Part shown: positions 1-64,000 of the stretch, one piece after another
Layout: every line of letters begins with the position of its first letter
Numbering within the stretch: the stretch's first letter is position 1
Assembly (NCBI RefSeq): GCF_022484225.1
Contig: NZ_JAKVLT010000001.1
Coordinates: 372,001 to 436,000, forward strand
DNA from: Pseudoramibacter sp.
GTDB taxonomy: Bacteria > Bacillota > Clostridia > Eubacteriales > Eubacteriaceae
Length of the DNA: 64,000 nt
Reading direction: 5' to 3'
Notes under the pieces: model-generated
What the model saw: the letters and a program-made list of their open reading frames with translations, nothing else
Told to the model about the DNA's origin: nothing
Databases searched by the model: none
Position numbers and translations under genes: made by a program

Positions 1-756
1 AGATTGCATGTTGTCAACACCAACGGCATCTTCTATTCGACTCCAATATTGATCATAAAGTTCGGTTTGCTGTTGGTGAGAAAACTGCATAAAGACATAA
101 TTACGCAATAAATCAACATTCGTTAAATCCATACCGGTTGAGTTTAAGCTCTCGAAAATTTCCTGTGGATTTTCATCCTGAACTTCCAGTGTAATGATCG
201 TTAGTTTTTCCATCGCATCCAGAAAATCTGTTGCATTCCCGCCCCGGTCGATATATTTTCTCAAAAGTTCTGTAAACAATAAATAATTCTGGAAAAGATG
301 GGAATTTTTTTGCGTTATGGTTAAATAATCCGGCAAAATATTAGGCGGATATTTTAAAAGTATTTTGTAGATTTCATCATCCCGTTTATTGAGATGAAGC
401 TTGATTTTGAGATATTCTGTATCAATACTATGCCCTTTATTAATAAGATATTCATTTTTGATTTCGTCTCTAATATCTTTATTTTCTGTGATGTCGTACA
501 GTGCTTTTAATAATAACGTAATACTGGTTAAGCGCTGCTGTCCGTCGATAATTTCTTTCTCATGAGAAGTAGATGCCCTAAAAAAGATAGTTCCAAGGAA
601 ATGATGCCTTTGCGTTCTGATACAGCCTTCAATATCTTTAAACAACTGCTTGCAATTATGTTCATTCCAATCGTAATTGCGTTGATAAACAGGTACAACA
701 AAGACCGTTTTTGAGCTGCTTAAGAACTCTGCTATTGTATTATTGTGTGTATCCAT
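1..756 (-). CDS. DUF262 (GmrS-like) domain protein, 3' end outside the window
   Basis: The frame is open from an ATG at 754-756 to the window edge (252 codons, no stop), so only the N-terminal part is visible. A purine-rich AAGGGGG lies just upstream of the start. The protein has the two hallmark motifs of DUF262: VPVYQRNYDW near residue 21 and IDGQQRLTS near residue 69, the ParB/Srx-like nucleotide-binding fold shared with GmrS, SspE and other restriction or defence proteins. Later it reads EIFESLNSTGMDLTNVDLLRN, another typical DUF262 stretch. In known systems such proteins recognise or cut modified DNA, often with a C-terminal HNH (DUF1524) domain, which would lie beyond the window. The gene is much AT-richer than the genes to its right, which suggests acquired DNA. 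The family call is firm; a defence role is inferred. Confidence 0.85.
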   Translation of the reverse strand, partial: MDTHNNTIAEFLSSSKTVFVVPVYQRNYDWNEHNCKQLFKDIEGCIRTQRHHFLGTIFFRASTSHEKEIIDGQQRLTSITLLLKALYDITENKDIRDEIKNEYLINKGHSIDTEYLKIKLHLNKRDDEIYKILLKYPPNILPDYLTITQKNSHLFQNYLLFTELLRKYIDRGGNATDFLDAMEKLTIITLEVQDENPQEIFESLNSTGMDLTNVDLLRNYVFMQFSHQQQTELYDQYWSRIEDAVGVDNMQS

Positions 757-903
757 CACGTCCCCCTTATGCCATATCAAAAGTTTCTTCATCGTTCAAA
801 GCATCGTGTTTCTTAGCCCTGTTAGTCGCTAAATCGCATATCTATTCCCCGCTTCCTCAATAAGCTTTTTCTGAAAATATGATGCTTTAATCTTAATAAA
901 AAT

Positions 904-932
904 ATTATAACAAAATATTGTTGAAAGATTAA
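904..932 (-). promoter_or_regulatory. Putative promoter of the DUF262 gene
   Basis: On the minus strand, TATAAT (904-909) is preceded by 17 bases and TTAATC (927-932). The -35 is a weak match. The transcript would carry about 140 bases of leader before the ATG at 756, in which I see no clear structure. The rest of 757-1013 holds only AT-rich sequence and the left arm of a split terminator. Confidence 0.45.
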
Positions 933-1058
933 CACAATTCCCTGCAATTTGCTCTTGCCGTCCTAGTTCAAACGTGCCTCCCCGTTAAGCGCAAAAAACG
1001 CCTGGCTGATTTTTGATATGTACCCTCTTTACTGGACAACCAGTAAGGAGGATTTTTT

Positions 1059-1631
1059 ATGCGTTATAGTTTTGAGTTTAAATTGAAATGTATAGAACTT
1101 TACAGATCTGGAAGATGGCCCGAAACGCCGGATGGTATTTCTACTCATCACTTTCATAACACTATTCGTACATGGTCAGAAATTGATGAAAGGTTTGGTC
1201 CAGAAGCGTTAAAGCATCCAAAACACCAAAGAAAGTGGTCCCCTGAGGATAAATTGGCTGTAGTATCGCAGGTGCTTGCAGGGAATTCATTCCGATCTGT
1301 TGCTTGCCTTGCTGGGATTGGTAAGGGTATGCTTTATCAATGGGTGCGCAGATATAAGGAAGAAGGGTATAATGGACTGGTAAACAAACGTAAAGGAAAA
1401 AAGCCGAAGGAACCGTCCATGAAGAAAAAGAAATCAGATCAACCACAGCCATTAACGGAATCAGAACGTGAAGAATTAATCCGTCTCAGAGAAGAAAATG
1501 CGTACATGAAAGCGGAGATTGCCTTTAGAAAAAAACTGATCGCCTTGAGGCGCGAAAAGTGGGCCGAACAGCATCTCAAGGCGAAAAAGCAAAAGCCGTC
1601 GAAGCACTCAGACAAAAAGGATTCCAACTAA
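1059..1631 (+). CDS. IS3-family OrfA (transposase N-terminal part)
   Basis: 190 aa, starting at an ATG preceded by AAGGAGG. OrfA binds the IS ends and supplies the N-terminal part of the OrfAB transposase made by frameshifting. Residues about 1-100 form helix-turn-helix regions (for example SVACLAGIGKGMLYQWVRRY near residues 80-99). Residues about 130-160 carry a leucine-zipper-like segment ending in the LIRLREENAYMKAEIAFRKKL block seen in many IS150-like OrfA proteins. A seven-A run at 1529-1535 lies directly after the last stop codon of the -1 frame (TAG at 1526-1528), so a ribosome slipping there would enter orfB. The frameshift itself is inferred. Confidence 0.93.
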   Translation: MRYSFEFKLKCIELYRSGRWPETPDGISTHHFHNTIRTWSEIDERFGPEALKHPKHQRKWSPEDKLAVVSQVLAGNSFRSVACLAGIGKGMLYQWVRRYKEEGYNGLVNKRKGKKPKEPSMKKKKSDQPQPLTESEREELIRLREENAYMKAEIAFRKKLIALRREKWAEQHLKAKKQKPSKHSDKKDSN

Positions 1632-2443
1632 AATATTTGCTGAAGGCAGCAGGAATGGCACGTTCTACTTATTACTTTGAAATCAAGAAACCAGACCGCG
1701 TTGCCAAACGGAATGCAGCGCTTTCCGAGAGAATCAAAACTATTTTTGAAAACCATCACGGAAGGTACGGGGTCCGAAGAATCTATCACGAGTTGGTGAA
1801 TCAAGGCCATAAAGTTAATCATAAAAGGGTCCAGAGACTGATGCACCAGATGAGCCTCTGCGGCAAACGTCCAAAAGAAAAATATCATTCCTATGTGGGG
1901 ACCGTTGGGAAGATTGCTGACAATATCATCAGCAGAGATTTCAACACAAAAGCACCTTTGGAAAAATGGACAACTGATGTAAGCCAGTTCAACTTCTCCT
2001 GGGGGAAATGCTACCTTTCTCCCATTCTTGACATGCACACGAACGAGATCATTGCGTACGATTTATCTTTAAGTCCCAACATGGAACAGATTAAAAAAAT
2101 GCTGCAACAAGCCTTCAAAAAGTTTCCTCATGTAGAAGGACTGATTATGCATTCAGATCAAGGCTGGCAGTACCAACACTGGTTTTATCGAAAAACTTTA
2201 AGAGAGCACGGAATTATTCAGTCAATGTCCAGAAAGGGAAATTGCTATGATAACTGCATCATGGAAACCTTCTTCGGACGATTAAAAAACGAAATGTACT
2301 ATGGCGAGGAAAAAAATTATAAATCATTTGAAGCGTTCAGCAAAGCGATAAAAGAATATATGCAGTATTACAACAACAAGCGGATTCAGAAAAAAACAAA
2401 CTGGATGCCGCCTGCAAAGTACAGGTTAGCATCCAGTTGTTAA
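1559..2443 (+). CDS. IS3-family OrfB (DDE transposase catalytic part)
   Basis: 294 aa from a GTG at 1559, in the -1 frame relative to orfA and overlapping it by 73 bases. It is probably made mainly as an OrfAB fusion after slippage at 1529-1535. It contains an HTH_21-type N-terminal region (RYGVRRIYHELVNQGHKVNH) and a DDE integrase core: the first Asp in WTTDVSQF, the second in IMHSDQGWQY, and the catalytic Glu in NCYDNCIMETFFGRLKNE. All three catalytic residues are present and the frame is intact, so the element looks active. The protein is identical to that of the third copy. Confidence 0.95.
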   Translation: MGRTASQGEKAKAVEALRQKGFQLKYLLKAAGMARSTYYFEIKKPDRVAKRNAALSERIKTIFENHHGRYGVRRIYHELVNQGHKVNHKRVQRLMHQMSLCGKRPKEKYHSYVGTVGKIADNIISRDFNTKAPLEKWTTDVSQFNFSWGKCYLSPILDMHTNEIIAYDLSLSPNMEQIKKMLQQAFKKFPHVEGLIMHSDQGWQYQHWFYRKTLREHGIIQSMSRKGNCYDNCIMETFFGRLKNEMYYGEEKNYKSFEAFSKAIKEYMQYYNNKRIQKKTNWMPPAKYRLASSC

Positions 2444-2527
2444 GCAAAGCCGCTAGTCAATGTGTCCAGGATTCTGGGTACATATCATTTTCAGTCAGGC
2501 GTCATTTTTTTGTTTTTACCGTGAAAC

Positions 2528-4300
2528 TCAGTCGGCAGTTTCAATCAGTTCCAGGCTGTGTTCTGCGATCATCTTCTGGCACATGGCCACGAAATAATCC
2601 AGCGGAATGTCGTTGAGCTGTTTGTTGCCGCGGATGTTGATCGAAACGGTGCCGTCGGCCGCTTCCTTATCGCCGAGGACCAAAATGTACGGATCTTTGT
2701 ACTGTTTGAAGTGCTTGATCTTCGTCTTCATGTTGTCGTCGGTGTAATCCGCTTCGACACGCACGCCGGCCCGTTTGAGCACGTCGGCGACGTGTTTGGC
2801 GTAGGCGTTGTGGGATTCGCGGATCGGCACAATGCCCACCTGGTACGGGCAGAGCCAGAACGGGAAATCCCCCTTGAAGTTTTCGGTGATGATCCCGATG
2901 AACCGTTCGAAGGAGCCGAGAATCGCGCGGTGAATCAAGACCGGGCGCTTTTCGGTGTCGTCGCCGGCGGCGTATTTCATGCCGAAGTTCAGCGGCAGCT
3001 GGAAGTCCAGCTGGATCGTCCCCATCTGCCATTCGCGGCCCAGGGCGTCGCGCATCTTTAAGTCGATCTTCGGGCCGTAGAAGGCGCCGTCCCCTTCGTT
3101 GATTTCAAAATTCCCTTCGCCGTATTTCTTGACCAAAATGGCCTTGAGGTCGGCTTCTGCCTTGTTCCAGACTTCGATGTCGCCCATGTAGTCGTCGGGG
3201 CGGGTGGAGAGCTCTGCCTTGTAGGTCAGGCCCAGCGGGGTGTAGATTTCGCTGGCCACGTCCATGATGTCGAAGATTTCATCGGCGATCTGGTCTTCGG
3301 TGACGAAGATGTGGGCGTCATCCTGGCGGAACATCTGCACCCGGAACAGGCCGTTGAGTTCGCCGGATTTTTCCTTGCGGTGGATGGTGTCGACCTGGGC
3401 GTAGCGCAGGGGCAGATCTTTGTAGGAACGTTTCTTCGTCTGATAGACCTTGATGGTGTTCGGGCAGTTCATCGGCTTGAGGGCGTAGGTGTTGGGGTCT
3501 TCTTCATCCTTGCCCGGGATGACGAACATGCCGTCCATGTAGTGGTCCCAATGGCCCGAGGTTTCCCAGAGCTTCTTCTTCGAGAGCACCGGCCCGGAGA
3601 TTTCCTGGTAGCCGTGGGCTTCGTGGACACTGCGCCAGAAATCGAGCAGCGCGTTGAACAGCTTCCAGCCGCGGGGCAGCCAGTAGGGCATGCCCGGCGC
3701 CGTTTCGTCGAACATGAAGAGATCCAGCTGGGCGCCGATCTTCTTGTGATCCCGTTCCTTCGCTTCGCGGATCAGGGCCTTGTGGGCCTTCAGGGCCTTC
3801 TTGTCCGGGAAGGCGTAGGCGTAGATCCGGGTCAGGTTGTCGCGGTTTTCGTCGCCGCGCCAATAGGCGCCCGACGCGCTTCGGATTTCGAAGGCCGCGC
3901 TGAGCAATTCCTGGGAATTGTCGACGTGAGGCCCGCGGCAGAGATCGACATAATCGTCCCCGGTGTAATACACGGTGATGACTTCGTCGTCAGGCAGGTC
4001 TTCGATCAATTCGGTCTTGAATTTCTGATCCTTAAAGATATCGAGGGCTTCGGCCTTGGAGACTTCCTTGCGGGTCCAGGCTTCCTTGCGCTTCAAGATT
4101 TCGCGCATCTTGTCTTCGATGGTCTTGAAATCGGCTTCGGTGACGGTCTTTCCTTCCGGCAAGAGGAAATCGTAATAAAAGCCGTCGTCGATCTGGGGCC
4201 CGATGGCGTACTGGGTTTCGGGGCCGTAGAGCTCGATCACAGCCTTGGCCATCACGTGAGCCAGGGAATGGCGGTAACAACTTAACACTTTTTCATCCAT
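2528..4300 (-). CDS. thrS: Threonyl-tRNA synthetase lacking the N-terminal TGS domain
   Basis: 590 aa; charges tRNA-Thr in the cytoplasm. The protein begins directly with the editing domain (HSLAHVMAKA near residue 12 and CRGPHVD near 121, the HxxxH and C-x-x-x-H zinc-like editing motifs). The class II catalytic core follows, with MNCPNTIKVY, FRQDDAHIF and an HRAILGSFERF motif 3 region, and then the anticodon-binding domain. Bacterial ThrRS is usually about 640 aa with a TGS domain of about 60 residues at the N-terminus; here it is absent. The start is supported by GGAGAAATAAAA upstream and by its position just after the T-box leader. The gene is transcribed alone and its terminator is interrupted by the IS. 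Confidence 0.97.
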   Translation of the reverse strand: MDEKVLSCYRHSLAHVMAKAVIELYGPETQYAIGPQIDDGFYYDFLLPEGKTVTEADFKTIEDKMREILKRKEAWTRKEVSKAEALDIFKDQKFKTELIEDLPDDEVITVYYTGDDYVDLCRGPHVDNSQELLSAAFEIRSASGAYWRGDENRDNLTRIYAYAFPDKKALKAHKALIREAKERDHKKIGAQLDLFMFDETAPGMPYWLPRGWKLFNALLDFWRSVHEAHGYQEISGPVLSKKKLWETSGHWDHYMDGMFVIPGKDEEDPNTYALKPMNCPNTIKVYQTKKRSYKDLPLRYAQVDTIHRKEKSGELNGLFRVQMFRQDDAHIFVTEDQIADEIFDIMDVASEIYTPLGLTYKAELSTRPDDYMGDIEVWNKAEADLKAILVKKYGEGNFEINEGDGAFYGPKIDLKMRDALGREWQMGTIQLDFQLPLNFGMKYAAGDDTEKRPVLIHRAILGSFERFIGIITENFKGDFPFWLCPYQVGIVPIRESHNAYAKHVADVLKRAGVRVEADYTDDNMKTKIKHFKQYKDPYILVLGDKEAADGTVSINIRGNKQLNDIPLDYFVAMCQKMIAEHSLELIETAD

Positions 4301-4336
4301 TTTTATTTCTCCTTTATTTCGGGCATCGCCGGCGCA

Positions 4337-4561
4337 TAAAAAAATCCCCGACAGATACCAAAGGTATTGTCAGGGACGCTATTTCGCGCGGTTCCACCCT
4401 GCTTGTCCGCTCATGCGGACCGCTTCATCACGATGGTAACGGCATCACCGGGCCGGATTAGGGCCTCTCGGAGGTGGTCTTCGGACGGCCTCTGCAGCCG
4501 GCTCTCACCGCCCCGGCCTCGCTTTCGCTTCCGCGCGTCTTACTCGTCTCGTCATTGAATT
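4337..4561 (-). promoter_or_regulatory. T-box riboswitch (threonine) upstream of thrS
   Basis: The minus-strand leader carries the T-box core GGGTGGAACCGCG (4387-4399 region) and a terminator hairpin (CCCTGACAATACC pairing with GGTATCTGTCGGGG, followed by seven Ts) just before thrS. A candidate specifier ACC (threonine) is at 4476-4478. It aligns with ATC in the ileS T-box, because both sit in the context G-A-Y-C-A-C. Uncharged tRNA-Thr would stabilise the antiterminator and allow thrS transcription. The family and mechanism are well established; the exact specifier position is inferred from the comparison. Confidence 0.93.
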
Positions 4562-4567
4562 GACTTG

Positions 4568-4596
4568 ATTTTAATCGAAAGCCCCCGCTTTGTAAA
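4568..4596 (-). promoter_or_regulatory. thrS promoter
   Basis: On the minus strand, TTTACA (4591-4596) is followed by 17 bases and TAAAAT (4568-4573). The predicted start near 4561 gives the T-box leader. The -35 lies within a GCCCCC/GGGGGC inverted repeat (4580-4602) that may end the upstream antitoxin transcript. Confidence 0.6.
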
Positions 4597-4666
4597 GGGG
4601 GCGGATGATTTTTTTTGAGATGAAAACTTTTGCCTTAAATTTTCCGTTAGCGCGGCGGCGAATATT

Positions 4667-4951
4667 TCAATCGTTATACGCCTGCAGGATTGCCCGCAAG
4701 CTGTTAAAGGTGTCCGAAACCGGTCCGACCCGGCCGTTCCTGACGTCATCTTCTGCCTCTGAGAGCACCTCCAGCAGCTCAATGCGCGCCTTCATATTCT
4801 GATACGCTTCGTAAGAGAGCGACACCGTATCGCCCCGGCCGTTCACCGTGATGATGACCGCTTCGTCCTGCTCTTTGCACAATTGGGAAATATCGTGATA
4901 ATGATTCCTCAAATCCGCCGACGGCCGAATCGTTTCCCGAAGTTTCGCCAT
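4667..4951 (-). CDS. Orphan Phd/YefM-type antitoxin
   Basis: 94 aa, starting at ATG 4951 after AGGAGG. It resembles Phd/YefM antitoxins: an N-terminal DNA-binding part (RPSADLRNHYHDISQLCKEQDEAVIITVNGRGDTVSLSYEAYQNM, residues about 9-53 in outline) and a helical acidic C-terminus that would wrap a toxin. No RelE, Doc or other toxin frame lies next to it: downstream is the thrS T-box and upstream the divergent glycosidase. It is therefore an orphan here, either a remnant or an antitoxin acting on a toxin elsewhere. A palindrome over its promoter suggests autoregulation, as in complete modules of this family. Confidence 0.75.
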   Translation of the reverse strand: MAKLRETIRPSADLRNHYHDISQLCKEQDEAVIITVNGRGDTVSLSYEAYQNMKARIELLEVLSEAEDDVRNGRVGPVSDTFNSLRAILQAYND

Positions 4952-4977
4952 ATCCGCGCACCTCCTCGCTTATGCTT

Positions 4978-5017
4978 TGATATAGTCAAATTATATCACG
5001 ATTTGCCCGTTTCACAA
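4978..5017 (-). promoter_or_regulatory. Promoter and palindromic operator of the antitoxin gene
   Basis: On the minus strand, TTGTGA (5012-5017) is followed by 16 bases and TATAAT (4990-4995). A perfect inverted repeat TGATATA (4978-4984) / TATATCA (4992-4998) with a 7-base centre covers the -10. Its position suits an autorepressor site. Confidence 0.6.
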
Positions 5018-5055
5018 CGTCATTTTCCCGTCCTGCACACAAAACCCCCGGCCTA

Positions 5056-5064
5056 TGCTAAAAT
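5056..5064 (+). promoter_or_regulatory. Extended -10 promoter of the glycosidase gene
   Basis: TGCTAAAAT is a TGn-extended -10 about 38 bases before the ATG at 5102. No good -35 is visible. Confidence 0.4.
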
Positions 5065-5101
5065 AAAAAGAAACGAATTCAAATCAATAAAGGAAAAACC
5101 C

Positions 5102-6301
5102 ATGCAAAACAACACCAAACCCCGAAGCCCCCGGCTTCTCGTCCTGATTCTTTTCGCCGCGGCCATCGCGGCCGCCGCCCTTGGGACTTTTTTCTTCGCC
5201 TTCTGCCATATAACCGAAAAGGCGCCGGTGACACCCCCCAAAAAGGCCGACCCCATCGCCGTCCAGGTGAAACACATGACCACCGAGGAAAAAGTCGGCC
5301 AGCTCTTCATCGTCACCCCCGACCAGCTCACCGGCAGCCACGTCACCGCCGCTGACGCCGCCACCCGCGAGGCCATCGCAAAAACCCAGCCCGGCGGCCT
5401 GATCTATTTCGACGACAACCTGAAAAACCCGGCCCAGACCCAGGCTTTGCTGAAAGACACCCGAAAAATTTACAACGACCTCGGCCTGCCGGTGCCCTTT
5501 CTCGCCGTCGACGAAGAAGGGGGCGAGGTGGCCCGCGTCGCACACAACCCCGCCTTCGGCGTCCAAAACGTCGGGGATATGCGGGCGGTCGGCCGCACCG
5601 GCAACCCCGCCAAGGCCGCGGCCGTGGGCACCACCCTCGGCACCTATTTAAAAGGCCTCGGCTTCAATCTGGACTTCGCCCCCGACGCCGACGTGCTCAC
5701 CAATCCGGCCAACACCGTCGTCGCCCGCCGTTCCTTCGGCACTGATCCGGCCCTGGTCAAACAGATGAGCGAAGCGGAAGCCCGCGCCTTAAGCGCCTGC
5801 GGCGTCCTCCCCTGTCTCAAGCACTTCCCGGGCCACGGCGCCACCACCGGCGACACCCACACCGGCACTGCCGCCACCGACAAAACCCTCGACCAGATGA
5901 TGCAGGCGGAGCTCGTCCCCTTTAACGACGTGAACGCCTACGCGCCGATGATCATGGCCGGCCACATCGCCGCGCCGAAAGTCACCGGGGACAACACCCC
6001 CGCCTGCCTGTCGCACAAAATGGTCACCGACGTCCTGCGCGGCAAGCTCCACTACCGCGGCGTGATCACCACCGACTCCCTGCAGATGGGCGCCGTCACC
6101 CAGAGCGAAGCCCCGGGCCAGGCCGCCGTCTCAGCCCTCGAAGCCGGCTGCGACGTGATCCTCATGCCCGACGACTTCCCCGCCGCCCGCGCCGCCGTCC
6201 TCGCCGCCGTCCAAAAGGGCACCCTCAGCGAAAAACAGCTCAACGCCTCGGTCACCCGGATTCTAAAATGCAAGGCCCAACTTAAAAAAGCGTCGAACTG
6301 A
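5102..6301 (+). CDS. Membrane-anchored GH3 beta-N-acetylhexosaminidase (NagZ-like)
   Basis: 399 aa. The ATG at 5102 is chosen because AAAGGAAAAACCC precedes it and the protein then opens with a hydrophobic anchor (LLVLILFAAAIAAAALG, residues about 14-30). The rest would lie outside the membrane. The GH3 N-terminal domain shows VGQLFIVTP, LAVDEEGGEVARV, the KHFPGHGATTGDTH loop containing the Asp-His general acid/base pair typical of NagZ, and ITTDSLQMGAV with the nucleophile Asp. The family removes N-acetylglucosamine from peptidoglycan fragments, so wall turnover or muropeptide recycling is likely. The C-terminal GH3 domain is absent, as in other NagZ-type enzymes. It is monocistronic. Confidence 0.9.
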   Translation: MQNNTKPRSPRLLVLILFAAAIAAAALGTFFFAFCHITEKAPVTPPKKADPIAVQVKHMTTEEKVGQLFIVTPDQLTGSHVTAADAATREAIAKTQPGGLIYFDDNLKNPAQTQALLKDTRKIYNDLGLPVPFLAVDEEGGEVARVAHNPAFGVQNVGDMRAVGRTGNPAKAAAVGTTLGTYLKGLGFNLDFAPDADVLTNPANTVVARRSFGTDPALVKQMSEAEARALSACGVLPCLKHFPGHGATTGDTHTGTAATDKTLDQMMQAELVPFNDVNAYAPMIMAGHIAAPKVTGDNTPACLSHKMVTDVLRGKLHYRGVITTDSLQMGAVTQSEAPGQAAVSALEAGCDVILMPDDFPAARAAVLAAVQKGTLSEKQLNASVTRILKCKAQLKKASN

Positions 6302-6325
6302 TTTTTCAGTTTGGCGCTTGATTTT
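6284..6325 (+). terminator. Terminator overlapping the end of the glycosidase gene
   Basis: GCGTCGAACTGA (6290-6301) pairs with TCAGTTTGGCGC (6306-6317) with two wobbles and a TTTT loop; a T-rich tail follows. The left arm includes the stop codon, so the hairpin lies partly inside the coding sequence. Confidence 0.65.
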
Positions 6326-6412
6326 GTTAAGCTTGGTCGGCTCGGCTTGAAATCCAGACCCGCGGACCTCAAAACCTATATTTTAACCGTGGGCAGGTTC
6401 CCCTTTAAGCGC

Positions 6413-6443
6413 AAAAAACGCCCGGCAATGCCGAGCGTTTTTT
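6413..6443 (-). terminator. Terminator of the permease/allantoinase operon
   Basis: ACGCCCGGC (6418-6426) pairs with GCCGAGCGT (6430-6438) with one mismatch, and GTTTTTTGC follows on the minus strand. It lies just after the stop of the permease at 6455. Confidence 0.75.
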
Positions 6444-6454
6444 AAAATCCTGTA

Positions 6455-7840
6455 TTATTTTCGATCTCCCGCTTCGAGGATGGTCCCCTTGCGGAAATTC
6501 TGGCAGGATTTCATCTTCTTCATGCAGAAGTAATAAATCAAGCCGGTGGGCACCGTCGCGGTCAAGAAAGAGATGTCCACGTTGAGCAGGCCGATGACGG
6601 CGCCCACAGCGGTGGCGATGATGGCCGCCCAGTTGACCCCCTGGCGGGAACTGTCTTCCGCGTAAAGATCATTCAGCTCGGCCTCAGTGAAGTGGTGCTT
6701 GTGCAGGATGTAGTAATCCACAATCAGCACTGCAAAGATCGGGCTGAAGAACGCCGTGTACACCTTGACGAAGACGTCGAGTCCCGCGGCGGAGGCGTCG
6801 TTGGTGAGGATCCACGGGCAGCAGCACACAGCCAGAATCCCGACGAGGATGACGGCGGTCTTGTGCTTCATCTTGAACACATCCATGAAGGCGTAGGCCG
6901 GCGGAACGACGTTGGACGCCAGGTTGGTAGTCATCTGAGCGAACAGGATAAAGGCCAGAACGACGACTTTGATGAACACATTGTCCACCATGGTGCCGAA
7001 GGCGTTAATCGGGTTGGCGATGCCGGTGGCCGTAGACGCCATGGCACCGATGACCCCGAGCATGACCGTCGCCGGCACCATCGCGAGGAAATAAGCGCTG
7101 CCGCGCTTCGCCGGCGAGTAGCCCCGCTTCAGCTCTCTGGAGTAGTCTCCGGCGTTGAGCATGACCGTCGTGGAATTGCCAAAGAAGGCGATGCAGGCCG
7201 CGATGAACGGTAGGCCCCAGGTCGGTTTGAGGCTGCCGAGGTTCGTCTGAATGACGCCGCTGTACTTGGACAGGCAGATGTAGAGCAGGTAGAACATCGC
7301 CGCGACGATGACCACGCCGCCGATGTTTTCAACCCATTTGATGCCCTGGAAGCCCTTGATGGACAATGCGATCTGAACCGCCTGGAACACGAAGAAGAAC
7401 AGCCAGACGTTGTTGTAGTGAAACAACGCGATGGAAATCTGGTTGATCGCAGCGCCCCCGAGCCAGGTCTGGAAGCCGTACCAGACGATGGCGGGCAAGC
7501 CTCGAATGAGGACCGGAATGGCGCTGCCCTTGGTGCCGTAGGCGCTCTTGAGCTGAATCGCGTAAGGGGCGCCAGTCTTGTAGCTGAAGGTGTCGTTTAA
7601 GCAGATGCCGACGATGAGGACGAGGGTCCCGATGGTGACGGCGAGGAAGATCTGCATGAGGTTGAGGCCCTTGCCCAGCTGGGCCGAGCCCATGGTCAGG
7701 GTCCCGATAGAGATGCAGCCCCCAAGCCAGAGCATGGTGTAGGAGCCCCAGCCCATGCTGCGTTCTTCGTCCTTAAGCGGCTTTAAGGACGCCGCTTCCT
7801 TCTTTTCTTCGGCCGCGATGGCCGTGTTGTCTTTTGCCAT
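6455..7840 (-). CDS. NCS1-family permease 1 (allantoin/hydantoin/nucleobase type)
   Basis: 461 aa, about 12 hydrophobic segments. NCS1 transporters (PucI allantoin, Mhp1 hydantoin, CodB cytosine) bring in nucleobases and ureides by cation symport. The LGGCISIGTLTMGSAQLGKGL start of TM1 (residues about 39-59), GLPAIVWYGFQTWLGGAAINQ (TM3 region, with the conserved Trp residues that stack on the substrate ring) and GNSTTVMLNAGDYSRELKRG fit this family. It is the last gene of a four-gene run, 31 bases after an allantoinase-like gene. This pairing makes a cyclic ureide the likely cargo. A second, diverged copy is at 9376-10779. Confidence 0.88.
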   Translation of the reverse strand: MAKDNTAIAAEEKKEAASLKPLKDEERSMGWGSYTMLWLGGCISIGTLTMGSAQLGKGLNLMQIFLAVTIGTLVLIVGICLNDTFSYKTGAPYAIQLKSAYGTKGSAIPVLIRGLPAIVWYGFQTWLGGAAINQISIALFHYNNVWLFFFVFQAVQIALSIKGFQGIKWVENIGGVVIVAAMFYLLYICLSKYSGVIQTNLGSLKPTWGLPFIAACIAFFGNSTTVMLNAGDYSRELKRGYSPAKRGSAYFLAMVPATVMLGVIGAMASTATGIANPINAFGTMVDNVFIKVVVLAFILFAQMTTNLASNVVPPAYAFMDVFKMKHKTAVILVGILAVCCCPWILTNDASAAGLDVFVKVYTAFFSPIFAVLIVDYYILHKHHFTEAELNDLYAEDSSRQGVNWAAIIATAVGAVIGLLNVDISFLTATVPTGLIYYFCMKKMKSCQNFRKGTILEAGDRK

Positions 7841-7871
7841 TTGTATGATTCTCCTAATCTAGATATCAATT

Positions 7872-9275
7872 TTATTTAATCGGACGGATGAATTCGCCGG
7901 TGCCTTTGGCGTCTTCGATGTATTTGCCATTTTCTGCCACCTTGCGGCCGCGGATATAGGTCGCCGTCGGGGCGCCTTTTCCGGTGAGGCCGTCGAAGCA
8001 GGTGACGTGGCCCTTGGTGTAGAGCTTGTCCTGTTCCACCTGCCATTCTTTTTCAGGATCGAGGATGACGATGTCGGCGTCGAAGCCGATTTCAAAGGCG
8101 CCCTTGCGGCCCCAGAACCCGAAGATCTTCGCCGGATTGTAGTCCATGACTTTGGCGATTAAAGTCGGGCTCAAGTGTTTCTGATGCACGGTCATGTCGA
8201 ACATCATCGGCAGGAAGTACTGGATCGCGTTGAGGCCGCCCCAAGCCTGCCAGATATCTTTGGTGGCGTTGTCTTTTTCTTCATCAGCGGCTGGTGAGTG
8301 GTCGCTGCCGACGCAGGACAAAGTCCCGTCGAGGACGTAATCCCAGAGGCCGTCGACGGCGTCCTGGGTGCGCAGCGGCGGGGTGCATTTCGCCGGGCCG
8401 CCCTTTTCGAACACAAAGTCTTCGGTAAAGCCGAGATAGTGGGGGCAGGTTTCCGCCGTAATCGGCAGCCCTTCGTGCTGGGCGTCTTTGACGACCTGAG
8501 CGACCATCGGGTGAGACACGTGGCAGATGTGAACCCGCGCGCCGGTGGCCCGGGCCATGTCGATGACGTTCTTCGTGGCGACGTATTCCGTCCACACGTC
8601 GTGAGCGTCTAAGAAATCTCTGATTTTCTGTTCTCTGGTTTGGTTCGTTTTCGCTTTCGCGTCTTTTTCCCGTTCTAAGACCTGGCCGTATTCTTCACAG
8701 TGGAAGCCGCAGACCGCGCCGGTGGGCTTCAAAATTTCCAGGGCCTTGCGGATATTCCCGAGGTTGACCGTCGGGAAGAGGGGCCCGTTGGGGCAGGTGA
8801 AGCCTTTGAAGGCCGCGACGCCGCATTTTTCGAGGTCTAATAAATCATCCATGTTGTTTTTCACGGAGTCCGGCTTGTCGTCGAAATCGCCGACGAGGCC
8901 GCCCCACAGGCCGTAGTCCACGTAGGAGTGGCGGCTGATTTTGCTCATCTTTAAATCAAAGATTTCTTTGTTCATCAGGGACGGGTCGTTGTTCAGGGGC
9001 ATGTCGATGAGAGTGGTGCACCCTGCGGCGGCAGCGGCTCTGGAGCCCGTTTCAAAATCTTCGCGGTACTCGAAGCCCGGTTCGTTTAAATGGGCGTGGC
9101 AGTCGATGATCCCCGGATAGACGAGGTTGCCTTTGGCATCGACCGTTTCTTTCCCTTCGACGTCCGTGCCCGGTGCGAAGAAGCCTGCGAATTTGCCGTC
9201 CTTGACCGCAATGACCGCGTCAAAAATGCGGTCCGGCGTGACGAGTTTGCCGTTTTTGATCACTAAATCGTACAT
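7872..9275 (-). CDS. Allantoinase-like cyclic amidohydrolase 1
   Basis: 467 aa amidohydrolase. Metal-ligand positions are intact: DCHAHLNEPG (H-x-H, about residue 60), the probable carboxylated Lys in VAAFKGFTC (about 155), GFHCEE (about 194), HICHVSHP (about 250) and GSDHSP (about 324). The block TLIDMPLNNDPS matches the DMPLN signature of allantoinases rather than dihydropyrimidinases. Allantoinase opens allantoin to allantoate; a hydantoinase activity remains possible. The gene follows permease 2 after a hairpin (9335-9358) and precedes permease 1. It appears to be the diverged partner of the gene at 10804-12177. Confidence 0.87.
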   Translation of the reverse strand: MYDLVIKNGKLVTPDRIFDAVIAVKDGKFAGFFAPGTDVEGKETVDAKGNLVYPGIIDCHAHLNEPGFEYREDFETGSRAAAAAGCTTLIDMPLNNDPSLMNKEIFDLKMSKISRHSYVDYGLWGGLVGDFDDKPDSVKNNMDDLLDLEKCGVAAFKGFTCPNGPLFPTVNLGNIRKALEILKPTGAVCGFHCEEYGQVLEREKDAKAKTNQTREQKIRDFLDAHDVWTEYVATKNVIDMARATGARVHICHVSHPMVAQVVKDAQHEGLPITAETCPHYLGFTEDFVFEKGGPAKCTPPLRTQDAVDGLWDYVLDGTLSCVGSDHSPAADEEKDNATKDIWQAWGGLNAIQYFLPMMFDMTVHQKHLSPTLIAKVMDYNPAKIFGFWGRKGAFEIGFDADIVILDPEKEWQVEQDKLYTKGHVTCFDGLTGKGAPTATYIRGRKVAENGKYIEDAKGTGEFIRPIK

Positions 9276-9334
9276 TTTGTTACTCCTCTAAATTCTCTCC
9301 ATACGATAAAAATATAAAATAATAAATAAGTGCA

Positions 9335-9358
9335 GGCGCAGAGATTAAGCGCTGCGCC
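9335..9358 (-). other. Intra-operon hairpin between permease 2 and allantoinase 1
   Basis: GGCGCAG and CTGCGCC form a perfect 7-bp stem with a 10-base loop, in the only sizeable gap (100 bases) of this operon. The downstream sequence on the minus strand is A/T-rich but has no continuous T-run. It may be a weak terminator or an mRNA-stability element that sets different levels for the two gene pairs. Confidence 0.45.
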
Positions 9359-9375
9359 GCCGCTTTTAAGCTGGT

Positions 9376-10779
9376 TTATGCCGCTGCTTCGGCTGTTTTT
9401 TCTTCAGCAGCCCCTTCGTCGAAGATCGTGCCCTTTCTGAAATTGTCGATATTGCCGAAATGGGCGTATTTCATGAGCAGGTAGTAGACCACAGCGGTCG
9501 GGATCAGCGAGATGTACCAGGACAGATCCATGACCACGCAGCCGACAATGGCGCCGACGATGATGGCGATGACCGCCGCCCAGTTGATCCCCTTAAACGG
9601 CGAGTTTTCCTTGTCGTACAGATCGTTGACGTCGAGCTGTTTCTTTCTTAAGATGAAGTAGTCGACGACGAGGACCGCGAAGATCGGCCCTAAGAACGCC
9701 GAGTACAGACGGGTGAACAGGGACAGCCCCGCCGCGGATTTCGCAGTGACGAGGCGCCACGGCATGACGGCGATGGATAATGCCCCGACGATGATGGTCG
9801 CCCAGGACCATTTGATGTTGAAGGATTCCACGAGGACGTAGGCCGGCGGCACGATGTTGTTGAGGACGTTCGTCGTGACCTGAGCGAAGGCGATGAAGGC
9901 CAAAGTCAGGATCGTGAGGAACTTGGAATTCATCGTGGTCGAAAACACGGCGACCGGGTCAGAGTTGCCTGTCGCCGCGGTGACGAGCAGGCCGATGAGG
10001 CCCATGAACAGGGTCACAGGCAGGATCGCGACTGTGTAGATGCTGCCGGTTGCGACGGAGCCGGTCTTTTCTTTGAGGTTTCTGCTGTAGTCAGACGCGT
10101 TGACGATCATCGTGGCGTAAATGCCGAGGAAAGACGTCGTCGCCGCCCAGAACGGCATGCCCCAGGTGCCTTTGATGTTCCCGAAGGCGTTGCCGATCTG
10201 CGCGCCGAACTTCGTGTTGACGACGTAGAGCATGTAGATCAAAATGCCGATGATGAACAGGCACGAAATATTTTCCATCCATTTGATTTCTTTAAAGCCC
10301 CGGATGGCCATGGCCACCTGGAAGGCCGTGAACAGGACGAAAACGACGGGCAGGTTGCTGATGCCGAATAAAATCTTCAGGCAGGAGTTGATGGCCCCGG
10401 CGCCGACCCAGCTCTGGAAACCGAACCAGACGATGGCCGGAATCCCTCTTAAGAAGCCCGGGATTTTTAAGCCCGCGAAGCCGAAGGACGACCGCGCCTG
10501 AACCGTGAACGGCACGCCGTAAGTGTGGCCGCACACGCCGACGAGCACGAGGGCGATGGCGATGACCAGGCAGCCGATGCACATGGCGATGATGGCCTGG
10601 GCGATGGTCAGTTTGCCGATGAGGGCCGCGCCCATGGAGAACGTCCCGATGGACACGCAGCCGCCCATGAAGCTCGCCCCGTAGGACAGCGGGTCCATGA
10701 TCCGCTCGTCGGTGGGGAGCAAATCGGCGTTGACGTTTTTCGCCAGCTCCGGATTCAGAATCTTGTTTTCTTTCAGCAT
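9376..10779 (-). CDS. NCS1-family permease 2
   Basis: 467 aa, about 12 membrane segments, paralogous to the protein at 6455-7840. They share the opening GGCVSIGTFSMGAALIGKL, the GIPAIVWFGFQSWVGAGAINS block, IVNASDYSRNLK, and a tail of the form FRKGTIFDEG. It is 24 bases downstream of the second allantoinase-like gene and reads in the same direction, giving the order amidohydrolase-permease-amidohydrolase-permease. The two permeases differ in the predicted substrate-facing helices, so related but different ureides or nucleobases may be taken up. Which one carries which cannot be read from the sequence. Confidence 0.88.
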   Translation of the reverse strand: MLKENKILNPELAKNVNADLLPTDERIMDPLSYGASFMGGCVSIGTFSMGAALIGKLTIAQAIIAMCIGCLVIAIALVLVGVCGHTYGVPFTVQARSSFGFAGLKIPGFLRGIPAIVWFGFQSWVGAGAINSCLKILFGISNLPVVFVLFTAFQVAMAIRGFKEIKWMENISCLFIIGILIYMLYVVNTKFGAQIGNAFGNIKGTWGMPFWAATTSFLGIYATMIVNASDYSRNLKEKTGSVATGSIYTVAILPVTLFMGLIGLLVTAATGNSDPVAVFSTTMNSKFLTILTLAFIAFAQVTTNVLNNIVPPAYVLVESFNIKWSWATIIVGALSIAVMPWRLVTAKSAAGLSLFTRLYSAFLGPIFAVLVVDYFILRKKQLDVNDLYDKENSPFKGINWAAVIAIIVGAIVGCVVMDLSWYISLIPTAVVYYLLMKYAHFGNIDNFRKGTIFDEGAAEEKTAEAAA

Positions 10780-10803
10780 GATGATCTTCCCTTCTATTGA
10801 CGC

Positions 10804-12177
10804 TTATTTAATGCGTTTGATCAATTCGCCGGTACCCTTTTCGCCGACGACTTTGCCATCTTCTGCCATGACCGCCCCGCGCACGACAGTGCACACCGGC
10901 AGGCCCTTGCCCTTCATGCCCACAAAGGCCGAAATCTTGTTGACGTAGAGCAAATCTTCCGCCTTGACTTCCCATTCCTGATCCGGATCGATGATCACGA
11001 AGTCGGCGTCAAATCCCGGGCGGATGTCCCCTTTTCTGCCGTAGATGCCGAAGGCCTTGGCCGGGTTCTTCGCCATCGCCGTGGCCAGCACTGACGGGCT
11101 GATGCCCCGCTTAACGACCCCTTCGGAGAAAGCCGCCTGAACGCAGCTCTGGATGCCGCTGATGCCGCCCCAGACGTCAAAGACGTTTTCGATCTTCTGG
11201 CCGAGGATTTCTTTGTATTTTTCATCCGGCGCGCAGGGCGAGTGGTCCGAGGCGATGCCCGAGAACGTCCCGTCTGCGACATAGCCCCAAAGGCGTTCCA
11301 CCTCTTCCTGGCTGCGAAGCGGCGGCGCGCATTTGAACAATTCGCCGTGGTCGATGGTGTCCTGGCCGGTGAAGCTCAAATAGTGGGCGCAGGTTTCCGC
11401 CGTGATGTCGTAGCCGGCCTGCTGCGCTTCCTTGATCTTCTGGGCCACATCCGGGCTCGACACGTGACAGATGTGCGCCTTGCAGCCTGTGGCCTTGGCA
11501 ATTTCGATGACCGCATCCGTGGCGACCATTTCCGCCGCCACGGTTCTGGAATCTAAAAATCCCTGCCAGTCGAGGCGCCCTTCGCGCTTCATCTGGGCTT
11601 CCCCTTCTTTGATCATCGAGAAGTCTTCGCAGTGGAAGCCGGCGCGGCCGCCGAACTGTTTGATGATGTTCATCGCTTCGTACACCTGGCCGTAATTCAG
11701 CGGGCTGTAGTCCGGCGATACCGGCCCGATGAAGGATTTAAACGCGACGCAGCCCTTTTCGTCGAGGTCCGCGAGATCGCCGAAGTTGTCGGGGATCAGC
11801 CCGCCCCAGAAGCAATAGTCCGCGTAGGCTTCTTTCGTGACCTTCGCTTCTTTGATGTCGAACAGCTTCGCCGTCGTCATGGCCGGTTCGTTCTGCAGGG
11901 GCATGTCGATGACCGTCGTGTACCCGCCGAGCACCGCCGCGGCCGTCCCGTGTTCGTAATCTTCGCGCCATTCATACCCCGGATCGTTCAAATGGGCGTG
12001 GGTGTCAATGGCCCCCGGGAAAACGTACTTACCCCCGGCGTCGATAACCCGCTTCGCGTCCACTTCGACCCCCGGCGCCAAAACCGCCGCGATCTTGCCG
12101 TCCTTGACGGCGATGCCGCCGTCCTGAACCATTTCCGGCGTGACCAGTTTGCCGTTCTTAATGAATAAATCGTACAT
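10804..12177 (-). CDS. Allantoinase-like cyclic amidohydrolase 2
   Basis: 457 aa from ATG 12177, chosen over an upstream in-frame start because GAGGAGG lies at ideal distance and MYDLFIKNGKLVTPE matches the paralogue's N-terminus. Metal ligands are present: DTHAHLNDPG, CVAFKSFIG, GFHCEDF, HICHVSSP and ASDHSP. TVIDMPLQNEP replaces the DMPLN signature (Q for N at the residue after Leu in the motif), a small but possibly specificity-related change. It is the first gene of the four-gene operon, driven by the promoter/operator at 12330-12371 and preceded by an attenuator-like terminator. Substrate: allantoin or a related hydantoin. Confidence 0.87.
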   Translation of the reverse strand: MYDLFIKNGKLVTPEMVQDGGIAVKDGKIAAVLAPGVEVDAKRVIDAGGKYVFPGAIDTHAHLNDPGYEWREDYEHGTAAAVLGGYTTVIDMPLQNEPAMTTAKLFDIKEAKVTKEAYADYCFWGGLIPDNFGDLADLDEKGCVAFKSFIGPVSPDYSPLNYGQVYEAMNIIKQFGGRAGFHCEDFSMIKEGEAQMKREGRLDWQGFLDSRTVAAEMVATDAVIEIAKATGCKAHICHVSSPDVAQKIKEAQQAGYDITAETCAHYLSFTGQDTIDHGELFKCAPPLRSQEEVERLWGYVADGTFSGIASDHSPCAPDEKYKEILGQKIENVFDVWGGISGIQSCVQAAFSEGVVKRGISPSVLATAMAKNPAKAFGIYGRKGDIRPGFDADFVIIDPDQEWEVKAEDLLYVNKISAFVGMKGKGLPVCTVVRGAVMAEDGKVVGEKGTGELIKRIK

Positions 12178-12273
12178 TGTGCTCCTCCTCACATTTTCGC
12201 ACACACCATGCGGCACTGTACCGCGTTTTAATTTGATCGTTCAACCAATGTATTCCCTTTCATTCAGTCCGAT

Positions 12274-12312
12274 AAAAAAGGGCGTCAAAAGTACATTGCT
12301 TCTGACGCCCTT
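12274..12312 (-). terminator. Attenuator-type terminator in the leader of the allantoinase operon
   Basis: On the minus strand, AAGGGCGTCA pairs with TGACGCCCTT and TTTTTT follows. It lies between the strong promoter at 12343-12371 and the ATG at 12177, so transcripts must read through it to express the operon. I recognise no known riboswitch in the roughly 25 bases upstream, so a protein antiterminator or a structure I do not know may be involved. Confidence 0.7.
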
Positions 12313-12329
12313 GTCTTCTGGCTTATTGA

Positions 12330-12371
12330 ATTGTCTGGCTACATCATACCAGACAATGGAATAACGGTCAA
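12330..12371 (-). promoter_or_regulatory. Promoter with a 9-bp palindromic operator over the -10
   Basis: On the minus strand, TTGACC (12366-12371) is followed by 17 bases and TATGAT (12343-12348), close to consensus. A perfect inverted repeat ATTGTCTGG (12330-12338) / CCAGACAAT (12349-12357) with a 10-base centre spans the -10 and the start region. This is a strong operator candidate for a repressor not encoded nearby. The remaining 12372-12652 is AT-rich with no recognised signal except possible UP-element tracts. Confidence 0.75.
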
Positions 12372-12652
12372 CAACTGCTGATCAGAATTTTAAAATATTA
12401 AAATTTTTGTTTTAAATATTTTAATGTGATCAACCATTTTTTAATTTCCTTACGGGTCTATTGTAACCGCATACAAAGGGAAAGGCAAGAATTTTTTAAT
12501 ATTTTTATAAAAAAACTATTAAAATTCTAAGAAACACATTTTATTGTTGCATAATGTGCTAAAATATAAATAAACATAGGATTAAACCCATCACAAAATA
12601 ATCACAAAGTTCACCACAACAAAATTATCATCAGGAGAATCTGGAGTATATC

Positions 12653-13531
12653 ATGACCTATTTTATCACTGCCGCCGCTGACTACATCCGGCCGTGGCTT
12701 TTCGCCGAGACCCCGGTGCCCGGCTACGTCCACTCTGTCTACCGCGGGGCAGTCAACCTCGTCTTCGACTATCACTTCGCCGCCCTCCAGCCCGAAGCCT
12801 CGCCGATGTCCCCGATCACCCTGACCGCGGGCTTTCCCCTGGAGGATTTAAATGTCGCGGCGAACACCCCGGTTCAAATCGGCGAAGGGAAAGTGCGCTT
12901 TGAAGGGGGCCCTGTGATTGAGGCCGCGCCGGAGACCGCCACGGTGCCCACTTTAATGCGCAGGACCCCCCTGTCCTTTTCCGCCATGGCGGCGCGCATC
13001 AAAGCCGTCTTTGACGCCTGCACTGATCCGGGCATGGGATTTTACCCGCTGTTCGCTGAACCTTGCGAATCCCGGGACCTGATCACAAGCGCCATGAAGA
13101 CCACCCTCAAGGACGCCGAAACCGCTTTCCGCCGCGGAAAATGGGAGCCTTTCGCCGAAACCCTCACAGGCCTCACGGGCCTCGGCCAGGGGCTCACCCC
13201 GAGCGGCGACGACTTTCTGTGCGGGATGTTCGCGGGCTTTAACAGCGCCGGCGGCCTCAAAGGCAGCCACCCGGCCAAGGCGGCCCTCATCGCCGCCTCC
13301 GACGCCATGTGCCGGCGCACCCACCCCGTGTCCGCGGCCTTCATCACCTGCGCCGCCGAAGGCTACGTCTCCCAGACGGTCCGCGCCCTCCTCGGGGACC
13401 CGGAACAAGGCTTCGACGTGAACGCCATGGCGGAAAAGATTCAGGCCATCGGCCACTCGTCGGGCATCGACACCCTGTGCGGCATCATGTTCGCCTATTA
13501 TCTGCTCACCCCGGCCTTGAAAAAAATATAA
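12653..13531 (+). CDS. DUF2877 / AllH-like protein
   Basis: 292 aa, start after GGAGAATCTGGAG. It has the DUF2877 signature GLGQGLTPSGDDFLCGMFAG (residues about 177-196) and SHSSGIDTLCGIMFAYYL-like C-terminal residues (GHSSGIDTLCGI). E. coli AllH (formerly YlbF) belongs to this family and works with AllF and AllG in oxamate carbamoyltransferase, the last step of anaerobic allantoin use. No allF/fdrA or allG gene lies in the window, so a complete enzyme cannot be claimed. It is transcribed divergently from the allantoinase operon and followed after 84 bases by the nitroreductase. The family is clear; the role in ureide breakdown rests on context. Confidence 0.78.
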   Translation: MTYFITAAADYIRPWLFAETPVPGYVHSVYRGAVNLVFDYHFAALQPEASPMSPITLTAGFPLEDLNVAANTPVQIGEGKVRFEGGPVIEAAPETATVPTLMRRTPLSFSAMAARIKAVFDACTDPGMGFYPLFAEPCESRDLITSAMKTTLKDAETAFRRGKWEPFAETLTGLTGLGQGLTPSGDDFLCGMFAGFNSAGGLKGSHPAKAALIAASDAMCRRTHPVSAAFITCAAEGYVSQTVRALLGDPEQGFDVNAMAEKIQAIGHSSGIDTLCGIMFAYYLLTPALKKI

Positions 13532-13615
13532 AAAAGGCGTACACTAAAAGCATAAGCTTTCAACCTTATTTTAATTTTTGAAAATAAGCGATCATACCAG
13601 AAAGGAAGGATAATT

Positions 13616-14146
13616 ATGAACGATTTACTGAAAACCATGAGCGCACGCCGCTCGGTCCGTACCTACGCTGACCGCCCGGTCGCCAAAGAAGATCTGGACC
13701 AGATTTTAAAAGCCGCCGTCCTCGGCCCCACGGGCAAAGGCATTGCCCCCTACGATTTCATCGTGATCACCGACCCTGACGTGATCGCAAAACTCGTCGA
13801 CATCCGCAAAGGCGGCGCGAAGATGCTGACCACCGCCAAAGCCGCCATCGCCGTCCTCGGCGACGAAGACCGCTCGGACACTTGGATCGAAGACGACGCC
13901 GTCTGCATGACGATGATGCACCTGATGGCTTCCTCCCTGGGCCTCGGCTCCTGCTGGCTGCAGGTACGCCTGCGCCCGTCCAACGTCGAAGGCAAATCCG
14001 CTGAAGATTTCGGCCGCGATGTCCTGGGCTTCCCGGAACACAACCACCTCGAAGCGATCCTCGCTGTGGGCCCCATCGACGAAAAGCCGGAACCCCACGA
14101 TCCAGATGATTTGCCGAAAGAAAAATTCCACGAAAATCAGTGGTAA
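13616..14146 (+). CDS. Nitroreductase-family FMN oxidoreductase
   Basis: 176 aa, AGGAAGG before the ATG. The N-terminus MSARRSVRTYADRPV and the SLGLGSCWLQVRLR stretch (about residues 102-117) are typical FMN-binding regions of the nitroreductase fold; HNHLEAILAVGP near the end completes the pattern. Such enzymes reduce nitro groups, quinones, enones or flavins with NAD(P)H. Placed after the AllH-like gene, it may reduce an intermediate of purine or pyrimidine breakdown, but no substrate is visible. No Fe-S motif is present. A terminator follows at once. Confidence 0.88.
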   Translation: MNDLLKTMSARRSVRTYADRPVAKEDLDQILKAAVLGPTGKGIAPYDFIVITDPDVIAKLVDIRKGGAKMLTTAKAAIAVLGDEDRSDTWIEDDAVCMTMMHLMASSLGLGSCWLQVRLRPSNVEGKSAEDFGRDVLGFPEHNHLEAILAVGPIDEKPEPHDPDDLPKEKFHENQW

Positions 14147-14165
14147 AACAAAATTCAGGCATAAC

Positions 14166-14198
14166 AAAAGCCGAGTCCCACGACTCGGCTTATTTTTT
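14166..14198. terminator. Terminator between the nitroreductase and etfA genes
   Basis: AGCCGAGTC pairs with GACTCGGCT around a CCAC loop (14169-14190), with TTATTTTTTT after it on the plus strand. On the minus side the tail is weaker (TTTTGTTA). Confidence 0.85.
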
Positions 14199-14215
14199 TG
14201 ATTAAAATTATAAAA

Positions 14216-15163
14216 CTAATTCTGCGCTTTTAGGGAAACGAGGAATTCCCCGATGTCGGCGCAGATGAACACGTCGGCAAAGCCCTTGATCGGCGCGTTG
14301 GGATCGTTGTTGACGGCGATGATCTTCCCGTCGCCCTTGATCCCTTCGGTGAACTGGATCGCCCCGGAGACCCCGAAGATGATGGAGAGCTTCGGCTGAA
14401 TCACCGTGCCTGATTCGCCGATCTGGTCGTCGAAGGGGATGAAGCCCTGATCCGCCACCGGGCGGCTGCCCGCGAGGGCCGCGCCGATACTGTCGGCGTA
14501 AGCTTTCACCGCGTCGAACTGGCCGCTTTCGAGGACGCCCTTGCCGGCGACCACGACCACGTCCGCCCCGGTGAGGTGGCTGCTTTCGGGCAGGGGTTCG
14601 GTGCCGGTGCAGGTGATCGCCGACGCGCCGTCATAAGTGCGCAGTTCCGGCGTTAAGACCGCGCCGTCCGGCGGGACCGGCGCCGTGCCGTTGTTTTTCA
14701 TCGTCATGTAGGCCGGAGTGCCTTTCACTTCGCAGGCCACCATAACCTGAGCCCCAAAGGACGGCTTGATCTGGCGGATGCTGCCGCCTTCAAAGCGCAA
14801 CTGGGTGCAGTCGGAGGTCATGCCGCCCCCGGTGATCACCGCCGCCCGGGACAAAATCGCCTGGCCCGCCGGTTCCGCTTCAGCGACCACGACGTCAATG
14901 CCGTCCGCCTGAACGGCTTCCGCCGCCGCCTGGCCCAAGGCGTCCGTCTGATAGAAGGCGAGGCCCGGGGTGTTCACGATGACGAGCTTGTCCACGCCAG
15001 TAAAGGCCAGATCCTTCGCCAAAGCCGCGTCTGCGCCGTCGCCGAAGATGTAAAGCGCCACCGGGTGTTCCGCCGCCGCGTGCACCGCCGCGTTGATCAC
15101 GCGTCCGATGTGCGCCGAAAGCTTTCCGTCTTTGAGCCATGTGAATACCGCTGTCTTAGGCAT
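14216..15163 (-). CDS. etfA: Electron-transfer flavoprotein alpha subunit (pair 1)
   Basis: 315 aa from ATG 15163. A longer GTG start at 15172 would lie inside the AGGAGG, so the ATG is preferred. The C-terminal FAD domain is complete: GSRPVADQGFIPFDDQIGESG, PKLSIIFGVSGAIQF and IIAVNNDPNAPIKGFAD. It overlaps the end of etfB by 8 bases, implying translational coupling. With EtfB it would accept electrons from the FAD oxidoreductase encoded directly upstream (15961-17133). The protein differs clearly from the second EtfA (42856-43869), so it is probably dedicated to this pathway. Whether it bifurcates electrons cannot be decided from sequence by eye. Confidence 0.95.
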   Translation of the reverse strand: MPKTAVFTWLKDGKLSAHIGRVINAAVHAAAEHPVALYIFGDGADAALAKDLAFTGVDKLVIVNTPGLAFYQTDALGQAAAEAVQADGIDVVVAEAEPAGQAILSRAAVITGGGMTSDCTQLRFEGGSIRQIKPSFGAQVMVACEVKGTPAYMTMKNNGTAPVPPDGAVLTPELRTYDGASAITCTGTEPLPESSHLTGADVVVVAGKGVLESGQFDAVKAYADSIGAALAGSRPVADQGFIPFDDQIGESGTVIQPKLSIIFGVSGAIQFTEGIKGDGKIIAVNNDPNAPIKGFADVFICADIGEFLVSLKAQN

Positions 15164-15959
15164 GTTTGCCACCTCCTATTGCTTGTTGAATTTTATCGAC
15201 CGTATCGGCAAAGTCTCTGGCCTTTTCGTCGACACTGCCGGTGAGTTCGACGCCCTGTTTTTCCGCCGTCACCGGGACCGTGTCCGTCACGATGGATTTC
15301 GCGCCGGCCTGGCCGAGGGTGCTCGGGTCGAGGCCTAAATCCGCCGCGTTCACTTTATCGTAATCCCGCTGGTTCGCCGCCACCTGATGGCGCAGGGTCG
15401 GCAGTTCCGGGGTGTTGGCCCCGAAAGGCACAGAGGCCAGCGCCGGCAGCGCCGTTTTTAAGGTGTACAAAGTATTGCCGTCTTTTTTCTTGAGGATCGC
15501 TGTTTTCCCGTCTGTTTCGGCTTCCACAGCATTTGTGACGTCGGGCACGCCGAGCATTTGGGCGAGCATCGGGCCGACCTGACCCGTCGCGCCGTCGTTG
15601 GAGGCGTTTCCAGTGAGGACGAGGTCGTAAGGCCCGTACTTTTTCAGAGCTGCCGCGAGAACCGCCGCCGTCCCGAGGGTGTCGCTGCCCGCGAAGGCGA
15701 TGTCGCTTAAAAGCACGGCCTTTTCCGCGCCGAGGGCCATGGCGTATTTCAGCGCCCGGGCCGCGCCGTCCGGGCCCATGGTGAACACGTCAAAGGACAC
15801 GCCGTCTTCTTCAGACAGCTGTCTGGCCATTTCCACCGCGTAGCGGTCCGCCGGATTGATTTCGCCGGCGCCGCTGCTGCGCACGAGGGCGTGGGTCTTC
15901 GGGTCCACGTCGACCTTGCTGTCCACGGGCACGTATTTCACACAAACCGCAATTTTCAT
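15156..15959 (-). CDS. etfB: Electron-transfer flavoprotein beta subunit (pair 1)
   Basis: 267 aa. It starts MKIAVCVKYVPVDSKVDVDP, the usual EtfB opening, and has DLVLTGNASNDGATGQVGPMLAQMLG in the nucleotide-binding region (AMP, or the bifurcating FAD in some clostridial ETFs) at about residues 115-140. It lies one base after the oxidoreductase stop and overlaps etfA, giving a tight FAD oxidoreductase-etfB-etfA unit. This order suggests that electrons from the upstream dehydrogenase enter EtfAB rather than oxygen. The conserved GxQAxDGDTAQVGP motif is altered (GNASNDGATGQVGP), a departure from the housekeeping copy at 42037. Confidence 0.95.
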   Translation of the reverse strand: MKIAVCVKYVPVDSKVDVDPKTHALVRSSGAGEINPADRYAVEMARQLSEEDGVSFDVFTMGPDGAARALKYAMALGAEKAVLLSDIAFAGSDTLGTAAVLAAALKKYGPYDLVLTGNASNDGATGQVGPMLAQMLGVPDVTNAVEAETDGKTAILKKKDGNTLYTLKTALPALASVPFGANTPELPTLRHQVAANQRDYDKVNAADLGLDPSTLGQAGAKSIVTDTVPVTAEKQGVELTGSVDEKARDFADTVDKIQQAIGGGKHA

Positions 15960-15960
15960 C

Positions 15961-17133
15961 TTATTCTCCCTTCTTCTTCAAAAGCCGGGAGAACGCCCAC
16001 TCTTCGAGGAGCAGGGTGGATTCGCCCCGCATGATGTATTTCGCCAGATCCCGGCTGACCGCCGGCGCTTCGATGACGCCGTTGCCGCCGTAGCCCGTGG
16101 CGAGCAGGTAGTTTTTCACCGGGGTGTCCCCGACGATGGGCAGGAAGTCCCGGGTTTCCGCGCGGTAGGACAGCCACGAGGAGTTGAGCCCCGCGTCGGT
16201 GAGTCCCGGCACGTTTTCTTCAAACTGATGGAACAAAAAGTCGATGAAGTAGTCGTCGGTACCTTCCCGTTCCGGCAGCCGGTCCGGGTCCCACTGGCCC
16301 GCGTGCATCGGGTCGTCGAGGTTCATGGACAGATGGGACTTGCAGATGAAGATGTTGTTGCCGGCGCGCAGGGCGTAAAAGGCCGGGAATTTTAAGATCG
16401 GGAACACGTAGTCCAGATGTTTTTCCGGCGGCACCACGAAAAACGCTTCGGCCTTGGTGTGCCAGATCGGCACGTCGAGCCCCGCCATTTCGCCGGTGAA
16501 GCGGCTCCACGGCCCGGTGCAGTCCACGACCACGTCGAAGTCGTAGGTGTCGCCGTCCTTGGTCTTCACCCCTTTGGCGGTGCCGTTTTCGATGACAATT
16601 TCCGTCACTTCGGCGCCCCGGAGAATCGTGCCGCCGAGGTCTTCCATTTTAGCCGCGAAGGTGTTGGAAATCATCGTGCCGTCGAAATAGCCGTCGTCTT
16701 TCGTGTAGCCGGCGCCTAAGATCGAGTCGGTGTTGAGCATCGGCAGGATGTCATGAATGCGCTTCTTGTCCGTGATGTATTCCCCGGTGTAGCCGGCGGA
16801 GCGGGCCAGGGCGATCCCGGCCTTGATCCGCTTCACTTCTTTTTCAGAGGTGGCGCAGACGAGGGTCCCGGTCTTGTCGAAGCCCGCGGAGCCCTTCCGT
16901 TCCGCTTCCATCTTCAGATAGGTTTCAAACCCGTACAGCCGCACATCCCAGTAGCGGTTGTTCAGGGAATCGTCGAAAAGGCAGACTGTGCCGGCGGATT
17001 TCGCCGTGGTGCCGCAGCCGATGCGGCCCTTTTCAAACACCGTCACCTCCGCATCGTCGTAAAGGCACAGGTTCCAGCCCAGGGCCGTTCCTGAAATCCC
17101 CCCTCCGATAATGCCAATTTTCTTTTTGCTCAT
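15961..17133 (-). CDS. DAO-family FAD-dependent amine/amino-acid oxidoreductase
   Basis: 390 aa. The N-terminal Rossmann motif GIIGGGISGTALGWNL and the following acidic FAD ribose-binding residue (VTVFEKGRIGCGTTAKSAG) place it in the D-amino-acid/glycine/sarcosine oxidase (DAO) family; the C-terminal LLATGYGGNGVIEAPAVSRDLAKYI closes the FAD site. The direct linkage to etfBA suggests a dehydrogenase that gives electrons to ETF, as sarcosine and dimethylglycine dehydrogenases do. Upstream, 21 bases away, is an allantoate/N-carbamoyl amino acid hydrolase, whose amine product could be the substrate. Glycine, sarcosine or a ureidoglycine-type compound are possibilities; none is proven. Confidence 0.85.
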   Translation of the reverse strand: MSKKKIGIIGGGISGTALGWNLCLYDDAEVTVFEKGRIGCGTTAKSAGTVCLFDDSLNNRYWDVRLYGFETYLKMEAERKGSAGFDKTGTLVCATSEKEVKRIKAGIALARSAGYTGEYITDKKRIHDILPMLNTDSILGAGYTKDDGYFDGTMISNTFAAKMEDLGGTILRGAEVTEIVIENGTAKGVKTKDGDTYDFDVVVDCTGPWSRFTGEMAGLDVPIWHTKAEAFFVVPPEKHLDYVFPILKFPAFYALRAGNNIFICKSHLSMNLDDPMHAGQWDPDRLPEREGTDDYFIDFLFHQFEENVPGLTDAGLNSSWLSYRAETRDFLPIVGDTPVKNYLLATGYGGNGVIEAPAVSRDLAKYIMRGESTLLLEEWAFSRLLKKKGE

Positions 17134-17154
17134 CGCTTTACTCCTGATTTGTTT

Positions 17155-18402
17155 TTATTCATTGGCGATCTGATACAGGCTTTCGGCGAGCACCGCCGTC
17201 CCCTTCACCAGATCGTCCAGATCAATCGCTTCTTTCCGGTCGTGGCTGATCCCGTCCTTGCACGGGATGAACACCATCGCCGCGGGCATGAGATCCCCGA
17301 GCATGAGGCTGTCGTGGTAGGGCCCGCTGATCAGATCCATGTGGGGGATGTTAAGCGCGTCCGCCTGATCCCGGATCACGTCCCCGAAATGGGGATCGCA
17401 GGTCAGGGGCGCGTCGTCGTTTAATGGCGTGAGGTCCACGTCCACATCCCGGCGGCCCGCGATGGCCCGCACTTCATCCCGCCACAGTTCCACAAGTTCC
17501 GTCTTGTCGTCGCCGTCCACCGAGCGCACATCCACAGAGAATTCAGCTCTGCCGGGGATGACGTTCGCCGCTCCCGGAGTCAGGCGCATTTCCCCGACCG
17601 TCGCCGTGATGTAGGCGCTGGCCGAGGTCTGGGCCAGACGTTCCAGGGCCAGGCTCATTTCCGCCGCCGCCATATAGGCGTCCCGGCGGTCGGTCATGCT
17701 CGTGCCCCCGGCGTGGGACTGCACCCCGGTGACCCTGCAGCGCAGGTTCGTCGGCGCGCAGATCCCGGTGACGACGCCCACCGGCACCCCGGCTTTTTCG
17801 AGCTTGTCATTCTGCTCGATGTGCAGCTCGAGGCTCCCGTGGACTTTGGTCTTTAACGGGAATTCCTGGTCAAAATCGTCGGGATTGTAGCCCAGTTCCT
17901 TGAGCTTGTCGTAAAGGCGCATTCCGTCGGGGTCCGCATGGTCTTTGAGATCCGCCGCAGAAAGCCGTCCGGACAAGGCCCGGCTGCCGATGCAGCACAC
18001 CCCGAAGCGGCTCATTTCTTCCCCGGCGTAGACGTTCACCGAGATCGGCCGCTTCGGCCGCACCCCGGCGCGGATCATCGCCGCCACCCCTTCAAGGCCG
18101 GCGAACACCCCGGCGAGGCCGTCATACTTGCCGCCGCCTGGCACCGTGTCGATGTGGGAGCCGGTCCACACCGGCGCCGCATCCGGGTCCGTCCCCGGAT
18201 ACACCCCGAAAATATTGCCGAGGCAGTCCTCAGACACCTCGAGCCCCATGGCGATCATCACATTTTTGACGTAGCGCCTGGCGTCCTGGAATTCCGGGGT
18301 ATACACCCCCCGGGTGATCCCTTCTCCCGGCGTCGCGTTGAACGCGGCGATGCCTTCGAGCCACCGATTGAGCTCTTCGCCCTGAACCTTTTCCCCGATC
18401 AT
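17155..18402 (-). CDS. Allantoate amidohydrolase / N-carbamoyl amino acid hydrolase (M20)
   Basis: 415 aa. Metal-site motifs of the M20 AllC/HyuC group are visible: GSHIDTVPGGGKYDGLAGV (about residues 81-99), the catalytic pair in YAGEEMSRFG (about 126-135), LHIEQND, and HDRKEAI near the C-terminus. SHAGGTSMTDRRDA is the dimerisation-domain substrate loop. AllC hydrolyses allantoate with release of ammonia and CO2; HyuC relatives cleave N-carbamoyl amino acids. Either fits the neighbouring allantoinase-like genes. The motif before the second metal ligand reads GPYHDSLML where GHDA-type residues are more usual, so the substrate may differ. It leads a four-gene run with the oxidoreductase and etfBA. 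Confidence 0.88.
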   Translation of the reverse strand: MIGEKVQGEELNRWLEGIAAFNATPGEGITRGVYTPEFQDARRYVKNVMIAMGLEVSEDCLGNIFGVYPGTDPDAAPVWTGSHIDTVPGGGKYDGLAGVFAGLEGVAAMIRAGVRPKRPISVNVYAGEEMSRFGVCCIGSRALSGRLSAADLKDHADPDGMRLYDKLKELGYNPDDFDQEFPLKTKVHGSLELHIEQNDKLEKAGVPVGVVTGICAPTNLRCRVTGVQSHAGGTSMTDRRDAYMAAAEMSLALERLAQTSASAYITATVGEMRLTPGAANVIPGRAEFSVDVRSVDGDDKTELVELWRDEVRAIAGRRDVDVDLTPLNDDAPLTCDPHFGDVIRDQADALNIPHMDLISGPYHDSLMLGDLMPAAMVFIPCKDGISHDRKEAIDLDDLVKGTAVLAESLYQIANE

Positions 18403-18432
18403 GTGCGCCTCCTTCGTGTATTTCGCAATTTG

Positions 18433-18445
18433 GACCCAATGGGTC
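18433..18445 (-). promoter_or_regulatory. Palindrome upstream of the allantoate-hydrolase operon
   Basis: GACCCA and TGGGTC form a 6-bp inverted repeat around one base, about 30 bases before the ATG at 18402. TGTAGACTG and A/T-rich sequence upstream could hold the promoter, but no hexamer pair is convincing. Operator function is a guess from position. Confidence 0.3.
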
Positions 18446-18555
18446 GTGGATACAGTCTACAATAAATTTTAATTTTCGTCTAGTCTATTTCTTAATGTTT
18501 CCCCTAAAATGCACGGTTCCCGCGCATTAAAATCCGGTTTAACCCTTACAAAAAA

Positions 18556-18596
18556 TAAAAAGGCAGCGTCATCGGCGACACTGCCTTAAAAAATTA
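18556..18596 (-). terminator. Terminator of the D-2-hydroxyacid dehydrogenase gene
   Basis: On the minus strand, AAGGCAGTGTCGCC pairs with the GGTGAC-type return arm ending GCTGCCTT (18562-18588), then TTTTTATTTTTT follows. Confidence 0.75.
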
Positions 18597-18605
18597 TTCT
18601 TTTTT

Positions 18606-19556
18606 TTATAACATCACGCGGACCGGGCTGCCGTCTTCCCAGGCGGTGATGTTTTCGAACACCATGTCCGCGCGGCGGTCGATGGATTCCTTGGTGTCAA
18701 AGCCCACGTGCGGCGTGCAGACCAGGTTCGGCGCGCCGAGGAGCGGGTGATCAGCCGGCAATGGCGGATCTTTTTCGTAAACGTCGATGCCTGCGCAGAT
18801 CTTGTTCGCCTTGAGGGCTTCTGCGAGGGCGTCAGTGTCGACCACCGGGCCTCTGGCGGTGTTGACGAGGATGGCCCCCTGTTTCATTTCGGCGATCTGT
18901 TTCGCGCCGATGAGGCCCTTCGTCTGCGGGGTCAGCGGGGTGTGCACGGAGATGATGTCCGCTTCAGCCATGACGTCGTCTAAGGATTTATAAACCAGAC
19001 CCAGTTCTTTGGCGCGGTCCCGTTCGCTGCGGCTGTAGCCGATGAGCTTGCAGTGGAAGGCCTTGAAGAGTTCCGCGGTGCGCAGGCCGATGGCGCCGGT
19101 GCCGATGATGCCCACAGTGCGGCCCGCGAGTTCAAAGCCCTGAAGGCCGGCTTTGCCTTTGCCCGCCTGAACCGCTGCGTCGCAGGCTGGAATGTTGCGC
19201 AGGCACGAGAGGGTCAGGCCCACGGCCAGTTCCGCCACGGCGTCGTCGCAGTAGCCGCCGGTGTTGAAGATGCGGATGCCCCGGCGTTTGCAGGCTTCCA
19301 CGTCCACGTGGTCGATGCCGACGAAAGCGACGGAAACCACTTTCAGGTTCGGGTCAGAGTCGATGACCTTGCCTGACAGGGGGTGGTTGGCGATGATGAC
19401 CACGTCTGCGCCGTCGATGCGCTTGATCTGTTCATCTTCGTCGAGGGTCAGGTTGTCGTAGCTGACAAATTCATGGCCCCGGGCCGTCATGGCGTCGCCC
19501 AGGCTCTTGAGCTTGTCAGCGCTGATGCCTAAGGGTTCCAACAATACGATTTTCAT
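18606..19556 (-). CDS. D-isomer-specific 2-hydroxyacid dehydrogenase
   Basis: 316 aa from ATG 19556, which follows AGGAGGAAAT; the upstream in-frame start lacks a site. It has the NAD(P)-binding GIIGTGAIGLRTAELF (about 149-164) and the catalytic Arg in VNTARGPVVD, Glu in GIDVYEKDPPLP and His in CTPHVGFDT. Such enzymes interconvert 2-oxo and D-2-hydroxy acids (glyoxylate, hydroxypyruvate, phenylpyruvate and others). At the edge of the ureide island, reduction of glyoxylate to glycolate would fit, since ureidoglycolate breakdown releases glyoxylate; that is inference. It is transcribed alone, between a terminator and the nrdG gene. Confidence 0.88.
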   Translation of the reverse strand: MKIVLLEPLGISADKLKSLGDAMTARGHEFVSYDNLTLDEDEQIKRIDGADVVIIANHPLSGKVIDSDPNLKVVSVAFVGIDHVDVEACKRRGIRIFNTGGYCDDAVAELAVGLTLSCLRNIPACDAAVQAGKGKAGLQGFELAGRTVGIIGTGAIGLRTAELFKAFHCKLIGYSRSERDRAKELGLVYKSLDDVMAEADIISVHTPLTPQTKGLIGAKQIAEMKQGAILVNTARGPVVDTDALAEALKANKICAGIDVYEKDPPLPADHPLLGAPNLVCTPHVGFDTKESIDRRADMVFENITAWEDGSPVRVML

Positions 19557-19658
19557 ACGATATTTCCTCCTTTTTGGGAAAGCTTCGCGCTTTTCCCGTC
19601 CGTGACTTTTATTATAGCACATTTAAGACAGAATTTTGTCCTGAAATGGGAAATATCG

Positions 19659-20189
19659 TCACAGCACCTCTGATCCGTGCATGGACACCGTTCCCGGGTT
19701 CCACAGGGTGAGCCGCCCCGAGGCCCGGGTTTTGTTCAAGTCGATGAGGCGCTGGTTGGCCGACCCCCGGTACAGCAGGCGGATATTTTTCTGGGCTTCG
19801 ATAAAAGGCCCGTCCACGAGGACGTCCAGCACCTCTAAAAAATCCGCTGCCGGCTTTTCGAGCATTTCGTAGGGATAACCCGAATAGCACCAAATCGAGC
19901 GTTTCGGGTACCGGGCCCGAATGGCTTTTGCGAGGGGCAGGAGCACCGCCCGGTTGGCCGGCTCCATAGGCTCGCCCCCGAGGAAGGTCACCCCGGTGTA
20001 ATAGGGCGCATCGAGCTTTTCCAAAATTTTTTGCTCTGTTTCTTTTGTAAAAACCTCGCCGTAATCAAAAGCCTGGGCCTTCTCGTTAAAACAGCCGGGG
20101 CAGTGGCGGGTGCAGCCGGACACGAACAGGCTCAGACGGATGCCCGGGCCGTTGGCGATGTCGTGGGGGTGAATGTCAGCGTAGTGCAT
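19659..20189 (-). CDS. nrdG: Anaerobic ribonucleotide reductase activating protein
   Basis: 176 aa radical SAM enzyme. The iron-sulfur motif CTRHCPGCFN (about residues 31-40) and the GGEP motif (FLGGEPMEPAN, about 70-80) are present. It makes the glycyl radical on NrdD using S-adenosylmethionine. It is 21 bases downstream of nrdD, forming the usual nrdDG operon expressed from the NrdR-box promoter. Confidence 0.96.
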   Translation of the reverse strand: MHYADIHPHDIANGPGIRLSLFVSGCTRHCPGCFNEKAQAFDYGEVFTKETEQKILEKLDAPYYTGVTFLGGEPMEPANRAVLLPLAKAIRARYPKRSIWCYSGYPYEMLEKPAADFLEVLDVLVDGPFIEAQKNIRLLYRGSANQRLIDLNKTRASGRLTLWNPGTVSMHGSEVL

Positions 20190-20210
20190 GGCGTTTCTCT
20201 GCTCACTTCA

Positions 20211-22406
20211 TTAGAGATGGAGCACCCGTTCGGCGATTTCCTGGGTGCGCCCCTGGTTGAAGCCCGTGGCCCCGCCGAGATAGCCGCACACCCGGCGCAC
20301 CACCGACAGCTTATTCAGGTCCCGGTTGCCGCAGTTGGGGCATTCCCACACGAGCTTGCCCGCTTCGTCCTTCACGACCTTGATTTCCCCGTCGTAGCCG
20401 CACACTTCGCAGTAGTCGCTCTTGGTGTTGAGCTCCGCGTACATGATGTGGTCGTAGATGTGGCGCATCACCGCCAGCACCGCCGGGATGTTGTCCTGCA
20501 TGTTCGGCACTTCCACGTAGGAGATGGCCCCGCCCGGGGACAGTTTCTGGAAATCGGACTCGAAGCTTAACTTCGTGAAGGCGTCGATGGGTTCAGTGAC
20601 GTGGACGTGGTAGGAGTTGGTGATGTAGTTCTTGTCTGTCACCCCGGGAATGATGCCGAAGCGCTTCTGGAGGCATTTCGCAAATTTGTAGGTCGTAGAT
20701 TCCATGGGGGTGCCGTACACCGAGTAGGCGATGTTTTCTGCTTTCCGCCATTTGGCGCAGGCGTCGTTGAGGCGCTGCATCACCGCCATGGCGAAGGGCT
20801 TCGCTTCGGGGGCGGTGTGGGACTTGCCCGTCATGTACCGGCACATTTCGTACAGTCCCGCGTACCCGAGGGAGATCGTGCTGTAGCCCCCGAAGAGCAG
20901 CTTGTCGATGGTTTCCCCGGGCTTGAGTCTGGCCAAAGCGCCGTGCTGCCACAGAATCGGCGCCACGTCCGAGGGCGTGCCCAGGAGCCGTTCGTGGCGG
21001 CAGCGCAGGGCCCGGTGGCAGAGTTCCAGCCGTTCGTCGAGGATGTCCCAGAACTTGTCCATATCCCCGCCGGAGGAGCAGGCCGCGTCCACGAGGTTGA
21101 TGGTCACGACCCCCTGGTTGAACCGGCCGTAGAACTTGTGGGAGCCGTCAGGGTTGGTGATCGTCGGCTCGTCGGTGAGAAACGACCGGCAGCCCATGCA
21201 GGTGTACACGTTGCCGTTCTTGAGCTGTTTCATGACCTTCGCCGAAATGTAGTCCGGCACCATGCGCTTGGCGGTGCACCGGGCGGCGAGGTCCGTCAAA
21301 TAATAGTACGGGCTGTCGGGATGGATATTATCTTCATCGAGGACGTAAATCAGCTTCGGGAAAGTGGTGGTCACCCAGACGCCCTGGGCGTTCTTCGTGC
21401 CCTGGATGCGCTGGTTTAAAACCTCCTCGATGCACAGGGCCAGGTCCCGTCTGGCCGGGCCCGCCGGGGCTTCGTCGAGGTACATGAACATGGTCACAAA
21501 GGGCGCCTGGCCGTTGCAGGTCATGAGGGTGATGAGCTGGTACTGGATCGTCTGAATCCCGCTCTTAATTTCTTTCTTGAGGCGCCGTTCGGCGATGGCG
21601 TTGATCTGGTCGTCTTCGGCGTCGATGCCCGCAGCCCTCAAATCTTCCCGGGTGCGTTTTCTCAAACTCTGGCGGCTCACGTCCACGAACTTCGAGACGT
21701 GATACAGCGAAAAGCTCTGGCCCCCGTACTGGTTGCTCGCCACCTGGGCGACGATCTGGGTCGTGATGTTGCACGCGGTGTAGAAGCTGTGGGGCTTGTC
21801 GATCTTCGTGCCGGAGATCACCGTGCCGTTCTGGAGCATGTCGTCCAGGTTGATCAAATCGCAGTTGTGTTCCCGCATGGCGAAATAATCGGCGTCGTGG
21901 AAGTGGATGATCCCTTCTTCGTGGGCCTTGACGATGTCTTCGGGCAGAAAGAGCCGGCGGGTTAGATCGCGGCTGACTTCCCCGGCGATGTAGTCCCGCT
22001 GGGTCGAGTTGATGGTCGGGTTCTTGTTGGCGTTTTCCTGTTTGACCAGCTCGTTGCTGCGGTTAATGAGCGCCAGGATCTTGCGGTCCGTAGTGTTGGA
22101 GCGGCGCAGAGCCGTCCGTTTGTCCCGGTAGTGCATGTAGGCCTGGGCCACTTCGTAGCCCCGCATTTCCATGATCCCCGTTTCCACGAGGTCCTGGATG
22201 TCTTCCACATTGGCCGCGTGGGTGTAGCCCAACAGCTGCTTTTCCACGTTGTGGGCGATGGCCTCGATCTGGCTCTGGTTCATCTGCCGGATCGGGTCCA
22301 CTTCCGCGTTGGCCTTGGACACCGCCGCGATGATCTTCGACCGGTCAAAGCGCACTTCTTCCCCGCTGCGCTTGATGATGTTGATGACTTTCTGTTCTCT
22401 GCCCAT
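20211..22406 (-). CDS. nrdD: Anaerobic ribonucleoside-triphosphate reductase
   Basis: 731 aa from ATG 22406, preceded by GGAGGAGTT; an upstream in-frame start adds 17 residues without support. It has an N-terminal ATP-cone (VINIIKRSGEEVRFDRSKI), the substrate-site region with CMGCRSFLTDEPT, a C-terminal zinc ribbon (CEVCGYDG and CPNCGNRD) and the glycyl-radical motif RVCGYLGG followed by NQGRTQEI. It makes dNTPs without oxygen. The gene points to an anaerobic life. Two NrdR-type boxes overlap its promoter. Confidence 0.97.
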   Translation of the reverse strand: MGREQKVINIIKRSGEEVRFDRSKIIAAVSKANAEVDPIRQMNQSQIEAIAHNVEKQLLGYTHAANVEDIQDLVETGIMEMRGYEVAQAYMHYRDKRTALRRSNTTDRKILALINRSNELVKQENANKNPTINSTQRDYIAGEVSRDLTRRLFLPEDIVKAHEEGIIHFHDADYFAMREHNCDLINLDDMLQNGTVISGTKIDKPHSFYTACNITTQIVAQVASNQYGGQSFSLYHVSKFVDVSRQSLRKRTREDLRAAGIDAEDDQINAIAERRLKKEIKSGIQTIQYQLITLMTCNGQAPFVTMFMYLDEAPAGPARRDLALCIEEVLNQRIQGTKNAQGVWVTTTFPKLIYVLDEDNIHPDSPYYYLTDLAARCTAKRMVPDYISAKVMKQLKNGNVYTCMGCRSFLTDEPTITNPDGSHKFYGRFNQGVVTINLVDAACSSGGDMDKFWDILDERLELCHRALRCRHERLLGTPSDVAPILWQHGALARLKPGETIDKLLFGGYSTISLGYAGLYEMCRYMTGKSHTAPEAKPFAMAVMQRLNDACAKWRKAENIAYSVYGTPMESTTYKFAKCLQKRFGIIPGVTDKNYITNSYHVHVTEPIDAFTKLSFESDFQKLSPGGAISYVEVPNMQDNIPAVLAVMRHIYDHIMYAELNTKSDYCEVCGYDGEIKVVKDEAGKLVWECPNCGNRDLNKLSVVRRVCGYLGGATGFNQGRTQEIAERVLHL

Positions 22407-22474
22407 AACTCCTCCTCTGTCTAATCCTCTATATAATCCTCTATTTAAAATAATCAAAAATTCGTGCAGGGCTT

Positions 22475-22542
22475 ATTATATTGCGATTCGCCGAAAAAAT
22501 CAAGATATAGATGAGTGCAAATTTAAGACCTACTAGATATAG
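22475..22542 (-). promoter_or_regulatory. nrdDG promoter with tandem NrdR-type boxes
   Basis: On the minus strand, TTGATT (22498-22503) is followed by 17 bases and TATAAT (22475-22480). Two boxes, CTATATCTTG (22501-22510) and CTATATCTAG (22533-22542), lie 32 bp apart. Tandem NrdR boxes in other bacteria have about this spacing. Box 1 overlaps the -35, so NrdR binding would repress. No nrdR gene is in the window. Confidence 0.75.
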
Positions 22543-22658
22543 ATCAATGTAAACGCCTAAACCGGCGGTCTGGGGGAATTTCTGAACATTAAACAAAAAT
22601 TTACGCAAGTAAGATTTTGCCAAAAAATGTCTAAAAATTATCGCTTTTGTTTCAGCTG

Positions 22659-22667
22659 TGGTATAAT
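22659..22667 (+). promoter_or_regulatory. Extended -10 promoter of the sensor kinase gene
   Basis: TGGTATAAT is a TGn-extended -10, 30 bases before the ATG at 22697. The -35 (TATCGC) is poor. Confidence 0.5.
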
Positions 22668-22696
22668 AAAAATACTATGAATTAAGGGTATGTAAT

Positions 22697-24052
22697 ATGT
22701 CAAAAACAAATTCAAAACAAGCATCCCATCCGATGCAAAACCAGCCGGAACGGGCTGAGCTGCTCAAGCGCCTCAGCACCCTCACCGGCGAAGGGGAAGA
22801 CGAAAAGGCCCATCTGGAACTCCAGGACGTCTTCGACATGGACCTGCTCCAGCGCATCCAGGACGCCTTTTCCGACGCCACCGGGGTCGCGGTGATCATC
22901 GTCGACCGCCACGGACGCCCGGCCCTGAAATACAGCAACTTCACGGCCTTCTGCACGGCGATCCGCACCGTCCCGGAATACTACAAATACTGCACCAACT
23001 CCGACGACTGGGGCGGGCGCAACGCCAACAGCGTCCACCGTCCCCGGATCTACCGCTGCCACGGCGGCCTCGTCGACATGGCGGTGCCGATCCAGGTGCG
23101 GGGGGAATACATCGGCGCCATCCTCGCCGGCCAGGTCCAGATCCCGCCGGAAGAGGCGGCGACTCTGCCCCACGGCGCCCCGGGCTGCCCCACGGATTTC
23201 TCGGCCCATCCGGAATTTTTAAAGCTGCGCAAAAACGTCTACCACTCGACGTTAAAGCGGGTCCAGGGGGCGGCGGACCTCATGTTCACCATCGCCAACT
23301 ACCTGGCGGAGCTGTCCGCCTCCCGGATCATGCAGGAAAAGCTTCAGCGCACCAACGAAAGGCTCATGATGGAAATGCACCGGCGCAGCGAGGCGGAATC
23401 GGCGTTGAGAGAGGCGGACCTGCGCGCCCTCAAGGCCCAGATCAACCCCCATTTCTTTTTCAACGTCCTCAACACCATCGGCCGCCTGGCCATGCTCGAA
23501 GGAGCGACCCAGACCCAGGAAATGGTCTACCACTTTTCGGACCTGCTCCGCTACACTTTGAAGTCCGGGGAAAATGACTTCGTCAAGCTCAAAGACGAAA
23601 TCGACAACGCGAAGAACTTCCTCCACATTCAGAAAGTGCGCCAGGGGGATCACCTGCAGTTTGACTTCGACTGCGACGAGTCCTTAAACGAATCCTTCTG
23701 CCCCTTCATGGTCATTCAGCCCTTCGTGGAAAACGCCATCAAGTACGTGGTGGAAGCCCGGAAGGAAACCTCCGCCATCACCATCAAGACCGAAGCCGAC
23801 GGCAGAGACATCCTCATCCACATCGTCGACGACGGGGACGGCATCCCCGACGCCACCATCGACGCCCTGCTTGGCGAACACGCCCGCACCGGCAAAACCG
23901 AAAAGGGCATGGGCATCGGCATGCAGAACGTCAACAAGCGCCTGCGCTACTACTACGGCAAACCCTACGGCGTTTCCTACGTCAAGGGGCTTCCCTCAGG
24001 CACTCATGCCATCATCCGGATTCCCAACAAGACCCTGCCGGAATCCCGTTAA
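22697..24052 (+). CDS. Soluble sensor histidine kinase with PocR domain
   Basis: 451 aa with no membrane segment. Residues about 45-190 match a PocR sensory domain: FCTAIRTVPEYYKYC, YRCHGGLVDMAVPI and GAILAGQVQIPPEE, with conserved cysteines that may hold a ligand or metal. A short coiled coil leads to a LytS/YesM-type His_kinase region with the phospho-acceptor in QINPHFFFNVLNTI (about 247-260) and an HATPase domain with FVENAIKYVV (N box) and DDGDGIPD. PocR domains are known from the propanediol regulator PocR and many C1/alcohol-metabolism regulators. With the downstream response regulator it forms a cytoplasmic two-component pair. Its ligand is unknown. Confidence 0.9.
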   Translation: MSKTNSKQASHPMQNQPERAELLKRLSTLTGEGEDEKAHLELQDVFDMDLLQRIQDAFSDATGVAVIIVDRHGRPALKYSNFTAFCTAIRTVPEYYKYCTNSDDWGGRNANSVHRPRIYRCHGGLVDMAVPIQVRGEYIGAILAGQVQIPPEEAATLPHGAPGCPTDFSAHPEFLKLRKNVYHSTLKRVQGAADLMFTIANYLAELSASRIMQEKLQRTNERLMMEMHRRSEAESALREADLRALKAQINPHFFFNVLNTIGRLAMLEGATQTQEMVYHFSDLLRYTLKSGENDFVKLKDEIDNAKNFLHIQKVRQGDHLQFDFDCDESLNESFCPFMVIQPFVENAIKYVVEARKETSAITIKTEADGRDILIHIVDDGDGIPDATIDALLGEHARTGKTEKGMGIGMQNVNKRLRYYYGKPYGVSYVKGLPSGTHAIIRIPNKTLPESR

Positions 24053-24081
24053 TCACTCAAGGAAATTAGAAAGAGGTCGTC

Positions 24082-25140
24082 ATGTATAAGATTTATATTG
24101 TAGAAGATGAACATTTGGAAAGAAAGGCCCTGCAGATGATTTTAAACGGCCAGGCGCCCAACGTGAAAATCGTCGGCACCGCGGCCTCGGGGAAGGACGC
24201 CCTCAAGGGCATCGAAGAAACCGACCCCCAGATCATTCTCATGGACATCAACATCCCGGAAATCAACGGCATCGAAGTGCTGCGCCGGGTCAAGAAGGCC
24301 GACCCTGAAAAGAAGGTCATCCTCATCACCGCCTTCAACGAATTCGATTTTGCCCACCAGGCCATCAAGGCGAAGGTGGACGACCTGCTCCTGAAGCCGA
24401 TCCGCCCGGAACAGCTCATCGCGTCCATCAACCAGGCCATCGAAAGCCTCCAGGCCAACACCCGCAGCAACATCGACGAAAAGATGAGCGAAATCATCTA
24501 CGCGGTGGTGCACAAGAAATACGCCCAGTGCCGCAAGACGGTTCAGGCCTATCTGGATCTCCTCTACGACCACTACGGCTTTGATTTGATCTCGATTCAG
24601 AAAGAAGTGCAGCGCCTGATCAAGGAGCTGCAGAACGTCGCCAACGACAACGGCGGCTACGAAATCGTCTCGCCCCTTAAAAACACCAGCGGCCACAAGC
24701 ATTTCGCCCGCCAGTTCCAGAACCGCTACAACCTCCGGGTCGAAATCATGAAGGTCATCGGCAAGATCTTCGACCACATGAAAACCAACCCCGAACGCAA
24801 GAGCTCCATCGAGGACATTTTGAACTACATCGACCGCAACGCCGCCAACGACATCTCTCTGGAACAGGTCGGCGAGTACGCGAACATGAGTTCTTATTAC
24901 TTATCCAAAATCTTCAAGAAAGAAACCGGGATGAACTTCGTCACCTACCTGACCCAGCAGAAGATCCAGATCGCCAAGGACATGCTCGTGAACACCGACA
25001 CGCCGATCATCAACATCGCCCTCGACCTGTCCTACCACGAACCCAATTATTTTTCAAAAGTATTTAAGAAAAACGTCGGCATCACCCCGACGGCCTACCG
25101 CAAAAAATACCGCAGTAAAACCGCCGCAGCGGAAGAATAA
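24082..25140 (+). CDS. YesN-type response regulator with AraC HTH
   Basis: 352 aa. The receiver domain has IVEDEHLERKAL, the phospho-acceptor Asp in ILMDINIPEINGIEVL (about residue 54), TAFNEF and the Lys of LLKPIRPEQL. Residues about 250-345 form an AraC-type double helix-turn-helix: VGEYANMSSYYLSKIFKKE and YHEPNYFSKVFKKNVGITPT. It starts 29 bases after the kinase stop with AGAAAGAGG upstream and would be phosphorylated by it. Its targets are unknown; the convergent activator/DUF2229 cluster is the nearest candidate, but I see no obvious operator repeats. Confidence 0.93.
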   Translation: MYKIYIVEDEHLERKALQMILNGQAPNVKIVGTAASGKDALKGIEETDPQIILMDINIPEINGIEVLRRVKKADPEKKVILITAFNEFDFAHQAIKAKVDDLLLKPIRPEQLIASINQAIESLQANTRSNIDEKMSEIIYAVVHKKYAQCRKTVQAYLDLLYDHYGFDLISIQKEVQRLIKELQNVANDNGGYEIVSPLKNTSGHKHFARQFQNRYNLRVEIMKVIGKIFDHMKTNPERKSSIEDILNYIDRNAANDISLEQVGEYANMSSYYLSKIFKKETGMNFVTYLTQQKIQIAKDMLVNTDTPIINIALDLSYHEPNYFSKVFKKNVGITPTAYRKKYRSKTAAAEE

Positions 25141-25168
25141 AAAAAGGACCAATGGTCCTTTTTTTATG
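25141..25168. terminator. Bidirectional terminator between the regulator and activase genes
   Basis: AAAAAAAGGACC-AAT-GGTCCTTTTTTT is symmetric, with a short GC core and A/T flanks serving both convergent genes. It overlaps the stop codon of the activase gene (25164-25166). Confidence 0.8.
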
Positions 25169-26135
25169 CGTGTTTCGCCTGCCTTGCGGTGATGTCCCCT
25201 TTTTCGCAGCGGTTGCCCCAGTTGTCGATGAGCTTTCCGTCCCGGTAGACGCAGATGATCTCGCAGCGGTTGGGGCACTGGCCGCAGATCACTTCCCGGG
25301 TCTTGAAGGCCACGTTTTCGATGCCGAAGTCGAAGGTTTTTCTGGCGTCGTGGTGCTTCGCGAGAATGGCCGCGCCGATGGCCCCCATGAGGTGCCCGTT
25401 TTCGTCGACGATCACCGGCGCCCCGAGGGCCTTTTCAAAGGCCTTCACCACGCCGATGTTCTTGGACACGCCCCCTTGAAAAACAATGGGCTCTAAAATG
25501 CGCTTGCCCTTGCCCACGTTGTTGAGGTAGTTGCCCACCACCGCCTCGCAGAGCCCGGCGACGATGTCTTCCTTGGTGTGGCCCATCTGGATTTTGTGCA
25601 CGAGGTCCGATTCGGCGAACACGGTGCACCGGGCCGCGATGTGGGTCGGGTGGGCCGACTTCAGGGCCACGGCCCCCATGTCCTCCACGGGAATGCCCAG
25701 GCGCCGGGACTGGGACGACAGAAAGGCGCCGGTGCCCGCCGCGCACAGGGTGTTCATGGCGTAGTCGATGGCGATGCCGTTTTCCAGCAGGATGATCTTC
25801 GAATCCTGGCCGCCGATTTCGAGAATGGTTCTGACGTCCGGGTGATAGGCCGTCGTCCCCACGGCGTGGGCCGTGATTTCGTTCTTCACCACCGTGGCGC
25901 CGAGCATGGCCCCGACGAGCTTCCGGGCCGAGCCCGTGGTGCCCGTGGCCACGACCTCCCAGGCTTCGCGGTCAAACTGGGCGCCTAAATCTTCGATGAG
26001 GCGCTTCACCGCGCCGATGGGGTCCCCTTCGGTCCAGATGTAGGCCGAGGCCAAAAGGTTCTTGTCCCCGTCCATGATGACGCCTTTGGTCGAGATGGAC
26101 CCGACGTCGACGCCAAGATACGCTTCTTTTTTCAT
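25164..26135 (-). CDS. ASKHA-type activator ATPase of the HgdC/BadF family
   Basis: 323 aa from ATG 26135, overlapping the upstream stop (ATGA). It has the sugar-kinase/actin-type ATP motifs GVDVGSISTKGVIMD and LEIGGQDSKIILLENG, and the two cysteines that bridge a [4Fe-4S] cluster in HgdC dimers, in NTLCAAGTGAFLSS and RCTVFAESDLV. Activators of this family use ATP to push an electron at very low potential into a dehydratase or reductase partner. An added C-terminal segment with CGQCPNRCEI and a further Cys in NRCEKGD may bind another metal centre. The partner is probably the pair of DUF2229-like proteins encoded upstream, not a classical HgdAB. Confidence 0.88.
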   Translation of the reverse strand: MKKEAYLGVDVGSISTKGVIMDGDKNLLASAYIWTEGDPIGAVKRLIEDLGAQFDREAWEVVATGTTGSARKLVGAMLGATVVKNEITAHAVGTTAYHPDVRTILEIGGQDSKIILLENGIAIDYAMNTLCAAGTGAFLSSQSRRLGIPVEDMGAVALKSAHPTHIAARCTVFAESDLVHKIQMGHTKEDIVAGLCEAVVGNYLNNVGKGKRILEPIVFQGGVSKNIGVVKAFEKALGAPVIVDENGHLMGAIGAAILAKHHDARKTFDFGIENVAFKTREVICGQCPNRCEIICVYRDGKLIDNWGNRCEKGDITARQAKHA

Positions 26136-27217
26136 GAGATCACCTTTCTTCGCATCGCGATCATATCGTAGAACGCCTCCAGCCGGGTCATGAGCCCCGC
26201 CGTGGCGGTTTCCGTGTCGTAGGTTAAAAACAGCACCGGGATTTTGTAGTCCTCGGAGATGCGGCGCAGCACTGGCATGATTTCGATCTCCGGCGTGCAC
26301 CCCGCGGACTTGACGTGGATGATGCCGTCGAAGCCGTCCTCCGCGTACTTCTTCGCCTTCCAGATGTTGGCCGTGGACGTGGGCCCCATTTCGTAGCGGC
26401 AGTAGTCTTTGATCGCCACGTGGAGGTTCTTTTCCCCGGGGTAGTCGAGATTGCGGTGGGAGACGTTCATCCACCGGTGCACCTCGACCCCCATGTCCGC
26501 CAGGGCCTGCTCGAGATCCAGGTTCGAGAAGGCGTCCATCACCGTGAAATATTCGCCGATGAGGCCGACTTTCAGCACCGGCGCTGCTTTGCGCACCGGC
26601 AGGGTTTCAAAAGCCTCGAGGCAGGTGTGATACCCCTTTTCGATGTCCTTGCGGCTTTTCGCCGAGGCCATGGCCTTGAAAAACCGGTTCAGGGCCTTTT
26701 TAAAGCTCCCCTTTTCGGTTTCAAAGCCGCAGTTCATGTAGTACTGGCATTCCGCCTCGTCGATCTTTCGGACCATGTCCAGGGCATCTTTCATGGCCTT
26801 GAGCACCTTCGCCGGCCGGGGATGGGGCGTGAGGGCCTTCAGCGCCTTTAAGTAGTCCTTGGGGCGGCCCGTGGTGTACTCGGCGAAGTTCACGTAATCG
26901 AAGGTGTAGCCCTGCTCCCTTAAAATCGACTCGGCGAGCTCGCCGTAATAGCCCAGGCGGCAGTAGCCCATGGTCATGATCAGGGTGTCGGCCCCGGCTT
27001 CCAGGGCTTCGATCATGGAGCCGAGGATGGTTTTAAAGGGCGTGCACACCATGTCCGGGGCGAGTTTTTCCCCGAGGGCCATGGTCCGCCGGGTCATGGC
27101 CGGCTGCATCACGTAGGTCTGGCCCAGCCCCCGTTCGATGAAGTACTTCACCGCCGGGTTGTAGTGGGCGATCATCGGGAAGGCGACTTTGCGCTTCGGC
27201 GTTTCCTTTCGGCTCAT
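26132..27217 (-). CDS. HgdB/DUF2229-like protein 1 (putative Fe-S reductase subunit)
   Basis: 361 aa, overlapping both neighbours by 4 bases. It resembles the DUF2229 (acyl-CoA dehydratase activase-related) / 2-hydroxyacyl-CoA dehydratase beta fold. Cysteines lie in DMVCTPFKTILG, MGYCRLGYYG, QYYMNCGF and SAGCTPEIEIMPVL, and the C-terminal block VLFLTYDTETATAGLMTRLEAFYDMI closely parallels the next gene (VLTVDAQSGTAGLETRLESFLDIL). These cysteines could ligate an iron-sulfur cluster. The protein is much smaller than the fused 1,400-residue activase/DUF2229 proteins of other anaerobes. The reaction and substrate are unknown. Confidence 0.75.
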   Translation of the reverse strand: MSRKETPKRKVAFPMIAHYNPAVKYFIERGLGQTYVMQPAMTRRTMALGEKLAPDMVCTPFKTILGSMIEALEAGADTLIMTMGYCRLGYYGELAESILREQGYTFDYVNFAEYTTGRPKDYLKALKALTPHPRPAKVLKAMKDALDMVRKIDEAECQYYMNCGFETEKGSFKKALNRFFKAMASAKSRKDIEKGYHTCLEAFETLPVRKAAPVLKVGLIGEYFTVMDAFSNLDLEQALADMGVEVHRWMNVSHRNLDYPGEKNLHVAIKDYCRYEMGPTSTANIWKAKKYAEDGFDGIIHVKSAGCTPEIEIMPVLRRISEDYKIPVLFLTYDTETATAGLMTRLEAFYDMIAMRRKVIS

Positions 27218-28167
27218 GCGTTTTCCCCCTTTCCTGCCCTGCGGCGCAGGGTCAGAATATCCAAAAAAGATTCCAGCCGGGTTTCAAGGCCCGCGGTGCC
27301 GCTCTGGGCGTCCACGGTCAGCACGAGAATCGGCACGCCGCTGTCCTTGAGTTTGCGCACGATCATGTCGTCCACCATGGAATCCAGGGCGCACGGGTAG
27401 ACGCTCATGAGGATGATGCCGTCGGCCCTGCTGTGATGCATGGCGATGGACCCGGCGATTTCCCGGGACACCTCCCATTTCATCGTCGGGGAAAACTGCC
27501 GGGCGGCGCGCCGGGCGGACCGGCGGTCCACGGCGTCGGCCAGAATGACTTCAACCCCCTTGGACTTTAAATACTGGATCACCGGCCGGCCGTAGTAGGC
27601 GTCTTCGGTGACGTAGCGGTGGGCGCCTAAAATGATCTTGAGCCCCGGCGCCTTGTACTGCTTTTCGGCCCTTTCGACTGCCGCCCCGTCCCGGGCCTTC
27701 TGGGCGGCGAGCCCCGCCTTCCAGGCCTTTTTCGCCGCCTTCCGGGAAAAACCCAGCGCCCGGCCCATGGCGATCATGGCTTCTTCGTGGCCGACGCCTC
27801 CCTGGACGTTCACGTTGTAGGACAGCACCTTGAGGCGCTGATCCCGGAACACGTTGGCGGCGATGTCCGGCAGCCCTTCAAAGGTCGTGCACATGACCCG
27901 GCGGATGCCGAAGTCGACGATCCGGGGCACCAGCACCGCGTCGCACTTCCCGATGAGGGACGCGACGTGGCCGAGGTAGACTTTCAGAGACAGGCACATC
28001 TCGTCCGCCGCCGCCTTGGCGCCGGCTTCGGCGGTGACCCGGTCCGTGGGACCGGACACCACGGTATTGATGCCCAGGGTCTTGAAATAGGTCTGCCACA
28101 GGGTCCCGTACCGGTGGTACAAAAGCCCCCGGGGAATCCCCACGGTGATAGGTTCTGGCTTTGCCAT
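27214..28167 (-). CDS. HgdB/DUF2229-like protein 2 (putative Fe-S reductase subunit)
   Basis: 317 aa from ATG 28167 (AAAGGAGG upstream); the longer frame has no site. It starts ITVGIPRGLLYHRYGTLWQTYF, the usual opening of DUF2229 proteins, and carries DEMCLSLKVYLGH, VMCTTFEGLPD and VYPCALDSMVDD, each parallel to a Cys block in the neighbour at 26132-27217. The two are therefore paralogues likely to form a heterodimer, energised by the ASKHA ATPase encoded last in the run. Family knowledge suggests an ATP-driven, low-potential two-electron or radical chemistry. No CoA-ester gene lies nearby to show the substrate. Confidence 0.75.
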   Translation of the reverse strand: MAKPEPITVGIPRGLLYHRYGTLWQTYFKTLGINTVVSGPTDRVTAEAGAKAAADEMCLSLKVYLGHVASLIGKCDAVLVPRIVDFGIRRVMCTTFEGLPDIAANVFRDQRLKVLSYNVNVQGGVGHEEAMIAMGRALGFSRKAAKKAWKAGLAAQKARDGAAVERAEKQYKAPGLKIILGAHRYVTEDAYYGRPVIQYLKSKGVEVILADAVDRRSARRAARQFSPTMKWEVSREIAGSIAMHHSRADGIILMSVYPCALDSMVDDMIVRKLKDSGVPILVLTVDAQSGTAGLETRLESFLDILTLRRRAGKGENA

Positions 28168-28411
28168 TGCGGCCTCCTTTAATAAAAAATCAAAAATAAG
28201 AAATAAAAAAGACACGGCAGAAGCCGCATCTTGTTCCCCTCTGCGGCGCACCGGCAGAAAGCCGATACACGCGCGACGCCGGCCGCCCTCATCTCCCCCT
28301 AATGAGTGTGGGCTTTCGGCATCAATATCTCCAATTTGTTTACATTATAACATACTTATTTTTACAAGACTACACTTTTCCAAATTTTACTCTATTTATT
28401 TGTCTGACCAC

Positions 28412-28440
28412 TTGCTTTTAAAGATTAAGACCGCTATAAT
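28412..28440 (+). promoter_or_regulatory. folT promoter
   Basis: TTGCTT (28412-28417), 17 bases, TATAAT (28435-28440). The predicted start near 28447 begins just before the riboswitch. The preceding 28168-28411 is AT-rich with no recognised element. Confidence 0.75.
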
Positions 28441-28455
28441 GAAAAAAATTGATGA

Positions 28456-28558
28456 AGCAGAGTAGGATCGGGCGCGTCAAGTGCCGGCTGAACGGGGAGT
28501 TGTCAGCCGGACGAAAAGCCAAAGGCTTACGGTGCCCCTTCCGCATCCCGTTGCTACT
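28456..28558 (+). promoter_or_regulatory. Tetrahydrofolate riboswitch
   Basis: Conserved THF-riboswitch blocks occur in order: AGAGTAGG, GCGCGTCAAGTGCCGGC, GGGGAGTTGTCAGCCGG, a variable stem (AAGCC/GGCTT), CGGTGCCCC and GCATCCCGTTGCT. The following gene encodes a FolT-like folate transporter, the classic target. Folate binding should shut expression through the hairpin at 28570-28610. Confidence 0.88.
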
Positions 28559-28569
28559 TCCGAGATCGT

Positions 28570-28610
28570 CTCCTTTGTAGCGAAGGACCTGCTGCAAAGG
28601 AGGTTTTTTT
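28570..28610 (+). terminator. Riboswitch expression platform: terminator that also hides the Shine-Dalgarno
   Basis: CTCCTTTG (28570-28577) pairs with CAAAGGAG (28595-28602), followed by G and seven Ts (28604-28610), and ATG follows at once at 28611. The 3' arm contains the AGGAGG of folT (28598-28603) and the T-run is its spacer, so one hairpin could stop both transcription and translation. Confidence 0.8.
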
Positions 28611-29135
28611 ATGTCATCAATCCATACCATCCACACCAGACGGCTCGTCACGGCCGCCCTTTTCGTCGCCCTGGCGACCATTCTGTCTTTCTTTTCCATC
28701 ACCGTCACCTCGACTCTGGAAATCCGGTTCAACAGCCTGGCCATCGCCGCGGCGGGCATTCTCTTAGGCCCGTGGTACGGCGCCGCCGTGGGCGCCCTGT
28801 CCGACATCATGGGCTACATGGTCCACCCGTCCGGGGCCTTTTTCCCGGGCTTCACTTTGAGCTACGCCCTCATCGGCCTCATCTTCGGCCTCATCGCCCA
28901 CAAACAGGCGTCGGTGTCCCGGGTGCTCATCGCCCAGGCCGTCGTCACCGTGGGCATCGACATGCTCCTGAACACCTTCTGGCTGTCCCTGATGTACGGC
29001 AACGCCTTCGTGGTGCTCTTCGGCGCCCGACTGATCAAGAACGTCGTCCTCTACCCGCTGTACGCCTTTCTCCTGTGCGTCGTCGCCGGCCCGGTGCGCC
29101 AGCGCTCCGCCCAGTTTCTCACGAAACTCAATTAA
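28611..29135 (+). CDS. folT: Folate-specific ECF transporter substrate-binding subunit
   Basis: 174 aa with about six hydrophobic helices. LVTAALFVALATILSFF opens TM1, and FNSLAIAAAGILLGPWYGAAVGALSDIMGYM and HPSGAFFPGFTLSYALIGLIFG (read as separate helices) are typical of FolT and related ECF S components. It would bind folate outside and pair with the shared EcfA1A2T module, which is not in this window. The THF riboswitch upstream strongly supports the substrate. It is monocistronic. Confidence 0.92.
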   Translation: MSSIHTIHTRRLVTAALFVALATILSFFSITVTSTLEIRFNSLAIAAAGILLGPWYGAAVGALSDIMGYMVHPSGAFFPGFTLSYALIGLIFGLIAHKQASVSRVLIAQAVVTVGIDMLLNTFWLSLMYGNAFVVLFGARLIKNVVLYPLYAFLLCVVAGPVRQRSAQFLTKLN

Positions 29136-29165
29136 AAATTTTTATATAAAAATTTTTAATTCAAA

Positions 29166-29206
29166 CAAAATGCCCTGAGCTTTAAAACTCAGGGCATTAT
29201 TTTTTT
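29166..29206. terminator. Bidirectional terminator between folT and ileS
   Basis: ATGCCCTGAG (29170-29179) pairs with CTCAGGGCAT (29188-29197). T-rich tracts follow on both strands. An additional A/T hairpin (29133-29160) sits before it. Confidence 0.85.
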
Positions 29207-29220
29207 GAATTCAGTTGTTT

Positions 29221-32200
29221 TTACAGGCGCTTGACCGAAAGTTTGACGTCGTGGCCGTTGAGGTCCTGGGCTTCGTCGGCGTCTCCCGGTGTCAGGGATT
29301 CGGCGAGGGTTTCTTTCTTGATCAGATCCCCGAAGCTTTCGATGGCGGCGGCGGCTTCGTCGTCGGCGTCGTAGGTGATGGCGATGTGGTCGGTCACTTC
29401 GAAGTCGTGGTTCTTGCGCATCTGCTGCACCTTGGAGATGCATTCCCGGGCGATCCCTTCGGCGATGAGTTCCGGCGTCAGGGCCATGTCCAGGATGACG
29501 AAGTGTTCGCCGTCGGTCTGGACGTCAAAGCCGTCCTTCGCGGCGATGCGCACGTCGACCATTTCCGGAGTCACTTCGATGGTGTCCCCTTCCACTTCGA
29601 CCGGATAATGCTTGCCGGCGGAGGTCGCAGCCACGAGAGCGGCGGCGTCTATGTGGGCCATGGCCTTGCCCAAGAGCTTGACCTTGGGCCCTAAGATCGG
29701 GCCGGCGACCTTGAAGTTCGGCTTCACGGTGAAGTTCAGGAAGGACTGGAGATCGTCTTCGAAGTCCACGTCCTTGACGTTGAGTTCTTCTTTGAGCAGT
29801 GCCGTGAGGTCCCCGAGGACGGTCTTGTATTCTCCGTCGATGATGACCTTGGTCAAAGGCTGGCGCACTTTGATCTTGGCGTCTTCCCGGGCGGAGCGGC
29901 CCAGGGAAACGAGATCCCGCACCAGATCCATCGGCTTTTCGATTGCGTCGGAAATCAGGCTTTCGTCCGCCACCGGATAAGCGGTCAGATGCACCGATTC
30001 GGCGCCGGTGAGGTCGTGATACATTTCTTCGGTGATGAACGGCGCGAAGGGGGCGCACAGGCGGCACAGCCCTTCGAGGACTTCGTAGGTGGTGCGGTAG
30101 ACGGCGCGCTTATCGTCGTCCATGCCCGACTTCCAGAAACGGCGGCGGTTCCGTCTGATATACCAGTTGGACAGATCGTCGTTGACGAAGTTCTGGATCA
30201 AGTGGACCACGGTGTTGTGGTTGTACTGATCCATCGCGTCGGTGACGTTCTTCACGAGGCGGTTGTACTTGCTTAAGATCCAGCGGTCGATGACCGGGCG
30301 GTCCTTCGGGTCGATGGCGAAGGCGTCCGTGGCAATGGCGTCGGCGTCGATGCCGTCGGTGTTGGCGTACAGCGCGAAGAAGGCGTAGGTGTTCTTCAAC
30401 GTGTTAAAGAACTTGCTGCGCACTTCCTGGAGGCCGGATTCGTCGAAGCGGGTCGGGGTCCAGGCCGGGCTGACGTACATCAGGTACCAGCGCAGGGCGT
30501 CGGCGCCGTACTTGTCGAAGAGTTCAAAGGGGTTCACGGTGTTGCCGCGGCTCTTGGACATCTTCTGGCCGCTGGCGTCGAGGACCAGGTCGTTGACCAG
30601 GACGTTCTTATACGGGGATTTGCCCGTGACGAAGGTCGAGATCGCCAGCAGCGAGTAGAACCAGCCGCGGGTCTGGTCGATGCCTTCGCAGATGAAGTCC
30701 GCCGGGAACTGATCTTCCCATTTGTCTTTGTTTTCAAAGGGATAATGCTGCTGGGCGAAGGGCATGGAGCCGGAGTCAAACCACACGTCGATGACGTCGG
30801 GCACCCGGGTCATGCGGCCGCCGCATTTCGGGCAGGTCAGGTGCACGTCGTCCACGTAGGGGCGGTGCAGTTCGATGTTTTCGTCGATGTCTTCGATGGC
30901 CCGTTCGGCCAGTTCCTTCCGGCTGCCGACGGTGGTGGTGCAGCCGCAGTCCGGATCGTCGCAGCGCCAGATGTTGAGCGGCGTCCCCCAGTAGCGGCTC
31001 CGGGACAGGGCCCAGTCGTTCAGGTTTTCGAGCCAGTTGCCGAAGCGTTTTTCCCCGACAAAGGGCGGGAACCATTTCACGCCGTTGTTGTTTTGAATGA
31101 GCTGGTCTTTCAATTTCGTGATTTCAATGTACCAGCTCGGCTTCGCGTAATAGACCAGCGGGGTCTTGCAGCGCCAGCAGTGGGGGTAGTTGTGGGTGAC
31201 CTTTTCTTTTTTGAACAGCACGTTGTGTTCTTTGAGCCATTTGATGATTTCGATGTCCAGGCCTTCTTCCATGACGAAGTGGCCCTTCCACGGCGTCGCT
31301 GTGTACTTGCCGCTGAGGTCCACCGGCTGGAGCACCGGCAGTTTGTAGCGGCGGCCGACCTGGTAGTCGTCTTCCCCGAAGGCCGGGGCGATGTGGACGA
31401 TGCCGGTGCCGTCATCCGTGGTGACGTAATCGGCGCAGGTGACGTAATAGCCCTTGCCCCTTGCGGGTCTGACGAAGGGCATGATCGGTTCGTATTCGAT
31501 GTATTCGAGATCCTTGCCCTTCATGGTTTCGAGGACTTCGTAGTCGTCGCCGAGGAGGCGCGGCGCCAGGCTTTCGGCGCAGATGAACACCGTGCCCCGG
31601 CTCTTGGCCTTGACGTAGACCGCTTCGGGGTTCACACACAGGGCGATGTTGGCCGCGAGGGTCCACGGGGTCGTCGTCCACACGAGGAAGTATTCGTCGG
31701 CATCCTTGCGTTTGAAGGCGACGGTGACCGTGTTGGTCTTGATTTCCTGATAGCCCTGGGCCACTTCGTGGGACGCGAGGCCGGTGCCGCAGCGGGGGCA
31801 GTAGGGCAGGATCTTGTGGCCTTCGTAAATCAGGCCCTTTTTGTAAAACTGATCGAGAATCCACCATTCGGTTTCGATGTAATTGTTGTCCAAGGTGATG
31901 TAGGGATGGTCCAGATCGATGAAATAGCCCATGCGCTTGGTCAGTTCCCGCCACTGAGCTTCGTAGGTGAACACCGATTCCCGGCATTTCTTGTTGAACT
32001 TCGCGATGCCGTAGTCTTCGATTTCGGGCTTGTTGTGGATGCCCAGCTGTTTTTCCACTTCGATTTCGACGGGCAGGCCGTGGGTGTCCCAGCCGGCCTT
32101 GCGCAGCACCCGGTGGCCCTTCATGGTCTGGTACTTGCACACCGAATCCTTCAGGGTTCTCGCCAGGACGTGGTGAATCCCGGGCTTGCCGTTGGCCGTC

Positions 32201-32349
32201 GGCGGCCCTTCAAAAAATACAAAATTGCTGTCGTGGGCGTGGGCGTCGATGGTTTTGTTTAAAATATCTTCCTTTTCCCATTTCGACGCGATGGCCGTTT
32301 CGACTTCTTTAACCGGAGCCTTTGACAGTTCCGAAAACTTTCTCGCCAT
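29221..32349 (-). CDS. ileS: Isoleucyl-tRNA synthetase, IleS2 type
   Basis: 1042 aa; charges tRNA-Ile. Class I signatures are GIHHVLART (HIGH-like, residues about 56-64) and GQKMSKSRGN (KMSKS, about 590). The length and blocks such as WDTHGLPVEIEVEKQLGI, and FNKKCRESVFTYEAQW, match the eukaryote-like type 2 IleRS rather than the about 930-residue type 1 form. Type 2 enzymes are generally less sensitive to mupirocin (established for the family). CP1 editing domain residues and a long C-terminal region are present. The gene is controlled by the T-box just upstream. Confidence 0.95.
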   Translation of the reverse strand: MARKFSELSKAPVKEVETAIASKWEKEDILNKTIDAHAHDSNFVFFEGPPTANGKPGIHHVLARTLKDSVCKYQTMKGHRVLRKAGWDTHGLPVEIEVEKQLGIHNKPEIEDYGIAKFNKKCRESVFTYEAQWRELTKRMGYFIDLDHPYITLDNNYIETEWWILDQFYKKGLIYEGHKILPYCPRCGTGLASHEVAQGYQEIKTNTVTVAFKRKDADEYFLVWTTTPWTLAANIALCVNPEAVYVKAKSRGTVFICAESLAPRLLGDDYEVLETMKGKDLEYIEYEPIMPFVRPARGKGYYVTCADYVTTDDGTGIVHIAPAFGEDDYQVGRRYKLPVLQPVDLSGKYTATPWKGHFVMEEGLDIEIIKWLKEHNVLFKKEKVTHNYPHCWRCKTPLVYYAKPSWYIEITKLKDQLIQNNNGVKWFPPFVGEKRFGNWLENLNDWALSRSRYWGTPLNIWRCDDPDCGCTTTVGSRKELAERAIEDIDENIELHRPYVDDVHLTCPKCGGRMTRVPDVIDVWFDSGSMPFAQQHYPFENKDKWEDQFPADFICEGIDQTRGWFYSLLAISTFVTGKSPYKNVLVNDLVLDASGQKMSKSRGNTVNPFELFDKYGADALRWYLMYVSPAWTPTRFDESGLQEVRSKFFNTLKNTYAFFALYANTDGIDADAIATDAFAIDPKDRPVIDRWILSKYNRLVKNVTDAMDQYNHNTVVHLIQNFVNDDLSNWYIRRNRRRFWKSGMDDDKRAVYRTTYEVLEGLCRLCAPFAPFITEEMYHDLTGAESVHLTAYPVADESLISDAIEKPMDLVRDLVSLGRSAREDAKIKVRQPLTKVIIDGEYKTVLGDLTALLKEELNVKDVDFEDDLQSFLNFTVKPNFKVAGPILGPKVKLLGKAMAHIDAAALVAATSAGKHYPVEVEGDTIEVTPEMVDVRIAAKDGFDVQTDGEHFVILDMALTPELIAEGIARECISKVQQMRKNHDFEVTDHIAITYDADDEAAAAIESFGDLIKKETLAESLTPGDADEAQDLNGHDVKLSVKRL

Positions 32350-32365
32350 ATTTCCTCCTTTATTT

Positions 32366-32625
32366 CAAAAAAAACGTCCCTCTTTGAATCATTCAAAAAG
32401 GGACGATAACATTCATTACCGCGGAACCACCCGCATTGGCCGCAAAACGGCCCGCTTCATTTTAAGGGTAACGGCTTCCCGGGCAGCCCTAAGGGCTTCA
32501 GACTGCCAGCTCCGAAGTGATCCGCATCTTGATGGCACCGGCAGCCTCTCAGCCATAAGCCGCCTCTCTTTGATGCCGTGGGACAAAATGCCGTCTTCAT
32601 CAACGCTTTTGCAATTTAATTATGA
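32366..32625 (-). promoter_or_regulatory. T-box riboswitch (isoleucine) upstream of ileS
   Basis: The leader contains the T-box GGGTGGTTCCGCGG (a TT variant of the usual core), a terminator hairpin CGTCCCTTTTTGAA/TTCAAAGAGGGACG followed by eight Ts, and stem I with AGAGAGGC. ATC (isoleucine) at 32519-32521 lies in the same context as ACC in the thrS leader, so it is the likely specifier. Uncharged tRNA-Ile would permit read-through into ileS. Confidence 0.92.
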
Positions 32626-32631
32626 TTTTGT

Positions 32632-32659
32632 ATTGTATCACTTTTTTGTAAAATTGCAA
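32632..32659 (-). promoter_or_regulatory. ileS promoter
   Basis: On the minus strand, TTGCAA (32654-32659), 16 bases, TACAAT (32632-32637), giving a start just before the T-box. Confidence 0.6.
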
Positions 32660-32666
32660 GCTTAAT

Positions 32667-34064
32667 TTAAGCTTTGCTTTCAGCCGCCGCCATCTGATCC
32701 AGCTCCGCGAAATTCTTTTTCATGAGCATCACCGAAAGGCCGAAGGCCAAAGCGTCGGCCACAGGCCCGGCGAAGAGCACGCCGTTCATGCCGAAGAGCC
32801 GCGGCAGAAACACCAGAAGGGGCATGAGGAAGAAGCCCTGGCGCGCCACGGACAGGGTGATGCCCTTGGAGACGCTGCCGATATTGGCGAAGTAGTTGAC
32901 GGTCATGGGCTGCACCCCGTAGACGAAGACCATGAACATGTAGATGCGCAGGTATTTGGCGGCGAATTCAAAGTACCGGGCGTTGCCGGGGCTGAACAGG
33001 GCTGCGATCTGCTTCGGAAAGAGCTGGAAGGCCGCGAAGGCGACACAGCTCACGAGCACCGCCTGGCGCACGGCGGTCAGGTAAGCCGCTTTGACCCGGG
33101 GGTAGTTTTTCGCCCCCATGTTGAAGCTCACCACCGGCTGGCAGCCCTGGGCCAGCCCCACGGCGAAGGCCGCGAGGATCACGTTGAGCTTGGACACCAC
33201 CCCGGCCACCGCCAGGGGGATGTCGCTGCCGTAGGGGGACAGGGCCCCGTAGCGGGTCAGCTGGTTGTTGAGGACGATGTTCACCAGCGTCATGATCAAA
33301 TGGTTGATGAAGTTCGCCGTGCCGAGCTTCGCGATGTGGGCCGCAGTCCCCGGGTCGTACCCCAAAGTCTTCCAGCTGAAATCAATGCACTTCATCCGCG
33401 GGTAATAGGCGATGCACAGCACAAAAGAAAGCACCTGGCCGATGACCGTGGCCAGAGCCGCGCCCCGGATGCCGAGGTGCAGGACCATCATGAACACGTA
33501 ATCCAGCCCCACGTTGAGGACCGCCCCGGTCACGTTGGCGGCCATGGCGTAATTGGGGCTGCCGTCGGCGCGGATCAGGCTCGCCCCCGCGTTGGCGAAG
33601 AGCAGGAAGGGCAGGCCGCAGGCCGTGTACTTGAGATAGACGCTGGCGTAGGGCATGACGGTCTTCGTGGCGCCGCACAAAATCAAAATCGGCTGCTTGA
33701 GACCGACGATGAGGGTGAAAATCATGGCCCCGGCGGCGATGAGCATCACCGTCCCCGTGCCGGCGATGCGCTTCGCCTCGTCCTGCTTCTCCCCGCCGAT
33801 GGCCATGGTGTAGGCCGCCGCCATCCCGTTGCCGATGAGGAGCGCAAAGGCCGTGGTCAGGGTCACCATGGGAAAGGCCACATTGGTGGCGGCGTTGCCC
33901 ACGAGCCCCACCACGTGCCCGATAAAGGCCTGGTCCGTGATGTTGTACACCGCCGACACCAGCATGCTGATGATCGACGGCACCGCGTAATGGGTGATCA
34001 GCGGCTTTAAGGGTGCCCGGTACAGCGGGTCCTCCGTCACGGCCTTTTTGGCTGTTGTGTTCAT
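32667..34064 (-). CDS. MATE-family multidrug/sodium antiporter
   Basis: 465 aa from ATG 34064, with GGGGGAAG upstream; the longer frame overlaps the divergent trmB promoter. It has about 12 membrane helices in two MatE repeats: PLITHYAVPSIISMLVSAVYNITDQAFIGH opens repeat 1 (residues about 19-48 in outline) and GLAQGCQPVVSFNMGAKNYPRVK lies in repeat 2. The family exports cationic drugs or metabolites with Na+ or H+. No regulator is adjacent; it ends 8 bases before the ileS promoter -35. The substrate is unknown. Confidence 0.9.
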   Translation of the reverse strand: MNTTAKKAVTEDPLYRAPLKPLITHYAVPSIISMLVSAVYNITDQAFIGHVVGLVGNAATNVAFPMVTLTTAFALLIGNGMAAAYTMAIGGEKQDEAKRIAGTGTVMLIAAGAMIFTLIVGLKQPILILCGATKTVMPYASVYLKYTACGLPFLLFANAGASLIRADGSPNYAMAANVTGAVLNVGLDYVFMMVLHLGIRGAALATVIGQVLSFVLCIAYYPRMKCIDFSWKTLGYDPGTAAHIAKLGTANFINHLIMTLVNIVLNNQLTRYGALSPYGSDIPLAVAGVVSKLNVILAAFAVGLAQGCQPVVSFNMGAKNYPRVKAAYLTAVRQAVLVSCVAFAAFQLFPKQIAALFSPGNARYFEFAAKYLRIYMFMVFVYGVQPMTVNYFANIGSVSKGITLSVARQGFFLMPLLVFLPRLFGMNGVLFAGPVADALAFGLSVMLMKKNFAELDQMAAAESKA

Positions 34065-34158
34065 CTCTCTTCCCCCTTGCTCAAATCCAATGTATCGCAT
34101 ACAATACTCAAAGAAAAAATTTAAAAATGAATGAATAAAAAAATTCCTGGAGGTCAAT

Positions 34159-34812
34159 ATGCACATACGTCCTCGTCCCTGGGCCCGGCCCGAGCTGGAG
34201 GCCAGCTCCTTTTTCGCTGCCGAGCCCTGGACCTATAAAAATCACTGGCGGGCCGACTACCCGAAGCCGGACCGCCCCCTCTATTTAGAACTGGGCTGCG
34301 GCAAAGGCCAGTTCATCGCCAAGCTCTCCGCCGCCCATCCTGAAAACAACTACCTCGCCGTGGACATGATCGACACCATGCTCGGCATTACCCGGCGCAA
34401 CGTCGTCGCCGAACGCGGCGGCGCCGATCCGGAAAATTTAACCCTCACCGCCTGGGACATCACCCGGATCGACAAAATTCTCGGCCCCGACGACCGCATC
34501 GACGGGCTGTACATCAATTTCTGCAACCCGTGGCCCAAGCGCAAGAAGCACAAGAAGCGCCTCACTCACACCCGCCAGTTGATCCTCTACAAGGCCTTTC
34601 TCGCCCCCGGCGCCGTGCTGCGTTTTAAAACCGACGATGACGGTTTGTTCGACGATACTTTGGATTATCTAAAAGAAGCGGGCTTCGAGACCGAAACCGT
34701 CATCCGAAATCTCCACGCGCATCCCGTGGCCGACGACTACCCCACCGAACACGAAAAGATGTTCGCCGAAAAGGGCATCCCCATTAAATATTTACAAGCC
34801 CGGATGATATAA
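34159..34812 (+). CDS. trmB: tRNA (guanine-N7-)-methyltransferase
   Basis: 217 aa, GGAGG before the ATG. The SAM-binding motif LYLELGCGKGQF (about residues 41-52), INFCNPWPKRKKHKKRLTH (the TrmB-specific PWPKxxHxKRR loop) and a C-terminal TEHEKMFAEKGIPIKYL with the conserved Glu are all present. It methylates G46 in the tRNA variable loop. Its divergent neighbour is the MATE gene; a terminator follows at 34857. Confidence 0.96.
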   Translation: MHIRPRPWARPELEASSFFAAEPWTYKNHWRADYPKPDRPLYLELGCGKGQFIAKLSAAHPENNYLAVDMIDTMLGITRRNVVAERGGADPENLTLTAWDITRIDKILGPDDRIDGLYINFCNPWPKRKKHKKRLTHTRQLILYKAFLAPGAVLRFKTDDDGLFDDTLDYLKEAGFETETVIRNLHAHPVADDYPTEHEKMFAEKGIPIKYLQARMI

Positions 34813-34856
34813 AGCCTTATTAATATTGTAACACGATTTCAGCAAAACAAAAATGA

Positions 34857-34891
34857 AAAGCCCGGCGCGTATGCCGGACTTTTCATTTTTT
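34857..34891. terminator. Bidirectional terminator after trmB
   Basis: AAAAGCCCGGC pairs with GCCGGACTTTT around GCGTAT, with one mismatch; TTTTTTT follows on the plus strand. Confidence 0.8.
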
Positions 34892-34915
34892 TAAGAGGAT
34901 TGAGAGGGATTTGAT

Positions 34916-36202
34916 TTATTCGTCTTCGCCGAAAATCTTGACCCCAAAGTGTTTGAAGATCATGCGTTCCGCTTCAGGATTCCACAAACCGTGATGGGCC
35001 TTGCAGCATGCGTCGAGTTCTTTAAAGAACGGGTCTTTTTCACCGAGCTTGCCGAAGTCTTCAATCGCCGTCATCGGCATGTTGAATTGCGTGTACGCGA
35101 GTTTTTTGCCCCCTGGAATGTTCGGCAGGTTCATCGTCGTTTCCGCAATGGAGTCGATGCCGCCGACGTGGGTGACCATGATCGCCGGGTCGATTAAGCC
35201 CTTCGCCGCGAGTTCATTCGCTTCGATCATATCGTCGTTGTTGCCGCCGGTCGTGCCCATGATGTGGGTCGCATTGTAATGGCAGTCGTAGAGATTGACC
35301 GTTGCCGAGAACGTCTTGTCCTGGGGCCCTGAGAAGAAGTTCATGCAGCCGTCGTATGCCAAAACCGAGTTGCAGAGGGTCGCAACGGCCGGGATCGGCA
35401 CGTATACGAAGGCATCGTCGTAGCCGTGGCCTTCGGAGATATCCAGCAGGCCCTGTTTCGGGTCGTCCATCTTAGCCGTATTGACATAGATGAGTTCCAC
35501 ACCGTTTTCCGCCGCCTTGCTTTCCGGCATCACTTCTTTTGCGCGGGCGATTTTCGCGTCATCGACGTCGGTCACCACGATGCGTTTCGGATGATAGTCG
35601 CAGACACAGCCGTACGCCACTGCGCCGAGCCCCATCGGCCCGCAGCCGCCCATGATGATCACGTTGCCGTCCGGCTTCAAGCCCATCTGATGATGATAAT
35701 TGGCCTGCTTGGTGTGATACATTCCGTGGAAGGCGCCGATTGAGCAGGACATCGGTTCGCCAAGGGACGCTTTGTAAAAGCTGTCCCCGTCAAAAGGCAT
35801 CAGCGCGCCGACTTCCATCGCTTCGTGGGGGAAGATGCAGTATTCGGTGTCGCCGCCGAAGAATTCATAAGAATATCCCGGAGAATCCATGCTGCCTTTG
35901 TAGTTTAATGCCGGCTGCTGTGCGAAGCGCATGCCCGGTTTGAACTGATCCTGCCACTTCTTGCCGACTTTGACAATGACACCGGCAAATTCATGACCGG
36001 TGATGACCGGGTTGGTGTCCACGTTCTGGGGGCAGCGCTTGTGGTTTTTCCCCTGTTTTGCGAGTTTATAGGTCGACATGCAGATGCTGTCGCTGTAAAT
36101 CTTGGCCAGAATTTCGTCATCTTTGATTTCTGGCAATTCGAATTCTTCGAGTCTTAAATCCATTGCGCCATACATTCTGACCGCTTTTGTTCTCTGTCCC
36201 AT
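34916..36202 (-). CDS. Zinc-dependent MDR dehydrogenase, probable sugar-alcohol-phosphate dehydrogenase
   Basis: 428 aa, GAAAGGAAG before the ATG. It belongs to the medium-chain zinc dehydrogenases: GHEFAGVIVKVGKKW with the catalytic-zinc His-Glu (about residues 69-84) and an NAD(P)-binding VIIMGGCGPMGLGAVAYG. The length and the long C-terminal region resemble L-sorbose-1-phosphate reductase (SorE)-type proteins. It lies 52 bases downstream of the mannitol-type PTS gene and probably oxidises the phosphorylated hexitol produced by it to a ketose phosphate. The usual MtlD (LDH-like fold) is not in the window, so this may replace it. Substrate inferred. Confidence 0.8.
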   Translation of the reverse strand: MGQRTKAVRMYGAMDLRLEEFELPEIKDDEILAKIYSDSICMSTYKLAKQGKNHKRCPQNVDTNPVITGHEFAGVIVKVGKKWQDQFKPGMRFAQQPALNYKGSMDSPGYSYEFFGGDTEYCIFPHEAMEVGALMPFDGDSFYKASLGEPMSCSIGAFHGMYHTKQANYHHQMGLKPDGNVIIMGGCGPMGLGAVAYGCVCDYHPKRIVVTDVDDAKIARAKEVMPESKAAENGVELIYVNTAKMDDPKQGLLDISEGHGYDDAFVYVPIPAVATLCNSVLAYDGCMNFFSGPQDKTFSATVNLYDCHYNATHIMGTTGGNNDDMIEANELAAKGLIDPAIMVTHVGGIDSIAETTMNLPNIPGGKKLAYTQFNMPMTAIEDFGKLGEKDPFFKELDACCKAHHGLWNPEAERMIFKHFGVKIFGEDE

Positions 36203-36254
36203 GATATTACTTCCTTTCGATTTAATTTCTAATTTTTATCTTGCTTTTATTTCT

Positions 36255-38162
36255 TTATTTAAATGTATTGTAGACTTCGTCAACGCTCATCTGTAAAATC
36301 TTGTCGACAGCTTCTTCCGAGTTGCAGGCCACTGCGATTCTCGCCAGGGTATCGACATGTTCGTCGCCGACCGACGCGATCCCGATGATTAATTTTACCG
36401 TCTGGCCGTCGCCCCAGTCCACGCCGTCCGGATACGTGAAGATCACGAGCCCGGCGTTTAAGATTTCACCGGTCATCCCTTCGATCCCGTGGGGAATCGC
36501 GAGATTGTTGCCGATTGCCGTGTTAAAGACTTTTTCTTTTTCGAGCATGGCCTCTGTGTATTTTTCAGTGGTATAGCCGCTTTCGTACATGATTTTGCCG
36601 ATGTCTCGAATGACTTCTTCTTTGGTCTGGGTCGGGCGGTTCAGGAGGATGTTTTTCTTGATCAGCACACCGCCTTTGTAATCTTCATGCGCTTCCAACT
36701 GCGCCTCTATTTGATCATTTTGCGCTTCTAATTCTGTATTGTTTGTTTCTGCTTCGGCTTCTTCCGGCTTGTTTTCCCGGGATGCGACGATTTCAGCGAC
36801 CACCTGGTCGTATTCCGGCGCATTCATGAAATTCGTAATGGTCACAATTCTGGCCTGGGGCGCACTTTTCTTGGCCCGTTCGACCAAATCCTGATGGCAG
36901 ATCACGAACTTCGTGCCATCCGGAATTTCAGAAACCGATGAGTGTTCGACTTTAATGTTGTTAAATCCGGCTTCTGCAAGTTTGCGCTGCATCACCGCCG
37001 CGCCCATCGCCGATGAGCCCATGCCGGCGTCGCAGGCAAATACGATCTGATCGAGGGTTCTCAAATCGACTTCAGCCCCCTGATGGACTAAACCTTTCGC
37101 GCTGTTTTTCATCGTGTTCATCTGGTCTTTCGCATCGTCCAGGCTGTTTTTCACACTCGAGAATTTAATGATCGGCGTTGCGATCGCGAAGGATACGGCT
37201 GCCGCAATGACGGCTGACAGCAGCACTGCGAACGTCGAGCCCTTCGGCGCCATGCCGACAAAGGCGATAATCGAACCCGGTGAAGCCGGACCGTTGAGAC
37301 CCAAATGGAAAATCGTATTGTACATCATAGCCGCAAAGCTGCCGGAAATCGTCGCGAGCAGCAGAATCGGGTTCATCAGAATATATGGGAAGGAAATTTC
37401 GTGAATCCCGCCGAGCAGATGAACGATCAGCGCACCCGGTGCTGAATCCTTCGTGGCTTTGTCTTTTGAGAAGAGCCAGTAAGCGAGCAGGACACCGGTT
37501 CCCGGTCCCGGATTCGTTTCGATCATGTAGAAGATCGACTTGCCTGCCGTCTTGACCTGTTCAGCGCCAAGGGGTGTAAAGATGCCGTGGTTGATCGCGT
37601 TGTTCAGGAACAGGACTTTTGCCGGTTCCACAAAGATGGAAACGAGGGGCAGCAGGCTGTGTTTGACTAAAACGTTCGCGCCTGCCTGCAGGACCGCGAG
37701 CAGTCCGGCCATAATCGGTCCGAAAATGTAATAGCCGACGATCGCGAGCAGCAATCCGATGATGCCGACCGAAAAGTTATTGACCAACATTTCGAATCCC
37801 GGCTTGATCTTGCCGTCGACCGCTTTATCAAACTGTTTGATGACCCAGCCGGCGAGGGGTCCCATGACCATTGCGCCCATGAGCATTGTGGTGCCTGGAT
37901 TCGACTGGATGACGCCCATCGTGGCGATCGCACCCATCACGGCGCCGCGCTGTCCGCCGACCATCTTGCCGCCGGTGTACGCGATCAGCAGCGGCAGAGC
38001 ATAACTCAAAAACGGTCCGACAATCGTGTTGAGCTCCTTGTTCGGCAGCCAGCCCGTGTCGATAAACAATGCGGCCATCAGCCCCCATGCAATAAACGCA
38101 CCGATGTTGGGCATGACCATCCCGGATAAAAACCGGCCAAACGATTGAACTTTCTCTTTCAT
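36255..38162 (-). CDS. mtlA: Mannitol-type PTS enzyme IICBA
   Basis: 635 aa, GGAGGAT before the ATG. The IIC membrane domain (about residues 1-340) has GAFIAWGLMAALFIDTGW, NHGIFTPLGAEQ and NPGPGTGVLLAYW, all strongly MtlA-like. IIB (about 365-460) carries the phospho-cysteine in FACDAGMGSSAMG. After a linker rich in Glu, Asn and Gln, IIA (about 490-635) carries the phospho-His in NLAIPHGIEGM. All three domains are fused, as in E. coli MtlA. It imports and phosphorylates mannitol or a close hexitol. The dehydrogenase gene follows and a DeoR regulator lies divergently. Confidence 0.92.
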   Translation of the reverse strand: MKEKVQSFGRFLSGMVMPNIGAFIAWGLMAALFIDTGWLPNKELNTIVGPFLSYALPLLIAYTGGKMVGGQRGAVMGAIATMGVIQSNPGTTMLMGAMVMGPLAGWVIKQFDKAVDGKIKPGFEMLVNNFSVGIIGLLLAIVGYYIFGPIMAGLLAVLQAGANVLVKHSLLPLVSIFVEPAKVLFLNNAINHGIFTPLGAEQVKTAGKSIFYMIETNPGPGTGVLLAYWLFSKDKATKDSAPGALIVHLLGGIHEISFPYILMNPILLLATISGSFAAMMYNTIFHLGLNGPASPGSIIAFVGMAPKGSTFAVLLSAVIAAAVSFAIATPIIKFSSVKNSLDDAKDQMNTMKNSAKGLVHQGAEVDLRTLDQIVFACDAGMGSSAMGAAVMQRKLAEAGFNNIKVEHSSVSEIPDGTKFVICHQDLVERAKKSAPQARIVTITNFMNAPEYDQVVAEIVASRENKPEEAEAETNNTELEAQNDQIEAQLEAHEDYKGGVLIKKNILLNRPTQTKEEVIRDIGKIMYESGYTTEKYTEAMLEKEKVFNTAIGNNLAIPHGIEGMTGEILNAGLVIFTYPDGVDWGDGQTVKLIIGIASVGDEHVDTLARIAVACNSEEAVDKILQMSVDEVYNTFK

Positions 38163-38257
38163 CTTATCCTCCTATTTCGATGAAATATAATCCTTAATGA
38201 TGCTCAGCTCGCAACTTATCTAACTATTTTTTGTTGCGTTTTATTGTTGTTGACAAT

Positions 38258-38286
38258 AATATAGCATGGTATTGCTTGCCTGTCAA
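38258..38286 (-). promoter_or_regulatory. mtlA promoter and possible DeoR operator
   Basis: On the minus strand, TTGACA (38281-38286), 17 bases, TATATT (38258-38263): nearly consensus. Just downstream lie TTGTTG repeats (plus-strand 38231-38236, 38244-38252) that may be the operator for the divergent DeoR-type regulator. Confidence 0.75.
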
Positions 38287-38417
38287 GCATAAATTAACAA
38301 AAATCAAAGTTTTTTCTTGTGATTCATTGGGAATATGCTAAAATGAAATGAGAATAAACAAGAAAAGCAATCAACCGCAAGTTTTATTTTTATGAATCTA
38401 TAGAAATGGAGAAAATT

Positions 38418-39188
38418 ATGGCGAACTTAACGGCAGACCGGCGCAACCGCATGGCGCAGATCTTACTCAAAAACGGCAGCATCAAAGTCGGTGAAATGGC
38501 GGAATTTTTTGATGTCTCGACCGAAACGATCCGCAAAGATATCATTTATCTCGAAAAAATGGGCATCGCCGAAAAAAATTACGGCGGCGCGATCCCAAAG
38601 GTCAGTGCCGTCGAAAAGCCGCTGAATGAAAAAGAATGGGTTCACGCCGACGAAAAGGCTGAAATTGCCGCGAAGGCGGTTGCGATGATTGGCGAACACG
38701 ACACGGTGCTCCTCGACGCGGGCAGCACGACCAGCGCCATTGCCAAGCAGCTGACGATCAAAAGCGACCTGACGATTATTACGAACTCCCTCGATGCTGC
38801 CGGCATTTTATCGGAATCCAATCATCAGGTTTTTCTCTGCGGCGGTAAAATCCGCAGAAGCTCCCACGCGCTGATCGGCGGCTGGCTCCTCGACCGCCTT
38901 AAAAATATCCGCGCGAACATCGCATTTTTAGGCTCTGACGGATTCAAAAATCAAAACGGGCCGACAACGGTTTCCTACGACGAATCCTGTGTCAAATCCT
39001 GGATGCTGCGCGCCGCTGAAAAGACGTACGTTGTGGCCGACAGCACAAAATGCACGACGACCGCGCAGTTTGCTTACGCGGACTGGGCTGACGTCACCGG
39101 CATCATTACGGCTGGTGATCATGTCGAGACTTTAAAAGAGATGATCCATAACGCGACGGCCGTCATTGACGCGACGAACGCAAAATAA
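38418..39188 (+). CDS. DeoR/GlpR-family transcriptional regulator
   Basis: 256 aa from ATG 38418 (GGAGA at 6 bases); an ATG 12 bases earlier lies over that site. The N-terminal winged helix has RRNRMAQILLKNGSIKVGEMAEFFDVSTETIRKDI (residues about 7-41 in outline). The C-terminal DeoRC sugar-phosphate-binding domain shows DAGSTTSAIAKQL, ITNSLDAAGILSE and LGSDGFKNQNGPTT. Such regulators bind phosphorylated sugars. Divergent placement next to mtlA and the dehydrogenase strongly suggests control of that operon. Confidence 0.92.
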   Translation: MANLTADRRNRMAQILLKNGSIKVGEMAEFFDVSTETIRKDIIYLEKMGIAEKNYGGAIPKVSAVEKPLNEKEWVHADEKAEIAAKAVAMIGEHDTVLLDAGSTTSAIAKQLTIKSDLTIITNSLDAAGILSESNHQVFLCGGKIRRSSHALIGGWLLDRLKNIRANIAFLGSDGFKNQNGPTTVSYDESCVKSWMLRAAEKTYVVADSTKCTTTAQFAYADWADVTGIITAGDHVETLKEMIHNATAVIDATNAK

Positions 39189-39206
39189 TATAAGCATAAC
39201 ATCAAC

Positions 39207-39250
39207 AAAAAAAATGCTGTCCCGTGAATGACCACGAGACAGCATTTTTT
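39207..39250. terminator. Bidirectional terminator between the DeoR gene and alr
   Basis: ATGCTGTC (39214-39221) pairs with the ACAGCAT arm (39239-39246) with an inner CGTG/CACG extension. A-run and T-run flank it. Confidence 0.85.
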
Positions 39251-39269
39251 ATTGCTTTTGGGTTTAATC

Positions 39270-40541
39270 TTAAAGACTTCCGTAGAAGCCGTCGTTTAAG
39301 ATTTCCACTTCCAGGTGTTCATCTCCCATAAATTTGTAGAGGCGGGGCACCCGCTTGTTGACCATGCACACCAGTTCGTAGTTGATGGTCCCGAGCTTGT
39401 CGGCCAGTTCTTCCACGGGGATGTGGGGCCCGAAGAGTTCCACTTCGTCCCCCACCGCCACGTCCGGCACGTCGGTGACGTCCACGGTGCACTGGTCCAT
39501 GCAGATGTTGCCCACCACCGGCGCGCGGTGGCCTTTCACATACACTTCGGCGCCTTTGCCCGAGAGCATCCGGGTGTAGCCGTCGGCGTAGCCTACGGCC
39601 AAAGTCGCGATTTTCCGGTCGCTGTCGGCGATGAACTTCCGGCCGTAGCCGCAGGAATCCCCGGCGTGGATCGTCTTTAGGTGCATGACCGTGGTCTTGA
39701 AGGTCATGACCGGGCGCAGCTTGAGGTTTTCTTTCTTGACTTCATCCGACGGGTACAGCCCGTAGAGGATGATCCCCGGGCGCACGGCGTTGAACACGGT
39801 CTTGCCGAAGTCCACGATAGCCGCGGAGTTTTCCACGTGCTTTAAGGGGATGTCGATGCCGTTTGCCTTGAGGCCCCGGACCACGTCGAGATAGCGCTTC
39901 ATCTGAAGTTCAGTGAAGGTCTTGTCCTTTTCGTCGGCCGTGGCAAAATGGGTGAACAGGCCGTAGAGTTCGATCCCCGGCAGGTTCGCCATTTCGGTGA
40001 TGGCCGGCACCGCTTCGTCCCAGCGGAAGCCGATGCGCCCCATGCCCGTGTCCACCTTGACGTGAATGCGGGTGGTGGTGCCGTTTTTGACATTGTATTC
40101 AGACAGGGCCCGGGCGAAGTCCAGGGAATCCACCGCCGGCTGGATGTCCCATTCCACGAGGTCCGGGATTTCATCTTTGGCGGTGAGGCCCAGAATCATG
40201 ATGTCGCACCGGTCGATGCCCTTCTGGCGCAGGGCGATGGCTTCGTCGAGGAAGGCCACCGCCATCATGTCCACCCCTTCGTCCTGGAGGGTCTGGGTCA
40301 TTTCGATGCCGTGGCCGTAGGCGTCGGCCTTCACCACGGCGATGATCTTCGCCCCGGGGCCGACCCGCTTCTTGATGGCCTGGAGGTTGAGGACGGCGTG
40401 GTCCAGGTCGATTTCCGCCCAGGTGGGCCGGTGGGCCGGCACAGGCACCTTGATGCCCAGGGCGTCAAATTCCACGTCTTCGCCGCCGACTTTGGCGCTG
40501 CCCGCCGATTCGCTGCTGTATTTGATCTCTTCTTCGTTCAT
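39270..40541 (-). CDS. alr: Alanine racemase
   Basis: 423 aa PLP enzyme that makes D-alanine for the cell wall. The PLP lysine lies in AVVKADAYGHG (about residue 70), and the catalytic Tyr region appears in HAGDSCGYGRKF (about 295-306). The first 35 residues, before RPTWAEIDLDHAV, are an acidic, Ser-rich extension not found in most alanine racemases. It is the last gene of ispF-mtnN-alr, 24 bases after mtnN with AGAGGAAAT before the ATG. Confidence 0.95.
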   Translation of the reverse strand: MNEEEIKYSSESAGSAKVGGEDVEFDALGIKVPVPAHRPTWAEIDLDHAVLNLQAIKKRVGPGAKIIAVVKADAYGHGIEMTQTLQDEGVDMMAVAFLDEAIALRQKGIDRCDIMILGLTAKDEIPDLVEWDIQPAVDSLDFARALSEYNVKNGTTTRIHVKVDTGMGRIGFRWDEAVPAITEMANLPGIELYGLFTHFATADEKDKTFTELQMKRYLDVVRGLKANGIDIPLKHVENSAAIVDFGKTVFNAVRPGIILYGLYPSDEVKKENLKLRPVMTFKTTVMHLKTIHAGDSCGYGRKFIADSDRKIATLAVGYADGYTRMLSGKGAEVYVKGHRAPVVGNICMDQCTVDVTDVPDVAVGDEVELFGPHIPVEELADKLGTINYELVCMVNKRVPRLYKFMGDEHLEVEILNDGFYGSL

Positions 40542-40565
40542 GATTTCCTCTTCTCTATTCGTTGT

Positions 40566-41264
40566 CTATTGATTGTCTGCTGTTTCGAGGCACACCGCCA
40601 CCGCCGTCGCTGCGGCCGCGGCAATGGCCCCGGCGTAATAATTGTCGTAAGTGCCTGCCATGTGTTCGTCGGCCAGGTCGGAGATGCCCCGGACGATGAG
40701 CCACGGCACGCCGCTGGCTTCTGCGGTCTGGGCCACGGCAGCCCCTTCCATTTCGACGCAGGCGCCACCCATTTTGTCCTTTAACGCCTTTTTCAGCCGG
40801 GAATCCGCCACGACCCCGTCGTCGGTGAGGACCCGGCCGGTTCTGGCCTTGAGCTTCAGGCGCCTGGCCGCTCTTTCCGCACAAGCGATGAGGGCCGGAT
40901 CGGCCGGATACACCGTGCGGTTCTGGAAGGGCACGTCGGTTGGCACAAAGCCGGTTTTGTCCGGCTCAAAGTGATAGGCCGCCGCGTCTTCGCTGATGAC
41001 CACTTCGCCGAAATCCAGGCCGTCGGCGATGCCCCCGGCGACCCCGAAGGTCAGTATCGGAGAGGCGCCGAAGTAGTCGATGAGCATTTGGGTGCACCGG
41101 GCGCCGTTCACTTTGCCGATGCCGGACACCGCCAGCACAACGTCGGCGCCGCCGATTCTGCCGGTGACCAGCTCGAGGCCGGCGTGGGTGCTCTTTTCCG
41201 TTCCTTCCATCCATTTTTCAAAAGCCGCTGCCTCTTCGGGCATGGCTGCAATAATGCCGATCAT
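40566..41264 (-). CDS. mtnN: 5'-Methylthioadenosine/S-adenosylhomocysteine nucleosidase
   Basis: 232 aa. The N-terminus [15 protein letters not shown], the [19 protein letters not shown] block (about 77-95), [12 protein letters not shown] with the substrate-binding Glu and VRGISDLAD with the catalytic Asp are the full PNP/UDP-family signature of MTAN. It cleaves MTA and SAH in methionine salvage and quorum-signal pathways. It overlaps ispF by 4 bases and is followed by alr. Confidence 0.95.
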
Positions 41265-41764
41265 TGAATGATCAGGAGCGCGGCCGCCTTGGCCGCAATC
41301 CCTTCCTCCCTTCCGGTAAAGCCTAAATGTTCTTCCGTCGTCGCCTTGACGCTCACCTGGCTCACGTCGGCCCTGAGGGCTTTCGCGATGTTCTCCCGCA
41401 TTGCTTCGATATAAGGGGCCATTTTCGGCGCCTGGGCCACGATGACGGCGTCGAGGTTGCCGAGGCGGTACCCGGCGTCATCGATCATCTGCCACACCGC
41501 GTCCAAAAGCTGCAGGCTGTCAGCCCCGGCGTAGCGGTCGTCGGTGTCGGGAAAATGGGCGCCGATGTCCCCGAGGGCCAAAGCCCCGAGGAGGCTGTCC
41601 ATCACCGCGTGGAGCAGCACGTCGGCGTCGGAATGGCCGGCGAGCCCCGCGTGCCCGGGGATGTGTACGCCGCCGAGGATCAGCGGCCGTTCTTCTTCAA
41701 AAGCGTGGACGTCGTAGCCGATGCCGACCCGCATGGGCAGCGCCGTCCCCTGCATATGATTCAT
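41261..41764 (-). CDS. ispF: 2-C-methyl-D-erythritol 2,4-cyclodiphosphate synthase
   Basis: 167 aa. [11 protein letters not shown] (metal-binding Asp and His), [19 protein letters not shown] and [10 protein letters not shown] are all present, with [19 protein letters not shown] near the end. It acts in the non-mevalonate isoprenoid pathway. The first ATG (41764) is kept because AAAGGA lies 7 bases upstream, although ATG at residue 11 aligns better with typical starts. It is the first gene of the ispF-mtnN-alr unit. Confidence 0.95.
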
Positions 41765-41933
41765 AAGTCATCCTTTCTGTCGCTTCTATAATATGGCTTC
41801 ATTATACGCCTTTTATCGCCCTGCCTTCAATACGATTTTTTATAGATCCTATAAACCGATACTTTTTTGGCCGATTGTGCAGAAAATCAGTAATTTTTTG
41901 CTTTAATTTTGCATTAATTCACCACTAAAACCC

Positions 41934-41963
41934 TTTACGTTTGTACGGGACTTATGTTACAAT
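41934..41963 (+). promoter_or_regulatory. Promoter of the second etfBA pair
   Basis: TTTACG (41934-41939), 18 bases, TACAAT (41958-41963). The leader to the ATG at 42037 is about 65 bases with AAGGAGG near the end. The rest of 41765-42036 holds no other recognised element. Confidence 0.6.
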
Positions 41964-42036
41964 ATTAACAAAATTATTCGGGTTTTATTTATTACGGCCT
42001 GGATGATGATTATGATTAAGGAGGCAACGTAATATC

Positions 42037-42837
42037 ATGAATTTTCTCGTGTGTGTTAAACAAGTGCCTGACACAACCGAAATCCGTATCGATCCGGAAA
42101 CGAATACTTTAATTCGTAAAGGTGTGCCGAGCATTGTCAATCCTTTCGATGGGTACGCGCTGGAAATGGCCGCACGCATTAAGGATCAGAGAGACGATGT
42201 CAAAATCGTCGTTGTATCAATGGGACCCCCGCAGGCCAAGGACGCTTTGAAGAACTGCCTGGCTGTCGGCGGCGACGAAGCTTATCTGGTTTCAGGCCGT
42301 AAATTCGGCGGTTCTGACACCCTCGCAACCAGCTATGTTTTAGCTTGCGCAATTAAGAAAATTGAAGAACTCGAAGGCAAATTCGACGTCATCTTCTGCG
42401 GCAAACAGGCCATCGACGGCGATACCGCTCAGGTTGGCCCTGAACTGGCTGAACACCTCGGCATCCCGCAGATCACCTACGGCTTAACCGCTGAAATGAC
42501 CGACGATGAAATCCAGGTCACCCGTGAAACGGAAGACGGCCAGGAAATCCTCGGCGCGAAATTCCCGTGCCTGGTCACTGCAACGAAACCTTCGTTTGAC
42601 CCCCGTCTGCCGAAGATCAAAGACAAACTGGCAGCCCGTAAAAAAGAAATCCACGTTCTCGGCGAAGAAGATTTCGACATCGACTTCACGAAATGCGGCC
42701 TGAAAGGCTCTCCGACCAACGTCAAGAAGACCTTCGTCCCGCCAGTGAAGACCGGCGGCGAAATGATCACCGGCGAATCACCGGAAGAACTCGCTCAGAA
42801 CCTGGCTGCTGCCCTCGACAAAGCAGGCGTACTATAA
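42037..42837 (+). CDS. etfB: Electron-transfer flavoprotein beta subunit (pair 2)
   Basis: 266 aa. It opens MNFLVCVKQVPDTTEIRIDP and has the intact FCGKQAIDGDTAQVGPELAEHLG motif (about residues 118-140) for the nucleotide/beta-FAD site, as in clostridial bifurcating ETFs. No acyl-CoA dehydrogenase or other partner gene lies nearby in the window, so its dehydrogenase must be elsewhere. Its codon use (more GCT, GAA and CGT) differs from the GCC/GCG-rich neighbours, which suggests high expression. It is followed by etfA after 18 bases. Confidence 0.96.
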   Translation: MNFLVCVKQVPDTTEIRIDPETNTLIRKGVPSIVNPFDGYALEMAARIKDQRDDVKIVVVSMGPPQAKDALKNCLAVGGDEAYLVSGRKFGGSDTLATSYVLACAIKKIEELEGKFDVIFCGKQAIDGDTAQVGPELAEHLGIPQITYGLTAEMTDDEIQVTRETEDGQEILGAKFPCLVTATKPSFDPRLPKIKDKLAARKKEIHVLGEEDFDIDFTKCGLKGSPTNVKKTFVPPVKTGGEMITGESPEELAQNLAAALDKAGVL

Positions 42838-42855
42838 TAAGAGAGGAGATCAGAC

Positions 42856-43869
42856 ATGGAACCAAAAACAAAAGATCTTTGGGTATTTATTGAAACTTAT
42901 CCTGATGGCTCCGCTCAGAGTGTGGGCCTGGAACTGTTAAACCCTGGACGCGAACTCGCTGACAAACAGGGCGGCAAACTGGTCGGTCTCGTCATCGGCC
43001 ACAACACTGATCCAGCTGTCAAGGCTGTTCAGGAACACGGCGCTGATCAGGTTATCGTCATCGACGGCGAAGAATACGAACACTTCACCACCGATGCCTA
43101 CGTCAACGCATTGTACGAAGTCATCACCAAATACGCACCGACCGCGATGCTCATCGGCGCAACCAACAACGGCCGCGATGTCGGACCTCGTCTGTCATCC
43201 CGTCTGAAAACCGGCTTGACCGCTGACTGCACCAAACTGGCATACGACGACGAAACCGGCAATATCGCCTGGACCCGTCCTGCCTTCGGCGGCAACCTCA
43301 TGGCCACCATCCTGTGCCCGAACCACCGTCCGGAATTAGGGACTGTCCGTCCTGGTGTCTTCAAAGCAACTGAACCTGAAGAAGGCCGCACCTGCGAAGT
43401 CATCAAAGAAGATATCCACGTTGCTCCAGAAGATATCAGAACCCGCTTAATCAAGGAAATGAAGGAAGATGCTTCCGAAATGGTCGACCTGGTCGGCGCG
43501 GACATCATCGTTTCCGGCGGCCGCGGTGTCGGCGGACCTGAAGGCTTTGAACCGCTTCAGGAATTAGCAGACGCTTTGGGCGGCGTCGTCGGCGCATCCC
43601 GTGCTGCTGTCGACTCCGGCTGGATTGCTCACTCCCATCAGGTTGGCCAGACTGGGAAAACCGTCGGCCCGAAACTGTACATCGCCTGCGGGATCTCCGG
43701 CGCTATTCAGCACGTTGCCGGGATGAGCAGCTCTGACTGCATCGTCGCCATCAACAAAGACGAAGACGCTCCAATCTTCGACATCGCCGATTACGGTGTC
43801 GTCGGCAACCTCTTCGACGTTGTGCCGGCGCTGACCGCTGAAGTCAAGAAAATCAAGGGTATTGCTTAA
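42856..43869 (+). CDS. etfA: Electron-transfer flavoprotein alpha subunit (pair 2)
   Basis: 337 aa, GAGAGGAGA before the ATG. The alpha-FAD domain is complete: GGRGVGGPEGFEPLQELADALG, GASRAAVDSGWIAHSHQVGQTG, PKLYIACGISGAIQH and IVAINKDEDAPIFDIADYGV. The product with EtfB is a general or bifurcating electron carrier of anaerobic energy metabolism. It is clearly distinct from the shorter EtfA at 14216-15163. An IS element has landed between this gene and its terminator (45373-45403). Confidence 0.96.
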   Translation: MEPKTKDLWVFIETYPDGSAQSVGLELLNPGRELADKQGGKLVGLVIGHNTDPAVKAVQEHGADQVIVIDGEEYEHFTTDAYVNALYEVITKYAPTAMLIGATNNGRDVGPRLSSRLKTGLTADCTKLAYDDETGNIAWTRPAFGGNLMATILCPNHRPELGTVRPGVFKATEPEEGRTCEVIKEDIHVAPEDIRTRLIKEMKEDASEMVDLVGADIIVSGGRGVGGPEGFEPLQELADALGGVVGASRAAVDSGWIAHSHQVGQTGKTVGPKLYIACGISGAIQHVAGMSSSDCIVAINKDEDAPIFDIADYGVVGNLFDVVPALTAEVKKIKGIA

Positions 43870-43939
43870 TTAATAAAATTTAAGAAATCTCTCTCTGATA
43901 TGTACCCAGAATCCTGGACACATTGATTAGCGGCTTTGC

Positions 43940-44824
43940 TTAACAACTGGATGCTAACCTGTACTTTACAGGCGGCATCCAGTTTGTTTTTTTCTGAATC
44001 CGCTTGTTGTTGTAATACTGCATATATTTTCTTATCGCCTTGCTGAACTCACCAAATGACTTATATTTTCTTTCCTCTCCATAATACATTTCATTCTTTA
44101 AACGTCCGAAGAAAGTTTCCATGATGCAGTTGTCATAGCAGTTGCCTTTTCTGGACATCGATTGAATAATCCCATGTTGTTTTAAAGTGTTTCGATAGAA
44201 ACTGTGCTGGTACTGCCAGCCCTGATCCGAGTGCATGATCAGTCCTTCAACATGAGGAAACTTTTTGAAGGCCCGATGTAACATTCTTTTAATCTGTTCA
44301 AGGTTGGGTTTTAAAGACAAATCATACGAAATGATTTCATTCGTGTGCATGTCGAGAATGGGAGAAAGGTAGCATTTCCCCCAGGAGAAGTTGAACTGGC
44401 TCACATCAGTCGTCCATTTTTCCAAAGGTGCTTTCGTGCTGAAATCTCTGGCAATAATGTTGTCGGCAATCTTCCCAATAGTACCGATGTAGGAATGATA
44501 TTTTTCCTTTGGACGTTTGCCGCAGAGTCTCATCTGATGCATCAGTCTCTGGACCCTTTTATGATTAACTTTGTGGCCCTGATTCACCAGCTCATGATAG
44601 ATTCTTCGAACCCCGTACGTTCCGTGATGGTCTTCAAAAATAGCTTTGATTCTTTCGGAAAGCACTGCGTTCCGTTTGGCAACAAGATCTGATTTGTTGA
44701 TTTCAAAGTAATAAGTGGAACGTGCCATTCCTGCAGCCTTCAGCAAATGTTTTAGCGGGAATCCTTCTTGTCTGAGCGCTTTGACGGCTTTTGCTTTTTC
44801 GCCTTGAGATGCTGTTCGGCCCAT
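43940..44824 (-). CDS. IS3-family OrfB, copy 2
   Basis: 294 aa DDE transposase with WTTDVSQF, IMHSDQGWQY and NCYDNCIMETFFGRLKNE intact. The start is ATG here, GTG in copies 1 and 3. It overlaps orfA in the -1 frame; the seven-A slippery run is at 44848-44854 (minus strand). Differences from the other copies include NKSDLVAKRNAV and KPNLEQIKRMLHRAF. The frame is open along its whole length, so it may still be active. Confidence 0.94.
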   Translation of the reverse strand: MGRTASQGEKAKAVKALRQEGFPLKHLLKAAGMARSTYYFEINKSDLVAKRNAVLSERIKAIFEDHHGTYGVRRIYHELVNQGHKVNHKRVQRLMHQMRLCGKRPKEKYHSYIGTIGKIADNIIARDFSTKAPLEKWTTDVSQFNFSWGKCYLSPILDMHTNEIISYDLSLKPNLEQIKRMLHRAFKKFPHVEGLIMHSDQGWQYQHSFYRNTLKQHGIIQSMSRKGNCYDNCIMETFFGRLKNEMYYGEERKYKSFGEFSKAIRKYMQYYNNKRIQKKTNWMPPVKYRLASSC

Positions 44825-45324
44825 TTTTCGCGCCTCAAGGCAATCAGTTTTTTTCTAAAGGCAATCTCCGCTTTCATATACGCATTTTCTTCTCTAAGAC
44901 GGATTAATTCTTCCCGTTCTGATTCTGTTAATGGCTGTGGTTTATCTGATTTCTTTTTCTTCATGGATGGTTCCTTCGGTTTTCTTCCTTTGCGTTTGTT
45001 TACCAGTCCATTATACCCCTCTTCTTTATATTTGCGCACCCATTGACAAAGCATGCCGCTATTAATCCCAGCAAGGTAAGCAACTGAGCAAAGTGAATTC
45101 CCCGCAAGTACTTGTGACACCAAGACAAGTTTGTCTTCAGGGGACCATGTTCTTTGGTGTTTTGGATGCCTTAACGCTTCAGGTCCATTCCTTTTTTCAA
45201 TTTCTGACCATGTACGAATAGTTTTATGGAAAGTTTGGAGTAAAACACCATCTGGCGTTTTAGGCCACCTTCCCGATCTGTAAAGTTCTATACATTTCAA
45301 CTTAAACTCAAAACTATAACGCAT
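44752..45324 (-). CDS. IS3-family OrfA, copy 2
   Basis: 190 aa from ATG 45324; an upstream in-frame start would run outside the IS left end and is rejected. It has the same helix-turn-helix and leucine-zipper layout as the other copies, but with changes such as DGVLLQTFHKT for DGISTHHFHNT and INSGMLCQW for IGKGMLYQW. AAGGAGG precedes the start. It supplies the N-terminal part of the OrfAB transposase. Confidence 0.93.
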   Translation of the reverse strand: MRYSFEFKLKCIELYRSGRWPKTPDGVLLQTFHKTIRTWSEIEKRNGPEALRHPKHQRTWSPEDKLVLVSQVLAGNSLCSVAYLAGINSGMLCQWVRKYKEEGYNGLVNKRKGRKPKEPSMKKKKSDKPQPLTESEREELIRLREENAYMKAEIAFRKKLIALRREKWAEQHLKAKKQKPSKRSDKKDSR

Positions 45325-45372
45325 AAAAATACCCTCCTTACTGGTTGTCCAGTAAAGAGGGTACATATCACT

Positions 45373-45403
45373 CCCCTGCCCCTGCGGCAGGGGTTTTTTA
45401 TTT
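45373..45403 (+). terminator. etfBA terminator displaced by IS copy 2
   Basis: CCCCTGCC pairs with GGCAGGGG around CCTGC, followed by TTTTTTATTT. The IS end is directly at the base of the stem, so the terminator is intact but lies 1.5 kb beyond etfA. Confidence 0.85.
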
Positions 45404-45424
45404 GAAAATTTTTTGCAAAAAGAC

Positions 45425-45592
45425 AAAAAAAAGAAGGGCTCCGAACCATTTTAGGGGGAGGAGTTCGAAGTCCTTTGGAGAGAGGGGGGTAATATTATGA
45501 TTCCTTGCTGAATTCTCGCATATTCAGCAAGACTGAACATCATACATACATCCAATCGGGTGTGTTTCAATCGAATGTATTTATCTGATGTG
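45425..45592 (-). ncRNA. Candidate small structured RNA
   Basis: A near-consensus promoter (45598-45626) and a minus-strand terminator (AAGGACTTCGAAC pairing with GTTCGGAGCCCTT, then CTTTTTTTT at 45425-45433) define a transcript of about 165 bases with no convincing ORF. Inside is a perfect hairpin CTTGCTGAAT/ATTCAGCAAG (loop of 8) and a weaker 5' stem (ATACATTC/GGATGTAT). A 30-codon frame without a ribosome-binding site is the only reading frame. The RNA class is not recognised; a 6S-like RNA cannot be excluded. Confidence 0.5.
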
Positions 45593-45597
45593 ACTAT

Positions 45598-45626
45598 AGT
45601 ATAGCGCGTTATGAAAATTACGTCAA
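45598..45626 (-). promoter_or_regulatory. Promoter of the candidate small RNA
   Basis: TTGACG (45621-45626 on the minus strand), 17 bases, TATACT (45598-45603). No gene follows on that strand before the terminator at 45425. Confidence 0.7.
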
Positions 45627-45695
45627 GCATTGTAAGAATGTAAATTGAAATAAGCTCAATGTAATCTGTTACATTTAGAATATCTTAAGCTTATT

Positions 45696-46622
45696 TTAAG
45701 CTTTCTTGTTTTCAATCTCATTTTTCACCGCCAAAGTCCTGTTTTTACGGTCAATTTCCATGAGCACCCGCTTTTTACGGACCGAAGTCATGAGCTCAGT
45801 GAGCCCATTTTCATCGCAGTTTTTGATCAAATTCCGTAAAGTTTTCATACTGTTTTCAAAATCGTCGATCTGGGACAGCAGGGCTTCCCGGTTCGTCACA
45901 AAAAGTTCGGCCCACATCGGCGCGTTGATCATGGCGATCCGGGTCAGGTCCATGAAGCTGCCCCCTTCAAAATCCGACAGATGCCGTTCTTCCTTGCAGT
46001 CGATGAGGGCGCAGGCGATGACGTGGCAGAGCTGAGACGTGAAGCCGATGCGTTTGTCGTGGCCTTCGGGGGTCGTTTCCACGATGTTGGTGAAGCCCAT
46101 GCTGTAGATCACCTGTTTGAGCCACGCGATGTTTTCTTTCTTGTTCTGGGGCATGGGCACGAGGATGTAGTTGTGGCCGAGGAAGATGTCTTCGTTGGCG
46201 CCGCCGAAGCCTTCCTTTTCGCTGCCGGCCATGGGGTGGCCCATGATGAAGTCCACATCGTCTCTTAAAACCGGCAGCACTTCGTCCACGAGGATCTGCT
46301 TGACCCCGGTGATGTCGGTGATCACGGCGCCGGGCTTGAAATCCTGCATGTACGTCTTAAAGAAGTGCACCGCCGTCCGCGGGTACAGGCAGAAGTACAC
46401 GAAATCCGCTTCAGCGAGGATCCGCCGGGTGCCTTCATCGTCGTTTTCCCCCTGGTCGATGACCCCGGTGTCCAGGGCTTTTTCGAGAACTTCGGAATTG
46501 GTGTCCACGGCGCCGATCCAGTTGGGGGATTCCTTTCTCAGGGCCATGGCCAGGGCGCCCCCCATGAGGCCGAGGCCGATCATCACGACGTTTTTGTCTT
46601 TGAGTACGGGTTTGATTTCCAT
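45696..46622 (-). CDS. tyrA: Prephenate dehydrogenase
   Basis: 308 aa. The Rossmann motif VMIGLGLMGGALAMAL (about residues 14-29), GHPMAGSEKEGFGGAN (about 133-148) and the GHDKRIGFTSQLCHVIA substrate loop identify prephenate/arogenate dehydrogenase. It makes 4-hydroxyphenylpyruvate for tyrosine. There is no chorismate mutase or ACT domain. A single gene is seen here, 28 bases after dgt and probably co-transcribed with it. Confidence 0.93.
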   Translation of the reverse strand: MEIKPVLKDKNVVMIGLGLMGGALAMALRKESPNWIGAVDTNSEVLEKALDTGVIDQGENDDEGTRRILAEADFVYFCLYPRTAVHFFKTYMQDFKPGAVITDITGVKQILVDEVLPVLRDDVDFIMGHPMAGSEKEGFGGANEDIFLGHNYILVPMPQNKKENIAWLKQVIYSMGFTNIVETTPEGHDKRIGFTSQLCHVIACALIDCKEERHLSDFEGGSFMDLTRIAMINAPMWAELFVTNREALLSQIDDFENSMKTLRNLIKNCDENGLTELMTSVRKKRVLMEIDRKNRTLAVKNEIENKKA

Positions 46623-46650
46623 GCTGTTCCTCTCTTATGATTAAATTAAA

Positions 46651-47940
46651 TTAATACGAAATGTACGGGGTGTGCTGGCTTTTGAACACCACCTGTTCCC
46701 GGTACAAAAGCTCGATGAACCGGTCGGTCATGCCCGAGATGTAGTCCACCGCCGCCCGCTTCATCTCCCGGACGCCGGCGTCTCCGTCCTGCTTTTGGTA
46801 CACATAATGGCAGGCCAGGGCCGCGCTGCGCCTTTCCGGAGCAAAGCCCGCCATGTAGTCGGCGAGCCATTTTTCAAAGCCCCGGGTCAGGGACGGGAAC
46901 TGCTCCCGGTAATAAGCCCGCTTTTCCGGTTCCTCGGCGTACCGGGCCAGGGCCCTGTAGATCGTCCCGATGACCTGGCGGCCGTAGGCCTTGTAGGCGT
47001 CGAGGCGGGGATTGAAGTAAATGAGCTTTCGGTTTAAGGCCGTGACCTCGGCCATGGCGGCCCGGGCCGGCTCCGAAAAGCCCATGCCCGTCTCCGGCGT
47101 GGAGTTCAGGCATAAATCCGTGACCATGAGGTGAATGACGTTGGCGTTGTTCACGTCCAGGGCGTCCATGTGGGCCGCCGCGGCGTAGCGCTCCACCACC
47201 TCGGCGTAGACCCGGCGGGACGACGCCGGGATCAAGCCCAACAGCACCGCGTCGTCGATGTCCCGGCCGAGGTACGAGATGTTGTCGGCGATTTTGATGA
47301 TGCACCCTTCCCAGGTGAACGGAGCGTACTGCCCCGGGGATTTGAAGGTTTTCAGATCGATGACTTCGTCTCTCGGAAACAAAGGCCGGTTCACCGGGCC
47401 GCTGTGGCCGATGATCCCGTCCCGGACGGCGTAGGTTAAATCCAGGTTGTACTGCCTGCCGTCGGGGCCGGACAGCAGCTCAAAATCGTCCACAAAGCGC
47501 AGGCCGTTGGCGGCGTGCCAGAACCGGCCCCCGAGGTCTTCTGCTTTGACGATGGCGTTCAGGGCCGCCTCCCCGTCGTGGCCGAAGGGAGTGTGGCCCA
47601 AATCGTGGCCGATGGCGATGGCTTCGGTGAGCTCGCCGTTGAGGCCCAGGAAATCGGCGATGAGCCGCCCGATGGACGCCACGTAGTGGACGTGGTCGAT
47701 GCGGGTGCTCACGTGGTCGTTCCGGGGCCTGAAGAACACCTGGGTCTTGTACTTGAGCCTGCGGTACGCCGAGGAGTGGAGGATGCGGGTGTAGTCCCGG
47801 CCGAAGGGGGTGCGGATGTCCGCGTCCCGGTGATACAAAGGCACCGTCCTGGCCGCCGCCGCCTCGAACCGGGGGCCCCCCGGCACGGTGGCGGTGTCTT
47901 TAAAACAGCCCCGCCGGGCTGCGTACTGATCCGTCTTCAT
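46651..47940 (-). CDS. Deoxyguanosinetriphosphate triphosphohydrolase-like protein (HD domain)
   Basis: 429 aa from ATG 47940 (AGGAGG at 5 bases); an upstream ATG overlaps that site. HD-domain metal ligands are in RIDHVHYVASIGR (His) and IAIGHDLGHTPFGHDGE (His-Asp), followed by ADNISYLGRDIDD (Asp), at about residues 75-230. The family hydrolyses dGTP or other dNTPs to nucleoside and triphosphate. The N-terminus (RTPFGRDYTRILHSSAYRRLKYKTQVF) is typical. It precedes tyrA in the same direction. Confidence 0.92.
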   Translation of the reverse strand: MKTDQYAARRGCFKDTATVPGGPRFEAAAARTVPLYHRDADIRTPFGRDYTRILHSSAYRRLKYKTQVFFRPRNDHVSTRIDHVHYVASIGRLIADFLGLNGELTEAIAIGHDLGHTPFGHDGEAALNAIVKAEDLGGRFWHAANGLRFVDDFELLSGPDGRQYNLDLTYAVRDGIIGHSGPVNRPLFPRDEVIDLKTFKSPGQYAPFTWEGCIIKIADNISYLGRDIDDAVLLGLIPASSRRVYAEVVERYAAAAHMDALDVNNANVIHLMVTDLCLNSTPETGMGFSEPARAAMAEVTALNRKLIYFNPRLDAYKAYGRQVIGTIYRALARYAEEPEKRAYYREQFPSLTRGFEKWLADYMAGFAPERRSAALACHYVYQKQDGDAGVREMKRAAVDYISGMTDRFIELLYREQVVFKSQHTPYISY

Positions 47941-48049
47941 CTCGTCCTCCTGCATTTTCTTTTCATTATATCATAGAATATTGGGGTGCATTAAATTGCT
48001 TATTTTTGATGATTTTCGATGATTTTTACATAATTTTGCTCCGTTTTGC

Positions 48050-48078
48050 TTGTTTTTCCGCCCCTTTACCGTTATAAT
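48050..48078 (+). promoter_or_regulatory. fba promoter
   Basis: TTGTTT (48050-48055), 17 bases, TATAAT (48073-48078); ATG follows at 48122. Confidence 0.6.
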
Positions 48079-48121
48079 AGGGATACGAATTGATTATGAG
48101 ATTTTGATATGGAGGTATCAC

Positions 48122-48985
48122 ATGTTAGTTTCAGCAAAAGATATGTTGGTCAAGGCGAGAGCCGGTCACTACGGCGTCGGCGCCTTTAATATTAACAACC
48201 TCGAATGGACCAAGGCCATTCTCGAAACCGCTCAGGAAAACAACTCTCCGGTCATCCTGGCCGTTTCCGAAGGGGCCGGCAAATACATGACCGGCTTCAA
48301 AACCGTCGCCGCCATGGTTCGCGCGATGATCGACTCCCTGAACATCACCGTTCCAGTCGCCCTGCACCTGGATCACGGCTCCTACGAAGGGGCAAAGGCC
48401 TGCATCAACGCCGGCTTCACCTCGATCATGTTCGACGGCTCTCACCTGCCCATTGACGAAAACATCGCCAAAACCCGCGAACTCGTCGCCGCTGCCCACA
48501 TCCTCGGCATGTCCATCGAAGCCGAAGTCGGCACCATCGGCGGTGAAGAAGACGGCGTCATCGGCGCCGGCGAATTCGCAGATCCGAAGGAATGCAAACA
48601 AATCGCAGACCTCGGCATCGACTTCCTGGCCGCAGGCATCGGCAACATCCACGGCGTCTACCCTGAAAACTGGCAGGGCCTGAACTTCGACGTCCTGGCC
48701 AACATCCAGAAGGAAATCGGCGACCTGCCCATGGTCCTCCACGGCGGCACCGGCATCCCGGACGAAATGGTCCAGCACGCCATCTCCCTCGGCGTTTCCA
48801 AGATCAACGTCAACACCGAATGCCAGCTGGTCTTCGCAGAAGCGACCCGTGAATACATCGAAGCCGGCAAAGACAAAGTGGGCAAGGGCTTTGACCCGAG
48901 AAAACTCCTCCTGCCCGGCACCGAAGCCATCAAAGCCAAGGTCAAGGAAAAAATGGAAGTTTTCGGATCCATCGACAAAGCGTGA
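48122..48985 (+). CDS. fba: Class II fructose-bisphosphate aldolase
   Basis: 287 aa from ATG 48122 (GGAGG upstream); the longer frame has no site. The zinc ligands and signatures are present: VALHLDHGSYEGAKACI (about residues 79-95), IEAEVGTIGGEEDGV, GNIHGVYP and VLHGGTGIPDEMVQHAI. It catalyses the central glycolytic/gluconeogenic aldol step. It is monocistronic with its own promoter and a strong terminator. Class II-type tagatose-bisphosphate aldolase is the only close alternative. Confidence 0.95.
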   Translation: MLVSAKDMLVKARAGHYGVGAFNINNLEWTKAILETAQENNSPVILAVSEGAGKYMTGFKTVAAMVRAMIDSLNITVPVALHLDHGSYEGAKACINAGFTSIMFDGSHLPIDENIAKTRELVAAAHILGMSIEAEVGTIGGEEDGVIGAGEFADPKECKQIADLGIDFLAAGIGNIHGVYPENWQGLNFDVLANIQKEIGDLPMVLHGGTGIPDEMVQHAISLGVSKINVNTECQLVFAEATREYIEAGKDKVGKGFDPRKLLLPGTEAIKAKVKEKMEVFGSIDKA

Positions 48986-49008
48986 AACTAAACATCTGAG
49001 CATCAACG

Positions 49009-49036
49009 AGCGCCGCAGCTGCGGCGCTTTTTTTTG
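49009..49036 (+). terminator. fba terminator
   Basis: AGCGCCGCAGCTGCGGCGCT is a near-perfect palindromic stem followed by eight Ts. Confidence 0.9.
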
Positions 49037-49043
49037 TGTCCCC

Positions 49044-49072
49044 TTGACAGCCTTAAAAAATCATTGTATTAT
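49044..49072 (+). promoter_or_regulatory. Promoter of the MacAB-like operon
   Basis: TTGACA (49044-49049), 17 bases, TATTAT (49067-49072): near consensus, 28 bases before the ATG at 49101. Confidence 0.75.
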
Positions 49073-49100
49073 TGAATTAATACAAGCACAGGAGGTTCCC

Positions 49101-50180
49101 ATGAACAACCCATTTAAACGGCAGAAGCCCGACGCCTTTTCAGCCCCCGAAACCCCGGGGACAGGCCTCGCCGCCGCAGCTGATTCCAAAAAGAAACGCA
49201 GCAGACGCATCCTGCTCATCGTCCTCATCGCCGCGGCCGCCGTCATCGCCGGCCTCGCCGTGTACAAAAAAAGCCGGCCCTCCCTCACGTCCATTTCCAC
49301 GGGCACCGTGAATTACGGCGACCTCACCAAGACCATCTCCGCCGACGGCACCGTCGCGAGCAAGAACGTCAGCGTCGTCAGCGACACCACCGGCAGCGTC
49401 GTCCAGAGCGTCGACGTGAGCCTCAACAACACCGTGAACCGCGGCGCCAGGCTCTGCACCCTCAAGGACAGCCAGACCGGCACCGTGCGGGCCGTCACGG
49501 CGCCTATCTCCGGCACCGTCACCCACGTCGGCGCCGTCAAGGGCAGCCCGTCCGCCGGGGAGCTCTTCACCCTTCAGGATACGGGAAACCTCAAGGTGGT
49601 CATGAACATCGACCAGAGCGACATCGGCTCCGTGTCCACGGGCCAGGCCGTGACCATCACCGCCAACGGCACCGGGAACAAAACCTACCACGGCGTCGTG
49701 GCCAGCGTCGCCCCCACGAGCACCGCTTCGGCCACAGCCGGGGACACCGCCTCGGCCGCGGTTTCAAGCAGCGACAGCGCCGCGTCGTCGGCATCCGTCC
49801 CCTCCGCCGTCTCCTCTTCCGACCTGAGCAGCACCGCCTCCAGCGGCAGCACCCCCCAGTTCTCTGCCTCGGCGGACATTTCCGCCCCCGCTGACGGCCT
49901 GAAAATCGGCATGAAGACCCATCAGGACATCACCGTGGAAACCCGGCGGAACATCTACACCGTGCCCATCGACGCTGTCACGAAAGACGCAAAGGGCCAT
50001 TACGAAATCTTCGTCGTGAAGCACCACAAAGACCAGCCGGACACCGTCGAAGCCGTCAAAGTCACAACGGGGCTCCAGAACGACACCGTCATCGAAATCA
50101 GCGCCAAGGGCCTCAGGGCCGGCGCCAAGGTGGCCCTGAACCCGGCGTCCCTCAAAAACGGCGAACAGGTGACGGCATAA
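49101..50180 (+). CDS. MacA/HlyD-like membrane fusion protein
   Basis: 359 aa from ATG 49101 (GGAGG upstream); the longer frame runs through fba and is rejected. After a cytoplasmic tail, ILLIVLIAAAAVIAGLAVYK (residues about 35-54) is an N-terminal anchor. A biotinyl-lipoyl-like HlyD region follows (GTVASKNVSVVSDTTGSVVQSVDV, RGARLCTLKD, GTVTHVGAVKGSPSAGELF). A Ser/Ala-rich insert (about residues 210-260) with no recognised fold separates it from the C-terminal beta-barrel. Such proteins work with MacB-type ABC exporters in Gram-positives, often against peptides. First of a three-gene operon. Confidence 0.88.
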   Translation: MNNPFKRQKPDAFSAPETPGTGLAAAADSKKKRSRRILLIVLIAAAAVIAGLAVYKKSRPSLTSISTGTVNYGDLTKTISADGTVASKNVSVVSDTTGSVVQSVDVSLNNTVNRGARLCTLKDSQTGTVRAVTAPISGTVTHVGAVKGSPSAGELFTLQDTGNLKVVMNIDQSDIGSVSTGQAVTITANGTGNKTYHGVVASVAPTSTASATAGDTASAAVSSSDSAASSASVPSAVSSSDLSSTASSGSTPQFSASADISAPADGLKIGMKTHQDITVETRRNIYTVPIDAVTKDAKGHYEIFVVKHHKDQPDTVEAVKVTTGLQNDTVIEISAKGLRAGAKVALNPASLKNGEQVTA

Positions 50181-50189
50181 GGAGGGCCT

Positions 50190-50921
50190 ATGGCATTTAT
50201 CGAACTTCAGCACATTTACAAGCGCTATTTCATCGGCACCTCCAACGAGCTCACGGTGCTCCGCGACGTGAACCTCGAGATCGAACAGGGGAGCTTCACG
50301 GCCATCGTCGGCCCCTCGGGCTCGGGAAAATCGACGCTCATGCACATCCTCGGCGTCCTGGACCGGCCCACCGAAGGGCGCTACGTCTTAGACGGCCTGC
50401 CCATCGACCAGGTGCCCGACGCGAAGCTGTCGGCGATCCGCAACCAAAAAATCGGCTTCGTGTTCCAATCCTTTAATCTGATTCCCAGAAGCTCCGCCCT
50501 GTCCAACGTGGAGCTGCCCATGCTCTACGCCCGCGTCGGCGCCCGGGAACGCCGGGAACGGGCCTACGCCCTGCTGGACGCCGTGGAAATGGCAGACTGG
50601 GCGGACCACATGCCCAACGAGCTCTCCGGGGGCCAGTGCCAGCGGGTGGCCATCGCCCGGGCCATGGCCAACGACCCGCCCATCATCCTCGCCGACGAGC
50701 CCACGGGCGCCCTGGATTCCCACACCGGCCGAAGGGTCATGGACATCTTCCACGAGCTCCACAGCAAACAGCGCAAGACCATCATCCTCATCACCCACAA
50801 CGGGGAGCTTGCCGAAGAAGCCGAGCAGGTGATCACGATCCGGGACGGCCGGCTTTCGGGCCGTCGGCCGGGGCGGGCCGCCGTTCCCGAGGCCACGAAG
50901 ATTCTGGAGGCGCGCCCATGA
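50190..50921 (+). CDS. MacB-type ABC transporter ATPase (LolD/FtsE-like)
   Basis: 243 aa. Walker A GPSGSGKST (about residues 38-46), Q-loop VFQSFNLIPR, signature LSGGQCQRVAIARAM, Walker B IILADEPTGALD and the H-loop ITHNGELAEEAE are all present. The ATPase energises the permease encoded next, whose ATG overlaps its stop. A C-terminal basic tail (GRRPGRAAVPEATKILEARP) is unusual but short. The cargo of the exporter is unknown. Confidence 0.95.
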   Translation: MAFIELQHIYKRYFIGTSNELTVLRDVNLEIEQGSFTAIVGPSGSGKSTLMHILGVLDRPTEGRYVLDGLPIDQVPDAKLSAIRNQKIGFVFQSFNLIPRSSALSNVELPMLYARVGARERRERAYALLDAVEMADWADHMPNELSGGQCQRVAIARAMANDPPIILADEPTGALDSHTGRRVMDIFHELHSKQRKTIILITHNGELAEEAEQVITIRDGRLSGRRPGRAAVPEATKILEARP

Positions 50922-52150
50922 ACCTCAGAGAAAACATCCGTCTGGCGGTCACGAGCCTCAGGCGCAACAAGCTCCGCTCTTTTTTGACCATGCTGGGCAT
51001 CATCATCGGCATCGGCTCGGTCATCGCGATCTCGTCCATTGGCTCGGCGGTGACCCGCACCGTCAACGCCTCTTTGAGCGCCATGTCCACCAAGAGCATC
51101 AACATCAGCATCGCCCCCAGAAACGACAATGCCACGATCTCTTCCTACGACAACATCTCCGAGACCATGGTCGCGGCTTTCAAAAAGCAATTTGGGGACG
51201 ACATCCAGGACGTCGCCTACTCCACTTCCCCGACCACCGGAGAAGTCCAGAGCTTAAAGCCCAAATCGGTCTCCATCGTCGGGGCCAACGGGGGCTACCT
51301 CAACTACATGCAGCTGAAAATCGTCAAGGGGCACAATTTTACGGACGAAGAGGCGGCGGCCACGCGGCCTATGGCCATCATTCCGTCCTCTTTGGCGAAG
51401 TCGGTGTTCGGCCACCAGAACCCGGTGGGCCAGACCCTCCCCGTGAACGGCATCGACGGGGAGTTCACCTGTCCCGTGGTCGGGGTGTACAAACAGGGCT
51501 CCAAGGATTTCATGTCCGGGGCCTTTTACGACTCGAGTCCGATGATCTACATCCCGGCCCAGGCGGCCAACGCCCTCACCAGTTCGGACAACACCGGCTA
51601 TTCGGAAATCATCGTGACGTTAGACCAGTACGCGGACACTGAAGCTTTGAGCCGCACCATCAAGACCTGGTTCAACCGCCACTACTACGCGGACAATCCC
51701 GAGGCGAAGGTCGAAACCACCAACGTCGAAAAGCAGGCCAACGAGGTCAACACCCAGATGAACAAGCTGTCTCTGGGCATCGCCCTCATCGCCGGCATCT
51801 CCCTCCTCGTCGGGGGCATCGGGGTCATGAACATCATGCTGGTGTCCGTCACCGAGCGCACCCGGGAAATCGGCATCCGCAAGGCCCTGGGCGCGAGCAA
51901 CCGGGACATTCGCTTCCAGTTTTCCGTGGAGGCCATCATCATCTGCTTTGTCGGCGGGCTCCTCGGCATCGCCTTAGGGGCGGCCATCGGCGCCGCCGGG
52001 GGCCATTTTCTCCACATCGCCGTGTACCCGACGCCGTCGTCGGTATGTGTCGCGGTGCTGTTCTCCATGGCTATCGGCCTGTTCTTCGGGGCCTACCCGG
52101 CGAACAAGGCGGCGAAGCTCAACCCCATCGACGCCCTGCGCTACGAATAA
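50918..52150 (+). CDS. MacB-type ABC transporter permease
   Basis: 410 aa from ATG 50918 (ATGA overlap, GGAGG upstream). It has four predicted membrane segments: one after NIRLAVTSLRRNKLRSFLTMLGII, and three at the C-terminus in the FtsX-like domain (IALIAGISLLVGGIGVMNIMLVSVTERTREIGIRKALGA region, residues about 282-320 in outline). Between them is a large extracellular MacB_PCD domain (about 45-270). This is mechanotransmission-type rather than a pore transporter. The terminator after it is split by IS copy 3. Confidence 0.94.
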   Translation: MNLRENIRLAVTSLRRNKLRSFLTMLGIIIGIGSVIAISSIGSAVTRTVNASLSAMSTKSINISIAPRNDNATISSYDNISETMVAAFKKQFGDDIQDVAYSTSPTTGEVQSLKPKSVSIVGANGGYLNYMQLKIVKGHNFTDEEAAATRPMAIIPSSLAKSVFGHQNPVGQTLPVNGIDGEFTCPVVGVYKQGSKDFMSGAFYDSSPMIYIPAQAANALTSSDNTGYSEIIVTLDQYADTEALSRTIKTWFNRHYYADNPEAKVETTNVEKQANEVNTQMNKLSLGIALIAGISLLVGGIGVMNIMLVSVTERTREIGIRKALGASNRDIRFQFSVEAIIICFVGGLLGIALGAAIGAAGGHFLHIAVYPTPSSVCVAVLFSMAIGLFFGAYPANKAAKLNPIDALRYE

Positions 52151-52225
52151 AATCCCCAAAAAAAAACGCTTCTGATTGAGTGATATGTACCCTCTTTACT
52201 GGACAACCAGTAAGGAGGATTTTTT

Positions 52226-52798
52226 ATGCGTTATAGTTTTGAGTTTAAATTGAAATGTATAGAACTTTACAGATCTGGAAGATGGCCCGAAACGCCGGAT
52301 GGTATTTCTACTCATCACTTTCATAACACTATTCGTACATGGTCAGAAATTGATGAAAGGTTTGGTCCAGAAGCGTTAAAGCATCCAAAACACCAAAGAA
52401 AGTGGTCCCCTGAGGATAAATTGGCTGTAGTATCGCAGGTGCTTGCAGGGAATTCATTCCGATCTGTTGCTTGCCTTGCTGGGATTGGTAAGGGTATGCT
52501 TTATCAATGGGTGCGCAGATATAAGGAAGAAGGGTATAATGGACTGGTAAACAAACGTAAAGGAAAAAAGCCGAAGGAACCGTCCATGAAGAAAAAGAAA
52601 TCAGATCAACCACAGCCATTAACGGAATCAGAACGTGAAGAATTAATCCGTCTCAGAGAAGAAAATGCGTACATGAAAGCGGAGATTGCCTTTAGAAAAA
52701 AACTGATCGCCTTGAGGCGCGAAAAGTGGGCCGAACAGCATCTCAAGGCGAAAAAGCAAAAGCCGTCGAAGCACTCAGACAAAAAGGATTCCAACTAA
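52226..52798 (+). CDS. IS3-family OrfA, copy 3
   Basis: 190 aa, identical in protein sequence to OrfA of copy 1, with the same AAGGAGG start context and the same seven-A run (52696-52702) for -1 slippage into orfB. See the domain description at 1059-1631. Identity with copy 1 indicates very recent duplication. Confidence 0.95.
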   Translation: MRYSFEFKLKCIELYRSGRWPETPDGISTHHFHNTIRTWSEIDERFGPEALKHPKHQRKWSPEDKLAVVSQVLAGNSFRSVACLAGIGKGMLYQWVRRYKEEGYNGLVNKRKGKKPKEPSMKKKKSDQPQPLTESEREELIRLREENAYMKAEIAFRKKLIALRREKWAEQHLKAKKQKPSKHSDKKDSN

Positions 52799-53610
52799 AA
52801 TATTTGCTGAAGGCAGCAGGAATGGCACGTTCTACTTATTACTTTGAAATCAAGAAACCAGACCGCGTTGCCAAACGGAATGCAGCGCTTTCCGAGAGAA
52901 TCAAAACTATTTTTGAAAACCATCACGGAAGGTACGGGGTCCGAAGAATCTATCACGAGTTGGTGAATCAAGGCCATAAAGTTAATCATAAAAGGGTCCA
53001 GAGACTGATGCACCAGATGAGCCTCTGCGGCAAACGTCCAAAAGAAAAATATCATTCCTATGTGGGGACCGTTGGGAAGATTGCTGACAATATCATCAGC
53101 AGAGATTTCAACACAAAAGCACCTTTGGAAAAATGGACAACTGATGTAAGCCAGTTCAACTTCTCCTGGGGGAAATGCTACCTTTCTCCCATTCTTGACA
53201 TGCACACGAACGAGATCATTGCGTACGATTTATCTTTAAGTCCCAACATGGAACAGATTAAAAAAATGCTGCAACAAGCCTTCAAAAAGTTTCCTCATGT
53301 AGAAGGACTGATTATGCATTCAGATCAAGGCTGGCAGTACCAACACTGGTTTTATCGAAAAACTTTAAGAGAGCACGGAATTATTCAGTCAATGTCCAGA
53401 AAGGGAAATTGCTATGATAACTGCATCATGGAAACCTTCTTCGGACGATTAAAAAACGAAATGTACTATGGCGAGGAAAAAAATTATAAATCATTTGAAG
53501 CGTTCAGCAAAGCGATAAAAGAATATATGCAGTATTACAACAACAAGCGGATTCAGAAAAAAACAAACTGGATGCCGCCTGCAAAGTACAGGTTAGCATC
53601 CAGTTGTTAA
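52726..53610 (+). CDS. IS3-family OrfB, copy 3
   Basis: 294 aa, identical to OrfB of copy 1 (GTG start, intact D-D-E residues). Overlaps orfA by 73 bases in the -1 frame. The element appears complete and capable of movement. Confidence 0.95.
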   Translation: MGRTASQGEKAKAVEALRQKGFQLKYLLKAAGMARSTYYFEIKKPDRVAKRNAALSERIKTIFENHHGRYGVRRIYHELVNQGHKVNHKRVQRLMHQMSLCGKRPKEKYHSYVGTVGKIADNIISRDFNTKAPLEKWTTDVSQFNFSWGKCYLSPILDMHTNEIIAYDLSLSPNMEQIKKMLQQAFKKFPHVEGLIMHSDQGWQYQHWFYRKTLREHGIIQSMSRKGNCYDNCIMETFFGRLKNEMYYGEEKNYKSFEAFSKAIKEYMQYYNNKRIQKKTNWMPPAKYRLASSC

Positions 53611-53690
53611 GCAAAGCCGCTAGTCAATGTGTCCAGGATTCTGGGTACATATCATGAGAAATCTCAATCAAAAGCGTTTTTTTATTTTAC

Positions 53691-56051
53691 TTATTTATTG
53701 CGTCTGAACAGGCCGTGTTTCTTTTTCTTCGGGGCCGGCTGGGCGTCGTCTTCGTCCAGATCGTCCGCCGGTTCTTCTTCGTCGAAGAGGTCGTCGAAAT
53801 CGTCGTGGAAGGGTTTCGGCGAATCGTCGGCGTCGAGTTTTTCCGGCGCGTCGTCGATGGTTTCTTCGGATTCGAAGAGATCGTCGCTGTCGTCGGCCTG
53901 GGGTGCGCTGTCTTCCTTGGGTGCGTCAAAGAGGGACGGCACGGCGTCGTCCTTTTCGGCCATTTCGAAGAAGTCGTTGATGGCGCCGGTGTCCAGCACC
54001 TGGGTGTCGCCGAGGCGTTCGATGTCTTTGTCGATTTCCGCGTTTTTCGCGGCGACCTTGGCTTCGTGGGCCGCGGCTCTGGCCTTTTCTTCTTCGGTCA
54101 TTTCCGGTGCTTCAGGTTCTGCTGGGGCGGCTTCTTCTGGTTCTGATTCAGCTTCGGCTTCCGCCGGAGCTGCTTCAGCCGGTTCTTCTTCCGGTTCTTC
54201 TTCAAACTGCGCGTCTTCGGGGGCTTCTTCGAGATCTTCTTCTTCGAAGAGATCGTCAGCGGGTTCTGCCGGTTCGGGTTCTGCAGATTCTGCAGGAGCT
54301 TCGGCTTCCGGTTCCCCTTCGTCTTCAAAGAGATCTCCTTCGTTCAGATCGCTCCAGCTCCGGGAGCTGCTGAAAATGTCCCCGGCATCTTCGTCGGCGT
54401 CGGATTCATGGTCGAAAAGAGAGGTCTGGGTTTCGCCGGCGTCTTGAGATTCAGTTTGTTCATCCTGACCGTCGGCGGTGTCGTAGGTTTCCACTTCTTC
54501 GAAGAGGCCCCCTTCGTCGTCGTCCAGAGGTTCTTCGGTTTCAAAGAGAGAATCTTCCGGGGTTTCCTTGGCGGTTTCCCGGCCCACCTGTTCGAAGAAC
54601 TGGGCTTCGTCGGCGGTGAGGGTGTCGATCTTTTCTGAGACTTCGGCTTCTGGGGCTTCCGGCGCTGCCGGGGCCGCTTCTTCCGGAACGTCGTCCGACG
54701 GCGCTTCTGTTTCTGCCGGCGCTTCCGGTTCGGGCTGAGGTTCAGGCTGCGCTTTGAGGCTGTCGCCAGCGCTGGCCCGTCTCAGCACGTCGAGGACGTC
54801 GTGTTCTTCTTCCGCCTGACGGCTGCCCGCCGGGGCGGCCTTGGTTTCCGCGGTGCGGGCCGCTTCAGCGGCTTCGGCTTCCCGGGCTTCGGCCTGCTGC
54901 ATGAGTTCCACTCTGGCCTTGCGGCGCTTCTTCATTTCTTCGGACGTGTTCGGGGAGACCCACGGGATGTCTTCGCTCAAGGACACCGGTTCTTCCGGTT
55001 TGTTGGTCCGGTAGGCGGCGTGGCTCGTCACAAAGGCGTCGGCGTCTTCATCTTCCCCTGCGGGGGCTTCGGGCGCTTCGTCTTCGACGGTTTCTTCGGA
55101 TTCGAACAGCGCGTCGTCTTCGGCGGCTGCTTCGTCTTCAAACAAGGTGTCGTCTTCTGTTTCGTCGTCCCAGATCGCCGATGTTTCATCGGCAGGTTCT
55201 GTTTCCGGGGCGGTTTGAGTTTCGGGTTCGTTTTCTGTTTCAATCGGCTCGGGTTCGGCGGCGGCATCGGCGGTGGATTCCGGTGCCTGGGTCTGGGCGG
55301 CCTGGACCTGCTGCTGGTAAGCGTCGAATTCCTGCTTCAATTTGTCGGCCTGGCGCTGAACCGCATCCCGTTCCGCTTCGATGTCGGCCATCTTCTTGTC
55401 CCGTTCCGACAGGGCGTTCCGGAGTTCGGCGAGCTCGTCGGCGTGGGTTTCGGCGACTTCCTTCGCGCCGTCGATCTGGCTCATGAGGGCTTCTTTTTCC
55501 GTCTTGCTGGCTTCGATCTGCGCGGCGATGTCGGCCTTTTCCTTCTGGGCCTGTTTCAGGGCGGCGTCCTTGTCGTCCAGAGATTTCTTCAAGTCGGCGA
55601 TATCGGCGTCCGCCTGTTCTTTCTGGGCTTTGAGGTCAGCTTCCGCCTGGGCCTGCTGCTTTTGGGCTTCGGCGATCTGCGCGTCAGCTTCGCCGCGGAC
55701 CTGTTTTTCAAAGGCGGCCTTTTCGTCTTTCAGGCGGGATTTTTCCGCCGCGATGCGTTTTTCAACTGCTTCGTCCACCAGCTGTCCCAAAGTCTTCTGA
55801 CTCACCGACACGGCACGGTCGATGTCTGCGTCCAGGGCGCGGCGCTTTTCCGCCGCCGTCTGGCCGTGGCGGAAAGGCATGTGGGCCGCTTTGAGGCCGG
55901 ACACGTCTTCCTGCTGTTTTTCAGGTTCAGCCGGGGCCGCAGGTTTAGCCTGGGGCTGCTGCTTCTGGTTCGCGAACATCGTCTTGAGGTTCTCCGCTTT
56001 TTCTATGATTTTCGACATTTCTTTGTCTTGATGATTTTGATGATCATCCAT
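53691..56051 (-). CDS. Large acidic coiled-coil protein with repeated LF motifs
   Basis: 786 aa from ATG 56051 (GGTGGAACC upstream); an upstream GTG at 56063 is the alternative. No known family is recognised. Residues about 90-270 are a Lys/Glu/Ala/Gln-rich coiled coil. Residues about 270-770 are highly acidic and low in complexity, with many short repeats of the type D/E-x-LF-E/D (DDTLFEDE, DDALFESE, EDSLFETE, GGLFEEVE, QTSLFDHE, GDLFEDEG, DDLFEEED, PSLFDAPK, DDLFESEE, DDLFDEEE), separated by Pro/Ala/Glu linkers. A basic tail, PKKKKHGLFRRNK, ends the protein. There is no signal or membrane segment. It is probably a cytoplasmic scaffold or DNA/RNA-associated protein. The DnaA-box cluster lies directly upstream. 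Confidence 0.7.
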   Translation of the reverse strand: MDDHQNHQDKEMSKIIEKAENLKTMFANQKQQPQAKPAAPAEPEKQQEDVSGLKAAHMPFRHGQTAAEKRRALDADIDRAVSVSQKTLGQLVDEAVEKRIAAEKSRLKDEKAAFEKQVRGEADAQIAEAQKQQAQAEADLKAQKEQADADIADLKKSLDDKDAALKQAQKEKADIAAQIEASKTEKEALMSQIDGAKEVAETHADELAELRNALSERDKKMADIEAERDAVQRQADKLKQEFDAYQQQVQAAQTQAPESTADAAAEPEPIETENEPETQTAPETEPADETSAIWDDETEDDTLFEDEAAAEDDALFESEETVEDEAPEAPAGEDEDADAFVTSHAAYRTNKPEEPVSLSEDIPWVSPNTSEEMKKRRKARVELMQQAEAREAEAAEAARTAETKAAPAGSRQAEEEHDVLDVLRRASAGDSLKAQPEPQPEPEAPAETEAPSDDVPEEAAPAAPEAPEAEVSEKIDTLTADEAQFFEQVGRETAKETPEDSLFETEEPLDDDEGGLFEEVETYDTADGQDEQTESQDAGETQTSLFDHESDADEDAGDIFSSSRSWSDLNEGDLFEDEGEPEAEAPAESAEPEPAEPADDLFEEEDLEEAPEDAQFEEEPEEEPAEAAPAEAEAESEPEEAAPAEPEAPEMTEEEKARAAAHEAKVAAKNAEIDKDIERLGDTQVLDTGAINDFFEMAEKDDAVPSLFDAPKEDSAPQADDSDDLFESEETIDDAPEKLDADDSPKPFHDDFDDLFDEEEPADDLDEDDAQPAPKKKKHGLFRRNK

Positions 56052-56241
56052 GGTTCCACCCACTTTCTTTTCCGATTGTTGAAAATTGATTTTTGTACAA
56101 AAAACGATCTGAAGCTCGATACTTGAATTATATCAGAAACTCCCCTATTTAAAAAGGTTTTAAGGGGGAAAATGGCGAAAAACTTACGGATTTCCCCCAT
56201 CCTTGTGATATGATGAGAGCAGCTTTTATGAATATTGAAAT

Positions 56242-56437
56242 TGTGGAAAATTCTGTGCATTTGTGTATAATTTTGTCAAAATAAGCGGACGCTTATTTAC
56301 TTATCCACAAACTGTCGATAAAATGTCAACAACTTTTGGATGAATTTCACACCGCAATCCCGCCATTCCCAAAATTTATCCACAATTCTGTGGGTAATCC
56401 GGGAAAAACTTTTGTCAATCCCCACACCTTTTCCACA
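56242..56437. promoter_or_regulatory. Cluster of DnaA-box sequences
   Basis: Perfect TTATNCACA matches occur at 56262-56270 (minus), 56301-56309 (plus) and 56376-56384 (plus). One-mismatch forms occur at 56242-56250 (minus, TTTTCCACA), 56389-56397 (minus, TTACCCACA) and 56429-56437 (plus, TTTTCCACA). The 433-base gap (56052-56484) is otherwise AT-rich and also must hold the promoters of the two divergent genes. It could be part of a replication origin or a DnaA-titrating/regulatory site; dnaA and dnaN are not in the window. Confidence 0.6.
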
Positions 56438-56484
56438 TTTCCGTGCACAATTCGGCATTACGAACAGAGACGAAAGGAAATTTG

Positions 56485-57270
56485 ATGTCTGATTTGCTCT
56501 CAACTTTTAAAAAACCTGAGGAAAGACTCGAAGACCTCGGCCTCGACGGGCTGACCATCCTCCAGAATCCCCAGGCTTTCCGGTTTAATATCGACTCGGT
56601 GCTTTTGGCCTGGTACGCCTCAGGCGCTGTCCACATGCGGACGAAAACTGCCGACCTCGGCACCGGCACCGGCGTCCTGCCCCTGCTGCTTTACGGGCGC
56701 ACCCACACCGGTCACATTGACGCCGTCGAGATCCAAAAAGAGATGGCAGACATGGCCGCCCGGTCGGTGGCGATGAACCGCCTGGAAAACAAGATTCACG
56801 TGTTTTGCAGCGACCTCCGGGAAGAACCCGGCCGCCATCTGACCCGGGGCGCCTACGACGTGGTCATCACCAATCCCCCCTACATGCCAAAAGGCCAGGG
56901 AGCGGTCAATCCCGACCGTCCCCTGGCCATCGCCCGCCACGAGATCACGTGCACCTTGGACGACGTGGCGGCTGCCGCCCAGGCACTATTAAAAGACCGG
57001 GGCAAGCTGTTCATGGTGCACCGGGCCGACCGCCTCGTGGATTTGTGCGCAGTGCTTCGGGCCCACACCCTCGAAATCAAGCGCATCCGGCCCGTGCAGC
57101 CCTTCCCCGACAAACCGGCGAACCAGGTGCTTCTCGCCGCCGCAAAGCGGGGCAAGCCCGGTGCCGTCATCGAGGCGCCCCTGTCGGTTTACAGTGAACC
57201 CGGCGTTTATTCCGACGCCATCAACCGCATTTACGGCACAGACGGCCCGGTCCCGAAGGTGTTCCGCTAA
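56485..57270 (+). CDS. TrmN6-like adenine-N6 methyltransferase (YabB type)
   Basis: 261 aa from ATG 56485 (AAAGGAAA upstream). It has LGLDGLTILQNPQAFRFNIDSVLLAWYA at the N-terminus (residues about 17-44 in outline), the SAM motif DLGTGTGVLPLLLYG (about 66-80) and the NPPY catalytic motif TNPPYMPKG (about 131-139) of N6-adenine methyltransferases. Relatives methylate A37 of tRNA-Val; YabB in Bacillus is the closest described type. Unlike YabB, it is not followed by a GIY-YIG (YazA) gene. It overlaps the convergent helicase gene by 4 bases. Confidence 0.88.
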   Translation: MSDLLSTFKKPEERLEDLGLDGLTILQNPQAFRFNIDSVLLAWYASGAVHMRTKTADLGTGTGVLPLLLYGRTHTGHIDAVEIQKEMADMAARSVAMNRLENKIHVFCSDLREEPGRHLTRGAYDVVITNPPYMPKGQGAVNPDRPLAIARHEITCTLDDVAAAAQALLKDRGKLFMVHRADRLVDLCAVLRAHTLEIKRIRPVQPFPDKPANQVLLAAAKRGKPGAVIEAPLSVYSEPGVYSDAINRIYGTDGPVPKVFR

Positions 57271-59342
57271 ACCTGCGCCCCGTGGAGGGCCTGATAGCAT
57301 TTGTCGCAGATGGTGTACGGGTCGTTCCACGGCAACTTCGTCCCGCAGATCCGGCATCTTCGGTACACCCGCTTCGCTTTTTTCAGGCGTCTCACGATGG
57401 CGCCGGCCACTTCGGCCTTGCACCCGAGGATATCCTGCTTTTCCTCGAAGGCGTAGGACTCGTTTTCCCCGAGGCTGCGCTGGAGGTAATACATGAGGTC
57501 CAAAGTCCGGTACTTCTTTTCGAGACGCTCGAGGCCGTCTCCGGGTTCGTAAGCCGTCCGGGGCACGTGTTCAAGCACCGGGCGTCCCGCATCGTAGTTT
57601 TTCATCGCCCGACGCCACAAGGCCCACATGTTCAGATCGTTTTCGTCGAAGGGAATGGTGATGGCCCGGAGCATATCGGGCTTGGTGAGAGTGCAGTTCA
57701 CCTCGAGCCACACACACAGATGGAAGGCCCGGGCCATGTCGGTCTTGAGGTAAAGCCCTTCGTCGGGCAGGGCCTGCCAGTCCTGAATCGTCTGGGACAG
57801 GGGGCTGTCCATGTTCACGAGAAAGCGTGGCATGGACACCCGGGCTTTTTCCAATGGCACCGTCTCGGCATCAAGCCCCGCGGCGATCAGGCTTTTGTTA
57901 AAGCTCGCGTTGACGAGGCCCTTTTCAGCAAAGCCCCGGCGCCCGGCGCGCCCGGCGATCTGCTTGATTTCCGGCGGGGTCAGATCCCGGCGGCGCACTC
58001 CGTCGAACTTGTCGGTCTCGAGGAAGATGATCCGCTTGATCGGCAGGTTCATCCCCATGCCGATGGCGTCGGTGGCCACGACCACGTCCGTCTCGCCGGT
58101 CAAAAACTTTTTCGTTTCCGCCCGGCGGGCGTCGTAGGGCAGGGCGCCGTAAATCACCGACACCCGCCGGCCCTTGTCTTCCAAAATCGACGCCGCCTGA
58201 AGCACCGATTTGCGTGAAAAGACCACGAGGGCGTCTCCGCTTCGCACGTCGTCGGGAAAGACGAAGCCGGCGTCTTCGACGGTCAATGGCGTGGCCCGGT
58301 GATGCTTCACTGTCTCCCAGGTGTCCCCGCATTCTTCGATCAGGGCAGTCACGAGGTTCAGGGCCTCCGGCGCCATGCACACGTGAACGGTTTTCGCCGC
58401 GATGCCCAGCACCGCCTGGGTCCAGGCCCAGCCCCGGTCCCGGTCGGCGATCATCTGGCATTCGTCGATGACCGCCACGTCGTAGAGCCGTTCTTCGGAC
58501 ATCATCTCGATGGTGGAGGCCATGTGGGACGCCCCTTCGATGAGGCGCTCTTCTTCCCCGGTGACCATGGAGCACGGCACCCCGTCCTGGTTCATGCGTT
58601 CAGCCTGCTCCATGGCCAAAAGGCGCAGAGGCGCCAGGTAGACCCCGGCCTCCGCCTGTTCGCAGGCCTGGATCGCTTCGTGGGTCTTGCCGGAATTGGT
58701 CGGCCCCACGTGGAGGATAAAGTGGCGGTCGACACTCCGCGCCACCGGAAACAGCTCGGCGATGTGTTCGGGGATCTGCTTGCGGATGAGTTCCCGTTCC
58801 CGGGAGCGGTTTTTCACAAAGGGATAATGGCCGTTCTGTTCGATCAGGGCCATGATGTCAGCAAAGCTCAGCTTTTCCGCCGCCGCCTTTTCGCCCCGCT
58901 CGGCGATTTTGTGGAGCCGCTTTTCCACCCATTCGGCGATGTTCACCCAGTGGCCCTTGGCCGACACGAAACGGACGGCCCCGGCGAGTTCCGGGTTCTT
59001 TTCGCGAAAGCCCCGCGTGAGCTTCTTCATCAGGGTCCGGCTGTGTTTGAAGTGGAAATAGGCGATGGGCGTCCGGCCCCCTTCGGTCCACTTCCGGAGG
59101 TCAAACTCGATCTGGGGCGTGATTTCCTCGTCGTGGTGATGCTTTCGCGTGTACAGCCGCTGGCTCACCAGCTTTTTTCTCATCAAATCTTCCGCAGCGG
59201 CGGCCGCTTCCTCCGCCGACGGCCACACGGCCTGCTCCGCCGCCTGGCGGAGACGTTCGTTTTCCGGCGTCTTCGCGAATTTCCTGCGTCTGGCCTTGCG
59301 CTGATCCGAGCGGCTGCGGCGTCTCTTCTTCCGGTTCTGCAC
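57267..59342 (-). CDS. SUV3-like superfamily 2 RNA helicase with C-terminal zinc ribbon
   Basis: 691 aa from a GTG at 59342, chosen for AGAGGTGCAGG upstream; a TTG 39 bases earlier is the alternative. The N-terminus is very basic. Helicase motifs resemble mitochondrial SUV3: I in HVGPTNSGKTHEA, Ia YLAPLRLLA, II VIDECQMIAD, III-like HVCMAPEALNL, V TDAIGMGMNLP and VI QIAGRAGRRG. A SUV3-type C-terminal helical region follows, then a CRICGTKLP...ICDKC zinc ribbon at the end. SUV3 unwinds RNA with a 3' exonuclease in mitochondria. A bacterial member may help RNA decay, but no nuclease gene is adjacent. Confidence 0.85.
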   Translation of the reverse strand: MQNRKKRRRSRSDQRKARRRKFAKTPENERLRQAAEQAVWPSAEEAAAAAEDLMRKKLVSQRLYTRKHHHDEEITPQIEFDLRKWTEGGRTPIAYFHFKHSRTLMKKLTRGFREKNPELAGAVRFVSAKGHWVNIAEWVEKRLHKIAERGEKAAAEKLSFADIMALIEQNGHYPFVKNRSRERELIRKQIPEHIAELFPVARSVDRHFILHVGPTNSGKTHEAIQACEQAEAGVYLAPLRLLAMEQAERMNQDGVPCSMVTGEEERLIEGASHMASTIEMMSEERLYDVAVIDECQMIADRDRGWAWTQAVLGIAAKTVHVCMAPEALNLVTALIEECGDTWETVKHHRATPLTVEDAGFVFPDDVRSGDALVVFSRKSVLQAASILEDKGRRVSVIYGALPYDARRAETKKFLTGETDVVVATDAIGMGMNLPIKRIIFLETDKFDGVRRRDLTPPEIKQIAGRAGRRGFAEKGLVNASFNKSLIAAGLDAETVPLEKARVSMPRFLVNMDSPLSQTIQDWQALPDEGLYLKTDMARAFHLCVWLEVNCTLTKPDMLRAITIPFDENDLNMWALWRRAMKNYDAGRPVLEHVPRTAYEPGDGLERLEKKYRTLDLMYYLQRSLGENESYAFEEKQDILGCKAEVAGAIVRRLKKAKRVYRRCRICGTKLPWNDPYTICDKCYQALHGAQV

Positions 59343-59403
59343 CCTGCACCTCTTTTCGTCTTCTTCAATATCAAAATACAATAAAATACAAAATCAAAAC
59401 AAG

Positions 59404-59438
59404 CAAAAAACCGCACTGTCGTCAAACAGTGCGGTGAT
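59404..59438 (-). terminator. Terminator of the radical SAM gene
   Basis: On the minus strand, ACCGCACTG pairs with CAGTGCGGT around TTTGACGA, then TTTTTTGC follows. Confidence 0.85.
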
Positions 59439-59453
59439 TTTCAGCGAACGCGA

Positions 59454-60884
59454 TTACGCAATGTCGCTGGATTCTTCTTCGGCCCGTTCTTTTTCACGTT
59501 TTTCAGATGCTTTTTCCAAACGGTCGCGTTTGGCGATGTAGCGGGCTTCTTCAGGGCTGCCGTCCCACATGTCGTGAGCCACAGGCGCCCAGTTTTCAGC
59601 GTATTTCTTGGTCTTGGCGACGAGATCGTCAACCGGTTCCGGCGCTTCGAGGTCCGTGGAGTGGGCTCCGGTCTTCTTGACCATCTGAGGCAGGATTTCC
59701 GGATTTTCGAGCATCGGGCACGGTCTCAGCATGTTTTCGTTAAAGGGCTGGCCGTCGTGATAGGCCATGAAAAGCGGTGAGCGCAGCGCATCCAGCAGGG
59801 ATTTTTCGCGGATGTTGGAATCCGAATAGTGGATGAACACGCAGGGGTCGACGTCGCCGTTGGCGTTGATGTGCAGGTAGCGGCGGCCGCCGGCGATGCA
59901 TCCGCCGACATATTCCGCGTCGTTCTGGAAGTCCATGGCGAACAGCGGTTTTCTGTTGCGGTAGTCGCGGATTCTCCGGTGCATTTCCACACGCTGTTCC
60001 GGGGTAACCATGAGTTCCGGCACGGCGTTGACGCCGGTAGGCATGAAGTGGAAGTACCACACGAACAGGGCGCCGAGATCAATCATCTTGTCGTAATACG
60101 CTTCAGAGGTGATGGATTCGAAGTTCTGTCTGGTGTAGCAGCAGGAGAAGCCGAAGGGCAGATTTCTTTCTTTCAAAAGCTTCGTGGCTGCGATAACTTT
60201 GTCGTACACGCCGTTGCCGCGGCGGGCATCCGTCGCTTCTTCAAAGCCTTCGAGGGAAATGGCCGGGATGAAGTTGCCGACCCGTTTCATTTCATCGGCG
60301 AAGTGGGCGTCCAGCAGCGTCCCGTTGGTGAAAGACAGGAACATGCAGTCGTCGTGTTTTTCGCAGAGTTTGATGAGGTCGTCCTTGCGGACCAGGGGTT
60401 CGCCGCCGGTGTAGATGTACATGTAGACGCCGATTTCCTTGCCCTGGCGGATGATATCGTCGATTTCGTCAAAGCTCAGGTTCAGCTTGTTGCCGTATTC
60501 TGCGGCCCAGCAGCCGGTGCAGTGGAGGTTGCAGGCGGACGTCGGGTCCAGCAGGATCGCCCATGGGGCGTTGCAGCCGTATTTATGGCGCACTTCTTCC
60601 TGTTTGTCCCAGCCGACGAGGTTGGCGTTCATGAAGAAGTTCACGAATGCTTTCTTTAATACATTGGAGTCCATGTGGACAATTTTCATGACCATCGGGT
60701 GATACGGATGGTTTTCGTCGTTGATGGCTGCGCGGATCGCATTTCTCTGTCCGACGAATTCCCCGTGGGAAAACTTATCGACCCAATTCATGACGCGGGG
60801 CAGGTTCTTTTCCGGGTTCTTGGTGAGCCACCCCACAACACGTTCGATACCGAATTTTTCTAAGTTATATTTGAATGATGCCAT
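59454..60884 (-). CDS. Radical SAM protein with SPASM-like C-terminal cysteines
   Basis: 476 aa. The radical-SAM cluster motif CNLHCTGC (about residues 117-124) sits after an unusually long N-terminal helical region of about 105 residues. YTGGEPLVRKDDLI is the SAM-binding GGE motif. Downstream cysteines in GGCIAGGRRYLHINANGDVDPCVF and LRPCPML suggest an auxiliary Fe-S cluster (SPASM/twitch type). The C-terminus is a charged helix. The family is common in anaerobes but the substrate is unknown; no precursor peptide gene is seen adjacent. A Fur-type box overlaps the promoter, so iron probably controls it. Confidence 0.88.
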   Translation of the reverse strand: MASFKYNLEKFGIERVVGWLTKNPEKNLPRVMNWVDKFSHGEFVGQRNAIRAAINDENHPYHPMVMKIVHMDSNVLKKAFVNFFMNANLVGWDKQEEVRHKYGCNAPWAILLDPTSACNLHCTGCWAAEYGNKLNLSFDEIDDIIRQGKEIGVYMYIYTGGEPLVRKDDLIKLCEKHDDCMFLSFTNGTLLDAHFADEMKRVGNFIPAISLEGFEEATDARRGNGVYDKVIAATKLLKERNLPFGFSCCYTRQNFESITSEAYYDKMIDLGALFVWYFHFMPTGVNAVPELMVTPEQRVEMHRRIRDYRNRKPLFAMDFQNDAEYVGGCIAGGRRYLHINANGDVDPCVFIHYSDSNIREKSLLDALRSPLFMAYHDGQPFNENMLRPCPMLENPEILPQMVKKTGAHSTDLEAPEPVDDLVAKTKKYAENWAPVAHDMWDGSPEEARYIAKRDRLEKASEKREKERAEEESSDIA

Positions 60885-61052
60885 TTGTTCTACTCACTTC
60901 TTTCAATTATTTGTTGTTGTATTATAAGACCACACGATTGATCCGATATTGATCTTTGATCTGCCCTGCGTTTTTAAGCGCCCTCCTTTCTGTTTAAAAT
61001 TGGGAGATCAATGGAATTGCTTATTGATATTGCCTATATTCTTGATATGGCC

Positions 61053-61097
61053 TGAGAATCATTATCACATTCTATCACGAAGAATTGCCCTTTTCAA
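61053..61097 (-). promoter_or_regulatory. Promoter of the radical SAM gene with Fur-type box
   Basis: On the minus strand, TTGAAA (61092-61097), 17 bases, TAGAAT (61069-61074). Directly downstream, TGATAATGATTCTCA (61053-61067) fits the 7-1-7 Fur consensus with one mismatch between its arms. Iron-loaded Fur would block the start. The leader to the ATG is about 175 bases and contains a stray AAAGGAGG (60982-60989) with no start codon after it. Confidence 0.75.
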
Positions 61098-61167
61098 GGA
61101 CAAGATGGGTTAATTTGTATGATTTTCAGCGCATATATATGATATTTCTTCTAACTCTGGGATTATA

Positions 61168-61196
61168 TTGACTTTGATCTGTATTTTTTTTATAAT
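61168..61196 (+). promoter_or_regulatory. Promoter of the barstar-like gene
   Basis: TTGACT (61168-61173), 17 bases, TATAAT (61191-61196): near consensus. Confidence 0.75.
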
Positions 61197-61243
61197 AAAT
61201 TTGCATTACAGCGATCAATACCATTTATACAGGAGGTACCGTC

Positions 61244-61516
61244 ATGCGGGAAGTCAATATCGAAGGCCGGAAAATGGATTCAAAGGAACGGGCGCAGCTG
61301 CACATTCAGCACCGGATGGACTGGCCGGAATCCTACGGCAAAACCCTGGACGCCCTTTGGGACGGCCTCATGGATATCCGGAAGAACACGATGATTCATT
61401 TCTTCGACCCGGACACCGTCAAGGATCAGCTGGGCCAGTACGGCTTTTCCCTGGTTCAGACCTTTGAAGACGCCGCTAAAGCCAATCCTAAGATCGTGCT
61501 TGAAATGGACGCGTGA
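61244..61516 (+). CDS. Barstar-family protein without an adjacent nuclease
   Basis: 90 aa, AGGAGG before the ATG. The motif WPESYGKTLDALWDGLMDI (residues about 27-45) is the barstar helix that, in Bacillus barstar, faces the active site of barnase. The remainder fits the small barstar fold (beta strand MREVNIEGRKM first, acidic end). Barstars inhibit RNases of the barnase/N1 type. No ribonuclease or polymorphic toxin gene is within reach in the window, and it has its own strong promoter and terminator. It may be an orphan immunity protein. Confidence 0.88.
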   Translation: MREVNIEGRKMDSKERAQLHIQHRMDWPESYGKTLDALWDGLMDIRKNTMIHFFDPDTVKDQLGQYGFSLVQTFEDAAKANPKIVLEMDA

Positions 61517-61551
61517 CGTCAAACTGGACTTTACGACTCTATATTAAATCG

Positions 61552-61588
61552 AAAAAGAGGAAGCCTGTCAAGGGCTTCCTCTTTTTTA
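61552..61588. terminator. Bidirectional terminator between the barstar and htpG genes
   Basis: AAAAAGAGGAAGCC pairs with GGCTTCCTCTTTTT around TGTCAAG, symmetric for both genes. Confidence 0.9.
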
Positions 61589-61612
61589 TTTTGTTTTTTT
61601 ATGGATTTCTTC

Positions 61613-63562
61613 TTATTTCATCAAACGGCACACGCGGTTGGAGAAATCCACCGGGTCGTCGATGGGCATCCCTTCGATGAGCATCGCCTGATCGTAAAGC
61701 AGTTCCGCGTAGTCTTTGAGGGTATCCTTATCGTCAGCTTCGTAGACCCGGCGCATGGCGGCGAAGACCGGATGGTCGCCGTTGATTTCGAGGACTTTCT
61801 TCGCCTTCATGTCTTCGGTCGGTTTCTGACCCACGGCCTTGGACTGTTCGGCGAGGACTTTTTCCATTTCGAGGGAAACCCCTTCCCCTGCGGAGAAGCA
61901 CACCGGATGGGTCTTCAGACGGGTGGACAGCTTGACCGCCGCGACCTTGTCGCCGAGGGCGTCTTTGATGCTGTTGAGGAGCCCTTCGGAAGCCTTGTTC
62001 TGTTTTTCCCGAATGGCTTTTTCTTCATCGGACATTTCAATGCCCAGATCGTCGTCAGCGGTGGACTTAAAGGCCTTGTCGTCGTAGCTGCCGAGAACTT
62101 TCAGGGCGAATTCGTCCACTTCTTCGGTGCAGAACAGCACTTCGTAGCCCTTGTCCATGAGCATTTCGTTCTGAGGCATGTGCTTGATCTTGTCGACGGA
62201 ATCCCCGGTGGCGTAGTAGATGTATTTCTGATCTTCCTTCATGCGGTCCACGTATTCTTTAAAGGTGACCGGCTTTTCTTCGGTAGAGCTGTAGAACAGC
62301 ACCAGGTCTTTGAGCTTGTCTTTGTTGGCGCCGAAGTTGTCGTAGATCCCGAATTTCAGGCGCAGGCCGAAGTTCTTGAAGAATTTTTCGTAGCCTTCCC
62401 GGTCTTTGGCCATCATGTCCTTGAGTTCGGAGATGATCTTCTTTTCGAGGCGGTTGGCGATGGCCTTCACCTGGCGGTTCTGCTGGAGCATTTCCCGGGA
62501 AATATTCAGCGAGATGTCCTGGGAGTCCACAAGGCCCCGGACGAAGCCGAAGTAGTCGGGCAGCAAATCTTCACATTTGTCCATGATGAGCACCCCGGAG
62601 GAGTACAGCTGGAGCCCGCGCTTATAGTCTTTAGAATAAAAGTTATAGGGCACCCGGGACGGGATGAACAGCAGCGCGTTGTAAGAGAGCAGCCCTTCGA
62701 CGTTGGTGGAGATAATTTTCTGGGGATCTTCCCAGTCCACGAACTTGTCTTTGTAGAACTGGTTGTATTCTTCGGTGGTCACTTCCGAGGACTTGCGCTT
62801 CCAGATCGGCACCATGGAGTTGATGGTTTCATCCCGGTGCACGGTCTTGAATTCCGGCTTCTTGCCGTCCTTGTCCGGTTCCGCCGCTTCTTTTTCTTCT
62901 TTCGACAGGGCTTCCTGACGGGTAACGTTCATGACGATCGGGTAGCGGATGTAGTCTGAATATTTTTTGATTAAATCCTGGAGCTTCCATTCTTTGAGAT
63001 AGTCGCTGTACTTTTCGTCGTCGGTGTCATCTCTTAAATATAAAGTAATTGTCGTGCCGACATCGTCCCGTTCCGCCGGTTCGATGGTGTAGCCGTCTGC
63101 CCCTTCGGATTCCCAGACATAAGCCTGATCGCTGCCTTCGGCTTTAGAGACGACCTTGATCTTCTTGCTGACCATGAAGGCCGAGTAGAAGCCGACCCCG
63201 AACTGGCCGATGATATCCAGAGCGTCGGTGCCGTCGGCCTTCGCGTTTTCGGTCTTGAAGTCGAGGCTTCCGGACTGGGCGATGGTCCCCAAATCGCTTT
63301 CCATTTCCTTGTCAGTCATGCCGATGCCGCAGTCGGTGATGGTGATGGTCCGGGCCTTTTCGTCCGGCGTCACCCGGATCGGATAATCGTTTCTGGACAG
63401 GCCGGTCTTCCCTTCCTGGCTGGCCTTGAAGTACCGCTTGTCAATGGCGTCGCTGGCGTTGGAAATCAATTCTCTTAAGAAGATTTCCTTGTTGGTGTAG
63501 ATGGAATTGACCATCAGATCCAGCAGCCGCTTGGATTCTGCCTTAAATTCTTTTTTTGCCAT
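61613..63562 (-). CDS. htpG: Hsp90 chaperone HtpG
   Basis: 649 aa from ATG 63562; a longer frame would start inside the CIRCE-adjacent leader and is rejected. The GHKL ATPase domain has IFLRELISNASDAIDK, ITDCGIGMT, GQFGVGFYSAFMV and, near residue 180, the conserved TTITLYL region. The middle and C-terminal domains are complete at the usual length. It folds or remodels client proteins with ATP. A CIRCE element lies at its promoter, so HrcA probably controls it. Confidence 0.97.
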   Translation of the reverse strand: MAKKEFKAESKRLLDLMVNSIYTNKEIFLRELISNASDAIDKRYFKASQEGKTGLSRNDYPIRVTPDEKARTITITDCGIGMTDKEMESDLGTIAQSGSLDFKTENAKADGTDALDIIGQFGVGFYSAFMVSKKIKVVSKAEGSDQAYVWESEGADGYTIEPAERDDVGTTITLYLRDDTDDEKYSDYLKEWKLQDLIKKYSDYIRYPIVMNVTRQEALSKEEKEAAEPDKDGKKPEFKTVHRDETINSMVPIWKRKSSEVTTEEYNQFYKDKFVDWEDPQKIISTNVEGLLSYNALLFIPSRVPYNFYSKDYKRGLQLYSSGVLIMDKCEDLLPDYFGFVRGLVDSQDISLNISREMLQQNRQVKAIANRLEKKIISELKDMMAKDREGYEKFFKNFGLRLKFGIYDNFGANKDKLKDLVLFYSSTEEKPVTFKEYVDRMKEDQKYIYYATGDSVDKIKHMPQNEMLMDKGYEVLFCTEEVDEFALKVLGSYDDKAFKSTADDDLGIEMSDEEKAIREKQNKASEGLLNSIKDALGDKVAAVKLSTRLKTHPVCFSAGEGVSLEMEKVLAEQSKAVGQKPTEDMKAKKVLEINGDHPVFAAMRRVYEADDKDTLKDYAELLYDQAMLIEGMPIDDPVDFSNRVCRLMK

Positions 63563-63618
63563 TTCAACCACTCGCTTTCTCTTAGGATTCTCTATTTCTG
63601 ACAAGATTTTAAAATTTG

Positions 63619-63645
63619 TTAGCAATCTATTGCTCTGAGTGCTAA
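63619..63645 (-). promoter_or_regulatory. CIRCE element (HrcA operator) of htpG
   Basis: TTAGCAATC (63619-63627), 9 bases, GAGTGCTAA (63637-63645): matches the CIRCE consensus TTAGCACTC-N9-GAGTGCTAA with one mismatch. It sits just after the -10, where HrcA repressor normally binds. Confidence 0.92.
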
Positions 63646-63649
63646 AGCT

Positions 63650-63678
63650 ATTTTAGAATATTTTGTGTTAAATTTCAA
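63650..63678 (-). promoter_or_regulatory. htpG promoter
   Basis: On the minus strand, TTGAAA (63673-63678), 17 bases, TAAAAT (63650-63655), immediately upstream of the CIRCE element. Confidence 0.75.
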
Positions 63679-63730
63679 TCTTTTTTCAAAAATTTGCAAG
63701 GCTTTATTATTTTTTTAAGCTTAAACGCAA

Positions 63731-63763
63731 AAAAACGCCTCCCTGCGCTGCAGAGAGACGTGA
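63731..63763 (-). terminator. Terminator of the amino-acid ABC ATPase gene
   Basis: On the minus strand, ACGTCTCTCTGC pairs with GCAGGGAGGCGT with wobbles, followed by TTTTTTTGCG. Confidence 0.75.
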
Positions 63764-63800
63764 TACGATTCGATGGGTTGATTCTGGATTTCCCCGGCCC

Positions 63801-64000
63801 CTACTGGAGCACCATGTTGAGGAAATTCTGGGTTCTTTCGTTCTGGGGATGGTCGAAGACCTGTTCCGGCGTGCCTTCTTCCACCACGACCCCTTCGTCG
63901 ATGAAGATGACCCGGTCGGCGACGTGCTTCGCGAAGCCCATTTCGTGGGTGACCACCACCATGGTCATCCCTTCGGACGCCAGGTGTTCCATGACGTTGA
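63801..64000 (-). CDS. Polar amino-acid ABC transporter ATPase, C-terminal part
   Basis: Only the last 66 codons are in the window; the 5' part lies beyond base 64000. [23 protein letters not shown] (the H-loop and the following strand, residues in outline) and [20 protein letters not shown] at the end are characteristic of GlnQ/HisP-type ATPases for polar amino acids. The ATG at 63992 is internal, not the true start. Permease and binding-protein genes would be expected upstream, outside this window. Confidence 0.9.

Follow-up and report, generated by a model that had tools for sequence, protein, structure and literature searches.

The B-A-C operon (here BAC), which occupies positions 25164–28167 on the reverse strand of the window, i.e., the whole 64,000-nucleotide stretch of Pseudoramibacter DNA that was analyzed, is a real, self-contained and widespread system. 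On balance, its products probably form a complete radical reductase that is driven by ATP and belongs to the benzoyl-CoA reductase/2-hydroxyacyl-CoA dehydratase (BCR/HAD) family. As a dissected counterpart of the plasmalogen synthase/glycerol ester reductase (PlsA/Ger), this enzyme would most likely act on an acyl group (ester or thioester). The mechanism can be regarded as fairly secure, and the substrate class is one that we infer.

Organization of the operon, its leader and its neighborhoods

The operon consists of three translationally coupled genes. Gene B (27214–28167, reverse strand; 317 aa), whose ATG start codon lies directly 3' of AAAGGAGG, encodes a DUF2229 subunit with the 2-hydroxyacyl-CoA-dehydratase fold. 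It is followed on the same strand by gene A (26132–27217; 361 aa), the product of which is a paralogue of B and a second dehydratase-fold subunit, and by gene C (25164–26135), which starts with an ATG at position 26135 and encodes an HgdC-type ASKHA ATPase (acyl-CoA dehydratase activase) with a Cys-rich C-terminal tail. There are 4-bp overlaps between B and A (27214–27217) and between A and C (26132–26135). The first-pass annotation gave the right coordinates for this cluster, and its view of the three genes as one unit is borne out by the overlaps and by the B-A-C order, which 94 of 103 loci share, the exceptions being mostly contig ends or extra copies. Its statement that no classical dehydratase is present holds for the cluster and fails for the genome, where an HgdB-like gene and an HgdB-activase fusion are found about 90 kb from the operon. 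A fused PlsA-type protein of 1417 aa is encoded elsewhere in the same genome.

Upstream of gene B, positions 28205–28351 (reverse strand) contain an extended -10 box (TGTTATAAT) and a structured leader that forms three hairpins. The third hairpin is an intrinsic terminator. The leader is kept in two sister species (folding z of -4.3/-3.3/-4.0), with one convincing copy per genome, solely ahead of BAC. When the genomes of the family and the BAC loci were searched with a model of the leader, the convincing copies numbered three, all in the same genus, and comparison with Rfam gave no match. A conserved leader peptide was rejected, as the sequences, read by eye, do not keep it across species.

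Among about 100 loci, BAC has neither a constant metabolic neighbor nor a recurrent neighbor from a fermentation pathway, and most loci have no informative neighbor. Acyl-related contexts make up at most three independent cases. In Eubacterium ramulus, a fatty-acyl-AMP-ligase/carrier/thioester-reductase protein is encoded 3 bp upstream of B; an AMP-binding acyl ligase lies 49 bp upstream of BAC in a Bacilli MAG; and a gene for a DegV protein of the fatty-acid-binding type is directly upstream in one six-locus clade. A radical SAM/SPASM gene is located near BAC in some genomes (co-occurrence odds ratio 3.3, p 4e-6). It was considered as a possible membrane-spanning lipid synthase, but a solved tetraether synthase is absent from its PDB matches, and the gene is given no weight here. 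A selenium link in an early STRING table (PMC5322559) belongs to a different activase context, and was likewise set aside.

The reductase subunits and the activase

Gene B matches Pfam DUF2229 with 131 bits, and gene A matches DUF2229 (30.0 bits) and HGD-D (32.7 bits), each barely above the cut-off. That A and B are paralogues, as had been proposed, is confirmed by profile alignment (hhalign E value 6e-32). The only Cys residues invariant among 71 homologues of each protein are C58, C86, and C307 in A and C58, C93, and C259 in B, and these triads are in register in the A-B alignment; the parallel Cys blocks described by the first-pass annotation are therefore real. The AlphaFold (AF2) models of A (pLDDT 93.3) and B (pLDDT 96.2) have the two-domain HGD-D/DUF2229 architecture of the BCR/HAD fold. 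In fold searches against the PDB (E value ≤ 0.001), all 17 matches of A are HAD, BCR or double-cubane-cluster proteins (HadBC, Bzd/Mbd and DCCP), and the same three groups account for nearly all of those of B (the best 13 ranks), with HadC and DCCP at the top. In these high-confidence models the invariant Cys residues are positioned at helix N-termini, and the third of each triad falls opposite a Cys that is conserved in HadC and DCCP. Three Cys residues bind a single open [4Fe-4S] cluster in BzdO and HadB (PMC11971306), and the residues found in A and B would fit one cluster of this type per subunit.

The gene C product scores above the cut-off with both BcrAD_BadFG (E value 1.9e-47) and TIGR00241 (191.5 bits), and is homologous to HgdC (1hux), HadI (4eht), and DCCP-R (7yyl). 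Its canonical cluster residues, C131 and C170, are invariant in 21/21 homologues, as are C284, C287, C291, and C310 in the tail, which had been correctly recognized as an addition to the ATPase. This tail is present in all of the BAC activases (31/31) and all of the second activation domains (Act2) of PlsA (20/20), and is absent from the HgdC-type activases (0/14) and the first activation domains (Act1) of PlsA (0/16). BAC combines three characteristics of the BCR/HAD superfamily, namely the fold, at least three cluster Cys residues per subunit, and an adjoining activase with two cluster Cys residues.

Relationship to PlsA/Ger and independent occurrence

With enzymes of the PlsA/Ger class, anaerobic bacteria convert the esters of their membranes to ether lipids (plasmalogens). 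These enzymes are the closest relatives of BAC. The products of genes B, A, and C, including the tail of the last, match the fused PlsA-type protein of the same genome module by module, with B corresponding to residues 670–979 (profile E value 5.5e-41) and A to residues 1009–1390 (profile E value 3.6e-23), and all six cluster Cys residues of A and B are matched. The suggestion that these parts are fused in other anaerobes is supported, and the cluster is split in the sense that it comprises three genes whose counterparts are fused elsewhere. The activase tree rules out that it arose when the fused PlsA of this host broke apart, since the BAC activases form their own clade (support 96/91) outside the PlsA clades; BAC is thus an old, separate system and not a broken PlsA. 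Additional PlsA homologues that have no activation domain and whose role is unclear have been described in Bacillota (PMC13274423), and these may be A/B proteins with the activase encoded in the next gene.

BAC is found in about 30% of the sampled Clostridia genomes, and its carriers are anaerobes from the Clostridia, Coriobacteriia, Bacilli and some candidate-phyla bacteria. The presence of BAC, PlsA and HGD-D proteins (E value ≤ 1e-25) was compared in 391 genomes, 117 of which have BAC. PlsA is lacking from 46 of these 117 and an HGD-D protein from 70, so BAC needs no partner, and dependence on either PlsA or an HGD-D dehydratase is ruled out. The latter count also disposes of the proposition, raised earlier against an independent function, that the homologues always co-occur with a standard acyl-CoA dehydratase. 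BAC and PlsA do not co-occur (Fisher p 0.16), and 187 of 258 PlsA genomes have no BAC. The overlap of BAC with HGD-D, not corrected for relatedness, is above chance (odds ratio 3.3, p 2e-6).

Proposed function, alternatives and related systems

No function for BAC was found in the searchable literature, nor were lipid or metabolite records for any strain that carries it. In the proposed mechanism, ferredoxin or flavodoxin would supply an electron to a homodimer of C, perhaps via the Cys-rich tail, and the electron would be passed to the [4Fe-4S] cluster that would bridge the C subunits through C131 and C170. ATP hydrolysis would then push the electron at very low potential into an A-B heterodimer in which each subunit would hold a single [4Fe-4S] cluster with three Cys ligands, and one of these two clusters would have an open substrate site. 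The notion of an Fe-S heterodimer driven by the ATPase, put forward in the first-pass annotation, is upheld as likely, with the pairing of A and B itself a prediction. The substrate would most likely be an acyl group, reduced via a ketyl-type radical as in PlsA/Ger. The few acyl-related contexts described above hint at such a substrate; the scarcity of informative neighbors and the lack of co-occurrence with PlsA count against this reading. Because BAC is deeply diverged from PlsA, as is apparent from the E value of the A module, there is room for another substrate. We tentatively suggest, with less confidence than for the reductase as such, that BAC is a separate radical enzyme which reduces an ester or thioester unlike the acyl substrate of PlsA (leading, e.g., to a further lipid of the ether, aldehyde or alcohol kind), and that the leader, as a new element resembling an attenuator or riboswitch, controls it in this genus.

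If BAC reduces acyl groups, anaerobes, gut bacteria included, would have a second way of making ether lipids, aldehydes or alcohols. BAC would also be a small, separable model of ATP-driven electron injection, a process that in PlsA is locked inside one giant protein. PlsA and Ger are functional in E. coli upon simple expression and, given this activity, a self-contained system of three genes in a clear operon is directly testable.

Among the alternatives, a reductive activator or repair system, in which the C-driven A-B pair reduces another metalloenzyme or a corrinoid at low potential and has no small-molecule substrate of its own, is unlikely, though it is the best of them. ATP-dependent corrinoid activators have been reported (PMC6739815), gene C scores 139 bits against methanogenesis marker 15 (below the cut-off) with a few B members matching it weakly, and a stand-alone operon with no constant metabolic neighbor would suit a housekeeping role. 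However, A and B retain the full two-subunit architecture and the cluster ligands of the HAD and PlsA enzymes, and the operon has no linked gene for a metalloenzyme partner. Rather less probable is a special case of the preferred reading, a genuine split plasmalogen synthase/Ger which makes vinyl or alkyl ether lipids and is redundant with the fused enzyme. The one-by-one match of the modules with all six Cys residues argues for it, as do two loci in which related genes precede BAC, namely a fused PlsA-type gene in a Desulfotomaculaceae MAG (L148) and genes resembling PlsA/PlsR in an Oscillospiraceae-like MAG (L130), but the separate activase clade, the lack of correlation with PlsA and the many PlsA genomes devoid of BAC all speak against it. 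A classical 2-hydroxyacyl-CoA dehydratase of amino-acid fermentation with diverged subunits would have the same fold and activase and would agree with the overlap with HGD-D; it is improbable, since the profiles place BAC much nearer to PlsA than to HadBC, the tail of C is of the PlsA type, and fermentation genes do not recur beside the operon. A DCCP-like system reducing small molecules, favored by the first-pass annotation as the nearest functional idea, is highly improbable despite the shared superfamily and the rank of DCCP among the best fold and profile matches, because a double cubane, rejected here on the Cys count, requires six Cys thiolates per subunit (PMC11971306) where A and B each keep three, and because both proteins reach 15 bits with NF040772, the double-cubane model of NCBIfam (cut-off 350).

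The preferred PlsA/Ger-like reductase can be placed among the known systems as follows. DCCP/DCCP-R shares the fold superfamily and an activase partner with BAC; it is, however, a homodimer, whereas BAC has two diverged subunits. The class I benzoyl-CoA reductase BzdNO/PQ has the same fold, and BzdO contains a single three-Cys [4Fe-4S] cluster (PMC11971306), but it differs in the double cubane of BzdN, the heterodimeric ATPase and the CoA substrate. In the 2-hydroxyisocaproyl-CoA dehydratase, HadBC with HadI, two dehydratase-fold [4Fe-4S] subunits are likewise served by a homologous ATP-driven activase. The identity to BAC is nevertheless below 20% in fold alignments, A and B have no NCBIfam match (E value ≤ 0.001), the HadB and HadC equivalogs included, and BAC has the activase tail that the sampled HgdC-type activases lack and no fermentation operon. 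PlsA/Ger, with the layout Act1/Act2/Red1/Red2 (PMC12838417), resembles BAC in the tailed activase (Act2), the B-like and A-like reductase domains and the six cluster Cys residues. PlsA/PlsR has a pair of activation domains, either fused or provided by plsA and plsR together, whereas BAC has one activase and three genes in the order B-A-C, an activase clade of its own and an occurrence independent of PlsA.

Organization of the B-A-C operon

Genes B (27214–28167), A (26132–27217) and C (25164–26135) of the B-A-C operon (BAC) constitute a real, conserved three-gene member of the benzoyl-CoA reductase/2-hydroxyacyl-CoA dehydratase (BCR/HAD) family. All three reading frames were confirmed on the minus strand, exactly where the first-pass annotation had placed the unit (25164–28167). 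A good ribosome site precedes B, and start and stop codons overlap by 4 bp at both the B-A and A-C junctions. The host genome is complete (1.97 Mb, one contig), and its relatives suggest a member of the Eubacteriaceae, probably Pseudoramibacter. Two sister species keep all three genes, with identities of 93 and 85% for A, 85 and 67% for B, and 98 and 87% for C, while a third, itself incomplete, genome keeps them in part; in all of these the operon adjoins a class III ribonucleotide reductase/two-component block. BAC is absent from one genome of the same genus, and no separate B gene was found in the family's other genera, where the fused protein occurs alone.

Upstream of B, an extended -10 box and a structured leader occupy 28205–28351 (minus strand). 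The leader comprises 138 nt and three hairpins, the last of which is a terminator, and is kept in three related species, each genome having a single convincing copy. It folds better than shuffled sequences in three species (z -4.3, -3.3 and -4.0), its structure pairs 92.5% of cells, and its covariation is weak, with 31 of 500 shuffles as good for the three sequences available. It has no Rfam match, and may attenuate transcription of the operon. Upstream of ileS lies a T-box leader (32396–32612, minus strand), whose 82 bits fall short of the gathering score (93).

The host neighbourhood of BAC says little about function. It consists of a convergent PocR-type two-component system, i.e., a PocR-domain histidine kinase and an AraC-type response regulator (22697–25140, plus strand) kept beside BAC in sister species, and a divergent folate-family ECF transporter S gene (28611–29135) behind a THF riboswitch and terminator (28456–28604, plus strand; 93.7 bits). 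No informative neighbour family recurring across lineages was found around BAC loci. Probable operons with B are formed by a fatty-acyl-AMP-ligase/carrier/thioester-reductase protein in Eubacterium ramulus (L131:6089–9289), which ends 3 bp before B, by an AMP-binding acyl ligase 49 bp upstream in a Bacilli MAG, and, in one clade, by a DegV gene directly upstream at six loci whose A proteins are 66–99% identical. DegV proteins bind fatty acids. These acyl-type upstream genes amount to at most three independent hints. Elsewhere in the window, a radical SAM/SPASM protein (59454–60884, minus strand) matches no assigned NCBIfam equivalog; in three other genomes one of its homologues is situated 4.5–12 kb away from BAC, and such homologues co-occur with BAC at an odds ratio of 3.3, kinship among genomes being ignored.

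Fold, cysteine ligands and predicted clusters

With 191.5 bits against TIGR00241, the product of C is an acyl-CoA dehydratase activase; HgdC (PDB: 1hux) and HadI (PDB: 4eht) are homologues. B matches DUF2229 at 131 bits, and A matches DUF2229 and HGD-D, each just over cut-off; in a wider set of 71 A proteins, 69 match HGD-D and 60 DUF2229. In the library models the three proteins go by no more specific names than activase, DUF2229 and HGD-D; the literature covered was that of open-licence papers, and earlier work may exist. The initial view of A and B as paralogues with parallel Cys blocks was borne out by hhalign (E 6e-32, 22% identity) and by their invariant Cys, which align one-to-one or within a column or two. 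Among 71 diverse homologues of each, these are only C58, C86 and C307 in A, and C58, C93 and C259 in B; C157 and C163 of A are kept in three sister species and not beyond. In confident AlphaFold models (pLDDT 93.3 for A, 96.2 for B), each invariant Cys sits at the N-terminus of a helix or next to one. In PDB fold searches, all 17 matches of A at E<=0.001 and ranks 1–13 of B were HadBC, BzdNO, MbdNO or the double-cubane cluster protein DCCP, with weaker stray matches of B to a LacI-type regulator (4e-4) and, at threshold, a ZnuA entry. The third Cys of both falls on a conserved HadC/DCCP Cys in sequence-profile alignments.

BzdO and HadB hold one [4Fe-4S] via three Cys, with the fourth site open; in BzdN and DCCP, six Cys thiolates ligate a double cubane (PMC11971306). 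Because A and B have three invariant Cys apiece, each is predicted to hold one [4Fe-4S]. The comparison with double-cubane proteins, once thought the nearest functional idea, is where the first reading held up least: this count, and a score of 15 bits for A and B against the cut-off of 350 of the double-cubane equivalog model, make it very unlikely that they are such proteins.

In the BCR/HAD family, an activase homodimer with a bridging [4Fe-4S] performs ATP-gated electron transfer to a dehydratase-fold dimer, which carries out ketyl-radical chemistry. A and B would form a heterodimer, the Cys tail of C would provide an extra electron-entry cluster, and an acyl group would be the substrate. 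BAC combines an operon, this fold, conserved ligands and a complete, independent module set, and is very probably an ATP-driven BCR/HAD-type reductase; that it is such a reductase and also acts on an acyl substrate is a reading towards which we lean.

Distribution

In a set of 391 genomes from the class, 117 carried A-like genes, 258 PlsA-type (plasmalogen synthase) proteins and 93 HGD-D at E<=1e-25. The presence of BAC is independent of that of PlsA (71 genomes have both; Fisher p 0.16); once eight weak PlsA matches are excluded, the association turns slightly negative (p 0.03). Were BAC merely the activator of a standard dehydratase, as had been considered, the two should always co-occur. 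HGD-D is absent at the same threshold from 70 of the 117 BAC genomes, so that BAC cannot have that role alone. The overlap of BAC with HGD-D exceeds chance (odds ratio 3.3, kinship among genomes ignored). Elsewhere in the host genome (G000:C1:306000–309023; L045:4001–7024), a 419-aa HgdB-like gene adjoins a 582-aa HgdB-like-domain/activase fusion, an unusual 2-hydroxyacyl-CoA-dehydratase-type pair.

Carriers of BAC include Eubacterium pyruvativorans, E. ramulus, Anaerotignum, Desulfosporosinus, Olsenella, Enorma and Adlercreutzia, many Bacilli MAGs and two candidate-phyla MAGs. The exact B-A-C order is present in 94/103 loci; most of the others involve a contig end, a broken frame or an extra copy. 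Berkelbacteria and Staskawiczbacteria MAGs also have BAC operons, and one contig that bears the label Mycoplasmataceae has a broken copy (L168, L173 and L154); these placements may be binning errors.

Relation to plasmalogen synthase

Outside the window, the host also encodes a fused 1417-aa homologue (G000:C1:1933534–1937787; L046), called PlsA-type on the basis of architecture and DUF2229, about 0.7 kb upstream of a gene named cdsA-like by eye. Profile alignment with the separate BAC proteins resolves it, in order, into activase 1 (residues 5–260), activase 2 with Cys tail (319–635), the B module (670–979; E 5.5e-41) and the A module (1009–1390; E 3.6e-23), with all six cluster Cys of A and B matched. 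PlsA has been reported to have this same arrangement, Act1-Act2-Red1-Red2 (PMC12838417). PlsA converts sn-1 esters to vinyl ethers, and the related glycerol ester reductase, Ger, yields alkyl ethers (PMC13274423, PMC11150832).

The C-terminal Cys tail (C284, C287, C291 and C310) is present in 31/31 BAC activases and 20/20 PlsA Act2 domains, and in 0/14 HgdC-type and 0/16 Act1 domains; for a few BAC rows the tail served as the criterion that separated them from HgdC rows, which makes their clean split one of construction, while the Act1/Act2 contrast and 27 operon-derived BAC rows are independent of this sorting. In an activase tree built on the ATPase core, with the tail left out, each of the four classes forms one side of a branch (BAC support 96/91), their order being uncertain owing to some long branches. 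Since BAC and PlsA from the same genomes also fall apart, BAC is an old separate family. Extra PlsA homologues without an activation domain, of unclear role, were reported in Bacillota in 2026 (PMC13274423); we suggest that these may be A/B proteins whose activase lies one gene away. The nearest known system to BAC is PlsA/Ger.
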